Assembly: GCA_902583345.1 (NCBI GenBank)
Contig: CACHVT010000010.1
Coordinates: 1-37,253 of the forward strand
Reading direction: 5' to 3'
From: an uncultured Pelagibacteraceae bacterium
GTDB lineage: Bacteria; Pseudomonadota; Alphaproteobacteria; Pelagibacterales; Pelagibacteraceae
Length of the DNA: 37,253 bases
In this document: positions 1-37,253 of the stretch, one piece after another
Layout of the letters: every line of letters begins with the position of its first letter
Position numbering within the stretch: position 1 is the first letter of the stretch
Made by a program: the position numbers and the translations under genes
Notes under the pieces: generated by a model
Databases searched by the model: none
What the model saw: the letters and a program-made list of their open reading frames with translations, nothing else
Told to the model about the DNA's origin: nothing

Positions 1-332
1 TCGGAGAAACTTCTGAAATCGGAGATAATGTAACTATTTATCATATGGTTACTTTAGGAGGAATATCTCCAAGTATTGACTCTGACAATCAGAGAAATAT
101 AAAAAGACATCCAACTTTGATGGACAATGTTGTTGTTGGATCTGGTGCACAAATTCTAGGACCAGTAGTCATAGGTAAGAATGCAAAGATTGGTGCTAAT
201 GCAGTAGTAACGAAAGATGTTGAAGAAAATTCTGTAATGGTTGGGATACCTGCTAAAAATGTAAATAAAAGTACATCTAGCGATGAGGCATTCAAACCCT
301 ACGGTATTACACATGAAAGTGATAAAAACTAA
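1..332 (+). CDS. cysE: Serine O-acetyltransferase, C-terminal part (5' end outside window)
   Basis: The gene runs in from the left edge; the reading frame starts at base 3, so the ATG at 45 is internal. The product would acetylate serine to O-acetylserine, the first step of cysteine synthesis in the cytoplasm. The visible part is a left-handed beta-helix of hexapeptide repeats: [20 protein letters not shown], then repeats such as [17 protein letters not shown], then VGIPAKNV. That order is typical of the CysE C-terminal domain. The usual catalytic His of the helix fits the H of [10 protein letters not shown] doxX-family gene follows after 22 bp and cysK lies next, which supports the CysE assignment over other hexapeptide acetyltransferases. 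The C-terminal tail is charged and short. Confidence 0.88.
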
Positions 333-354
333 AAACTAAAGTAAATTTTAAAAA

Positions 355-774
355 ATGTCATTTTTAGAAAAAATAAGTAAACAATTGCCAGAATTTCAAG
401 GTTCAAATTGGTTGCTAAGAATACCTTTTTCAATTATTTTTATTCAACAAGGTTATACTAAATTACCTTTAGATCCATCTGAGGCAGCAAGTTATAACTT
501 ACCTATGACAGTATGGTTTTTCGTTGCTTGGGGAGAATTTTTTTCTGGTATTGGTTTATTGGTTGGAGGAATATTAAGGTTACCAGCAAAATGGCCTTGG
601 GTTGGAGACCTGATTACAAGATTTTCTGGAATTGTAATTGCAGGGATTATGACTGGTGTAATTTTAATTTCTGAACCTGAATCTTTATTTTATGTCTTAT
701 TTTATGACTCTTTTCATGTAATCTTATATTTTGGCGGTTTATTTTTTGCCTTAAGAGGAAATAGAACTAAATGA
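355..774 (+). CDS. DoxX-family membrane protein
   Basis: A 139-residue integral membrane protein with about four hydrophobic segments, near residues 22-35, 50-72, 88-107 and 111-133. The motif RIPFSIIFIQQGYTKL near the N-terminus and the GEFFSGIGLLVGG segment match the DoxX/SURF4-like family. DoxX proteins are linked to thiosulfate or redox metabolism in some bacteria, but most members have no defined reaction. It sits between cysE and cysK, and its stop overlaps the cysK start by 4 bp, so translation is probably coupled. The position suggests a role linked to sulfur or redox handling; this is inferred from context only. The family call is fairly safe and the function unknown. Confidence 0.75.
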   Translation: MSFLEKISKQLPEFQGSNWLLRIPFSIIFIQQGYTKLPLDPSEAASYNLPMTVWFFVAWGEFFSGIGLLVGGILRLPAKWPWVGDLITRFSGIVIAGIMTGVILISEPESLFYVLFYDSFHVILYFGGLFFALRGNRTK

Positions 775-1772
775 AAATTATTCAAAAAAGCTTTACTGAC
801 GGAATTGGGAACACTCCATTGATCAAACTTAATGCTGCATCACAAATTACTGGTTGTAATATTTATGGAAAAGCAGAATTTTTAAATCCTGGTGGATCAG
901 TTAAAGATAGAGCGGCATTAGCGCTTATTAAAGATGCTGAGGAGAAGAAATTAATTTCAAAAGGTGGAACGATTGTAGAGGGAACAGCGGGAAATACAGG
1001 AATTGGATTATGTCTTATTGGAAACTCAATTGGTTATAAAACTGTAATCGTAATGAACGATAACCAAACCCAGGAAAAAAAAGATATGTTAAAAAATATT
1101 GGGGCTGACTTAAAGTTGGTTCCACCAAAACCTTATAAAGATGACGGTAATTATGTAAAAGTAGCTGGAAGATTAGCAGATGAATTAAAAAGTACAAATA
1201 ATCACGGTGTTGTTTGGGCAAACCAATTTGATAATACAGCTAATGCCAAAGGTCATTATGAAACAACGGGACCTGAAATTTGGTCACAGACCGAAGGTAA
1301 AGTGGATGGTTTTGTATGTTCTTCGGGTACCGGAGGTACCATTGGAGGAGTTAGTAATTACTTAAAAGAAAAAAATAAGGATGTAAAAATATATTTATCT
1401 GATCCAGCTGGCTCATCATTATATAATTATATTGAAAACGGAGAATTAAAAGGCGAGGGAAATTCTATAACAGAAGGTATTGGTTCAAGCAGAATTACAG
1501 CAAATTTTGCAGAAGCTAAAATTGATGGAGCTTTTTCAATTAGTGATCAAGAGTCGCTACCTATTATTTATGATTTAATTCAAAATGAAGGCTTAAGTCT
1601 CGGAACTAGTTGTGGAGTTAATATTGCTGGAGCTGTTAAACTTGGTAAAAAACTTGGTCCAGGAAAAACTATCATTACAATACTTTGTGATAAATCTGAT
1701 AAATACAACTCTAAGCTGTTTAATAAAAAATTTTTAGAGGAAAAAGGCTTACCCTTTCCTACCTGGATCTAA
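771..1772 (+). CDS. cysK: Cysteine synthase (O-acetylserine sulfhydrylase, PLP-dependent)
   Basis: A 333-residue fold-type II PLP enzyme that would condense O-acetylserine with sulfide to give cysteine. Visible motifs are GNTPLIKL at 13-20, the PLP lysine K45 in NPGGSVKDRAA, the substrate loop EGTAGNTGIG at 70-79 (usual form TSGNTG, here AGNTG) and the phosphate-binding SSGTGGTIGG near 183-192. The length is normal for CysK/CysM. The ATG overlaps the preceding DoxX stop (ATGA), and a cysE fragment lies upstream, so the three genes look like one operon. SAR11 relatives are known to depend on reduced sulfur, so making cysteine from sulfide fits. Cystathionine beta-synthase is a weaker alternative. 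Confidence 0.9.
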   Translation: MKIIQKSFTDGIGNTPLIKLNAASQITGCNIYGKAEFLNPGGSVKDRAALALIKDAEEKKLISKGGTIVEGTAGNTGIGLCLIGNSIGYKTVIVMNDNQTQEKKDMLKNIGADLKLVPPKPYKDDGNYVKVAGRLADELKSTNNHGVVWANQFDNTANAKGHYETTGPEIWSQTEGKVDGFVCSSGTGGTIGGVSNYLKEKNKDVKIYLSDPAGSSLYNYIENGELKGEGNSITEGIGSSRITANFAEAKIDGAFSISDQESLPIIYDLIQNEGLSLGTSCGVNIAGAVKLGKKLGPGKTIITILCDKSDKYNSKLFNKKFLEEKGLPFPTWI

Positions 1773-1854
1773 AAACCACATACCTGCATTGTAATAAATT
1801 GTTTACTTAGAATAGCAATTCTTAAATATATTTTTGTTTTAACAAAGGAGTCAA

Positions 1855-2337
1855 ATGAAAAAATTTATATTAAATTTAATTTTTATTTTTTTCACCTCAT
1901 ATTCATTAGCTGAAACAACTTCAGGTAAATTCAACACAAGTGGCACTGGTGGTTGGTTAACGAATGTAATGAATGCTGGCAATGGAAACATGAGTGTAAC
2001 CTATGATGGACAAGTGGGATTAACAGATAAAAATCCGGATAGCATTTTTCATAAGTCAACTATGCACTGTATAGGTGGACTTACATTACAAGCAGGAAAA
2101 TTTGAGGATGAAACCGGTATGTGTACATTCTATCTATTTGATGGTGAAAAAGTATTCATGAATTATAAAGGTAAAGGCACTGGTGGCGTTGGTGGGTCTG
2201 GTACATTTGTAATTATTGGTGGAACTGGAAAATACGAGAAAATTACTGGTAAAGGTTTTTCAAGTAGACAAAACCTTAAAGGTAGATCTGGCGTTGCCTC
2301 TACAATTAATCAAATGAATGGAGAATACACTTACTAA
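1855..2337 (+). CDS. Secreted allene-oxide-cyclase / dirigent-like barrel protein
   Basis: A 160-residue protein with an N-terminal Sec signal peptide of about 19 residues, cleaved near SLA|ETT. The mature part is rich in Gly, Thr and Ser and predicted to be all beta. The stretch GGSGTFVIIGGTGKYEKITG at about 122-141 matches the recurring GTGKY-x-x-ATG signature of the dirigent / allene oxide cyclase-like barrel superfamily. Two Cys (CIGG and MCTF) could form a disulfide after export. A good Shine-Dalgarno (AAAGGAG, 4 nt before ATG) and an 82-bp gap after cysK suggest a new transcript starts here. It would be periplasmic; its ligand is unknown. It heads a run of eight small genes. Confidence 0.55.
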   Translation: MKKFILNLIFIFFTSYSLAETTSGKFNTSGTGGWLTNVMNAGNGNMSVTYDGQVGLTDKNPDSIFHKSTMHCIGGLTLQAGKFEDETGMCTFYLFDGEKVFMNYKGKGTGGVGGSGTFVIIGGTGKYEKITGKGFSSRQNLKGRSGVASTINQMNGEYTY

Positions 2338-2363
2338 TAATATAACAAAGGAAGGAAAATAAA

Positions 2364-2747
2364 ATGGACGCAAAAGAAAGAACTAAGATGGGATATGACC
2401 TTTTTAATAAAGGTGATATGGAAACTTTTTTTAAAGAGATGGTTGATGAAAATACTACTTGGACTTTTCCAGGTAAAGAAGGTGTGCATCCTTTGTCAGG
2501 TGTTCATAAAGGACCTCAAGCTGTTATGGCGGCAATGAGCAAGATACCTGCAACGTGGTCAAACTTTCACTTAACTCCAATGGATATGATAGCCGAAGGA
2601 AACAAAGTATTTGTAAGAGTTAAAGCGGCAGCTGACGGAATGGATACAATGTTTGGCCATTATTTTGAAATTGGCGACAATGGAAAAATGGTTACGATGA
2701 TGACATTTGATGACACTCTCAGCATGTTTAATGCAATGAAAAAATAA
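2364..2747 (+). CDS. SnoaL / NTF2-like small protein, methionine-rich
   Basis: A 127-residue cytoplasmic protein with the NTF2-like/SnoaL pattern: an N-terminal helix, then FNKGDMETFFKEMVDENTTW, a central loop with GVHKG, and C-terminal strands with FVRVKA and YFEIGDNGKM. Such folds bind small hydrophobic ligands or act as isomerases or hydrolases. No catalytic pair can be assigned with confidence. It has 15 Met in 127 residues, a high share and concentrated in the second half. It is preceded by an AAAGGAAGG ribosome site that recurs before the next gene. A second NTF2-like gene lies at 3989, so the operon carries two relatives of the fold. Confidence 0.6.
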   Translation: MDAKERTKMGYDLFNKGDMETFFKEMVDENTTWTFPGKEGVHPLSGVHKGPQAVMAAMSKIPATWSNFHLTPMDMIAEGNKVFVRVKAAADGMDTMFGHYFEIGDNGKMVTMMTFDDTLSMFNAMKK

Positions 2748-2767
2748 ATTTAATAAAGGAAGGAAAA

Positions 2768-3061
2768 ATGAAAGATTATTTAACAACACATATTTTTAAA
2801 TCAGTAGAAATGAAGAAAAAAATGCAAGAAACAATGGGGTCAATGACGCCTGAAGATATTGTAAAATCTACAACAGGCCCAAAGGCAGTTTGCCAATCAT
2901 CATTTGTTTCTCCTGGGGAGGATTTAATAATGTTTTGTCACTGGAAGGCTGAGAGTGAAGAAGCGATAAATGAACAATTAGGATCAATGAATGATTTTTA
3001 TGAACCACATAAACATCAAATAATTGATCAAATCATGGATTTTAACAAAATGAGATCATAA
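2768..3061 (+). CDS. Small methionine-rich protein of unknown function
   Basis: A 97-residue soluble protein without signal peptide or membrane segment. I do not recognise a named family. It has 9 Met, several near the N-terminus, and two Cys (AVCQ and MFCHW). The pattern of alternating strands (AVCQSSFVSPGEDLIMFCHW) followed by a helix (EEAINEQLGSM) would suit a half ferredoxin-like / dimeric alpha-beta barrel fold. The following gene, at 3085, has a similar layout with the shared pattern SP-x-x-x-x-IMF and may be a diverged paralog. It uses the same AAAGGAAGG ribosome site as the gene before it, 20 bp downstream of that gene's stop. Confidence 0.55.
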   Translation: MKDYLTTHIFKSVEMKKKMQETMGSMTPEDIVKSTTGPKAVCQSSFVSPGEDLIMFCHWKAESEEAINEQLGSMNDFYEPHKHQIIDQIMDFNKMRS

Positions 3062-3084
3062 ATTATTAAGAAAGGATAAATAAA

Positions 3085-3366
3085 ATGGAAAAAGAAATGT
3101 TGGTAGTTGGTATGTTAAAAGATGGAATGTTCGAGAAATTTATGGGTTTTATGCAATCGGATGCTGGTATGGAGGAAAGAAAAAAAATAGCCAATGTTCC
3201 TAAAACTATAGCCTCAGTCTCCCCAGACAAAAAAGTAATTATGTTTAAGATTTTTGTACATGATGAGGATGCTTTACATAAGTTTTTCGAAAGCAATGGA
3301 GTATCAAAACCAATTGTAGATGAAACAATGGATAGCTACACAATTTACAATTTATCAAAAGTTTAA
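3085..3366 (+). CDS. Small methionine-rich protein, possible paralog of the preceding gene
   Basis: A 93-residue soluble protein with 9 Met, mostly in the first 35 residues (EMLVVGMLKDGMFEKFMGFM). The order is strand, helix, then strand SVSPDKKVIMFKIFV, then helix EDALHKFFESNG, then strand DSYTIYNLSKV. That is a plausible half-barrel of the dimeric alpha-beta barrel type. It resembles the product at 2768 in layout and in the SP-x-x-x-x-IMF segment, but identity is low. A weak AAAGGA ribosome site precedes the ATG; the next gene starts 9 bp after its stop. No enzyme motif is visible. Confidence 0.55.
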   Translation: MEKEMLVVGMLKDGMFEKFMGFMQSDAGMEERKKIANVPKTIASVSPDKKVIMFKIFVHDEDALHKFFESNGVSKPIVDETMDSYTIYNLSKV

Positions 3367-3375
3367 GGAAAAAAA

Positions 3376-3699
3376 ATGGCAAAATTTTATTTAATTGGAA
3401 AAATTAGTGCAGAGTTGATGAAGAGAATGCAGAATGATCCATCTGCTGATAGATATGCTTCTACAAAAAAAGTGACGGAAGCAGCAGGCTTAAAAATGAT
3501 AAGCTATGAATGGGTAAGAGGAAGGTTTGATGTAATCTCTTGCGTTGAGGGTGAGTATGAGCAAGCTCTTGCTTTGAAGGTTGCTTTTAAAAACTCTGGT
3601 CTAATGGATGATTTAATGGTGCATGAAGTAATTGATTATAACAAAGCTTTCCAAAATGCTGCTAATGCAGCTAATACAGTTGTTAAGCCTGGAAAGTAA
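3376..3699 (+). CDS. GYD-domain-like protein
   Basis: A 107-residue soluble protein. The order of elements, FYLIGKISAELMKRM, then DRYASTKKVTEAAG, then SYEWVRGRFDVISCVE, then ALALKVAFKNSGL, fits the GYD domain, a ferredoxin-like alpha+beta domain of unknown function. The closest match in this window is the product at 20147, which shares the DPSADR/DPTSDR segment, VRGxFD/VRGxYD, ALKVAF/AIKLVV and a PGK/PGQ ending. The last codons overlap the next start by 1 bp (TAATG), so translation is coupled to the DUF1330 gene. GYD proteins often sit near small dimeric-barrel proteins; no reaction is established for them. Confidence 0.65.
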   Translation: MAKFYLIGKISAELMKRMQNDPSADRYASTKKVTEAAGLKMISYEWVRGRFDVISCVEGEYEQALALKVAFKNSGLMDDLMVHEVIDYNKAFQNAANAANTVVKPGK

Positions 3700-3986
3700 T
3701 GTCTGCTTACGTCATTGCTCAAATTAATTTAAAAAGTAAAGAGGGTTATAAAAAATATGTTGATAAGGTTCCAAGTACTATTAAAAATTTTGGAGGTGAA
3801 TATCTTGTGAGAGCAGGAGAATTTAAATCTTTAGAGGGTAAATGGGACTTTACAAGAAATGTAGTAATAAAATTTTCAAGCTATGAAAAAGCCTTGGAAT
3901 GGTACAACTCAGATGATTATAACCAAATCAAAAAATTAAGATTGGAAAATACTGACGGAAATCTAATAATAATAAAAGGAGTGTAA
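3699..3986 (+). CDS. DUF1330-family small protein
   Basis: A 95-residue soluble protein of the DUF1330 family, which adopts a dimeric ferredoxin-like (ABM-type) fold. Visible markers are the opening MSAYVIAQINLKSKEGYKKY, the GGEYLVRAGEFKSLEG segment and the C-terminal FSSYEKALEWYNSDDYNQIKKLR, where the WY-x-S-x-x-Y piece is characteristic. The start ATG shares one base with the preceding stop, and the next ATG lies 2 bp beyond its own stop, so it is embedded in an operon. The function of DUF1330 is not established; the family is often called an uncharacterised conserved protein. Confidence 0.75.
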   Translation: MSAYVIAQINLKSKEGYKKYVDKVPSTIKNFGGEYLVRAGEFKSLEGKWDFTRNVVIKFSSYEKALEWYNSDDYNQIKKLRLENTDGNLIIIKGV

Positions 3987-3988
3987 AT

Positions 3989-4309
3989 ATGTCTATAATA
4001 GAAAAAATGACAAAAATAATAAACGATGGGGACTCAGCTGGAGCTGAACATTTGATACATGATGATTATCAGTTTCCAATGCATTCATCTGGCAAAAAAT
4101 TGAGTAAAGCAGATGTAATAAAATGGGTAGGAATGAAGGATGTTCATAAAGAAAAAGTTAGAGTTCTTTTTGAAAATGATGAGGTTGGCTTCGAACATGC
4201 TTTTGTAAGCTTTAAAGATGGCAACAAAGAAGCTGTGATGACTTACTATAAGTTCAAAGATGGCAAAGTAGTTCATCAAGAGACAGGTGCAACTAAACTA
4301 CCTAAGTAA
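3989..4309 (+). CDS. SnoaL / NTF2-like small protein
   Basis: A 106-residue soluble protein with the NTF2-like layout: a first helix MSIIEKMTKIINDGDSAGAE, then LIHDDYQFPMHSSGKKLSKA, a VIKWVG helix, and the strand block VRVLFENDEVGFEHAFVSF, then AVMTYYKFKDGKVVHQETG. It resembles the polyketide-cyclase/SnoaL-type domains that bind small ligands. A conserved His (H24 in LIHDDY) and Asp could line a pocket, but no catalytic pair is assigned. It starts 2 bp after the DUF1330 stop. Together with the gene at 2364 it brackets the two Met-rich proteins, GYD and DUF1330. Confidence 0.6.
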   Translation: MSIIEKMTKIINDGDSAGAEHLIHDDYQFPMHSSGKKLSKADVIKWVGMKDVHKEKVRVLFENDEVGFEHAFVSFKDGNKEAVMTYYKFKDGKVVHQETGATKLPK

Positions 4310-4318
4310 ATTTAATTA

Positions 4319-4870
4319 ATGAAAAAAATAGTTTTAATTTTTTTTGTTTTATTTTTTTCGAACTTAGCTAATGCGTTAGAAGATCAAAAATTACAATTAG
4401 ATAAACTTTTTGAGGAATTAAAAACTAAGAAAGTATTATCTGAAGCAAAAGAGATTGAAGATAAAATTTGGAAACTCTGGAGTACCCATCCTTCAGAAAA
4501 AACACTAACAGATCTTTTAGCCAAAGGTTCGCAATACATGTACCAAAATCAACTTACTAGTGCTCATAATGTATTTTCAAAAGCGATAGAGCTCGATCCT
4601 AATTGGGCAGAAGGATGGAATAAAAGAGCTACAGTTTTGTACTTAATGGGTAATTATGATCTATCACAAAAAGATATTGACGAAGTTCTAAAACTTGAAA
4701 AAAGGCATTTTGGTGCTCTCTCAGGACAAGGACTTGTTCAAACCGCTCTTGAAAATTACCAAAAAGCAATTGATAGCTATATTGAAGCTCATAAAATCTA
4801 TCCTGCAATGAAAACACCTTTGATTATGATAGAAAAATTAAAGCTAATTATAAAAAAACAAACAATATAA
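4319..4870 (+). CDS. Periplasmic TPR-repeat protein
   Basis: A 183-residue protein with a 19-residue Sec signal peptide (cleavage near ANA|LED), so it should act in the periplasm. Residues about 60-165 form TPR-type helices: SQYMYQNQLTSAHNVFSKAI, ELDPNWAEGWNKRATVLYLM, then DLSQKDIDEVLKLEKRHFGA, then YQKAIDSYIEAHKIYP. TPR proteins are scaffolds for protein-protein contacts, so no reaction is expected. It begins 9 bp after the NTF2-like gene and ends the small-protein run that opened with another exported protein at 1855. A short hydrophobic-protein gene follows after 10 bp. Confidence 0.75.
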   Translation: MKKIVLIFFVLFFSNLANALEDQKLQLDKLFEELKTKKVLSEAKEIEDKIWKLWSTHPSEKTLTDLLAKGSQYMYQNQLTSAHNVFSKAIELDPNWAEGWNKRATVLYLMGNYDLSQKDIDEVLKLEKRHFGALSGQGLVQTALENYQKAIDSYIEAHKIYPAMKTPLIMIEKLKLIIKKQTI

Positions 4871-4880
4871 GTTATATAGA

Positions 4881-5123
4881 TTGTTACTGTTCAATAAAAT
4901 AGTGATTCCAAAAAAATATTCACAATTACTTTTTGTATTAATAGTTGGTTTTTTTACTAGCTTAGTAATGACACTGCTAATAACATTTATAAATACAGGA
5001 ATAGATGAATATTATATTAATAGATTTTTGAAAGCTTGGTCTGTTAGTTTGCCAATTGCAATAGCCACAGTTTTAGTGTTAAGTCCAATCGTAAAAAAAT
5101 TTGTAGATAAAATTACAAAATAA
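4881..5123 (+). CDS. DUF2798-like two-helix membrane protein
   Basis: An 80-residue membrane protein with two hydrophobic helices, about 17-37 and 50-69. The layout, with a first helix ending in FVLIVGFFTSLVMTLLITF, a short loop with the sequence RFLKAW, then SLPIAIATVLVLSPIVKKFV, matches DUF2798 proteins. The best start is TTG at 4881, 10 bp after the TPR stop; no ATG is available near the beginning. The function of DUF2798 is unknown. It is probably in the inner membrane and co-transcribed with its neighbours on both sides. Confidence 0.65.
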   Translation: MLLFNKIVIPKKYSQLLFVLIVGFFTSLVMTLLITFINTGIDEYYINRFLKAWSVSLPIAIATVLVLSPIVKKFVDKITK

Positions 5124-5139
5124 TATTAATGTTCACTCT

Positions 5140-5478
5140 GTGAATAGTTTTTCAGCCTATATAATATTAATTGTTGCAGTTATTCTTGGCACTACTGCAA
5201 ACGGATTTGCTAAAGGGGCACAAGGTTTTACAATCCTTATACCTAGTGTTTTAACCGCAATAGCAATTGTCAGCTGCATGTACGCATTGTCCCTTGTAAT
5301 GAAAACTATTCCAGTAGGAATAACTTACGCTTCTTTTGCTGGCCTATGCATTATAGCAACAACCTTTGTTGGAATATATAAATTTAATCAAATACCTGAT
5401 CTTTATGAAATAATTGGACTTGGATTAATTGTCGCTGGTGTCTTAATGGTAAATTTGTTAGGCAAAACTAACAACTAA
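5140..5478 (+). CDS. SMR/EmrE-like small membrane protein lacking the membrane glutamate
   Basis: A 112-residue, four-helix protein of the small multidrug resistance family. The start is GTG at 5140. It aligns with EmrE without gaps around the first helix: the GTT motif falls at residues 17-19 in both. The end also matches (LIVAGVLMVNLLGK against EmrE LICAGVLIINLLSR), as does IPVGITYASFAG against IPTGIAYAIWSG. At position 14, where proton- and substrate-binding Glu is essential in EmrE, this protein has Val. The usual Trp63 is Phe. A transport role like EmrE is therefore doubtful; it may have another substrate logic or a structural role. It lies between two other small membrane proteins. Confidence 0.7.
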   Translation: MNSFSAYIILIVAVILGTTANGFAKGAQGFTILIPSVLTAIAIVSCMYALSLVMKTIPVGITYASFAGLCIIATTFVGIYKFNQIPDLYEIIGLGLIVAGVLMVNLLGKTNN

Positions 5479-5546
5479 AAACCTTTAATTGATTGAAAAA
5501 TTTATTATAAGAACTATTTATAGTTTAGAATCATTTTAATCTATAT

Positions 5547-5789
5547 ATGAATCCGCTTTATAAAATAATTATAACCTACGAAATAGTTTTTTTACTATTT
5601 TGGAATATTTTGTATTTAGCTAATTCAGATATTGAAAACTGGTTTACGGAAAAATTTTTAACAGCTATCTTTGTATTTTTGTCAACAATGGCTCTTGGAG
5701 CAACATTAGTCTATATAATTTTTATCAGTTTAAAAATATCAGGAATTGCAAAAATTTTAAGAAGTATTAAAGATCCAAGGAAAAATTAA
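5547..5789 (+). CDS. Small two-helix membrane protein, unknown
   Basis: An 80-residue protein with two strongly hydrophobic stretches, about residues 8-25 and 38-64, and a basic C-terminus (RSIKDPRKN). I do not recognise a family. A 68-bp gap precedes it, the largest in this neighbourhood, which may hold a promoter for it and the following genes. The stop lies 4 bp before the SDR gene, so it may be co-transcribed with the photolyase-linked genes. Inner-membrane location is predicted; no function can be assigned. Confidence 0.5.
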   Translation: MNPLYKIIITYEIVFLLFWNILYLANSDIENWFTEKFLTAIFVFLSTMALGATLVYIIFISLKISGIAKILRSIKDPRKN

Positions 5790-5793
5790 TTAT

Positions 5794-6507
5794 ATGGGTA
5801 AATATTTAATTTTTGGGGCAACGGGATCAATTGGCACAAAACTTGCTGAGCAACTATCAAAATTAAATAAAGATGTCCACATAATTGGAAGAGACAACGA
5901 AGAACTTCAAAAATTATCAGCTAAACTAAATTGTGAATATACAGTTTTAGATGTTCTCAGTGATAATATATCAAAGACTATTCAAAACGAATTTCAAGAA
6001 AAAGATATATCTGGTTTAGCATATTGTGTTGGATCAATAGATTTAAAACCTTTAAAAAGTTCAAAAAAGGAAGACTTCCAAAAATGTTTAGATTTAAATT
6101 TTTTTCCTGTTATTGAAATTATAAAATCTCTACAAGAAAATTTGAAAAAAAATAAAGGTTCAATTGTTCTTTTTTCTACTGTTGCAGTACAAAAAGGTTT
6201 TACTAATCACGCCATAATTTCATCGGCGAAAGGGGCTATAGAAGGATTAACTGTTTCTTTGGCAGCAGAATTTGCACCCAACATTCGAGTTAATTGTATT
6301 GCCCCAACATTAACAGACTCAAAAATGTCGAAGAATATTTTAAAAAGTAAGTTGATGGCAGAAGGAATTGCAAAATCACACCCAATGAAGAGAATAGGAA
6401 AGCCAGAAGATGTTGCGTCAATGGCAAATTTTTTACTTACTGATGAAAGTCCCTTTATTACCGGTCAAATAATTGGTGTAGATGGTGGAAAATCATCGCT
6501 GAATTAA
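5794..6507 (+). CDS. SDR-family protein without the catalytic tyrosine
   Basis: A 237-residue Rossmann-fold short-chain dehydrogenase/reductase. The NAD(P) motif is FGATGSIG at 8-15. Further family markers are AYCVGS near 77-81, LNFFPV at 101-106 (the conserved Asn), FSTVAV at 127-132, RVNCIAP at 165-171 and FITGQIIGVDGGKSS near the end. The catalytic Lys is K146 in SSAKGAIEG, but the residue four positions earlier, normally Tyr, is Ile142. I recall this exchange as a trait of the SDR subfamily that sits beside photolyases, so it may be an ancient change and not decay. It could bind a nucleotide without ordinary dehydrogenase activity. The next gene follows after 9 bp. Confidence 0.8.
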   Translation: MGKYLIFGATGSIGTKLAEQLSKLNKDVHIIGRDNEELQKLSAKLNCEYTVLDVLSDNISKTIQNEFQEKDISGLAYCVGSIDLKPLKSSKKEDFQKCLDLNFFPVIEIIKSLQENLKKNKGSIVLFSTVAVQKGFTNHAIISSAKGAIEGLTVSLAAEFAPNIRVNCIAPTLTDSKMSKNILKSKLMAEGIAKSHPMKRIGKPEDVASMANFLLTDESPFITGQIIGVDGGKSSLN

Positions 6508-6516
6508 TTTTACTTT

Positions 6517-6738
6517 ATGAAAAAGGAAATTGATGACGTCATTGGCATGGCCTGGTCTGACAAAATTTCTTTTGAAGAAATAAAAAAAAGAACAGGTCTT
6601 AAAGAAAAAGAAGTTATTTCCATAATGAGAAAAAAATTGAAAAAAAATAGTTATGTTCTTTGGCGGAAAAGAGTAAGGGGACGTCCATCAAAACATAGAA
6701 AAAAAACTAGAAGTAAAATGAATGATTATGAATTTTAA
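6517..6738 (+). CDS. TIGR03643 / DUF2805-family protein
   Basis: A 73-residue basic protein. The opening MKKEIDDVIGMAWSDKISFE, the helix-turn-helix-like stretch IKKRTGLKEKEVISIMRKKL and the ending YVLWRKRVRGRPSKHRKK are the signature of TIGR03643/DUF2805. The family is short and often found beside photolyase/cryptochrome genes. The helix pair and the strongly basic RGRPSKH tail, which resembles an AT-hook core, suggest nucleic-acid binding; this is inference. Its last 17 bp overlap the next gene in another frame, so the two are probably translated together. Confidence 0.8.
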   Translation: MKKEIDDVIGMAWSDKISFEEIKKRTGLKEKEVISIMRKKLKKNSYVLWRKRVRGRPSKHRKKTRSKMNDYEF

Positions 6739-7873
6739 ACCTTCACGAGAATTTGCTATTCATCAATTAAATACTTTTATAGAAAAAAATCTTATGGAAT
6801 ATTCAAGATTAAGAAATTTTGACTTTGGGCCTAACAAAAGATCAAATGTCTCATGCTTATCACCTTATGTAAGTCATGGAGTAATTAATGAAGTTGAAAT
6901 TATAAATAAATCATTAAAAAAATTTTCCTTTATTAAAACCGAAAAATTTATTCAAGAAGTTCTTTGGAGAGTATATTGGAAAGGTTGGATGGAGTTAAGA
7001 TCAAATGTTTGGACAGATTTTTTACAAGACTTAAAGGTAATAAAATCAAATTTTAAAAATAATCAAAATTATTCAGATGCTATAGAAGGTAAAACAAATA
7101 TTGATTGTTTTAATTTTTGGGTAGAAGAAATAAAAAAACACAATTATCTTCATAATCATGCAAGAATGTGGTTTGCTAGCATATGGATATTTACTTTGGA
7201 GCTTCCTTGGCAACTGGGTGCTGAGTTTTTTATGAAACATCTTCTTGATGGAGACAGCGCTTCAAATACTTTAGGGTGGAGATGGGTAGCTGGGATTCAG
7301 ACAAAAGGTAAACATTATTCTGCAAAAGAATGGAATATAAAAAAATTTACTAATAATAAGTTTGATAAAATAAAGTTAAATGAAAATTCTCTTCCACAAA
7401 CCGATGAAAGATTATATCGAATTATTTCGAAAGAATTCAAAGATGCTAAATTAGTTGAGAACAAAAATTTATTAGTTTTTGATAACAACCTATCGTTTGA
7501 AAATTCAGATTTTAAAAATAATAATTTTAAGAAAATTTATTTAATATCAAACGAAAACGAAACAAGGCAAATTATCCTGAGTGAAAATGTATTAAATTTT
7601 AAAAAATTTCTTTTAGACGACCAAGAAAAAAGATTAAACAAAAAATCTATAAAATGTGAAAGAATTAATATTGCTGATGTTAAAAATATTGAAGAAAACG
7701 TTTATGCTTTTTACCCTTCTGTGGGCGAAAATCTTGACTATATTAATATCAATAATCTAGAAAATATTGAATTTCTTTACCGAAAAATAGACAAATATTC
7801 ATGGAAATTTTGTAATAAAGGTTTTTTTAATTTTAAAAATTTTATACCAAAAATTATTTCAGAAGCAGTTTAA
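6722..7873 (+). CDS. FAD-binding photolyase/cryptochrome-like protein without the N-terminal domain
   Basis: A 383-residue protein whose first 210 residues are the FAD-binding helical domain of photolyases and cryptochromes. Markers include SCLSPYVSHGVIN at 44-56, EVLWRVYWKGWM at 79-90, HNHARMWFASIWI at 144-156 and DGDSASNTLGWRW at 176-188, which keeps the flavin-contacting Asp pair and Asn (N182). The usual N-terminal antenna-binding alpha/beta domain is missing. Instead about 150 residues follow the FAD domain (from about 230), with Rossmann-like segments such as LLVFDNNLSF and KIYLISN. The start could also be the second Met at 6728. It overlaps the TIGR03643 gene by 17 bp. Blue-light or DNA repair role is likely but untested. 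Confidence 0.78.
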   Translation: MIMNFKPSREFAIHQLNTFIEKNLMEYSRLRNFDFGPNKRSNVSCLSPYVSHGVINEVEIINKSLKKFSFIKTEKFIQEVLWRVYWKGWMELRSNVWTDFLQDLKVIKSNFKNNQNYSDAIEGKTNIDCFNFWVEEIKKHNYLHNHARMWFASIWIFTLELPWQLGAEFFMKHLLDGDSASNTLGWRWVAGIQTKGKHYSAKEWNIKKFTNNKFDKIKLNENSLPQTDERLYRIISKEFKDAKLVENKNLLVFDNNLSFENSDFKNNNFKKIYLISNENETRQIILSENVLNFKKFLLDDQEKRLNKKSIKCERINIADVKNIEENVYAFYPSVGENLDYININNLENIEFLYRKIDKYSWKFCNKGFFNFKNFIPKIISEAV

Positions 7874-7876
7874 TTT

Positions 7877-8002
7877 TCAAAATCTTGAGCACTTTTTTGA
7901 ACAATACTTAACCTTATCCCAATTTAATCTCCATTTTTTTCTCCAAACAAATGTCCTTTTACAAATTATACAAATTTTTGAGGGCAGGTTTTGTTTTTTC
8001 AC
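7877..8002 (-). CDS. DUF2256 zinc-ribbon-like miniprotein
   Basis: A 41-residue gene starting at GTG (8002). The product begins (M)KKQNLPSKICIICKRTFVW, continues RKKWRLNWDKVKYCSKKCSR and ends in F. The CxxC at 11-14 and C34-x3-C38 pair plus the WRKKW and W-x-x-VKYCS pieces are the signature of DUF2256, a family of about 40-50 residues with a treble-clef or zinc-ribbon-like cysteine set. The GTG overlaps the stop of the DCC gene (GTGA), so the two are translationally coupled. DUF2256 genes are commonly found beside photolyase/cryptochrome genes, which agrees with the neighbours here. Its stop faces the FAD-protein stop with 3 bp between. Confidence 0.85.
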   Translation of the reverse strand: MKKQNLPSKICIICKRTFVWRKKWRLNWDKVKYCSKKCSRF

Positions 8003-8349
8003 TTGAGTTGGCCTTTATTTTTTAAAAATAAAAAGTAAGCTACGATTTCATAAACATAATGAAATAAAATAAAAAAGGGTTTTATAGAAAATAATTTTGA
8101 CAGAAAATTATATTTAGGAATTTTTGACCAAATCACCACAAAGGCTTTTGCCCCACCTATCACTTCACCATTATCAATAACATGAAGTCTTCTTAATAAT
8201 TCTTTCTGGGATTTAGATGTAAGTTTAAGTGCCTCTTCATTATTTGTTATGTCAATCCACTCTAAATTACTATCAGATATTTTTTTATAATGATTAATTT
8301 CTAATCTACAAACATTACATGAATTATTAAAAAAAACTTTAATTCCCAT
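7999..8349 (-). CDS. DCC-family (DUF393) thiol-disulfide-like protein
   Basis: A 116-residue protein of the DCC/DUF393 family. The opening IKVFFNNSCNVCRLEINHYK carries the CxxC pair (C11, C14), although the usual D-G-x-C start is NNSC here. Further on, WIDITN and the block VIDNGEVIGGAKAFVVIWSKIP match the family pattern (G-x-x-x-G-x-x-A). The C-terminal third is hydrophobic and may bind the membrane. Proteins of the family are thought to be thioredoxin-like oxidoreductases. Its start overlaps the photolyase-related gene end by 11 bp, and its stop overlaps the DUF2256 start, so the three form one transcript. Confidence 0.8.
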   Translation of the reverse strand: MGIKVFFNNSCNVCRLEINHYKKISDSNLEWIDITNNEEALKLTSKSQKELLRRLHVIDNGEVIGGAKAFVVIWSKIPKYNFLSKLFSIKPFFILFHYVYEIVAYFLFLKNKGQLK

Positions 8350-9835
8350 ATGTGTTTTTTATTATAAATTTTTCAGCCTCGGATAAAATAATTTTTTTTC
8401 TTTCTTTTTTCATTTTGTCAAAAACTCTTACCATCATTGAAAGTCTAGGATTTTTTAAAAAAAAACCTCGATTTTTATTTATAAATCTCCAATACAAACC
8501 ATCCATTGTATTGCACCAGTCTCCTCTTTTAAAATCCATCATTTTCATAAAATAACTTGAACCACATATATAAGGCTTGGTTGCAAAAATTCCTCCATCA
8601 CTAAACAATCCCATTCCATAAACATTTGGTACCATCACCCAGTCTGATGAGTCTACAAACATTTCCATAAACCATTTGTAAACAGTTTTTGGTTTTAATT
8701 CACATAAGTTCATTATATTCGAAAGTATCATTAGTCTTTCAATATGATGAGACCAGCCATAATTAAGAGCATTTTTTATTGCATGGTCTAATGGTGGTAA
8801 TCCTGTTGTTCCATTATACCAACTATCTTTCATTCTTCTATTTTGGTTAAAGAAATTTTTTTCTACCATTTCTCGACTATAACTTTGATAAATTCCTCTC
8901 ATAAATTCACGCCATCCAATAACTTGTCTTATGTATCCTTCTAATGAATTTAATCTAATTTTTTTTTTTGTATGAAAATCTAAAATTTTTTTTACAACTA
9001 AATCAGGTGTAATTAAACCTAAGTTTAAGTATGGACTAAGAGCGCTGTGAAAAAGAATATTATTTTGTTGATTAACTGCATCTTCATAATCACCAAATAA
9101 ATTTGATTTTTCTTTTATAAAAAAATTTAATAACTTAATTGCTTCATCATGTTCTGTTGCAAACCAAAAGTTTTTTGTACCTCCAGGATGATTTTTAAAT
9201 AATTTTTCAATTATAGGTATTAAAGTTTGGGTATGTTTAGTTTTTTTTATATTAGGAAATTTTGGAATTGAAATATCATTTGGAAGTTTTTTTCTGTTAT
9301 CCTCATCGAAACTCCATTTGCCTCCTTCAGGAGTACCGTTTTTTTTCATTAAAATATTAAGTTTCTGTCTACTCTCTTTATAGAATGTAGCCATAAAAGG
9401 TTTTTTTGTTTTATATAAGTAAGTTTTAAATTCTTCCCTAGAATTTAAAAACATTGGAGATTTTACATAATTTAATTTTATTTTCGATTTATTTATAAAT
9501 GTCTTAACTTTTACTTCAAAGAATTTATCTTCAATTTCAAAACAAGTAATTTCTTTAATATTTTTTGATGAGATAACTCTTTTTAGTTTTTCTATATAAT
9601 TTTTTCTAAAGTCTGTTGAATCAATCCTTGAATAAATAATTTTATATTTATTTTTTTGTAAGTTTTCAGCATATGATCTCATTGAGGATAGATATAATAA
9701 AATTTTTAGCTTATGATGTTTCTCGTAGGAACATAACTCATAATCTTCAGACATGAAAACAATATGATCTTTTTTATACTGATCAATATTTTTTAAAGGG
9801 AACAATTGATTCCCAAGAATTAAGAGTAATTTCAT
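8339..9835 (-). CDS. Photolyase-related protein (COG3046 type) without the Fe-S cysteines
   Basis: A 498-residue protein of the prokaryotic cryptochrome / (6-4) photolyase class (COG3046). It begins with the Rossmann-type segment KLLLILGNQLFP and continues into the FAD domain: YIRQVIGWREFMRGIYQ, GWSHHIERLMILSN, SSDWVMVPNVYGMG, then FATKPYICGSSYFM and GLYWRFINKNRGFF. PhrB-type members carry four Cys for a 4Fe-4S cluster. At the matching places here, the first is Pro in GLPPLDH, the CxxC after the MMDF segment is replaced by KRGD, and only C441 in DWCNT lies near the fourth. The cluster is probably absent. The start ATG at 9835 has no strong ribosome site. It would repair UV photoproducts or sense light; which is open. 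Confidence 0.8.
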   Translation of the reverse strand: MKLLLILGNQLFPLKNIDQYKKDHIVFMSEDYELCSYEKHHKLKILLYLSSMRSYAENLQKNKYKIIYSRIDSTDFRKNYIEKLKRVISSKNIKEITCFEIEDKFFEVKVKTFINKSKIKLNYVKSPMFLNSREEFKTYLYKTKKPFMATFYKESRQKLNILMKKNGTPEGGKWSFDEDNRKKLPNDISIPKFPNIKKTKHTQTLIPIIEKLFKNHPGGTKNFWFATEHDEAIKLLNFFIKEKSNLFGDYEDAVNQQNNILFHSALSPYLNLGLITPDLVVKKILDFHTKKKIRLNSLEGYIRQVIGWREFMRGIYQSYSREMVEKNFFNQNRRMKDSWYNGTTGLPPLDHAIKNALNYGWSHHIERLMILSNIMNLCELKPKTVYKWFMEMFVDSSDWVMVPNVYGMGLFSDGGIFATKPYICGSSYFMKMMDFKRGDWCNTMDGLYWRFINKNRGFFLKNPRLSMMVRVFDKMKKERKKIILSEAEKFIIKNTYGN

Positions 9836-9917
9836 AATATTTTTACAAGGAAAACAAATACTTATCAGATATTTAGGTATTTTTTAATGCGGCAGGTTTT
9901 ACCTGTTTTAGAATAAA

Positions 9918-10310
9918 TTATTTATAAATTTTATCTACTTCTACCTGGTATGCTTCTACTAATTTATTGTTTTGATTAGCGATACCAACAACATCAATCA
10001 TTTCTTTAATCATTTCGTCAGTTGCACCTTTTTTTTTAGCAGCGAATGTGTGCGATCTGATACAATATTCGCAACTATTAGTGATTGATACCGCTACATA
10101 AATAAGCTCTTTTGTAACAGGATCTAGAGCGCCCTTTTTCATTATTTGTTTAAGATTATTCCAAGTTCTCTCTAGTAATTTTGGATTATGTGCTAATGAT
10201 CTCCAAAAATTAGGAATTTTTTTTATTTTTCTCGATCGCTTTATATCCTCAAAAATTTTTTTAACTTTTCCTTTAGCTTGATTTTCATTAATTGGTTTAA
10301 ATATTGACAT
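9918..10310 (-). CDS. Carboxymuconolactone-decarboxylase / AhpD-like protein
   Basis: A 130-residue all-helical protein of the CMD/AhpD family. The reactive site is plain in the middle: ITNSCEYCIRSHTFAAKKKG, with the CxxC pair, a His four residues after the second Cys, and a Glu at the preceding KEL segment. Members of this kind are peroxidase-related, with the two cysteines taking part in thiol redox chemistry. I chose the ATG at 10310 over the in-frame TTG one codon earlier because a full AGGAGG lies 4 nt before it. The gene stands alone between the photolyase-related gene (82 bp away) and an outer-membrane protein gene (27 bp). Confidence 0.83.
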   Translation of the reverse strand: MSIFKPINENQAKGKVKKIFEDIKRSRKIKKIPNFWRSLAHNPKLLERTWNNLKQIMKKGALDPVTKELIYVAVSITNSCEYCIRSHTFAAKKKGATDEMIKEMIDVVGIANQNNKLVEAYQVEVDKIYK

Positions 10311-10314
10311 CAAT

Positions 10315-10320
10315 CCTCCT
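10315..10320 (-). promoter_or_regulatory. Ribosome binding site of the CMD gene
   Basis: The minus strand reads AGGAGG followed by ATTG and then the ATG at 10310. This is one of the few full Shine-Dalgarno sites in the window and it decides the start over the TTG codon directly upstream. Confidence 0.7.
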
Positions 10321-10337
10321 ATATTTATTTTAATATA

Positions 10338-12467
10338 CTAAAATTTGCTCGAAACTTCTATTGTTGCACCATAATCAGGATCATCTTTTAAAAAACCATA
10401 ATGAGTATCTACATCAATATTTAAACCATTAAATTTTCTGTTGTGAGAAAACTCTGCTGAGGTATCTTGAATAGACATAGCATAAGAAGATCTTTGAGAA
10501 TTTTTATAATCTAAAGCAATTACAAAACTGTCATTCTTATTTTGTTTGGCTTGATCTCTAGTATATTTAGTCATCAAGCTTAAACCATTTTCTGATATAA
10601 AATCAAGTCCAATACTACTCATAAAATTATGAGTAGAATTATTTATATTTTTAAGAGTAAATTCTTCTCCATTAGATATGTAGGAGAATGTTTGTTGAGA
10701 AGATGGACTCATATCAGCATAATACTCAAAATCAAAATATGGAATTAAAGTCCCAATTTTAAAGTCATAAGTATTATCTAAACTTGTTCCTAAAGAAGAC
10801 GTAAAATTTCCAATATATTGGTCATTAAATTCTAAATTAAGTCCATCGGCGCCTGTCTCCTCATAAGCTCCTAGATGTGTTATTCCATAATTGATTTTTA
10901 ATTTAGGAGTAAAGTTTAATCGATTTTTTGAAAATGTATCTCTTAAACTTAAAGATCCATATAACTGTTCACCATACCTGTCACCATCTGTTGAAGTAGA
11001 ACCGCTATTGTTAATCAAATTAGAATTTAAAAAACTTAAACCTAATAAATGATCAACAAATCTTTTCTCTCCTTTGGGTCTAGTTTCATAAAAAGTCAAA
11101 CTAAATGAACTCATATCTAAAGCACTTCCTAAATCTCCTACATCAACGTCATCAGCGCCAAATCTTAATGCAATACCTCTCATAATATCATCTTCACCTT
11201 TTTTATCTGCTCCAAGAGTGATTCCAGAAGCTGTAATATCTTTAAATGAAGAAGTAGCAGAGTCTCCTGTTCTTCCTATACTGATGCTACCTTCACTCCA
11301 AAAAGACCAATTTGAATTTTGATAATTTAATTCATTGGAATTATCGCTAGAAAAATAAATAGGTATTAAACTACTTGAAAGTGCATTAAGCATTTCATTA
11401 TTAAATTGAAACTTAATATTTTGATTAGTTAAGTTTATTCTGTCACTGTTTCTTCTTAGCCACTCCATACGATTTAGTACCGGATATGTTGTGTGTTGTA
11501 TTAATTTTTTTGTTCCTTCAGATTGAGACTCAACAGATGCAACATCATCTTTATTTGCTGTTGGATCAATACATTTTTTTACTCCAAAACCACATGTTAC
11601 ATTATATTCATGAATATCAGATGTACCAGTTGAGGTAAAATCTACTACAAACATTTTTGAACCATCATTATTGAAAGCTATTCCGGATATCTTAGCAACT
11701 TGATCTGATACATTTTCTCTACCTTCTTGAGTAACATTTGATAAATCAAAAGGATTAGATAAAGTAAATTCAGTAATTTTTGTATCATTTGTTACAAACA
11801 TTTTAGATCCATCAGAACTAAACACTAAGCCATTTACTTTATTCTTATTACCTGTAAGTACTTTTAGAGTTTTACTATCTGTGCCAGTATATGTTGTAAC
11901 TAAAGTAGGGTTTGATATATCAAATGCGCTCGAAAGTGAATATTGTTTTAGAGAATGAGTTCCACCTTGATCATACAAAAAAACTTTTTTTCCATCATTA
12001 CTAAATTTCAAATCTCTCAGATTGGTAGTGTCAAAATCTTTGCTACCGGTATTACTACAAGTTGAAATATCGTAGGCTGTAGTTAAAGTTAATATTTCTA
12101 CATCCTGAGTAGCATCATCAACTATAAAAAACTTAGATCCATCTGAGTTAAATGTTAATTTTAATCCATCACCTGCGATCCCTTCGGTACAAACGCTTCC
12201 TGCCAAAAGAGTGGCTTCTGAAATATCAAAAGGTGTACTTAATGTATACTGAATTACCCTGTTCGCAGATGCACCAATAACATACATTTTTGTACCATCA
12301 GAATTAAAAGCTACACCATGAGGAATGTTCTGACCATTGGAACCATTTGCAGGAACATCAATATCATCAACATATGAAATTGCTCCAAAAGCTATAGAAT
12401 TTAAAAAGACTAGAACAAATAGAGTAATACTAAAAGTACCAAAAAATTTTTTTAACATAAAAATCAT
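10338..12467 (-). CDS. Outer-membrane beta-barrel protein with N-terminal propeller repeats (paralog 1)
   Basis: A 709-residue exported protein. Residues 1-28 are a signal peptide; the true start may be the second Met (MLKKFFG, residue 4). Residues about 50-290 hold five copies of a propeller-like repeat, F-(N/S)-x-DG-x-K-(M/V)-(F/Y)-V, at about 54, 106, 155, 216 and 265, each followed by a PFDIS/AYDIS-type strand. A C-GFG-x-KC segment at 292-299 ends this part. From about 390 the sequence turns into amphipathic strands, and it ends in F (YGATIEVSSKF), as outer-membrane barrels do. The surface part likely reads as a ligand- or cell-binding head on an autotransporter-type barrel. It is preceded by its longer paralog 81 bp upstream. 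Confidence 0.72.
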   Translation of the reverse strand: MIFMLKKFFGTFSITLFVLVFLNSIAFGAISYVDDIDVPANGSNGQNIPHGVAFNSDGTKMYVIGASANRVIQYTLSTPFDISEATLLAGSVCTEGIAGDGLKLTFNSDGSKFFIVDDATQDVEILTLTTAYDISTCSNTGSKDFDTTNLRDLKFSNDGKKVFLYDQGGTHSLKQYSLSSAFDISNPTLVTTYTGTDSKTLKVLTGNKNKVNGLVFSSDGSKMFVTNDTKITEFTLSNPFDLSNVTQEGRENVSDQVAKISGIAFNNDGSKMFVVDFTSTGTSDIHEYNVTCGFGVKKCIDPTANKDDVASVESQSEGTKKLIQHTTYPVLNRMEWLRRNSDRINLTNQNIKFQFNNEMLNALSSSLIPIYFSSDNSNELNYQNSNWSFWSEGSISIGRTGDSATSSFKDITASGITLGADKKGEDDIMRGIALRFGADDVDVGDLGSALDMSSFSLTFYETRPKGEKRFVDHLLGLSFLNSNLINNSGSTSTDGDRYGEQLYGSLSLRDTFSKNRLNFTPKLKINYGITHLGAYEETGADGLNLEFNDQYIGNFTSSLGTSLDNTYDFKIGTLIPYFDFEYYADMSPSSQQTFSYISNGEEFTLKNINNSTHNFMSSIGLDFISENGLSLMTKYTRDQAKQNKNDSFVIALDYKNSQRSSYAMSIQDTSAEFSHNRKFNGLNIDVDTHYGFLKDDPDYGATIEVSSKF

Positions 12468-12548
12468 AAAAAAAAATAGTAAGCGATACTAATGTAACAG
12501 GTAGATTGTGAAAACTAAATTTTTTTAAAGAAAATTCCCGTAAATAAA

Positions 12549-15035
12549 CTAAAAAGTATTTGAAACTTCAATGTTTGCTCCATAAAGATCTATATCGCTG
12601 CTTAAATTATAATCAGTATTAAATCTAACATCAAATCCATTGATATTTTTTGAATAATTCAATTGTGCTAAGTTATTTTTTAGTGGATCAAAGTTGAACG
12701 AAAACTGACTTTTATCTTCTTCTTTTGATCGGCTAATTTTAACTACAAATCTCTCTGTATAATGTTTTCTTTCATTGTTCTTGCTCAAACTAGTAATTCG
12801 TTCATAAAATGGAGATACAGTAAAACCATTTAAATATACCTTTTCAAAACCAATTTCTGTTTTTAAACTTCTTCTTGAATATTTTCCTAAAATTGTGTCT
12901 TTGTTAACTTCGGTTGAACCTGCATATTTATATTTATAATCTATATCGGGAGTTAAATCATAAAGAATTTCTATTCCACCCATTGTTTGAAAAGTTCCTT
13001 GATCATTTTTAATTTTATCCATTTCAAATAAAAAACCAACAAGGAATTCTCCACTCTCAAATGTATCCTCGGCATAAATAATATCAGTAGTTGATGCATC
13101 GATAGCCATACTTAAAAAATCTGTAAAATCAGATAAACGTGTTACTCCATAAGTCAATTTTCCGGTAGGAGTTATATTGAACTTGCCATAAGTATTTTTG
13201 GTTCTATAATTTATTGATGTAAAAGCTTGCTTTCCATTTCTTTCTCCTGATAACTTTCCTAAATATTTATTATCAAATCTTAAGGCACTTAAACCTACCA
13301 CAGCATTAATATATTTATCCTCATTTACTGGGATAATTCCATAAATATTTAAAGTTAAAGACTCCATATCAGTTTTTTGCTGTGAGGCGCTGATGTTTGA
13401 TTTATTGCCTCCATATCTTAAAGCTAAACCTAAAAATTTATTATCTCCGAATTTTCTATCAGCACCAAACGTTAAACCTTCCGATTTAATGTCTTTTGCT
13501 TTTTCAAAGCCATGTTTGTCATAATTATTTATAGATAAATCTCCTAGGCTCCAATATGACCAATTACTTTTTTTATATTTACCTAACTTCTCTTTACGAG
13601 ATACCTTAAATACAGCTATATTTTCTGGAAGTTTATTCATCCAAGAACTTAACAACGGGTTATCTGATTTAATGTTAGTGGTAAAATTATTTAAGTTGTT
13701 ACTATTTTTATTTTCACTACCAATGGTTATAGACTGACCATTTTCCGTTGGGCCATTAATTGAAACTATTTTAGTAGGAAGTTTTTTAACCCAGTAATTT
13801 AACATTGGGTTGTCGAATTTGATGGAAACATTAAGATTATTAAGGTTATCGCTATTTCTATTTCTTTTTATCCACTCAAATCTTTTAAAAATAGTTGAAA
13901 CATTTAAACTTATGTTTTGTTTTGATAATTCAACTTGAGAACCAATTGAAGCAGTAGGGTCTGATGAACATCGAGCAATTCCAAAAGGACATTCCAATTC
14001 AATATGTGTAATTCTATCGACACCGCCTGATTCTTTTTTTTGAACATAATAAAGATTCATTCCATCACTAGAAAATGCAAATCCAAAAGGCCTAGCTAAT
14101 TCATCTGATCTATGATCTGGATCTAGTGTAAAATCTAATGTGTAAGCTCCTACGTATGTAGCTGTTGCTGGATCATAATTTTTTCCAAGACTAAATTGAA
14201 GAATTTGGTTATTGAGTTCAGTCGATGATTTACTTAAGATAAACATTTCACTCCCATTTCGATTAAATTCTATATCTTGGAAATTTTCTACTAAACCATC
14301 TCTTAAAGAATATCCACGTGAAGTTAAATTCACAGAATTTGTTTCAGTACGAGAAGTTATATCAAAAGGTGATGGTAATGAAAAAGTTCTTACGACGGGC
14401 GTATCATTTGTGGCTTGGAGAGAAAACATAGTCATTCCATCCCTGCTAAATGATAAAGATTGCTCTTGAGTACCTGCTGCAGGGCCTTCACTGGTAAAAG
14501 TAGCAGTTTTAAAATCATAAGGCACAGTCAAATCAAATCTAACTACTTCTAGAGAACCTGATAACAATATAAATATTTTTCCATCTCTACTAATGTTTAT
14601 GTCAAAGTATTGATCATTACCTATTGTACTGCCTGCATAAGTCTTTGGATTAAATCCATTTATATCATTACAGTCAGCTGAACCAGTTCCAGCTGCTTTT
14701 TCAGCTGTTTTTGTTGTCTTTAATTGATTGGCTAATCTTAATTTATTCATTGAAAGATTCAAAGTACTTTGCATATCTTGATTAACTGTAAATATAGTAT
14801 GTCCATCTTCACTTATAATAACATCCAAAGGATCTTCAGTTCTATCATTTGAAAGACTGAAACCTTGAAAAGAAGTACAACCAGAAATACCTGATGGTAT
14901 TCGAGCATCTTTCCAAGTTTTACCTGGAGCTGCTGCAAAAGCAAGTGATGAAAAAAATAAGCAAAATAAAATTATAAATATTTTTGGTTTTAGAACCCCA
15001 AATTTTAAATCTCTGTAAAACTTTTTCTGTTTCAT
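12549..15035 (-). CDS. Outer-membrane beta-barrel protein with N-terminal propeller repeats (paralog 2)
   Basis: An 828-residue paralog of the gene at 10338. The signal peptide ends near residue 34 (LAFA|AAPG). Repeats of the pattern F-S-x-DG-x-x-(M/L)-F/Y follow, for example SLSFSRDGMTMFSL, DIEFNRNGSEMFIL and FAFSSDGMNLYYV, each trailed by a PFDIT/PYDFK-type strand. It shares the C-PFGIARC junction, the FEWIKRNRNSDNLNNLN linker (paralog 1: MEWLRRNSDRINLTNQN), the NWSYWSLGDLSI strand and the terminal YGANIEVSNTF. A linker unit with the pattern NNLN-x-x-DNP-x-L-x-x-W is duplicated in tandem, which explains much of the extra length. Function is unknown; it is probably surface-exposed. A phosphatase gene lies 12 bp upstream. 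Confidence 0.72.
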   Translation of the reverse strand: MKQKKFYRDLKFGVLKPKIFIILFCLFFSSLAFAAAPGKTWKDARIPSGISGCTSFQGFSLSNDRTEDPLDVIISEDGHTIFTVNQDMQSTLNLSMNKLRLANQLKTTKTAEKAAGTGSADCNDINGFNPKTYAGSTIGNDQYFDINISRDGKIFILLSGSLEVVRFDLTVPYDFKTATFTSEGPAAGTQEQSLSFSRDGMTMFSLQATNDTPVVRTFSLPSPFDITSRTETNSVNLTSRGYSLRDGLVENFQDIEFNRNGSEMFILSKSSTELNNQILQFSLGKNYDPATATYVGAYTLDFTLDPDHRSDELARPFGFAFSSDGMNLYYVQKKESGGVDRITHIELECPFGIARCSSDPTASIGSQVELSKQNISLNVSTIFKRFEWIKRNRNSDNLNNLNVSIKFDNPMLNYWVKKLPTKIVSINGPTENGQSITIGSENKNSNNLNNFTTNIKSDNPLLSSWMNKLPENIAVFKVSRKEKLGKYKKSNWSYWSLGDLSINNYDKHGFEKAKDIKSEGLTFGADRKFGDNKFLGLALRYGGNKSNISASQQKTDMESLTLNIYGIIPVNEDKYINAVVGLSALRFDNKYLGKLSGERNGKQAFTSINYRTKNTYGKFNITPTGKLTYGVTRLSDFTDFLSMAIDASTTDIIYAEDTFESGEFLVGFLFEMDKIKNDQGTFQTMGGIEILYDLTPDIDYKYKYAGSTEVNKDTILGKYSRRSLKTEIGFEKVYLNGFTVSPFYERITSLSKNNERKHYTERFVVKISRSKEEDKSQFSFNFDPLKNNLAQLNYSKNINGFDVRFNTDYNLSSDIDLYGANIEVSNTF
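13640..13860 (-). repeat. Tandem duplication of the linker unit inside the larger barrel protein
   Basis: Within the 828-residue protein, NNLNVSIKFDNPMLNYWVKK and NNLNNFTTNIKSDNPLLSSW are two copies of one unit about 50 residues apart. Both keep S-D/N-NLNN, DNP, LL/ML and the W-x-x-KLP ending. Paralog 1 has only one, more diverged copy. The DNA copies differ at many sites, so the duplication is not recent. Limits are approximate. Confidence 0.6.
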
Positions 15036-15047
15036 ATTTTTTTAATT

Positions 15048-15854
15048 TTATTTTAATGCTGGTTTAAGAAGAATTAGCATTTTTTTATGGATATTTCTAT
15101 TTGCAGAAAACAAAACATTTCCAGCATATTTTGCATCTCTATTATTCCAAGTTGAACCAATTCCGCCAGCCGCAGAAATTATCGGAATTATTGCATGGAC
15201 ATCCCAGATTTTATTCTGACATTGAAGTACAACATCAATTTTACCTTCGCAAAAATGCATATAGCTTAAAGCATCAAAGCATGGAAACTGCATAAGTTTT
15301 AAAACCCTTGGTATTCTGCTTTGTTTTTTTAATGATAACCAACCATGAAAAGCTCCTGCAAGTTTCATATTTTTTAAAGTTGCTTTCTTATTAACTTGTA
15401 ATTTTCTTTTTTTACCTTTTTCAATTACATAAGCATTTTTTATTGAAGTATTTAAATAATACTTATTCAACTTTGGAAAGTTTGCTAATCCTACAACTGG
15501 ATTTCCTTTGTAATTTAATCCAATTAAATTACTCCAAGTTGGGTTACCAATTATAAATGATCTTGTTCCATCGATTGGGTCGATTACCCAAGTAAAGTCA
15601 CTTTTAGTTTTTTTGTTACCAAATTCTTCTCCAATTATATTATGTTTAGGAAACTTCTTTTTAATTCTTAATCTTATAAACTTTTCAAAAGCCCTGTCAG
15701 CCTTTGTCACTGGATCATAACCTTTTCCTTTGCTTTTGTTTATAACCTTATAAGGTTTATCTAGTTTTTGGGTGTAGTACCTTGTCATGTCTCTCGCTAA
15801 TTTGTTTAAAAAAGCAGCAAAATATCTAATCTTTTTTGAATTTAATTCGGACAT
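15048..15854 (-). CDS. hisN: Inositol-monophosphatase-family phosphatase, likely histidinol-phosphatase
   Basis: A 268-residue metal-dependent phosphatase of the inositol monophosphatase superfamily. Metal-binding motifs are in place: DPVTKADRAFE near 47-57, IIGEEFG near 74-80 (the Glu pair), WVIDPIDGTRSFIIGNPTW near 89-107 (D-P-x-D-G-T) and the C-terminal WDVHAIIPIISAAGG with its Asp. The usual substrate in alphaproteobacteria with this layout is histidinol phosphate (HisN) or a sugar/inositol phosphate. Nothing around it belongs to histidine synthesis, so the substrate is inferred. It is oriented with the two barrel proteins, 12 bp upstream of the larger one, and is divergent from the dioxygenase gene. 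Confidence 0.75.
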   Translation of the reverse strand: MSELNSKKIRYFAAFLNKLARDMTRYYTQKLDKPYKVINKSKGKGYDPVTKADRAFEKFIRLRIKKKFPKHNIIGEEFGNKKTKSDFTWVIDPIDGTRSFIIGNPTWSNLIGLNYKGNPVVGLANFPKLNKYYLNTSIKNAYVIEKGKKRKLQVNKKATLKNMKLAGAFHGWLSLKKQSRIPRVLKLMQFPCFDALSYMHFCEGKIDVVLQCQNKIWDVHAIIPIISAAGGIGSTWNNRDAKYAGNVLFSANRNIHKKMLILLKPALK

Positions 15855-15922
15855 AAGGTGATCACATACTATTTTATTTATCTTGATTAAAGCATAATTT
15901 TAAATAATCCTCAAAAAAGCTT

Positions 15923-17026
15923 ATGAAAATTGAATTAAATGAAAATAAAATTTTTTTTAACAACGGTCAATCCGTCCAAGAAATACACCCTTTTTGGTTG
16001 AGGGAAAGAGTTGATGGTGATCAGTATTTAGACAAAGGTACTCAACAAAGGTTGTTTGACCCTTCAACAATGAATGGTGAAATAGATATAAAAAAAGCTG
16101 AAATTAAAAATGGTTTTCTTGAAGTAAATTTCAATGATGGAGTTAATTCTAAAATTGATATTGGTAAACTTGAAACTGAATTTTCAAATAAGGACACAGT
16201 AATAAAATTAATTCCTAAAAAAAAATGGGACTCAGCTTTACAGAATGTAAAAAATTTTGAATTTAAAGAAGGTTTTAATGAGTCGAAAGAAATGTATGAT
16301 TTGTTAGTTTCTTTTTATGAATATGGATTTGTAATTATAAAAAATGTACCGACAGAAAATAATTATATAGTTAAATTTGCAAATTCTATTGGAAGTGTAA
16401 GAAGAACTAATTTTGGGGAACATTTCAATGTTAAGTCTAAAACAAATCCAAATGATTTGGCGTACACAACTTTAAACTTAAGCCCTCATACAGATAATCC
16501 ATATAGAAATCCAGTACCATGCATTCAGTTGTTACATTGTATAGAAAATGAAGTAAGTGGTGGTTACTCAACTTTGGTTGATGGCTACACTGTTACTGAA
16601 AATTTAAAAAAAGAAGATCCAGAAGCCTATAAAATTCTTACAGAAATTAAAGTAAGATTTAAATTTATAGATAAAAGCGTTGTACTTGAAGATTGGTCTG
16701 AATTAATTCGCCTAGATAATGAAAAAAATTTTAAACAAGTAAGATTTAGCCCGAGATTAGATTATGTTCCAATGTTAGAAAAAAATAAATTAGATCGATA
16801 TTATAAAGCTAGAAAAAAATTATCTGATTTATATAACTCGGAAAAAAATATAATAGAATTTAAATTAGCTCCCAAAGATCTTATCATGATGGATAATTAT
16901 AGAATTCTACATGGAAGAACAAAATACGATCCAAAAGAAGGAAATAGATTTTTACAAGGTTGTTATATTGATTTTGATAGTACAGAGGGTAAATTAAGAC
17001 ATCTTAAAAGAAAATTTAAAATTTGA
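15923..17026 (+). CDS. Gamma-butyrobetaine-hydroxylase-like 2-oxoglutarate/Fe(II) dioxygenase
   Basis: A 367-residue enzyme of the TauD superfamily with the two-domain layout of gamma-butyrobetaine and trimethyllysine hydroxylases. An N-terminal beta domain (about 1-90) opens with the recognisable IHPFWLRERV at 21-30. The catalytic jelly roll holds the iron ligands HTD at 189-191 (LSPHTDNPYRNP) and H330 (MDNYRILHGRTKYD), and the 2-oxoglutarate Arg near 342 (EGNRFLQGCY). In known homologs this N-domain carries zinc-binding Cys after WLRD; here the stretch reads ERVDGDQYLD and has none. The substrate is likely a trimethylammonium compound, inferred. Its stop overlaps the start of an EamA permease by 4 bp. 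Confidence 0.8.
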   Translation: MKIELNENKIFFNNGQSVQEIHPFWLRERVDGDQYLDKGTQQRLFDPSTMNGEIDIKKAEIKNGFLEVNFNDGVNSKIDIGKLETEFSNKDTVIKLIPKKKWDSALQNVKNFEFKEGFNESKEMYDLLVSFYEYGFVIIKNVPTENNYIVKFANSIGSVRRTNFGEHFNVKSKTNPNDLAYTTLNLSPHTDNPYRNPVPCIQLLHCIENEVSGGYSTLVDGYTVTENLKKEDPEAYKILTEIKVRFKFIDKSVVLEDWSELIRLDNEKNFKQVRFSPRLDYVPMLEKNKLDRYYKARKKLSDLYNSEKNIIEFKLAPKDLIMMDNYRILHGRTKYDPKEGNRFLQGCYIDFDSTEGKLRHLKRKFKI

Positions 17027-17886
17027 CCCTTCGCGATTCTTTAATAGCTGCGATAGTCCCAATCTTTTTAGGTTTTGGTTTTGTCATAGCTAAACCCGCC
17101 ATGGAGTATTTGCCTCCTATATTGTTGATGGGTTTAAGATTTACTTTTGTAGCATCACTTTTAATTTGGTGGTTTCCAATACCAAAAGGATATCTTAAAA
17201 ATATATTTATTGTATCTCTAATAGCAAATACAATGCAGTACAGTTTGACTTATACTGGTTTAAGTTTAATTGACGCTTCAGCAGCTGTATTGCTTGTTCA
17301 AACTGAAGTTCCTTTCGGAGTTTTGTTTGCATATTTTATGCTTAAAGAAAAACCAACAACAAGAGCCTTAATAGGAATAACTATCGCTTTTGTTGGAGTA
17401 TATATTTTAACAGGATCTCCTAATTTAGAGGGTAAGATTATTGGTATTGGTTTAACTATCATTGGGTCAAGTTTTTGGGCTTTAGGACAAGTCTTAGTAA
17501 AGCCAATAAGTAAAGAAGTAAATCCATTAGCGCTAGTTGCATGGCTAGGTTTATTCTCTGGTCCTATATTAATTGCTCTTTCATATATTTTTTATGGAAA
17601 CCCAATTAATTATTTTAAGTCAGCAACTTTTGAAGCGTGGATGATTGCAATATATTTAGGTTTTATCATGCAACCAATTACGTATGGTTGTTTCTATTAT
17701 GTTTTAAAAAATAATCCTTTATACAAAGTTTTACCAATAGTTACCATGGGTATACCTCCCACCGGTTTATTGGCTGCAATTTTTCTTTTAGGTGAGCAAC
17801 CAACTAAAGAGTTATTTATTGGAGGAGCTATAATTATTATTGGAGTTATATTGATAGTATTTAACAAACCTCAAAAAAAAATTTAG
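17023..17886 (+). CDS. EamA/DMT-family permease
   Basis: A 287-residue inner-membrane protein with about ten helices in two EamA halves, for example LIAAIVPIFLGFGFVIAKPA and later GIGLTIIGSSFWALGQVLV. The start is TTG at 17023, overlapping the dioxygenase stop (TTGA), so the pair is translationally coupled. EamA proteins export or import amino acids and other metabolites. The tight coupling to a betaine-type dioxygenase hints that it moves a substrate or product of that enzyme, which is inference. Its 3' end overlaps the convergent ccdA gene by 4 bp. Two other EamA genes occur in the window, at 27872 and 30031. Confidence 0.8.
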   Translation: MTLRDSLIAAIVPIFLGFGFVIAKPAMEYLPPILLMGLRFTFVASLLIWWFPIPKGYLKNIFIVSLIANTMQYSLTYTGLSLIDASAAVLLVQTEVPFGVLFAYFMLKEKPTTRALIGITIAFVGVYILTGSPNLEGKIIGIGLTIIGSSFWALGQVLVKPISKEVNPLALVAWLGLFSGPILIALSYIFYGNPINYFKSATFEAWMIAIYLGFIMQPITYGCFYYVLKNNPLYKVLPIVTMGIPPTGLLAAIFLLGEQPTKELFIGGAIIIIGVILIVFNKPQKKI

Positions 17887-18590
17887 CCGATACTCTGAAG
17901 AAATGGTAAATAATTTAGCAAGTAAAAACCTAGAACCTGAAGTTGATTTGTAATAATTAAAATACCAGTTAAGAGAAGCAAAGTTCCACCTATTTTTTCA
18001 ATAAGCTTTACCTTCTGTCTTATATTTTTTGAAAATATAATAAATTTTTGAATTAAATATCCAGACAAAATGAACGGAATAGCAAGACCTAGGGAGTATG
18101 AGCATAATAATAATATACCTCTAGAAATAGATTCTGTAGTTGAAGCTAAAAGTAAAATTGATCCAAGAATTGGACCTATGCAAGGTGTCCATCCAAATGC
18201 AAAAGCCATTCCTATTAAAACAGAACTAAAAATACTTTTTTTTTTGTCTGCTTGAAGCCGCTTTTCATAATTCAAAAATTTAATTTTGAGCATTCCTAAC
18301 ATATGAAGTGAAAATATAATGATTACTAGTCCTGCAACTATTCTTAATGGAAATGAATTACTTAATAAAAACTTACCTAAAAATGTTGCTGATGCACCAA
18401 ACACTATAAAGACTATTGAAAATCCCGATGCAAATAAAATTATGGGTGATAAATTTATATTTTTTTTTTCTAATAGCTCATTAAGAGAACTTCCAGAAAT
18501 ATATGAAATATATCCTGGAATTAACGGTAATACACACGGTGACAGAAAACTTATTAAACCTGCCCCAAAAGCAATAAATATTTCGGCCAT
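17883..18590 (-). CDS. ccdA: Cytochrome c biogenesis protein CcdA-like thiol-disulfide transporter
   Basis: A 235-residue, six-helix inner-membrane protein. It carries the two family cysteine motifs: the first helix FGAGLISFLSPCVLPLIPGY (C19) and the fourth-helix region FAFGWTPCIGPILGS. These two Cys pass electrons from the cytoplasm to the periplasm, where they keep apocytochrome c and other proteins reduced. The ATG is clear at 18590. It lies 10 bp downstream of an aldehyde dehydrogenase stop in the same direction, and its 3' end meets the EamA gene. The region encodes a cytochrome c at 21326, for which CcdA would serve, although the genes are not linked. Confidence 0.88.
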   Translation of the reverse strand: MAEIFIAFGAGLISFLSPCVLPLIPGYISYISGSSLNELLEKKNINLSPIILFASGFSIVFIVFGASATFLGKFLLSNSFPLRIVAGLVIIIFSLHMLGMLKIKFLNYEKRLQADKKKSIFSSVLIGMAFAFGWTPCIGPILGSILLLASTTESISRGILLLCSYSLGLAIPFILSGYLIQKFIIFSKNIRQKVKLIEKIGGTLLLLTGILIITNQLQVLGFYLLNYLPFLQSIG

Positions 18591-18600
18591 AATAATTTAA

Positions 18601-20043
18601 TTAACCTTTAATACCAAGATGAGTATATTTAACATTTAAGTAGTCTTTGATGGCCATTGATCCACCTTCTCTACCGTAACCGGTTTGTTTGATGCCGCCA
18701 AATGGAGCCTCAGCTAGAGCAACTAATGGTGTATTGACCGCAACAGTCCCGGTCTCCATCATTTCGGATGCTCGGTGTGCATTTTCCATAGAATTTGTGC
18801 AAATATAACTACACAAACCTAAATCATTATTGTTTGCTCTTTTAATAACTTCATCAAAAGATTTAAATGACAACATTGGCACTAATGGACCAAAAGGTTC
18901 GACTTTCATTATAGTAAAATCATCTTTTACATTGTCAAAAATCGTTGGTTCGTAATAAAAACCTTTATTAAAGCCAGAAGGCCTTTTGCCTCCTAGTAAA
19001 ACTTTAGCACCTTCTTTTTTTGTTGTCTCAACTAGTTCCTCTAATTCATTTAATCTTTTTTTTGTCGTTAATGGACCAAGTTGAACATCGGGATCCATAC
19101 CGTTACCGATCTTTAATTTTTTCGTTTTTTCAATAAATGAAATAACAAAATCATCCTTTTTGTTTTCATGTATATAAAACCTGTTTGGTGATATACAAAC
19201 CTGTCCATTATTTCTAAACTTTGCAGAAATGGCCATATCTGTCGCTTTTTGAATATCAGCATCCTCAAAAACTATAAATGGTGAATGACCACTTAGTTCC
19301 ATTGTAACTCTTTGCACTTTATCAGCTGCTTGTTTTAGTATTAATTTTCCTACTCTTGTTGATCCTGTTATTGAAATTTTCTTAATTATGTCAGATGAAA
19401 TTAATTGTTGAGCAATACTTGGGGGATCGCCTGATAATAAATTTACGACACCTGGAGGAACTCCACATTCTCTACATATATCAACTAATTCCATTACTGT
19501 TCCTGGCGTAATGACATCTGGTTTTACAATTACTGAACATCCTGCTGCTAAAGCTGTAGAAATTTTTCTAGAACTTAATACCAAAGGAAAATTCCACGGA
19601 GTTAATGCTGCAACAACCCCTACTGGTTGATAATATACATGTACTCTAGTATCAACAAATCTACTCTCAACTGTTTGTCCATAAATTCTTTTTGTCTCTT
19701 CTGCATTCCATTCAAAAATATCTGCTGATCCACCTACTTCTCCTTTAGCTTCACCAAATGGTTTACCAACTTCTAAAGTCATCCATTTAGCTAAAACATC
19801 TTGTTTTTCTCTCATCTTGTCTGCAATTTTTCTTATGATATATGATCTCTTCCATGGTGATGTTTGTTTCCAAACTTCTAAACCTTTTGCAGCGGACTTA
19901 AGTGCACGATCAACATCTTCGGGTGTTGCTTTTGATGCTCTACCTATAATTTCTTCATTTGCAGGATTTATTACTTCATATGTTTCGTTATTTGAAGACG
20001 CTTGCCACTTCCCATCTATAAATTGTCCATATTTTTCGTACAT
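18601..20043 (-). CDS. NAD(P)-dependent aldehyde dehydrogenase (succinate-semialdehyde type)
   Basis: A 480-residue aldehyde dehydrogenase that oxidises an aldehyde to the acid. The conserved set is complete: PWNFP with N151, KP with K174, the Rossmann loop FT-like ITGSTRVG at 225-232, the general base Glu249 in MELSGHSP (usual form ELGG, here ELSG) and the nucleophile Cys283 in NNGQVCISPNRF. The layout is closest to succinate-semialdehyde / glycolaldehyde-type enzymes; substrate cannot be fixed from sequence. The ATG is at 20043, with a divergent GYD gene 103 bp away. CcdA follows 10 bp downstream. Confidence 0.85.
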   Translation of the reverse strand: MYEKYGQFIDGKWQASSNNETYEVINPANEEIIGRASKATPEDVDRALKSAAKGLEVWKQTSPWKRSYIIRKIADKMREKQDVLAKWMTLEVGKPFGEAKGEVGGSADIFEWNAEETKRIYGQTVESRFVDTRVHVYYQPVGVVAALTPWNFPLVLSSRKISTALAAGCSVIVKPDVITPGTVMELVDICRECGVPPGVVNLLSGDPPSIAQQLISSDIIKKISITGSTRVGKLILKQAADKVQRVTMELSGHSPFIVFEDADIQKATDMAISAKFRNNGQVCISPNRFYIHENKKDDFVISFIEKTKKLKIGNGMDPDVQLGPLTTKKRLNELEELVETTKKEGAKVLLGGKRPSGFNKGFYYEPTIFDNVKDDFTIMKVEPFGPLVPMLSFKSFDEVIKRANNNDLGLCSYICTNSMENAHRASEMMETGTVAVNTPLVALAEAPFGGIKQTGYGREGGSMAIKDYLNVKYTHLGIKG

Positions 20044-20146
20044 AAACTTAATTTATCATTACCATAAGGTGTGTCTACTATGCAATTTACTCATTATAGT
20101 ATTTTTGCAATAATGATATTTTAAAATGTATTGAAAGGAGATTATT

Positions 20147-20464
20147 ATGAAAGCATATATAATGGGTAATTACACTGAGAAAGCTTTTCAGGGATTCATG
20201 AAAGATCCTACAAGCGATAGAAAAGCTGTTGTAGAACAATTAACAAAAGCGGTTGGTGGAACTATACATAGTATGGATATTGTAAGAGGTTCATATGATT
20301 TTATAGTTATAGCTGATGTAGGATCATTCGATGACTTTGCTGCTATTAAACTAGTTGTAGAAGCATCAGGTGCTGTCAAAAACATGACAATGTTGGAGGC
20401 TATAGACTTTACAAAAGCTACAACTAAAGCAAGCAAAATAGGATACAAACCACCAGGGCAGTAG
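20147..20464 (+). CDS. GYD-domain protein (second copy)
   Basis: A 105-residue soluble GYD-domain protein. It reads AYIMGNYTEKAFQGFMKDPT, then DRKAVVEQLTKAVGG, then MDIVRGSYDFIVIADV, then AAIKLVVEASGAVKNMTMLE and a PPGQ tail. The strand-helix order and the G-x-YDF and ASGAV pieces match the family more closely than the copy at 3376. An AAAGGAG ribosome site lies 6 nt before the ATG. It stands alone: the aldehyde dehydrogenase is divergent upstream, and a strong hairpin closes it at 20479. The function of GYD domains is not known. Confidence 0.75.
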   Translation: MKAYIMGNYTEKAFQGFMKDPTSDRKAVVEQLTKAVGGTIHSMDIVRGSYDFIVIADVGSFDDFAAIKLVVEASGAVKNMTMLEAIDFTKATTKASKIGYKPPGQ

Positions 20465-20478
20465 AAAATTATTTAAAT

Positions 20479-20510
20479 TTAACTTCTAGTCTTTAAGGAC
20501 TAGAAGTTAA
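20479..20510. terminator. Hairpin terminator after the GYD gene
   Basis: A perfect 13-bp stem, TTAACTTCTAGTC against GACTAGAAGTTAA, with a 6-base loop TTTAAG, begins 15 bp after the GYD stop. The flanks are A/T-rich on both sides (AAATT before, ATAATTTAAA after) without a pure T run. It sits between convergent genes, so it can end transcription from either side. Confidence 0.65.
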
Positions 20511-20549
20511 ATAATTTAAAACGATTTATTAAACAATCTTCAATTAAAA

Positions 20550-21329
20550 TTATAAAAAAAAATTAATAATTTTCGTTAGCGAATTATCTAAGTTTTTATA
20601 TTTAATTTTATTTTTTTTTAATAATATTGTCATAAATTGATGTGCTTGCTTTCGCATTACCCACCAAAGCTTAGAATATTTTTTAATATTTGACATTATT
20701 CCATCATCTACTTTTGTATAAAATGTAAGATTTCCTCTCAAAATATGATAGTTTTTTAAAATATTAATTGATAATACATTTATTCTAAAATCTATAGCTA
20801 ACAAATTAAAATCCTTTGTTAATTTAAGATTAACTAATTTTTTAAAGAATGATCGTCTCAAACTAATTGAACTTGTGGGGATGATTGATGGCCAAATATT
20901 TTTTTGATTTTTATTTTTTAATTTAAACTTATATTTTTTGTTTTTATAACTAATTATCGGTAAATCAAAAATAACATCTATGTTTTTTTTCTTTAAAAAA
21001 GCATTTTTTACTGTTTGGATTTTTTTTGAATAATAAAAATCATCAGCATCCATTAGACAAATTATTGAACCTTGTGATATTTTAAAACCTTTAATTAATA
21101 AGTTTAATTGATTTGCCATGGGAAACCTGCTTATTCTTTTTTTTTTTAAAATTTTAATTTTTTTTTTATATAAATATAAGATTTTGTAAGAGTTATCTGT
21201 TGAATAATTGTCTAAGGCAATGATTTCATAATTCTTATAAGTTTGGCTTAAACAGGATTTAATACACCTATCTAAATACTTACCTTTGTTAAAACTAGTA
21301 ATTAAAATTGAAACTAGAGGCTTATTCAT
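20550..21329 (-). CDS. Family-2 glycosyltransferase
   Basis: A 259-residue GT2-type glycosyltransferase. It opens with KPLVSILITSFNKGKYLDRC and the family's SQTYKNYEIIALDN, then has the metal/nucleotide motif DADD in ICLMDADDFYYSKK near 94-97. The protein is very rich in Lys, Ile and Asn. Its start overlaps the stop of the cytochrome c gene by 4 bp, so it belongs to that transcript, an unexpected partner for sulfite oxidation. It may glycosylate a surface polymer; the acceptor is unknown. A convergent hairpin lies just past its 3' end. Confidence 0.8.
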   Translation of the reverse strand: MNKPLVSILITSFNKGKYLDRCIKSCLSQTYKNYEIIALDNYSTDNSYKILYLYKKKIKILKKKRISRFPMANQLNLLIKGFKISQGSIICLMDADDFYYSKKIQTVKNAFLKKKNIDVIFDLPIISYKNKKYKFKLKNKNQKNIWPSIIPTSSISLRRSFFKKLVNLKLTKDFNLLAIDFRINVLSINILKNYHILRGNLTFYTKVDDGIMSNIKKYSKLWWVMRKQAHQFMTILLKKNKIKYKNLDNSLTKIINFFL

Positions 21330-21652
21330 TTACCCGCTGAATTTACGACATATTTAGAAACAATTTCAATTTCTTCAGTTGTTAAAATCTCATCTTCTCC
21401 ATAAGCAGGCATTACCCCAAGTCCGTAAGTAACCATATCAATTACAGATTCAACTGTTAAATCTACGGTATCAAGATTTGGTCCAACATTACCTTCTGCG
21501 CCCGCTGCTTTCATAGTATGACAACCAGCACAAGCTGCGGTTTCATTAAATATTTCAAGACCTTTAAGCATCTTGGTTTCATCGGCAATTATATTTTGAA
21601 TATTAAATGTAAAGTATAATAAAATAATTAACAAAAATCTTAAAATTTTCAT
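21326..21652 (-). CDS. Small c-type cytochrome, likely electron acceptor of the sulfite dehydrogenase
   Basis: A 108-residue monoheme cytochrome c with a Sec signal peptide of about 23 residues (cleavage near IIA|DET), so it is periplasmic. The heme site is CAGCH at 41-45 and the distal ligand is probably Met81 in GVMPAYGEDE. The GPNL segment between them is normal for class I cytochromes. It lies 27 bp downstream of the molybdenum sulfite dehydrogenase gene, the arrangement of sulfite dehydrogenase catalytic and cytochrome subunits (SorAB or SoxCD-like). Electrons from sulfite would pass to this heme. The downstream glycosyltransferase overlaps it by 4 bp. Confidence 0.85.
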   Translation of the reverse strand: MKILRFLLIILLYFTFNIQNIIADETKMLKGLEIFNETAACAGCHTMKAAGAEGNVGPNLDTVDLTVESVIDMVTYGLGVMPAYGEDEILTTEEIEIVSKYVVNSAGK

Positions 21653-21679
21653 TAATTTATTTTATAACTGTTACTTATA

Positions 21680-22897
21680 TTATACTACAGTAATATTTAC
21701 ACTGTGGTCTTTCCAACCGTTATGTGCATATCCTCTTCTGTTTTCCATTCTTAATTCTGGTTGTTTTTTAGAACCATTAGAAGCTAAGCTAGCTATGTTA
21801 TAAGTTCCTGAGGATAAATTTGCCTCATAAGCAAACTGTCTCCAAGCAAACTTACCTAAATCAGGGCCAATAAATTTTGCTCTATTCCAACTTTTGCCGC
21901 CATCAGTAGATACTTTAACACTTCTTATTTTTTTTGTCCCACCCATTGCAACGCCAACTATCTGTACCTTGCCAGCTCTTACTGTTCCTGTTTCATCAGT
22001 AGGCCTAGTGATCCAAGATTTCACTGGCATCTCCCAACAAGATGGATATTGAGATCCCTTTTTGCCAATTGGTGAAATTCTATAACTTTTTTTCATATAT
22101 TTTACAGAAGATTCTTTTGCGGTAAAAGCTACTTTACCAAGATGTTTAACATTATTAATTCCAAAATAACCTGGAGTAACCATTCTTAAAGGTCCTCCGT
22201 GGGCGTTTGGTAAAGAAACACCGTTCATCTCCCAGGCTAACATTGCATCTTTAAAAGCCTTTTTTGGAACTGATCTTTCAACCATAGCTTTTTTAGGATC
22301 TAAACCAGTCGGTTCATGATCAACTCCAGCAGAAGTCATGAAAACAGCTTCCCCATTAATTCCTCCGCAAGCATCAACAACCGCTTTCATTGGTACCCCT
22401 GTCCAGAAAACACAAGCCGCTGCTCCTGTTTTCCATTGAGATCCTCTTACTTTATGCTCAAAAAAACCTCTACCGTTACCTGAACATTGTAAAATTGTTG
22501 CTACTGTCGTATGACCCAACTTTTTAAGTTGAGCCAATGTGAAAGTTTTTGGGTTCTTAACACCCTCAATTGAAACTCTCCAATCATTTCTATTGCCAAT
22601 TTGGGCATCAGTCATTGTTGGCATATTATTTCTTATATAAACATTTCTATTTGGGGTAATTAAACTCTCGCCAATTGCGCTTCTATGGGTTTCAATTCCC
22701 TTATCTGAATGTACTATTAATGCGTCTCTATCTTTCCAGTTTATAAAATCGGGTAATCCTTTTTCTCCATCATTATGATTTGCACTAGAAATACTTATAG
22801 GAACAACCGATGCTGTTGCGGCCAATCCTGCAATTGATGCTGTGCTCGCTAAAAAACTTCTTCTTTTTAAATTTAATTTTTTCTCTATTTTTCTCAT
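21680..22897 (-). CDS. Molybdenum sulfite dehydrogenase (SorA/SoxC family), Tat-exported
   Basis: A 405-residue oxidoreductase of the sulfite oxidase family. The twin-arginine signal is clear: RRSFLASTASIAGLAATASV. The molybdenum ligand is Cys138 in ILQCSGNGRGFFEH. Later parts fit the dimerisation domain, such as VKVSTDGGKSWNRAKF. It would oxidise sulfite to sulfate in the periplasm and pass electrons to the cytochrome c encoded 27 bp downstream. I chose ATG at 22897 over the TTG at 22909 because a GAGGAG lies 4 nt before it. SoxC-type sulfane dehydrogenase is the main alternative, but no other sox genes are seen here. The divergent moa operon makes its cofactor. Confidence 0.85.
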   Translation of the reverse strand: MRKIEKKLNLKRRSFLASTASIAGLAATASVVPISISSANHNDGEKGLPDFINWKDRDALIVHSDKGIETHRSAIGESLITPNRNVYIRNNMPTMTDAQIGNRNDWRVSIEGVKNPKTFTLAQLKKLGHTTVATILQCSGNGRGFFEHKVRGSQWKTGAAACVFWTGVPMKAVVDACGGINGEAVFMTSAGVDHEPTGLDPKKAMVERSVPKKAFKDAMLAWEMNGVSLPNAHGGPLRMVTPGYFGINNVKHLGKVAFTAKESSVKYMKKSYRISPIGKKGSQYPSCWEMPVKSWITRPTDETGTVRAGKVQIVGVAMGGTKKIRSVKVSTDGGKSWNRAKFIGPDLGKFAWRQFAYEANLSSGTYNIASLASNGSKKQPELRMENRRGYAHNGWKDHSVNITVV

Positions 22898-22901
22898 ATA
22901 T

Positions 22902-22907
22902 CTCCTC
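22902..22907 (-). promoter_or_regulatory. Ribosome binding site of the sulfite dehydrogenase gene
   Basis: GAGGAG on the minus strand, followed by ATAT and the ATG at 22897. It overlaps the alternative TTG start at 22909, which makes the shorter protein the better call. Confidence 0.7.
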
Positions 22908-23080
22908 AACTATGTTTGTAAAACAAGCTTAACAAAAAAAAAGATGCTCAAAAATAAAAAAAAAAAATATTTTCAATTTATAGTTTTACACTTATAAGTT
23001 GTATAAATCTTTATTTCATCTGGAATGTTAAAAAATTTTAAATTTATAAATTATTTTTTCTAGTATAAATTTAAATTGTT

Positions 23081-24073
23081 ATGCAAGTTCTCCAAGATAG
23101 TTTTGGTAGAAAATTTCCGTACATAAGAATGTCTATAACGGATGTTTGTAATTTTAAATGTGGTTACTGTTTACCTAACGGATACCAAGTTGATAAGAGC
23201 GACAACAGAAAATTTCTTCATTTAAACGAGATTAAACGACTTGCAAAGTGTTTTTCTGAATTAGGAGTTTGGAAAATTAGAATTACAGGTGGTGAACCAA
23301 CTGTTAGGAAAGATTTTTTCGAAGTCGTGAAAACTTTAAAAATTGATTCAGGTATTCAAAAAGTTGTGATTACAACAAATGGTTATCACCTTGATCAAAA
23401 AGCAAAACAATTAGTTGATAGTGGGTTAAACGGAATAAACATTAGTATTGACAGTCTAGATCGTGCAACTTTCAAAAATATTACTGGTCATGACAGGCTT
23501 CCAGAAATTTTAAAAGGTATAAAAAATCTTCAAGATTTAGGTTTTGAAAATATTAAAATAAATGGCGTTCTTTTAAATGGTATTAATGTATCAGAAAAAG
23601 ATTTTGATAACTGGTCTGAATTTATAAGAAAAAACAAGATTGATTACAGATATATAGAATTAATGAGAACTGGTGATAATTTAGATTATTTTAATAAATA
23701 TCATGTTTCATCTAAAATTTTTAAAAATTATCTTAACAAAAAAAAATGGATATATCAGACTTTAGGAAAAGATGCAGGTCCAGCTTTAAATTATATCAAC
23801 CCAGAATATAAAGGTAAGTTTGGTATAATCGCTCCATACTCAAAAGATTTTTGTAAATCTTGTAATCGTTTAAGGATTACCTCTAGAGGTGACTTGAGAT
23901 TATGCTTGTTTGGTAATACCGGAATAAGTATCAGACATTTGCTACAAAAAGATGATCAAATTGAGGAGTTAAAAGATCTAGTTTTAAAGCAAATGAGGTT
24001 TAAAAAAGAATCTCATTACTTAGAACTAGGCGAAACAGGTCTAACTACAAATCTATCTACAACTGGAGGATAA
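23081..24073 (+). CDS. moaA: GTP 3',8-cyclase, molybdenum cofactor biosynthesis
   Basis: A 330-residue radical SAM enzyme for the first step of molybdenum cofactor synthesis, converting GTP to 3',8-cyclo-7,8-dihydro-GTP. The N-terminal cluster motif is CNFKCGYC (C23, C27, C30), and SAM-binding residues follow in ITGGEPTVR. The second cluster of MoaA is present as FCKSCNRLRITSRGDLRLC. The protein ends in GG, the C-terminal tail needed by MoaA. Its stop overlaps the next ATG by 1 bp. It is the first of four genes, divergent from the sulfite dehydrogenase with a 183-bp shared upstream region, very AT-rich. Confidence 0.95.
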   Translation: MQVLQDSFGRKFPYIRMSITDVCNFKCGYCLPNGYQVDKSDNRKFLHLNEIKRLAKCFSELGVWKIRITGGEPTVRKDFFEVVKTLKIDSGIQKVVITTNGYHLDQKAKQLVDSGLNGINISIDSLDRATFKNITGHDRLPEILKGIKNLQDLGFENIKINGVLLNGINVSEKDFDNWSEFIRKNKIDYRYIELMRTGDNLDYFNKYHVSSKIFKNYLNKKKWIYQTLGKDAGPALNYINPEYKGKFGIIAPYSKDFCKSCNRLRITSRGDLRLCLFGNTGISIRHLLQKDDQIEELKDLVLKQMRFKKESHYLELGETGLTTNLSTTGG

Positions 24074-24618
24074 TGAAAAATGCCAAATTAGTAGATCAAG
24101 AAGAATTAAAAGATTGGGCTAAAGAAATATTTAAAAAAAATTCTTTTAACATGGTTGATGTCTCTGAAAAAAGAGAAACTTTTAGAAGAGCCCTGGCATC
24201 AGGAAAAATTTATGTGGGTAAAAAGGTATTTGATTTAATAAAAAATAAAAAAATGCCAAAGGGTGATCCTATAAGTTTAGCGGAAGTAGCAGCTGTCTTA
24301 GGGGTTAAAAAAACAAGCGATTTAATACCTTTGTGTCACCCATTACCAATAGATCATACAGCAACGAAAATTGTAATGAATGAAACCGATAGCTCACTTG
24401 ATGTTTTTTGCATTGTATCAACAGTCGCAAAGACTGGAGTTGAAATGGAGGCAATCATGGGTGTCAATGCCGCATTAATTACTATTTATGATTTAAGTAA
24501 AATAGTTAATCCCAATCTTAAAATTGATAACGTTAAATTATTAATTAAAGAAGGTGGGAAAAGTGGATTTTGGACTAATCCAGATGGATTACCAAAATTT
24601 TTAGAAAATATTTTTTAA
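24073..24618 (+). CDS. moaC: Cyclic pyranopterin monophosphate synthase
   Basis: A 181-residue MoaC, which finishes the conversion begun by MoaA to cyclic pyranopterin monophosphate. Family motifs are MVDVSEKRETFRRALASG near 31-48, PLCHPLPIDH near 95-104 and KTGVEMEAIMGV near 125-136. The protein is about 20 residues longer than most MoaC at the N-terminus, with an extra leader MKNAKLVDQEELKDWAKEIF. The ATG overlaps the moaA stop by 1 bp, so translation is coupled; moaD follows 2 bp after the stop. Confidence 0.93.
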   Translation: MKNAKLVDQEELKDWAKEIFKKNSFNMVDVSEKRETFRRALASGKIYVGKKVFDLIKNKKMPKGDPISLAEVAAVLGVKKTSDLIPLCHPLPIDHTATKIVMNETDSSLDVFCIVSTVAKTGVEMEAIMGVNAALITIYDLSKIVNPNLKIDNVKLLIKEGGKSGFWTNPDGLPKFLENIF

Positions 24619-24620
24619 TT

Positions 24621-24890
24621 ATGAAAATTAAACTTGAACTATACGGTGCTAGTAGAGAATTAAGTGAAAAAAATTTTATTGAATTTCATTTAGATGAAAA
24701 AAGTTCAATAAAGGATCTTAAAAAAAAAATATTAAAATACGTTGATAGTAAATTCAGTGGTAATGATAATTTTAAAAAAATAATTGAGTCCTCATCATTC
24801 TGCTCAGAGGATAATAATATTATTACAGATAATTATTTAATTAAAAAAGACCAAAAAATTGGAATTATTCCCCCAATCGGAGGTGGTTAA
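24621..24890 (+). CDS. moaD: Molybdopterin synthase small subunit
   Basis: An 89-residue ubiquitin-fold sulfur carrier. It begins KIKLELYGASRELS and ends in PPIGGG, so the C-terminal Gly-Gly that becomes the thiocarboxylate is intact. It pairs with MoaE to put the dithiolene sulfurs onto the pterin. Its stop and the moaE start share one base (TTAATG), matching their 1:1 use in the synthase. The middle is richer in Asn and Ser than most MoaD proteins. Confidence 0.92.
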   Translation: MKIKLELYGASRELSEKNFIEFHLDEKSSIKDLKKKILKYVDSKFSGNDNFKKIIESSSFCSEDNNIITDNYLIKKDQKIGIIPPIGGG

Positions 24891-25336
24891 TGCTCCATGC
24901 AAAATTAGTTGATCTTGAAAAAGAAAAGATAAAACCAGAGAATGCTGAAGAGTTTATTGCTTCATCTAAATTTGGTGCGTCAATAGTTTTTTATGGGACA
25001 GTCAGAAAGAATAATGAAAATAAAAAAGTTACTGGAATAACTTATGATGCGCATGATGAAATGGTAATTAAAAGTTTTCAAGAAATTTATAATGAAACTG
25101 TCGATAAATTTAATATAAAAGAAAAGTCAGTTTTTATAGAGCATGTTAAAGGCTATGTAGGCCTTGGTGAAATAAGTATTATTATTGCTGTTGCCTGCCC
25201 ACACAGAGCTGAAGCATATACTCTTTCGAGATTTATTATTGAGGAAATAAAAAAAAGATCCCCTATTTGGAAAAAAGAGCATTACGAAAATGATGACAGT
25301 GAATGGTTAAAAGGTAATCCTATACAAGCTAATTAA
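24890..25336 (+). CDS. moaE: Molybdopterin synthase catalytic subunit
   Basis: A 148-residue MoaE, the catalytic half of molybdopterin synthase. Markers are FYGTVRKNNENKKVTGITYD near 33-53, VGLGEISIIIAVACPHRAEA near 90-109 and KKRSPIWKKEHYEN near 125-138, which contains the conserved lysines. It ends the moaACDE run, and its stop lies only 5 bp from the stop of the convergent DUF779 gene. Expression should follow that of moaA, since all four genes touch or nearly touch. Confidence 0.92.
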   Translation: MLHAKLVDLEKEKIKPENAEEFIASSKFGASIVFYGTVRKNNENKKVTGITYDAHDEMVIKSFQEIYNETVDKFNIKEKSVFIEHVKGYVGLGEISIIIAVACPHRAEAYTLSRFIIEEIKKRSPIWKKEHYENDDSEWLKGNPIQAN

Positions 25337-25341
25337 AATCT

Positions 25342-25701
25342 TTACTTAACTTGATTTTTTATATCATTATCAACAACTAAGCAAATTTCAGATTTTGTTA
25401 GAAATCTTCTACCTGTTCCATTATCTAAAGAAAACATACCACCAATACCTTTAACAGCATCTATTGTCAGATCTGTATGTTTCCATTTTTCATACTGATC
25501 ACCGTTCATATAAAAAGGTACGCCGCCGATTTCGCCTAATTTTACATCGTTATCTCCAAGTGGAAATTCTCCCTCTTGAAAGCACATAGGTGCACTTCCA
25601 TCGCAACATCCTCCTGATTGATGAAACATTAATTTTTCTCCATACTTCTCTTGAAGCTCAGATAGTAAATTGAGTGCTGAATGAGTTGCTGAGACTTTCA
25701 T
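25342..25701 (-). CDS. DUF779-family protein
   Basis: A protein of about 119 residues (125 if the upstream ATG at 25719 is used). It contains MFHQSGGCCDGSAPMCFQEG, the cysteine-rich segment of DUF779, and the ending RRFLTKSEICLV. DUF779 genes are usually next to aldehyde dehydrogenases, as here, and may help that enzyme or its cofactor; the exact role is unknown. I prefer the ATG at 25701 because the earlier ATG is buried in an 11-bp GC-rich hairpin. Neither start has a good ribosome site, so this is tentative. The gene follows the aldehyde dehydrogenase in the same orientation. Confidence 0.75.
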   Translation of the reverse strand: MKVSATHSALNLLSELQEKYGEKLMFHQSGGCCDGSAPMCFQEGEFPLGDNDVKLGEIGGVPFYMNGDQYEKWKHTDLTIDAVKGIGGMFSLDNGTGRRFLTKSEICLVVDNDIKNQVK

Positions 25702-25712
25702 TTTTAAATTAC

Positions 25713-25737
25713 GGCCCATGATTTCGAATCATGGGCC
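25713..25737 (-). repeat. GC-rich hairpin between aldehyde dehydrogenase and DUF779 genes
   Basis: A perfect 11-bp stem, GGCCCATGATT against AATCATGGGCC, with the three-base loop TCG. It is one of the most GC-rich stretches in this AT-rich window. It begins 16 bp past the aldehyde dehydrogenase stop. One possible start of the DUF779 gene (25719) lies in the stem. It may be a partial terminator, an RNA stabiliser or a translation control element; it lacks a following T run on the minus strand. Confidence 0.6.
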
Positions 25738-25753
25738 AGTATATATTATTTGA

Positions 25754-27298
25754 TTAAAAGAAGCCTAATTTTTTCTCAGCATAAGAGACATGCAAGTTCT
25801 TATTCTGTCTATAGTGATTAAGCATCATTTTATGAGTTTCTCTTCCAACACCAGATTGTTTATAACCACCAAATGGTGAGTGAGCTGGATAAGCATGATA
25901 ACAATTTGTCCATACTATACCTGCTTGTATCTCTCTACCCATTCTGTTGGCTAAATTACCATTTCTAGTCCATACAGCTGCACCTAAACCATAAAGAGTA
26001 TCATTAGCAATTTTCAATGCCTCTGCTTCATCTTTAAATTTAATAACAGATACAACTGGACCAAAAATCTCCTCTTGTGAGATCCTCATGCTATTATTAG
26101 CTTCAAAAATAGTTGGTTGGATATAATTACCTTTTTCTAACCCGCTATTAAGCTTGCTAACGCTTCCTCCAGTTAGAACTTTAGCGCCCTCTTTTTTACC
26201 TAGTTCAAGATAAGATTTAATCTTCTCCATTTGCTCTACTGACGCCTGCGCTCCAATCATTGTTTCCATTTTTAAAGGATTGTCTTGTACAACAGCTTTT
26301 GTTCTAGCAATAGCTCTTTCCATGAACTTGTCATAGATTGACTCTTGTATCAAAGCTCTACTCGGACAAGTACAAACTTCACCTTGGTTTAGATTGAACA
26401 TTACAAAACCTTCGATACATTTATCGAAAAAGTCATCATCTTTATCCATTACATCTTCAAAGAAAATGTTAGGAGACTTTCCACCTAATTCCAGTGTAAT
26501 TGGAATTATATTTTGTGCAGCATACTGCATAATCAATCTTCCTGTTGTTGTTTCACCAGTAAATGCTACTTTAGCAACTCTTTTAGATGATGCTAAAGGT
26601 TTACCTGCTTCCAACCCAAAACCGCTGACAATGTTCACAACTCCTGGAGGTAATAAATCTCCAATAAGTTCCATCATTACCATAATTGATGCTGGTGTTT
26701 GTTCAGCTGGTTTCAAAACCGAGCAATTTCCCGCAGCAAGAGCTGGTGCCAATTTCCATGTTGCCATTAATAATGGGAAATTCCATGGAACTATCTGACC
26801 AACTACTCCTAATGGTTCATGAAAATTGTAAGAGTATTGATTATTGCTTATCTCAGCAATAGAACCTTCTTCTGCTCTAATTACTCCAGCAAAATATCTC
26901 CAGTGATCAATAACCAGTGGTAAGTCTGCTGCCATACATTCTCTGATAGGCTTTCCATTATCTAAACACTCAGCTACCGCCAATAAGTTTAGATTTTTTT
27001 CTAGAACATCAGCTATTTTGTACAAAATATTTGATCTTGTAGTAATATCTGTTTTGCCCCATTCTTTAAAAGCTGCGTGAGCTGCGTCTAATGCAGCCTC
27101 TACGTCTTTTTCATTTGATCGTGCAACAGTACAGATTTTCTCATTAGATATTGGGCTTACATTATCAAAATATTTGCCAGATTTAGGCTCTACAAATTTT
27201 CCATTAATGTAGTTTCCGTATTTAGCTTTAAACGGAAATTTTACCTTCAGATGAGATGTATCTAGTACCGAAGACACTTTCATTGCTTCTGCACTCAT
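25754..27298 (-). CDS. NAD-dependent aldehyde dehydrogenase (AcoD/ExaC type)
   Basis: A 514-residue aldehyde dehydrogenase from the chosen ATG at 27298. The set of key residues is complete: PWNFP (N173), KPAEQ (K196), the Glu270 base in LELGGKSP, and the nucleophile Cys309 in [12 protein letters not shown], a form usual for acetaldehyde or chloroacetaldehyde-type enzymes. An AGAGGAG ribosome site lies 8 nt before this ATG. The frame stays open for 65 more codons to an ATG at 27493; that stretch is almost only Lys, Arg, Ser and Asn, and is treated as a possible extension. DUF779 follows downstream, a known pairing. The substrate is probably a short aldehyde. Confidence 0.85.
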
Positions 27299-27493
27299 TT
27301 TATTCACTCCTCTATGTTGTTTGTTTTTTCTAAGTCTACTAGCTTCTCTAGATTTTTTAGAACTAGAATTAGTCATATACTTTTTTTTCTTTGCTTTTTC
27401 TAAGGTTCTAATTTTTTTTTTAGATAACTTGACCAACTTAGATCTATTTTTTTTGGTCTTTTTACTCGCTATTTTTTTTCTTTTAATAGCCAT
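27299..27493 (-). other. In-frame lysine-rich stretch upstream of the aldehyde dehydrogenase start
   Basis: Codons from an ATG at 27493 run without a stop into the dehydrogenase. They encode 65 residues that are more than a third Lys, starting [20 protein letters not shown]. This looks like a basic, disordered tail resembling those of DNA- or RNA-binding proteins, not an aldehyde dehydrogenase domain. An internal Shine-Dalgarno lies inside it at 27307-27313. It could be an N-terminal extension made from a separate start, or a separate short protein whose stop has been lost. Confidence 0.45.
27307..27313 (-). promoter_or_regulatory. Ribosome binding site of the aldehyde dehydrogenase
   Basis: AGAGGAG on the minus strand, 8 nt before the ATG at 27298. 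It supports the shorter protein; the upstream ATG at 27493 has no comparable site. Confidence 0.65.
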
Positions 27494-27611
27494 TAAAATA
27501 CATTTAACTAGTGATTTTAATATCTGTCTATTTGTAATAATTTTATTTTTCTACTTGAAATTGTAAAATACTATATATTGTGCTTATCAAAAAACTGATT
27601 AATATTTTTTT

Positions 27612-27857
27612 ATGAATGAAAACGAAAAAAAGGAATTGCAATCCGCTACATTTGAAAGGTTGTTAAAACATCTAGATAAAAGAAAAGATGTTCAAAATAT
27701 TGACTTGATGAATCTAGCAGGTTTCTGCAGAAACTGTTTATCTAAATGGTACAGGGAAGAAGCGGGAAAAAAAGGAATTGAAATTTCGGATCCCGATGCA
27801 AGAAAATATATTTATGGGATGTCTTATTCTGAATGGAAAGAAAAATATCAAAAATAA
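27612..27857 (+). CDS. DUF1244-family protein
   Basis: An 81-residue helical protein of the DUF1244 family, found mainly in alpha- and gammaproteobacteria. The diagnostic stretch is MNLAGFCRNCLSKWYREEAG, with its CRNC pair, followed by PDARKYIYGMSYSEWKEKYQ. Function is unknown; the CxxC and conserved acids could bind a metal. An upstream region of 118 bp separates it from the divergent aldehyde dehydrogenase reading frame. An EamA permease gene begins 14 bp after its stop. Confidence 0.85.
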   Translation: MNENEKKELQSATFERLLKHLDKRKDVQNIDLMNLAGFCRNCLSKWYREEAGKKGIEISDPDARKYIYGMSYSEWKEKYQK

Positions 27858-27871
27858 ATATTTTTTTTTAA

Positions 27872-28726
27872 ATGATCAGACTTTATCCACTAATATTTAT
27901 ACTTCTGTGGTCTTCAGCTTTTATCACAACCAAACCTATAGTTGATAATAGTGATCCCTTCGCGGCTTTAGCTTTTAGATTTTCGATGGTCTCTTTTGGT
28001 TTTTTTATATTTTCTATAATAAAGAAAGAAAAAATCCTAGTTAAAAAAAAATATACAATTGAGGCAATTTTAAGTGGTATCTTATTTCATGGAATTTACC
28101 TGGGAGGTGTTTTTTTTTCTATATCAAAAGGTCTACCAACTGGCATTGCGGCTTTAATAGTAACACTTAATCCAGTTTTGACTAACGCTTTAGCAGGTCC
28201 ATTATTAAATGAGAAAGTTTCAATTAAGCAGTGGATCGGTGTCATACTGGGTTTTTTTGGTGCCGCAATAGTACTTGGACTTGAAGTTGGTAAAGCATTA
28301 CCAACTATTGGAATAATTGCAGTATTTATATCTTTGTTAGCCGTTACAAGCGCGACTTTATGGCAGAAAAAGTTAAGTAATAACTTGTCCTTACCAGTAA
28401 GTAACATGTATCAAGCAATTGGAGGATTTTTATTTCATTTTTTAATAGTTTTATTTTTAGTTGAACCTTACATTAATTTTTCTTCAACATTTATTTTAGC
28501 TATGAGTCACCAAATTTTACTAGTTTCATTTGGCGCATTTACTATTTTAATGTATTTAATAAAACATAATTCAGCTAGCAAAACAGTTTCTTTATTTTTT
28601 CTTATTCCAGCAACCTCTGCTATAATTGCATGGATTTTTTTAAACGAAACTTTAAGTATATATGATGTTTTAGGATTTATAATTGCCTCTATAGGAGTTT
28701 TTATAGCAACAAGAGAAAATAAATAA
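27872..28726 (+). CDS. EamA/DMT-family permease
   Basis: A 284-residue inner-membrane protein with about ten helices. It opens with LYPLIFILLWSSAFITTKPI, the usual WSS-x-F start of DMT permeases, and repeats the fold in the second half (IAVFISLLAVTSATLWQKKL). The second-half motif ATSAIIAWIFLNETLS carries the conserved Glu near the end of the protein. It follows DUF1244 closely, and its stop is 5 bp from that of the convergent moaB gene. The cargo cannot be told from sequence; amino acids or small metabolites are typical. Confidence 0.82.
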   Translation: MIRLYPLIFILLWSSAFITTKPIVDNSDPFAALAFRFSMVSFGFFIFSIIKKEKILVKKKYTIEAILSGILFHGIYLGGVFFSISKGLPTGIAALIVTLNPVLTNALAGPLLNEKVSIKQWIGVILGFFGAAIVLGLEVGKALPTIGIIAVFISLLAVTSATLWQKKLSNNLSLPVSNMYQAIGGFLFHFLIVLFLVEPYINFSSTFILAMSHQILLVSFGAFTILMYLIKHNSASKTVSLFFLIPATSAIIAWIFLNETLSIYDVLGFIIASIGVFIATRENK

Positions 28727-28731
28727 AATTT

Positions 28732-29232
28732 TTATTTTTCTTTAAGCCTAGGAAATAATTCAACAAAATTACATGGTTTATGATTAACATCTAATTGATG
28801 TACTAATATTTTGTCCCACGCATCTGTAACACCACCTGAAGAACCTGGTAAAGCAAATATATACTTGCCATTAGAAAGAATTGCACATGCTCGCGATTGA
28901 ATAGAAGAGGTCCCAACTGTATCTAAACTTAAAGTTCTAAAAACTTCACCAAATCCTGGTATATGTTTATCCGCAATTTCATTTAGGGCTTCTGGTGTTA
29001 TATCTCTGCCAGTTAGACCAGTACCCCCAGTAGTGATTATTACATCAATATTATTTTTTTTAAGCCAATTTTTAATAATTTTTTTTATTTCTTTTTTGCT
29101 ATCTTTGCAAATTTTTCTGTCAATTAGTTTATGTTTTGCTTTTTTAATTTTTTTTTCAAGAATATTACCAGATTTATCCGTATCTAAAGTTCTGGTATCA
29201 GTAACAGTTAAAAGTGCTATATTTACATTCAT
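28732..29232 (-). CDS. moaB: Molybdopterin adenylyltransferase-like protein
   Basis: A 166-residue MogA/MoaB-fold protein. The characteristic motifs are LLTVTDTRTLDTDKSGNILE near the start, ITTGGTGLTGRDITPEAL near 64-81 and ALPGSSGGVTDAWDKIL near 129-145. It would adenylylate molybdopterin before molybdenum insertion. It lies 3.4 kb from moaACDE but in the same sulfite-oxidation neighbourhood. It is divergent from the TauE permease gene, with only 9 bp between the starts. No moeA gene is seen in the window. Confidence 0.88.
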   Translation of the reverse strand: MNVNIALLTVTDTRTLDTDKSGNILEKKIKKAKHKLIDRKICKDSKKEIKKIIKNWLKKNNIDVIITTGGTGLTGRDITPEALNEIADKHIPGFGEVFRTLSLDTVGTSSIQSRACAILSNGKYIFALPGSSGGVTDAWDKILVHQLDVNHKPCNFVELFPRLKEK

Positions 29233-29241
29233 AAGTTTAAG

Positions 29242-29988
29242 ATGATTATATTATCAATTTTATTTTTTGTAACTGCTATATTATATTCCAGTGTTGGCTT
29301 TGGAGGTGGATCAACCTATCTTGCATTGTTATTAATTTGGGGAATTCCTTACAGTATATTCCCAATTTTAGCTTTATCATGCAATATTATTGTCGTATTG
29401 GGAAATTGTCTTAACTACATAAGAGCAGGAAATCTAAATTTAAAATTATTAATACCATATTTGATTGGATCTATACCTTTTGCTTTTCTTGGTGGATCTT
29501 TAACAGTTGAAAAAAAAATATTTGAAATACTTTTATTTGTAATTTTATCTCTAGCAGGGATATTGCTATTAATAAATTTTAGGTCTTATGATGAAGAAAA
29601 TAAAATTTTTAAAAAAATCCCAACTTTTTTTTCTATATTAATTGGTGGAATATTAGGTTTCTTTTCTGGAGTTGTTGGTATTGGAGGAGGAATTTTTTTA
29701 AGTCCAGTTCTTTTTTTACTAAAAGTTGCTAAACCGAAACAAATAGTTACAGCTGCATCGTTATTTATTTTAATAAATTCTGTATCAGGAATTATAGGTC
29801 ATTTAACCAAAGCTACAGTTTTGAACGAGATACAAAGTTATTGGTTTCTTTTATTGACTGTTTTAATTGGAGGACAGGTAGGCAATTTTTTAAACTTAAA
29901 GGTATTTCCTGCTAGAATCTTAGCTTTGATTACATCTGGTCTAGTTCTTTTCGTAGCCCTAAGAATGGGTTATAAAATTTTTATTTAA
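29242..29988 (+). CDS. TauE/SafE-family anion permease
   Basis: A 248-residue membrane protein with about eight helices in two similar halves. It carries the family motifs VGFGGGSTYLALLLIWGIP near 17-35 and GVVGIGGGIFLSPVLFL near 138-154. Family members move organosulfonates or sulfite across the inner membrane. The neighbourhood has sulfite dehydrogenase and Moco genes, so sulfite export to the periplasmic enzyme is a reasonable inference. The ATG lies 9 bp from the divergent moaB start, which leaves almost no room for a promoter between them. Confidence 0.82.
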   Translation: MIILSILFFVTAILYSSVGFGGGSTYLALLLIWGIPYSIFPILALSCNIIVVLGNCLNYIRAGNLNLKLLIPYLIGSIPFAFLGGSLTVEKKIFEILLFVILSLAGILLLINFRSYDEENKIFKKIPTFFSILIGGILGFFSGVVGIGGGIFLSPVLFLLKVAKPKQIVTAASLFILINSVSGIIGHLTKATVLNEIQSYWFLLLTVLIGGQVGNFLNLKVFPARILALITSGLVLFVALRMGYKIFI

Positions 29989-30030
29989 TTTATAAATAAT
30001 TATTTCTAAATAAATAATAAAATCGTTAAG

Positions 30031-30906
30031 CTAATTTGATGATTTCTTCACAAAATAAATTCCAATTATAACAGCAGTAAGGGAAACAATAACTTTTGAA
30101 GTAATAAGTTCACCAAGGAATATATAACCTAAAATAATTGCAAAAATAGGTATAAGATAAGAAACTTGAGACTGAAAAATTAATCCATTATTTTTTAAAA
30201 TTCTAAATCTAAGCAGCCAAGCTAAACCAGTGCAAACAATTCCCAGATAGGTTAAAGAAATTGTAGATTTTATATTTGGATCTAAAGTCCAAGGTTTCTC
30301 AAAAACAAGTGCTAATGGCAAAAGTATAATTGAAGCCCATATACAAATTGACGTAGTTACATTTTCATTTCTCTTTGAGCTTATTTTTAAAGTTAGTACA
30401 CCACCAATTACATATCCAGTTGCACCAGTTAAAATTAATAATGCTGATAAAAAGTTATTTTCATTAATTAGTATATTATCTGAAAATAAATAAATGATTC
30501 CAGAAAATCCTATTAATACACCGGTGGTTTTAACAAAATTAAATTTATCATGCTTAGTAAAAAAATGACCAAGTATTGTTGAGGTAAGAGGTCCACTCGA
30601 CATTAAAATCGCAGCTAAATTACTTTGAACTGATTTTACTCCATAAGCAATCAGAAAAAATGGTACAACTAAGTTAATAAAACCTATTAATGCAAACCAA
30701 TACCACTCCTTAGAAAAAGCCTCTATCTTAATTTTTTTAAAATAACAAAGTAACAATAGTGGTATTGATGCTAAAAACACTCTTAAAAAAGCAATTGTTA
30801 TTGGACCAAATGAATCTGTAGCAATTTTAATATTAAAAAACGCAGAAGACCAAATCAGAGCTAAAAAAATAAGAAGTAAATAGTCAATTAATTTAGGTTT
30901 TTTCAT
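30031..30906 (-). CDS. EamA/DMT-family permease
   Basis: A 291-residue protein with about ten membrane helices. Markers are LIFLALIWSSAFFNIKIATD at the start, RVFLASIPLLLL, and in the second half GIVCTGLAWLLRFRILK followed by IFAIILGYIFLGELITS. Its start overlaps the YbaK-like gene stop by 4 bp, so they form a pair. It is the third EamA gene in the window and not obviously a recent copy of the other two. The substrate is unknown. Confidence 0.82.
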   Translation of the reverse strand: MKKPKLIDYLLLIFLALIWSSAFFNIKIATDSFGPITIAFLRVFLASIPLLLLCYFKKIKIEAFSKEWYWFALIGFINLVVPFFLIAYGVKSVQSNLAAILMSSGPLTSTILGHFFTKHDKFNFVKTTGVLIGFSGIIYLFSDNILINENNFLSALLILTGATGYVIGGVLTLKISSKRNENVTTSICIWASIILLPLALVFEKPWTLDPNIKSTISLTYLGIVCTGLAWLLRFRILKNNGLIFQSQVSYLIPIFAIILGYIFLGELITSKVIVSLTAVIIGIYFVKKSSN

Positions 30907-31385
30907 TCTACCACTTCTATTACTTTTCCACTTGTAATTTTTGTTAAGTTTTCAAAATTAATTTCAAAAACACAATTTGGATGACCAGCTGCAGCATAAA
31001 TTTTACTAAATCTTTTAAGAGTATTATCTATAAAAATATCGAAAGTATTAATATGTCCAACTGGTGAAACACCGCCTATCGTGTACCCTGTCTGATTTTT
31101 AACCTCATCAGGATTTGCCATAGATACATCTTTTTTTTTTATGATTTTTTTTAACTTATTAAGGGAACATTTTTTGTCACCAGATATCAAACACATGACA
31201 AAAAATTCATCTGCTCTGAATAATAAACTTTTAACTATCGCTCCTACTTCACAGTTTAAAGAGCTTGCAGCATCCAGAGCTGTTTTTGCTGAATTTTTTA
31301 ATACTATAACTTTTAAATTTTGGTCAAAATTTTTGAGTACTTGTTCTGCTCTTTTAACCGATTCTTTATTTAATAAATTTTCCAT
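30903..31385 (-). CDS. YbaK/EbsC-type aminoacyl-tRNA deacylase
   Basis: A 160-residue protein with the YbaK/ProX editing domain, which hydrolyses mischarged aminoacyl-tRNAs such as Cys-tRNA(Pro). The conserved block IVKSLLFRADEFFVMCLISG holds the K-S-L-x-F strand, and GYTIGGVSPVGHINTF is the signature loop GG-x-x-P-x-G. The length fits the stand-alone form. It is first in a two-gene unit with the EamA permease, whose start it overlaps by 4 bp. The gene lies divergent from glnA, sharing a 158-bp region. Confidence 0.85.
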   Translation of the reverse strand: MENLLNKESVKRAEQVLKNFDQNLKVIVLKNSAKTALDAASSLNCEVGAIVKSLLFRADEFFVMCLISGDKKCSLNKLKKIIKKKDVSMANPDEVKNQTGYTIGGVSPVGHINTFDIFIDNTLKRFSKIYAAAGHPNCVFEINFENLTKITSGKVIEVVE

Positions 31386-31413
31386 ACAACTTTAAATTGT
31401 AACAATAAGTGAA

Positions 31414-31445
31414 TTGATAATTTTAATACAAATACCATTTATATA
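31414..31445 (+). promoter_or_regulatory. Possible sigma-70-type promoter of glnA
   Basis: TTGATA at 31414-31419 is followed 17-18 bp later by TTTATAT-like sequence at 31438-31444. Both boxes are weak in such AT-rich DNA. No NtrC or sigma-54 consensus was recognised in the 158-bp region. Confidence 0.25.
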
Positions 31446-31543
31446 TGTAAGAAATGCATAGGTGATATCTTAATAATAAACAACCTAATTCTATATTTTT
31501 TTGATAAGTAATCAGACAAATTAAATAAGAGAGAGATATAAAT

Positions 31544-32950
31544 ATGAGCGCTAGTAAAATATTAAAACAGATTAAAGACAAAGAAATTGATTACATAGAT
31601 TTAAGATTTACAGACCCAAGAGGTAAACTTCAACATGTTACACAAGACTTAAAAACAGTAGATGAAGAAATGTTGAATAATGGAATATTTTTTGATGGAT
31701 CTTCAATTGCTGGGTGGAAGGCAATAAATGAGTCTGATATGATATTAAAACCTGATCTATCGAGATCTTTTGTTGATCCTTTTTTTTCTCATAACACTCT
31801 TGTGATTTTTTGTGATGTAATGGATCCAATAACTAAAAAATATTACGAAAGAGATCCTAGATCAACTGCCAAGAAAGCAGAGAAATATCTTAGTGATACG
31901 GGGATCGGTGATACAGCTTATTTTGGTCCTGAAGCTGAATTTTTTGTATTTGACGACGTAAGATTTAAAAATGAAATGAATGACACTGGTTTTACAATTG
32001 ATAGTACAGAAGGTCCATATAACACTGGAAAAAAATACGATAATGGAAATATGGGACATAGACCTGGTGTTAAGGGTGGATATTTTCCAGTCCCTCCAGT
32101 TGACGGTGGACAAGACTTGAGATCTGAATGTTTAAAAGCAATGAAAGAAATGGGTGTACAAGTTGAAAAACATCACCATGAAGTAGCACCAAGTCAACAC
32201 GAACTTGGAACTATGTTTAATACGATAGTTACTCAAGGCGATAACATGCAAATTTATAAGTACGCAGTACATCAAGTTGCTCACTCATTTGGGAAGACAG
32301 CTACATTTATGCCTAAACCAGTAAAAGGTGATAATGGATCAGGAATGCACGTACACCAATCTATATGGAGAAATAAAAAGCCATTATTTGCGGGTGATAA
32401 ATACGCAGGTCTCTCAGATACATGTCTACACTACATTGGTGGAATAATAAAACATGCAAGGGCGCTAAATGCATTCACTAATGCTTCAACAAACAGTTAC
32501 AAAAGATTAATTCCAGGTTTTGAAGCGCCAGTGCTATTGGCTTATTCTTCAAGAAATAGATCAGCGAGCTGTAGAATACCATTCTCGAACAGTAAAAATG
32601 GAAAACGAGTAGAGGTAAGATTTCCAGACTCATCTGGAAACCCTTATTTAACTTTTGCAGCAATGTTGATGGCTGGTTTAGATGGTATTAAAAATAAAAT
32701 TAAACCAGGACGTCCAATGGATGAAGATCTGTATGCATTATCGGGTGATGAATTAAAAGGTATCCCGACAGTTTGTACATCCTTAAAAGGTGCATGCACT
32801 GCTTTAAATTCTGATAGAGCATTTTTAAAAGAAGGTGGTGTTTTCACAGATGATCAAATTGATGCTTACATAGAATTAAAAATGGAAGAAGTACAAACTT
32901 TTAGAGACACACCTCATCCAATCGAATTTCAAATGTACTATAGCTGCTAG
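31544..32950 (+). CDS. glnA: Glutamine synthetase type I
   Basis: A 468-residue GS-I enzyme that makes glutamine from glutamate, ammonia and ATP. Clear motifs are [17 protein letters not shown] near 47-63, the metal-binding [10 protein letters not shown] near 127-136, [12 protein letters not shown] near 265-276 and [12 protein letters not shown] near 342-353. The adenylylation Tyr of the GlnE-controlled type lies in the [16 protein letters not shown] stretch near 400, so control by adenylylation is possible. A GAGAGAGA ribosome site is 7 nt or so before the ATG. The gene is alone on its strand and ends 29 bp from the facing glutaminase gene. Confidence 0.96.
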
Positions 32951-32979
32951 TTTTAGGAATAATTATTTAGATATTTAAG

Positions 32980-34989
32980 CTAAGATTTATACTTGTTAAG
33001 AAAGTCAACTACCGATTTTCTTTTTTCTCTTTTAGCTTCGTCTAATGGTGTAGCGCCCCAACGGTCACGAACATTCAAAGGATGACCATGGGTTACTAAA
33101 TATTCTACTGCCTCTAAACTGCCTTCGGCTGCTGCTAAATGTAAAGCAGTTCTTAAATCATAATCGCCTGCATTCACTGGCACACCATTGGCAACTAAAT
33201 GACGAATATTATCTACATTATTTTTTGTTGCTGCAAAGAGTAATTCGATGACCATAAGTTCATCGTCAAATTTAGCAATTTTATCGCTTTTACCTTTTGG
33301 ATTTTCAACTAAATGGAAAGGCTCAGTATATTTAATGTCTAATTTTTCAAATAAATCTACAATCTTTTTATGATTATTATTTCTCGCATCAGAGATAGGA
33401 TAACCTCCCCAACGATCAGGTATGGGTTTAACATCATGATCTAATAAAAATTTTACAACTTCCAATTGGCCCTCTGCTGAGGCAAGATGCAAAGGTGTTC
33501 TAATATCATAATCACCTGTTTGAAGATCTCGCTGTTGACTAACTAAACTTTCTAAAGTCCTTATATTACCGTTGCTTGCGGCCCAAATTGCCTCTCCACA
33601 ACTGTTTGCCTCCCATCTAGCAATAGGTAATTTGGGATCCAGTCGATCAGTATCTGTCATTGTGCCATCAAAAGTATGAACAAGATATTTTGATGTAAGT
33701 CTTTTAGACATCTCTATTCCTCTCACACTGTTACCCTGAGTATCCAAACGTGGAGAAAAAATACAAATTCCCATAAGTTGTGGAACAATCAGTAGCACAC
33801 CTCCGCCAACTCCACTTTTTGCAGGTAAACCAACTTGTTGGAAAAAGGTACCGCTGGCATTATACATTCCGCTAGACTGTAGTACTGGTAAACAATTACG
33901 AACAGTTTTTTGACTTAGAACACGATCTTGAGAAATAGGACAAACACCACTGTTTGCAAGTGTAGCTGCTGCCATTGCAACATCAGTAGCAGTCATTTCT
34001 AAGGAACAAATGCTAAAATAAAGTTTTAGTGCCTCGGTAACAGCTGGTTCAATATAAAAATCAAATTCATCTTCATCTGGATGTATATCCCTATGTAGAT
34101 CAGTTTTTGTATGAGGCAAACTACCAGTTGCCATCAATAAATATCCCATGGCGATGTTATTATAGCCTTTGAAATTTTCTTGACGTGCCATATTTTTATT
34201 AAATCTTGGCATCTCAGCACTAGGGCTTTCATCTGCAGTCCAACCTATAAGGCGACCAAATTGTTGTCTAATGTGTCTTAGTCTTTGGGTAAAAGAGTCA
34301 TCAGGATCAATTAAACCAGCTGTCATAATTGCACCAGCATTTACCATTGGATTAAAAGGGACACGTGAAAAACCATTGCTTGAAGCTGATCTAGCCAATA
34401 AAGTTAAATCATCAAATTGTCTTCCTGAAGGTTCCTTGCCTACATGTTTTGAAACCTGCTCCAAACCTAATGCTTCGAGTGCAAAACAGTAATTAAATGG
34501 CTTACACATTGATTGAAAAGAAAAATCTGTCTGTGAGTCACCTCTTTGGTAAATTTGACCATCAATTGTAACTATAGCAATACCAAATTGATCTGGATCA
34601 ACTTCTGCAAGCGGCGGAATATACGATGCCAATTCACCAGATCTGATTTTTTTAACTTCATCAAAAATTTTATCTATATTTTTTGAAAAATCAATAAAAT
34701 CAGGCAATGCTAACTGCCCTCTCAAAGCCTTTTCTACTAATAGACCAGATGTTCTTATAATGCTAATAAAGTCCTCAAAAACAATTTTATCACCATGAGC
34801 TTCAAGTCTTTTAAAAAGACTTTGAAGTCTATTATCATTTGGCTTTAGACCAGAGTGATCTAAAGCGTCTTTTAATTTTTTACTTTCTACAAAATTTTGG
34901 CCATTTTCACACAAAGAAAAGAACAAGTCTGCTTCTCTTTTTGATTTAGCTCTCAAGGATTCTAATTGTGAAATTTTTTCTTTACTCAT
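32980..34989 (-). CDS. glsA: Glutaminase with N-terminal EF-hand-like region and C-terminal ankyrin repeats
   Basis: A 669-residue protein that would hydrolyse glutamine to glutamate and ammonia. The catalytic serine is S160 in FSFQSMCKPFNYCF, with K163 three residues on (S-x-x-K). Other glutaminase markers are NPMVNAGAIMTAGL, ENFKGYNNIAMGYLL and AKSGVGGGVLLIVPQ. Residues 1-90 resemble the EF-hand-like head of animal-type GLS enzymes. The tail holds ankyrin units, with YDIRTPLHLASAEGQLEVVK and YDLRTALHLAAAEGSLEAVE in tandem about 100 residues apart. Bacterial enzymes are usually near 310 residues, so this is the long type. Sampled lines are 37-47% GC, above the neighbours. It faces glnA. Confidence 0.9.
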   Translation of the reverse strand: MSKEKISQLESLRAKSKREADLFFSLCENGQNFVESKKLKDALDHSGLKPNDNRLQSLFKRLEAHGDKIVFEDFISIIRTSGLLVEKALRGQLALPDFIDFSKNIDKIFDEVKKIRSGELASYIPPLAEVDPDQFGIAIVTIDGQIYQRGDSQTDFSFQSMCKPFNYCFALEALGLEQVSKHVGKEPSGRQFDDLTLLARSASSNGFSRVPFNPMVNAGAIMTAGLIDPDDSFTQRLRHIRQQFGRLIGWTADESPSAEMPRFNKNMARQENFKGYNNIAMGYLLMATGSLPHTKTDLHRDIHPDEDEFDFYIEPAVTEALKLYFSICSLEMTATDVAMAAATLANSGVCPISQDRVLSQKTVRNCLPVLQSSGMYNASGTFFQQVGLPAKSGVGGGVLLIVPQLMGICIFSPRLDTQGNSVRGIEMSKRLTSKYLVHTFDGTMTDTDRLDPKLPIARWEANSCGEAIWAASNGNIRTLESLVSQQRDLQTGDYDIRTPLHLASAEGQLEVVKFLLDHDVKPIPDRWGGYPISDARNNNHKKIVDLFEKLDIKYTEPFHLVENPKGKSDKIAKFDDELMVIELLFAATKNNVDNIRHLVANGVPVNAGDYDLRTALHLAAAEGSLEAVEYLVTHGHPLNVRDRWGATPLDEAKREKRKSVVDFLNKYKS

Positions 34990-35060
34990 ATTAACGGATT
35001 TAAAATTAATTTATTTTAGAAAATTTTAATATGACTGTAAATAGTATTATTAATTAAAAA

Positions 35061-35396
35061 TTAATTAACCTTGAAAGACTCGCCACAACCACATCGTTCT
35101 GTTTCGTTAGGATTATTAAATACAAAAGTCGATGAAAAATCCTCTTTTTTATAATCCATTTCAGTGCCCAATAAATACATCACAGCTGCAGAGTCTATAA
35201 ATACTTTAACTCCTTTATCTTCAATAACTTCATCATTTGGATTAACCTCTTTTAAATATTCCATAACATAAGACATGCCTGCACAACCTCCTGACTTAAC
35301 TGTCACTCTAACTCCTAGAGCTTCTTTTTCTGCACTAGCCATGATTTCTTTTATTCTATTAGCTGCATTCTCACTTAATTTAATTATAGGGTCCAT
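35061..35396 (-). CDS. sufA: HesB/IscA-type Fe-S carrier
   Basis: A 111-residue A-type carrier of iron-sulfur clusters. The cysteine ligands are in place: C38 in KSGGCAGMSY and the C-terminal pair in ERCGCGESF. It would take clusters from the scaffold and pass them to apoproteins. Its ATG overlaps the stop of the upstream DUF59 gene by one base, and it is the last of the suf run read on the minus strand. SufA and IscA cannot be separated by sequence alone; the sufS/sufU partners favour SufA. Confidence 0.85.
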   Translation of the reverse strand: MDPIIKLSENAANRIKEIMASAEKEALGVRVTVKSGGCAGMSYVMEYLKEVNPNDEVIEDKGVKVFIDSAAVMYLLGTEMDYKKEDFSSTFVFNNPNETERCGCGESFKVN

Positions 35397-35692
35397 TACA
35401 AATTTAACTCCAATTTAGCAGCCTCAGACATCATATCTTTTGTCCAAGGTGGGTCCCAAACTAAATCAAGATCAACCTTTCCAACTTCTTTAATTGACAT
35501 AATACTATCTTTCACTTCCTTGGGTAAACTTTCTGCTACCGGACAGTTTGGTGTAGTTAGTGTCATTTTTACACTTATGTCTCTATCCTTAACTGAAATG
35601 TCATAAATTAAGCCTAATTCATAAATATTAACAGGAATTTCAGGATCATATATTTTTTTTATTTCTATAATAACTTTGTCTTTTAAATTCAT
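35396..35692 (-). CDS. DUF59 / SufT-type Fe-S assembly protein
   Basis: A 98-residue MIP18/DUF59 protein. It contains IKKIYDPEIPVNIYELGLIY, the signature DPE-x-P-V-N-x-x-x-L-G-L, and TTPNCPVAESLPKEV with its conserved Cys. SufT-like proteins help load Fe-S clusters onto certain targets. It shares single-base overlaps with the genes on both sides, so it is one operon with sufA-like and sufU. It could also be called a PaaD-like protein, but the Suf setting makes SufT more likely. Confidence 0.85.
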   Translation of the reverse strand: MNLKDKVIIEIKKIYDPEIPVNIYELGLIYDISVKDRDISVKMTLTTPNCPVAESLPKEVKDSIMSIKEVGKVDLDLVWDPPWTKDMMSEAAKLELNL

Positions 35693-36165
35693 TAAATTTC
35701 CGTACTTTCCATATTAATTTCATTCTGAGATTTATCAATAGCCGATGTTAAAGTGTGCCATGACAATGTCGCACATTTTACTCTCATTGGGTACTGTTTA
35801 ACTCCTGATAAACACATTAATTTAGTTTTTTCATCTTCACTTAAAAGTTTTGTATTTAGAGTTTCTTTTTCCTTAATCATTTCTAAGAAATCATTTACTA
35901 TCTCTTTTACCTCATGCTCTTCCTTGCCTTTTACCATGCTAGTCATAATAGATGCTGATGCCATTGATATTGCACATCCCTGGCCTTCAAAAGATATATC
36001 TTGTACTTTTTTACTTTCATCAAGTTTTAAATAAACATGTACTTTATCTCCACATAAAGGATTATGTCCCTTTGCATCTTTATTAAAATTATCAGTTTTT
36101 CTTAAATTTCTAGGATTTTTTCCATGATCCAAAATTATTTCTTGATAAAGTTCTTTTAAGTTCAT
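35692..36165 (-). CDS. sufU: SufU-type Fe-S assembly protein (NifU-like)
   Basis: A 157-residue protein of the IscU/NifU fold. The three cysteine sites of the family are visible: NPLCGDKVHVYLK (with the Asp next to the first Cys), FEGQGCAISMASAS and MRVKCATLSWHTL. SufU proteins receive sulfur from SufS with zinc as the helper metal. The additional insert between the second and third Cys (about residues 80-115) is typical of SufU and absent from IscU. It starts just after the cysteine desulfurase stop, with no gap. Confidence 0.87.
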   Translation of the reverse strand: MNLKELYQEIILDHGKNPRNLRKTDNFNKDAKGHNPLCGDKVHVYLKLDESKKVQDISFEGQGCAISMASASIMTSMVKGKEEHEVKEIVNDFLEMIKEKETLNTKLLSEDEKTKLMCLSGVKQYPMRVKCATLSWHTLTSAIDKSQNEINMESTEI

Positions 36166-37253
36166 TTATTTAAAAATTTTTTTGGTTTTATTTATTGCTT
36201 TATCTAATATATCAAAATCTTCCTTGGTGTTATAAATACCCAGGGAGGCTCTCGCTGTTGCAGATAAACCTAATTTGTCATGGAGTATTTGACAACAATG
36301 GTGCCCAGCTCTTATTGCCACACCGTCTTCATCTAAAATAGTAGCAATATCATGTGGATGTATTCCATCAATTGTAAAAGACAAAACTCCACCTTTTTTT
36401 TTTGGATTTCCAATTAATTTAACTGAGTTATTTTTTCTAAGTATTTCTTCTCCATACATCAAAACCTCATTTTCATGTTTTGATATATTTTCTATTCCAA
36501 TTTTATTTAAAAACTTAATAGACTCATCAAAAGCGATGACTTGTGCAGTTTGCATTGTTCCTGCTTCATACTTGTTAGGTAAATCACCATAAGTGATACC
36601 TTCTTTTTTGACCTCGCCTATCATTCCTCCACCACCTTGGTATGGTGGTAATTCTTCTAACCATTTTTTTTTTGCGTAAAGAATTCCTAAGCCCGTCGGT
36701 CCGTACATTTTATGACAAGATATAGCATAAAAAATCACAATCTAAGTCTTGCATATCTAATTTTAAATGTGGAGCTCCTTGACAACCATCTACCAATACT
36801 GGAATATTTTTTGAGTGAGCTAGTTGTGTTATTTCCTTAATAGGCAAAATAGCACCGGTCACGTTGGAAAGATGAGTGATAGCTATAATTTTTGTTTTAG
36901 ATGTAATTTTTTTTTCTATGCTCTCAAGCGTAACTTCTCCCTCCTCGTTTACATCGGCAAACTCTATTTTTACTCCCTTAGATTTTCTTAAATAATGCCA
37001 AGGAACATAATTAGAATGATGTTCTAATTCGGTTAATAATACCTCATCTCCTGATTTTAAATATTTTTGACCAAATGTACTTGCAACCAAATTAATAGCT
37101 TCTGTAGCTCCTTTTGTAAAAACTATTTCATTTTTATCTCTTGCATTTATAAATTTTTGCACGGAAACTCTTGTGTTCTCGTACATATTTGTTGCCGCCA
37201 CAGCTAAATAATGAATGCTTCTTCCAACATTAGAAAATTCTTTTGAATAGAAA
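36166..37253 (-). pseudogene. sufS: Cysteine desulfurase SufS, interrupted by a frameshift, 5' end outside window
   Basis: The cysteine desulfurase that supplies sulfur for Fe-S clusters, PLP-dependent. Two reading frames cover it: 36710-37253 (N-terminal part, ending DCDFLCYILS and a stop) and 36166-36738 (C-terminal part, beginning FYAISCHKMYGPTGLG). Joining them gives DLDCDFYAISCHKMYGPTG, the expected PLP-lysine region. The break is one extra base in a run of six A (plus strand) at 36729-36734; five would restore the frame. The other landmarks are intact: TKGATEAINLVAS, DGCQGAPH, and RAGHHCCQ with the active Cys near the C-terminus. The first residues lie past the right edge. It may be a sequencing or assembly error in a homopolymer, since this gene is normally essential. 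Confidence 0.8.
36729..36734 (-). other. sufS: Frameshift site in sufS (run of six A)
   Basis: Six A on the plus strand (six T in the gene) where five T would give GAT TTT TAT GCT, i.e. D-F-Y-A. With six the frame ends at TAA soon after. Single-base slips in homopolymers are a common error in reads and also a real mutation type. Confidence 0.75.

Follow-up and report, generated by a model that had tools for sequence, protein, structure and literature searches.

A candidate modular operon of small proteins behind cysK in an uncultured Pelagibacteraceae bacterium

Behind the cysteine synthase gene of an uncultured Pelagibacteraceae bacterium, which belongs to a very common and abundant group of ocean bacteria, lies a row of eight small genes (P1 to P8) that comparison with relatives suggests to be one version of a polymorphic, modular operon, encoding a variable kit of small proteins that act on small metabolites; in our judgement, this reading has about an even chance of being correct. 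The families that occur at this site probably form an undescribed working set. The window referred to below is the whole stretch of DNA analysed, 37,253 nucleotides in length.

The gene row and the predicted folds of its products

The list of open reading frames and the sequence itself confirm eight co-directional, tightly packed frames (Table 1), separated from P1 to P8 by successive gaps of 26, 20, 23, 9, -1, 2 and 9 bp, and all eight were found as described in a first-pass annotation that had been made from the letters alone. A pattern scan for promoters and terminators over positions 1600-5600 gave matches that were no more frequent than in shuffled sequences.

Table 1. Positions in the window of the row of small genes, its leader and the adjoining genes
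Feature	Positions	Strand	Basis and remarks
cysK-like cysteine synthase (PALP), conserved left anchor	771-1772	+	PF00291, E 5e-71; downstream of cysE in the loci
Leader	1773-1854	+	Leader comparison among relatives
Conserved leader motif CACATACCTG	1777-1786	+	Leader comparison
Degenerate copy of the dyad TGTAAY-N6-RTTACA	1790-1807	+	Visual count, 10 of 12 positions agree
P1, signal-peptide-like start, predicted eight-stranded dirigent/AOC-type barrel	1855-2337	+	No Pfam match; model pLDDT 81
P2, Met-rich NTF2/SnoaL_2	2364-2747	+	PF12680, E 4e-11; best PDB sequence match 1tuh
P3, Met-rich, weakly SCO4226-like	2768-3061	+	PF14026 below threshold; putative barrel fold
P4, Met-rich, predicted alpha-beta barrel, recurrent core member	3085-3366	+	Model pLDDT 92
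P5, GYD-like; block-exchanged with P6 in relatives	3376-3699	+	PF08734, E 1e-5, below cut-off; L068/L070
P6, DUF1330	3699-3986	+	PF07045, E 3e-31; PDB 2fiu, 3lo3
P7, second NTF2/SnoaL-like protein	3989-4309	+	PF12680 below threshold; in 91 of 97 complete arrays
P8, TPR, signal-peptide-like start	4319-4870	+	PF07719, E 2e-16; in 21 of 97 complete arrays
DUF2798 membrane protein, right anchor/tail	4881-5123	+	PF11391, E 4e-18 (translation tested from 4914)
SMR-family transporter, right anchor/tail	5140-5478	+	PF00893, E 2e-14

The folds initially proposed for the single members stand for P2 (SnoaL_2, 43.8 bits against a curated Pfam cut-off of 27), P6 (DUF1330, 108 bits against 23) and P8 (TPR), whereas those of P5 (GYD, 25.7 bits against 31.4) and P7 (NTF2-like, SnoaL_2 at E 8e-4) are carried only by matches below the curated cut-offs. 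P3 gave a single sub-threshold match to the SCO4226-like profile (E 0.04), which matches the P3 of one relative at E 6e-4, and may adopt a barrel fold. The Pfam profile search returned nothing for P1 and P4, for both of which structure prediction, a check named in the first-pass annotation, yielded barrel folds when the AlphaFold models were compared by Foldseek with the PDB structure library. The P4 model resembles dimeric alpha-beta barrels (two PDB chains at E <= 0.001), its matches including ABM proteins, the polyketide cyclase FasU, LsrG and NIPSNAP, while the P1 model, built on 9 sequences, resembles dirigent/AOC-type barrels (9 PDB chains at E <= 0.001, with TM values of about 0.4-0.5), its matches including GePTS1, PloI4, AOC2 and PodA, in agreement with the fold that had been guessed for it. 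By sequence, the best PDB match of P2 is 1tuh (EGC068, E 8e-7), which we take to be the integron-cassette protein Bal32a; PDB sequence searches with P1, P3, P5, P7 and two further array families, cupin A and D88, gave no credible match. The signal-peptide-like N-termini of P1 and P8 were judged by eye.

Recounting from the translations reproduced the methionine contents first reported for P2 (15 in 127 residues), P3 (9 in 97) and P4 (9 in 93). The corresponding family means of 9.8%, 9.2% and 7.8% exceed a local background which, over 45 families, has a median of 1.9% and a 95th percentile of 4.2%; this enrichment is real but uneven across members. It has been suggested that such proteins serve as an oxidant sink, being oxidised and repaired in a methionine cycle, and they could also be conceived as a methionine or sulfur reserve located beside cysE-cysK, a notion compatible with the 6-10% methionine of P2, P3, P4, both DUF3764-type families and a cupredoxin. 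High methionine is not general, however, family means being as low as 0.6% in P6, 0.4% in cupin A and 2.4% in a 125-aa exported protein. Methionine positions are, in addition, more conserved than those of Leu, Ile and Val in P2 (0.76, against 0.61 for Leu and 0.88 for Phe; 6 sequences) and in P4 (0.75, against 0.60 and 0.70; 15 sequences), although not in P3, where they resemble Leu (0.56 against 0.58). The unevenness of the enrichment and the conservation in P2 and P4 thus disfavour a simple oxidant sink. In a sulfur-limitation study (PMC5069961), cysK and cysE were not upregulated, and the portion consulted here makes no mention of the array genes; sink and reserve alike are highly improbable.

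Variability at the site behind cysE-cysK

In relatives, the site downstream of cysE-cysK is occupied by an array of small families that include NTF2/SnoaL proteins, alpha-beta barrels, the dirigent/AOC-type barrel, cupins and others. A total of 106 loci were taken, 9 of which are incomplete to the right anchor (7 of these come from the 29 unbiased loci); several of the 9 carry other genes at the site. Loci L001-L012, which are short and whose genomes are mostly represented by longer stretches (L093 and later), were excluded, and neither L089-L092, which have no cysK match, nor loci with cysK under 79% were counted as arrays. Four clusters of reading frames (F44, F73, F76 and F97) were discarded as judged antisense to real genes, and apparent remnants of P3 before P2 were read not as scars but as over-extended P3 starts that cover the shared leader.

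The 97 complete loci display 58 arrangements, and 95 of the 97 array sequences are unique, identical sequences occurring in two locus pairs (L040/L114 and L064/L104). A fixed operon with the same genes in the same order is thereby ruled out, and the togetherness from which the first-pass annotation had surmised selection is not seen at the cysK site, where membership varies; the comparison of gene order across SAR11 relatives that had been named as a check shows that neither set nor order is fixed. Order is nonetheless more concordant than in shuffled arrays (0.91 versus 0.63), with 31 of 116 family pairs found in both orders. The nearest relatives of P1-P8 are spread over about seven strains, mostly not those nearest in the flanks, one strain (L014) being nearest for both P2 and P8. 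Of the 318 locus pairs whose cysK genes are 95 to <100% identical, and which are not independent of one another, 274 differ in array content.

Turnover of this kind could also be produced by an ordinary flexible genomic island, in which loosely selected accessory genes, small by chance and with no joint function, accumulate at a permissive position behind cysK. This explanation, which we regard as unlikely although deserving of serious weight, draws on the 4.3 kb upstream of cysE, where 27 arrangements were found in 62 loci as opposed to 33 for the array, and where content differs in 189 of the same 318 pairs (contig ends included); being about as variable, this control led us to drop the reading of the array as an exceptional hotspot. 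Families per slot amount to 24 in the array and 32 upstream over all loci, and to 19.6 in both per 60 in the unbiased set, the array family pool having been defined on the same loci in which it was counted; moreover, one complete genome (L111, genome G026) has a nearly empty site. On the other hand, 98% of array genes lie on one strand, with a median length of 107 aa, versus 51% and 230 aa upstream of cysE, and the same families stand side by side at other loci in other lineages (see below). In addition, each of the 16 array families tested has a median dN/dS between 0.04 and 0.12, values as low as those of cysE and cysK, so that by this measure all 16 are under purifying selection.

Variable regions have been described in the streamlined SAR11 genome before; in the parts of that report considered here (Wilhelm 2007, PMC2217521), HVR1-4 correspond to SAR11_0042-0054, 523-568, 1162-1173 and 1214-1221, which differ from the array site, and its main text contains neither cysK, cysE nor the term ‘cysteine synthase’.

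Allele exchange between strains

When two otherwise near-identical loci, L068 and L070, are compared in 100-nt steps, identity stays at 93-100% everywhere but across P5 and P6, where steps drop to 45-81%, and the edges of this block have a lower identity of 93-97%; from this alignment, the P5-P6 pair appears to have been swapped as a block of alleles. In AU tests, the clade that P2 implies is incompatible with the cysK tree (p-AU 1.5e-6), and the one that P3 implies is marginally so (0.046). Block and tree tests both point to exchange by homologous recombination. Replacement flexible genomic islands, as far as the portion of the description used here goes (Lopez-Perez 2014, PMC4033161), likewise have fixed-site content that is exchanged by homologous recombination via conserved flanks, but their O-chain and flagellar glycosylation clusters are replaced whole, whereas here single genes or a gene pair of pocket proteins seem to be exchanged inside the array.

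Small modules in a single orientation behind a leader are also reminiscent of integrons, and one would then expect a dedicated recombinase and attachment sites; the likeness extends to gene cassettes as small single-domain modules, one of which, the presumed Bal32a, shares the NTF2-type fold of P2. Comparison of the junction sequences, however, revealed no recombination-site repeat and none of the attC-like repeats that each junction of such an array should have: the genes lie close together, with a median spacer of 10 bp, and similarity is close to background both before starts (0.56 versus 0.52) and after stops (0.50 versus 0.49). Since the L068/L070 exchange is, furthermore, a two-gene block with edges as in homologous recombination, an integron-like array is extremely unlikely.

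That near-identical strains differ in which genes are present and carry divergent alleles would equally suit a repertoire of toxin immunity proteins or of genes against phages, with phages or competitors selecting for diversity. PADLOC, run on eight proteins of the window, returned weak TPR matches and one marginal cyclase match and thus no known anti-phage system; ten proteins gave no PHROG match, and a viral contig collection scanned with P5 and P4 held no relative of either, so that phage-borne genes were rejected as well. With folds of the metabolite-pocket type and low dN/dS also speaking against it, a defence role is highly improbable.

Recurrence at other loci and possible function

Clusters of these families are also present elsewhere in the genomes of other SAR11 genera (g4, g6, g3 and g14) and of another family of the class, f31. 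The order F15x-P6-P4-P3-mem26 is found in five genomes of g4, mem26-cupin-P4-cupA-P7-DUF2798-SMR in g6, and P4-cupA-(D88)-P7 in two genomes of f31. Because this association recurs elsewhere on the chromosome and in further lineages, a shared function of the array families is supported, as far as gene neighbourhood can indicate. Homologs scattered singly, which the first-pass annotation had held would argue against a functional unit, were seen in part only, P4 lacking any neighbour from the pool at 4 of 16 places (L193, L194, L198 of genus g13, and L203). The idea of a pathway or unit is sustained by association at other loci and by purifying selection, and fails with respect to togetherness at the cysK site.

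In the modular operon proposed here, the 3' end of cysK would carry a leader, behind which stand some 1 to 14 small single-domain genes recruited from a common stock of about 20 families; the members and alleles present would change through homologous recombination between strains and through deletion, as the comparison suggests. P4 and P7, frequently accompanied by a cupin, P3, P6, the exported protein of 125 aa and a small membrane protein, may constitute a set that, from gene neighbourhood, exists at other loci as well. Many of the products are predicted to be small pocket folds that could work without bulky cofactors, and together they may convert, isomerise, oxygenate or bind small seawater metabolites, probably redox-active or aromatic; exported members would act in the periplasm, the adjoining SMR-type transporter could dispose of products, and variety from strain to strain might reflect differing exposure to metabolites. 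A more specific version, which we consider less likely than not, envisages a combinatorial kit in which the core pair P4 and P7, in many cases together with a cupin, is supplemented by accessory pocket proteins that can replace one another, all behind a single regulated leader, strains swapping single genes or pairs.

Aromatic polyketide tailoring sets combine SnoaL proteins, ABM/TcmI-type barrels and cupins, and the array has a similar mix of folds; it differs in that no polyketide synthase was noticed in our reading of the gene list around it. Streamlined SAR11 genomes nonetheless retain and trade these small, poorly characterised proteins (GYD-like, DUF1330, DUF3764, SnoaL-like and unnamed families), and their recurrent clustering renders a joint function testable, providing guilt-by-association partners for several DUFs.

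Comparison of loci (30 in the leader comparison, with cysK cut in one) also places a conserved leader upstream of most arrays. Within the 1.52 Mb of locus DNA, 47 copies of the leader dyad were counted, every one of them in the leader; the dyad is absent where the first gene is mem26, an FMN-dehydrogenase or P7. In 24 genomes, the bare dyad has 31 exact sites, 20 of which lie away from the leader. Five places not associated with cysK were examined, four of which (L154-L157) have the dyad inside a long ORF with no array gene alongside; at the fifth, in genome G017, the motif led to a relocated array, moved by about 320 kb.

The cysK-linked array and its proteins

The small-gene row 3' of cysK, whose eight genes are called P1 to P8 here (Table), is most usefully read as a modular set of small proteins that has a conserved leader and probably serves a small-molecule task. 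In the Pelagibacteraceae (SAR11) genome that holds it (1.13 Mb, 47 contigs), all eight open reading frames proposed by the first-pass annotation were found with the spacing it gave, and its methionine counts were confirmed on the translations. P2 (SnoaL_2), P6 (DUF1330), and P8 (TPR) exceed the Pfam cut-off, P5 (GYD), P7 (SnoaL_2), and P3 (SCO4226-like) have matches below it, neither P1 nor P4 is recognised by Pfam, and searches of NCBIfam gave nothing above cut-off for any of the eight. The AlphaFold model of P4 (pLDDT 92) predicts a dimeric alpha-beta barrel superfamily fold, the nearest PDB structures being SO0527 (E 5e-4) and an ABM-type protein (1e-3), followed by the polyketide cyclase FasU, LsrG, and NIPSNAP. 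The P1 model (pLDDT 81) suggests a likeness to dirigent or allene-oxide-cyclase-type barrels (TM about 0.4-0.5), among them GePTS1, PloI4, AOC2, and pyocyanin demethylase.

Window features and their positions
Feature	Position (nt)	Strand	Content or placement
DoxX-family gene	355-774		between cysE and cysK
Leader	1773-1854		between cysK stop and P1
Array	1855-4870	+	P1-P8
SMR-family gene	5140-5478		array tail
Genes 3' of array	6517-9835		DUF2805; photolyase-type FAD protein; DCC1-like thiol oxidoreductase; photolyase-related DPRP protein

No paper linking SAR11 with DUF1330, or Pelagibacter with the GYD domain, was found, and the one retrieved for Pelagibacter with SnoaL concerns a Vibrio. The array is not described in the titles or abstract beginnings of this paper or of those listed on SAR11 with cysteine synthase islands or on DUF3764. 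As far as the available portions of these sources go, the four published SAR11 hypervariable regions lie at other places (PMC2217521), and cysK and cysE are not raised under sulfur limitation (PMC5069961). The DoxX-family gene is a singleton in ORF clustering; in near relatives of the window, cysE otherwise lies immediately 5' of cysK wherever both are visible. Relatives of the genes at the far end of the Table are found 3' of the array in some loci only.

Membership, order, and mosaic ancestry

P2 is present in 12 of 147 family genomes, every one in the window's genus. When the window genes were mapped on the best 80 of 115 loci from a P2-based contig scan, most lay at the same site (cysE-cysK 5', DUF2798/SMR 3') with varying neighbours. 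The bias of selecting by P2 was countered by a family search with cysK, which matched 84 of 147 genomes, the surroundings of 60 of these being fetched. Among loci with cysK at least 79% identical (n = 106), the 97 complete to the DUF2798/SMR anchor display 58 distinct arrangements and 95 unique array sequences; the eight-gene unit first proposed is real as an association, but its membership is not fixed. The unbiased set comprises 29 loci, of which 22 are complete. Its arrays range from 1 to 14 genes, and in the complete loci P7 (17/22), P3 (13/22), and the exported 125-aa family F15x (13/22) are most frequent, followed by P4 and the membrane family mem26 (12/22 each) and P6 (11/22), P2 (8/22), P1 (7/22), P5 (3/22), and P8 (2/22) being rarer. 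Gene order is non-random (concordance 0.91 versus 0.63 shuffled), with both orders seen for 31 of 116 family pairs. Further families of the pool from which arrays are drawn include two DUF3764-type (one just under cut-off), two cupin (one under cut-off), a VOC protein, a cupredoxin, a DSBA-domain protein here labelled HCCA-isomerase-like, and several small proteins without a match; 840 of 856 gene slots hold a member of one of the pool families, which were defined on these same loci.

The array is a mosaic. The nearest relatives of the window genes lie in L014 for P2 (94%) and P8 (86%), L048/L045 for P3 (94%), L035/L047 for P5 (94%), L037/L043 for P6 (83%), L109 for P4 (67%), L075 for P1 (77%), and L082, a locus near in its flanks too, for P7 (87%). 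The flank genes cysE, SMR, f80, and SDR are nearest in L019, L020, L082, or L093, and cysK in L020, with L019 and several others at most 1 percent behind. On the cysK tree the clade implied by P2 is rejected (p-AU 1.5e-6), and that implied by P3, a group that includes the long-branched L058, marginally so (p 0.046). Two loci with the same 12 genes, L068 and L070, are 93-100% identical per 100-nt step outside P5-P6 and 45-81% across them, a two-gene allele swap. Gene remnants, namely a VOC 5' end (L020) and, as short matches, a cupin 5' end (L038) and a cupredoxin 3' end (L081), look like deletion scars. Recombination at replacement islands is described in the part of PMC4033161 available, and the accessible part of 'Ecogenomics of the SAR11 clade' reports islands rich in hypothetical proteins in SAG AG-430-E20, the source cell of L038 (PMC7318151). 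Median dN/dS is 0.04-0.12 for all 16 array families tested, alike to cysE (0.10), cysK (0.08), and SMR (0.05).

As a control, the 4.3 kb 5' of cysE were compared in 62 loci, giving 27 arrangements versus 33 for the array and a mean of 4.8 versus 9.5 genes. Shared content in array and upstream DNA, respectively, is 0.44 and 0.49 at 80-90% cysK identity, 0.81 and 0.62 at 90-95%, 0.74 and 0.78 at 95-97%, 0.86 and 0.77 at 97-99%, and 0.96 and 0.76 above 99%. Over all loci the array has 24 families per 250 slots versus 32 upstream; in the unbiased set both have 19.6 per 60. Gene-content turnover in the control is about as fast as in the array, and because the two vary similarly, the array site is not established as an exceptional hotspot. 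What distinguishes the array is its make-up: 98% of its genes lie on a single strand versus 51% upstream, and median protein length is 107 versus 230 aa. With starts called mechanically, 58% of 879 pool genes have a strong Shine-Dalgarno motif, versus 10% of 1427 background genes; the motif is common (83-96%) at P2, P3, P4, P7, cupin A, and DUF3764b and rare (0-13%) at DUF3764a, cupredoxin, the HCCA-like protein, P8, and mem42.

The leader and occurrences at other sites

The cysK stop is followed immediately by a conserved leader with the approximate pattern CRCATAYC(A/T)G-N3-TGTAAY-N6-RTTACA. In the 1.52 Mb of locus DNA, all 47 exact copies of its dyad fall within the leader (28 unique leaders); the exact form is present in 39 of 47 loci starting with P2 and 6 of 8 starting with the 125-aa family; a near form (at least 10/12 positions) is found in 18 of 18 P3-first loci, and the window's own copy matches at 10/12. 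Loci starting with mem26, FMN-dehydrogenase, or P7 score at most 8, and most mem26-first loci (L031, L110, L115, and others) carry a different conserved block, like TTGACGCATGACG...TGTGTAACAGT, between the divergently oriented mem26 and the first gene of the array, perhaps an alternative promoter. Paired changes preserve the palindrome in many leaders (TGTAAC...GTTACA, TGTAAT...ATTACA), and mixed forms also exist (L014, L095); the dyad would fit an operator on the DNA as well as a weak hairpin in the RNA. Genome-wide the bare dyad is not confined to the leader: in 24 genomes it gives 31 exact sites, 11 at the leader, versus 7 for the reversed control. Among 397 family genomes, 57 carry the longer leader pattern, each of them in the window's genus, and none matches its reversed control. 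Of these 57 places, 30 were examined, and every one is at a cysK 3' end. The gene is full-length in 28 of them, truncated in L167, where it apparently meets a contig end, and reduced to a 49-aa fragment in the last.

In genome G017 (L120/L153/L162) the cysK site (L120) is without an array, and the leader motif led to one at 662 kb, ordered leader-P4-P3-D88-F15x-mem26-P7-HCCA-like-DUF2798. It lies ~320 kb from cysK, with a 49-aa cysK 3' fragment preceding the leader; the array is therefore able to move as a unit together with its leader.

The families also meet elsewhere. Profiles of P4 and P3 match 39 (7 of 14 genera) and 29 (two genera) of 147 family genomes, respectively, and P4 surroundings were fetched for 16 of 40 places. 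Five genomes of genus g4, probably representing one event, carry the 125-aa family, P6, P4, P3, mem26, another 97-aa protein, and a GYD-like protein in that order, and genus g6 has mem26, a cupin-like protein, P4, cupin A, P7, DUF2798, and SMR. Mem26, P7, or the 125-aa family adjoins P4 in L195, L200, L202 (genus g3), and L199 (g14); P4 is without a pool neighbour in L193, L194, L203 (g3), and L198 (g13), meets a contig end in L196, and belongs to an ordinary array in L201. A class-wide search matched 4 of 337 genomes, two of them in one genus of another family (f31), with the orders P4-cupin A-D88-P7 and P4-cupin A-P7. Near more distant P2 homologs (65-67%; L089-L092), a GYD-like gene is found in 4/4 and a P3-like gene in 3/4. 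Since the array families neighbour each other at other places, their joint function is supported.

Candidate function

The NTF2/SnoaL, ABM-like barrel, dirigent/AOC barrel, cupin, and VOC folds, which many pool families have, are established as binding small organic molecules or converting them with no need for bulky cofactors, and the pool proteins may accordingly be inferred to do so. Methionine enrichment is seen in P2, P3, P4, both DUF3764-type families, and cupredoxin, and is absent from P6, cupin A, and the 125-aa protein. The first-pass annotation had suggested an oxidant sink working by methionine cycling. In P2 and P4, methionine positions are better conserved than those of Leu, Ile, and Val (Phe being higher still in P2), and in P3 they are conserved like Leu; the conservation in P2 and P4 would speak against a free sink and for fixed structural, pocket, or metal roles.

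The SMR-family protein at the array tail is paired in L094, L036, L086, L109, and L111. EmrE has Glu14 in its first membrane helix; at the corresponding position these proteins and that of the window, inspected by eye, have a first helix without an acidic residue, and their transport mechanism probably differs from the standard one.
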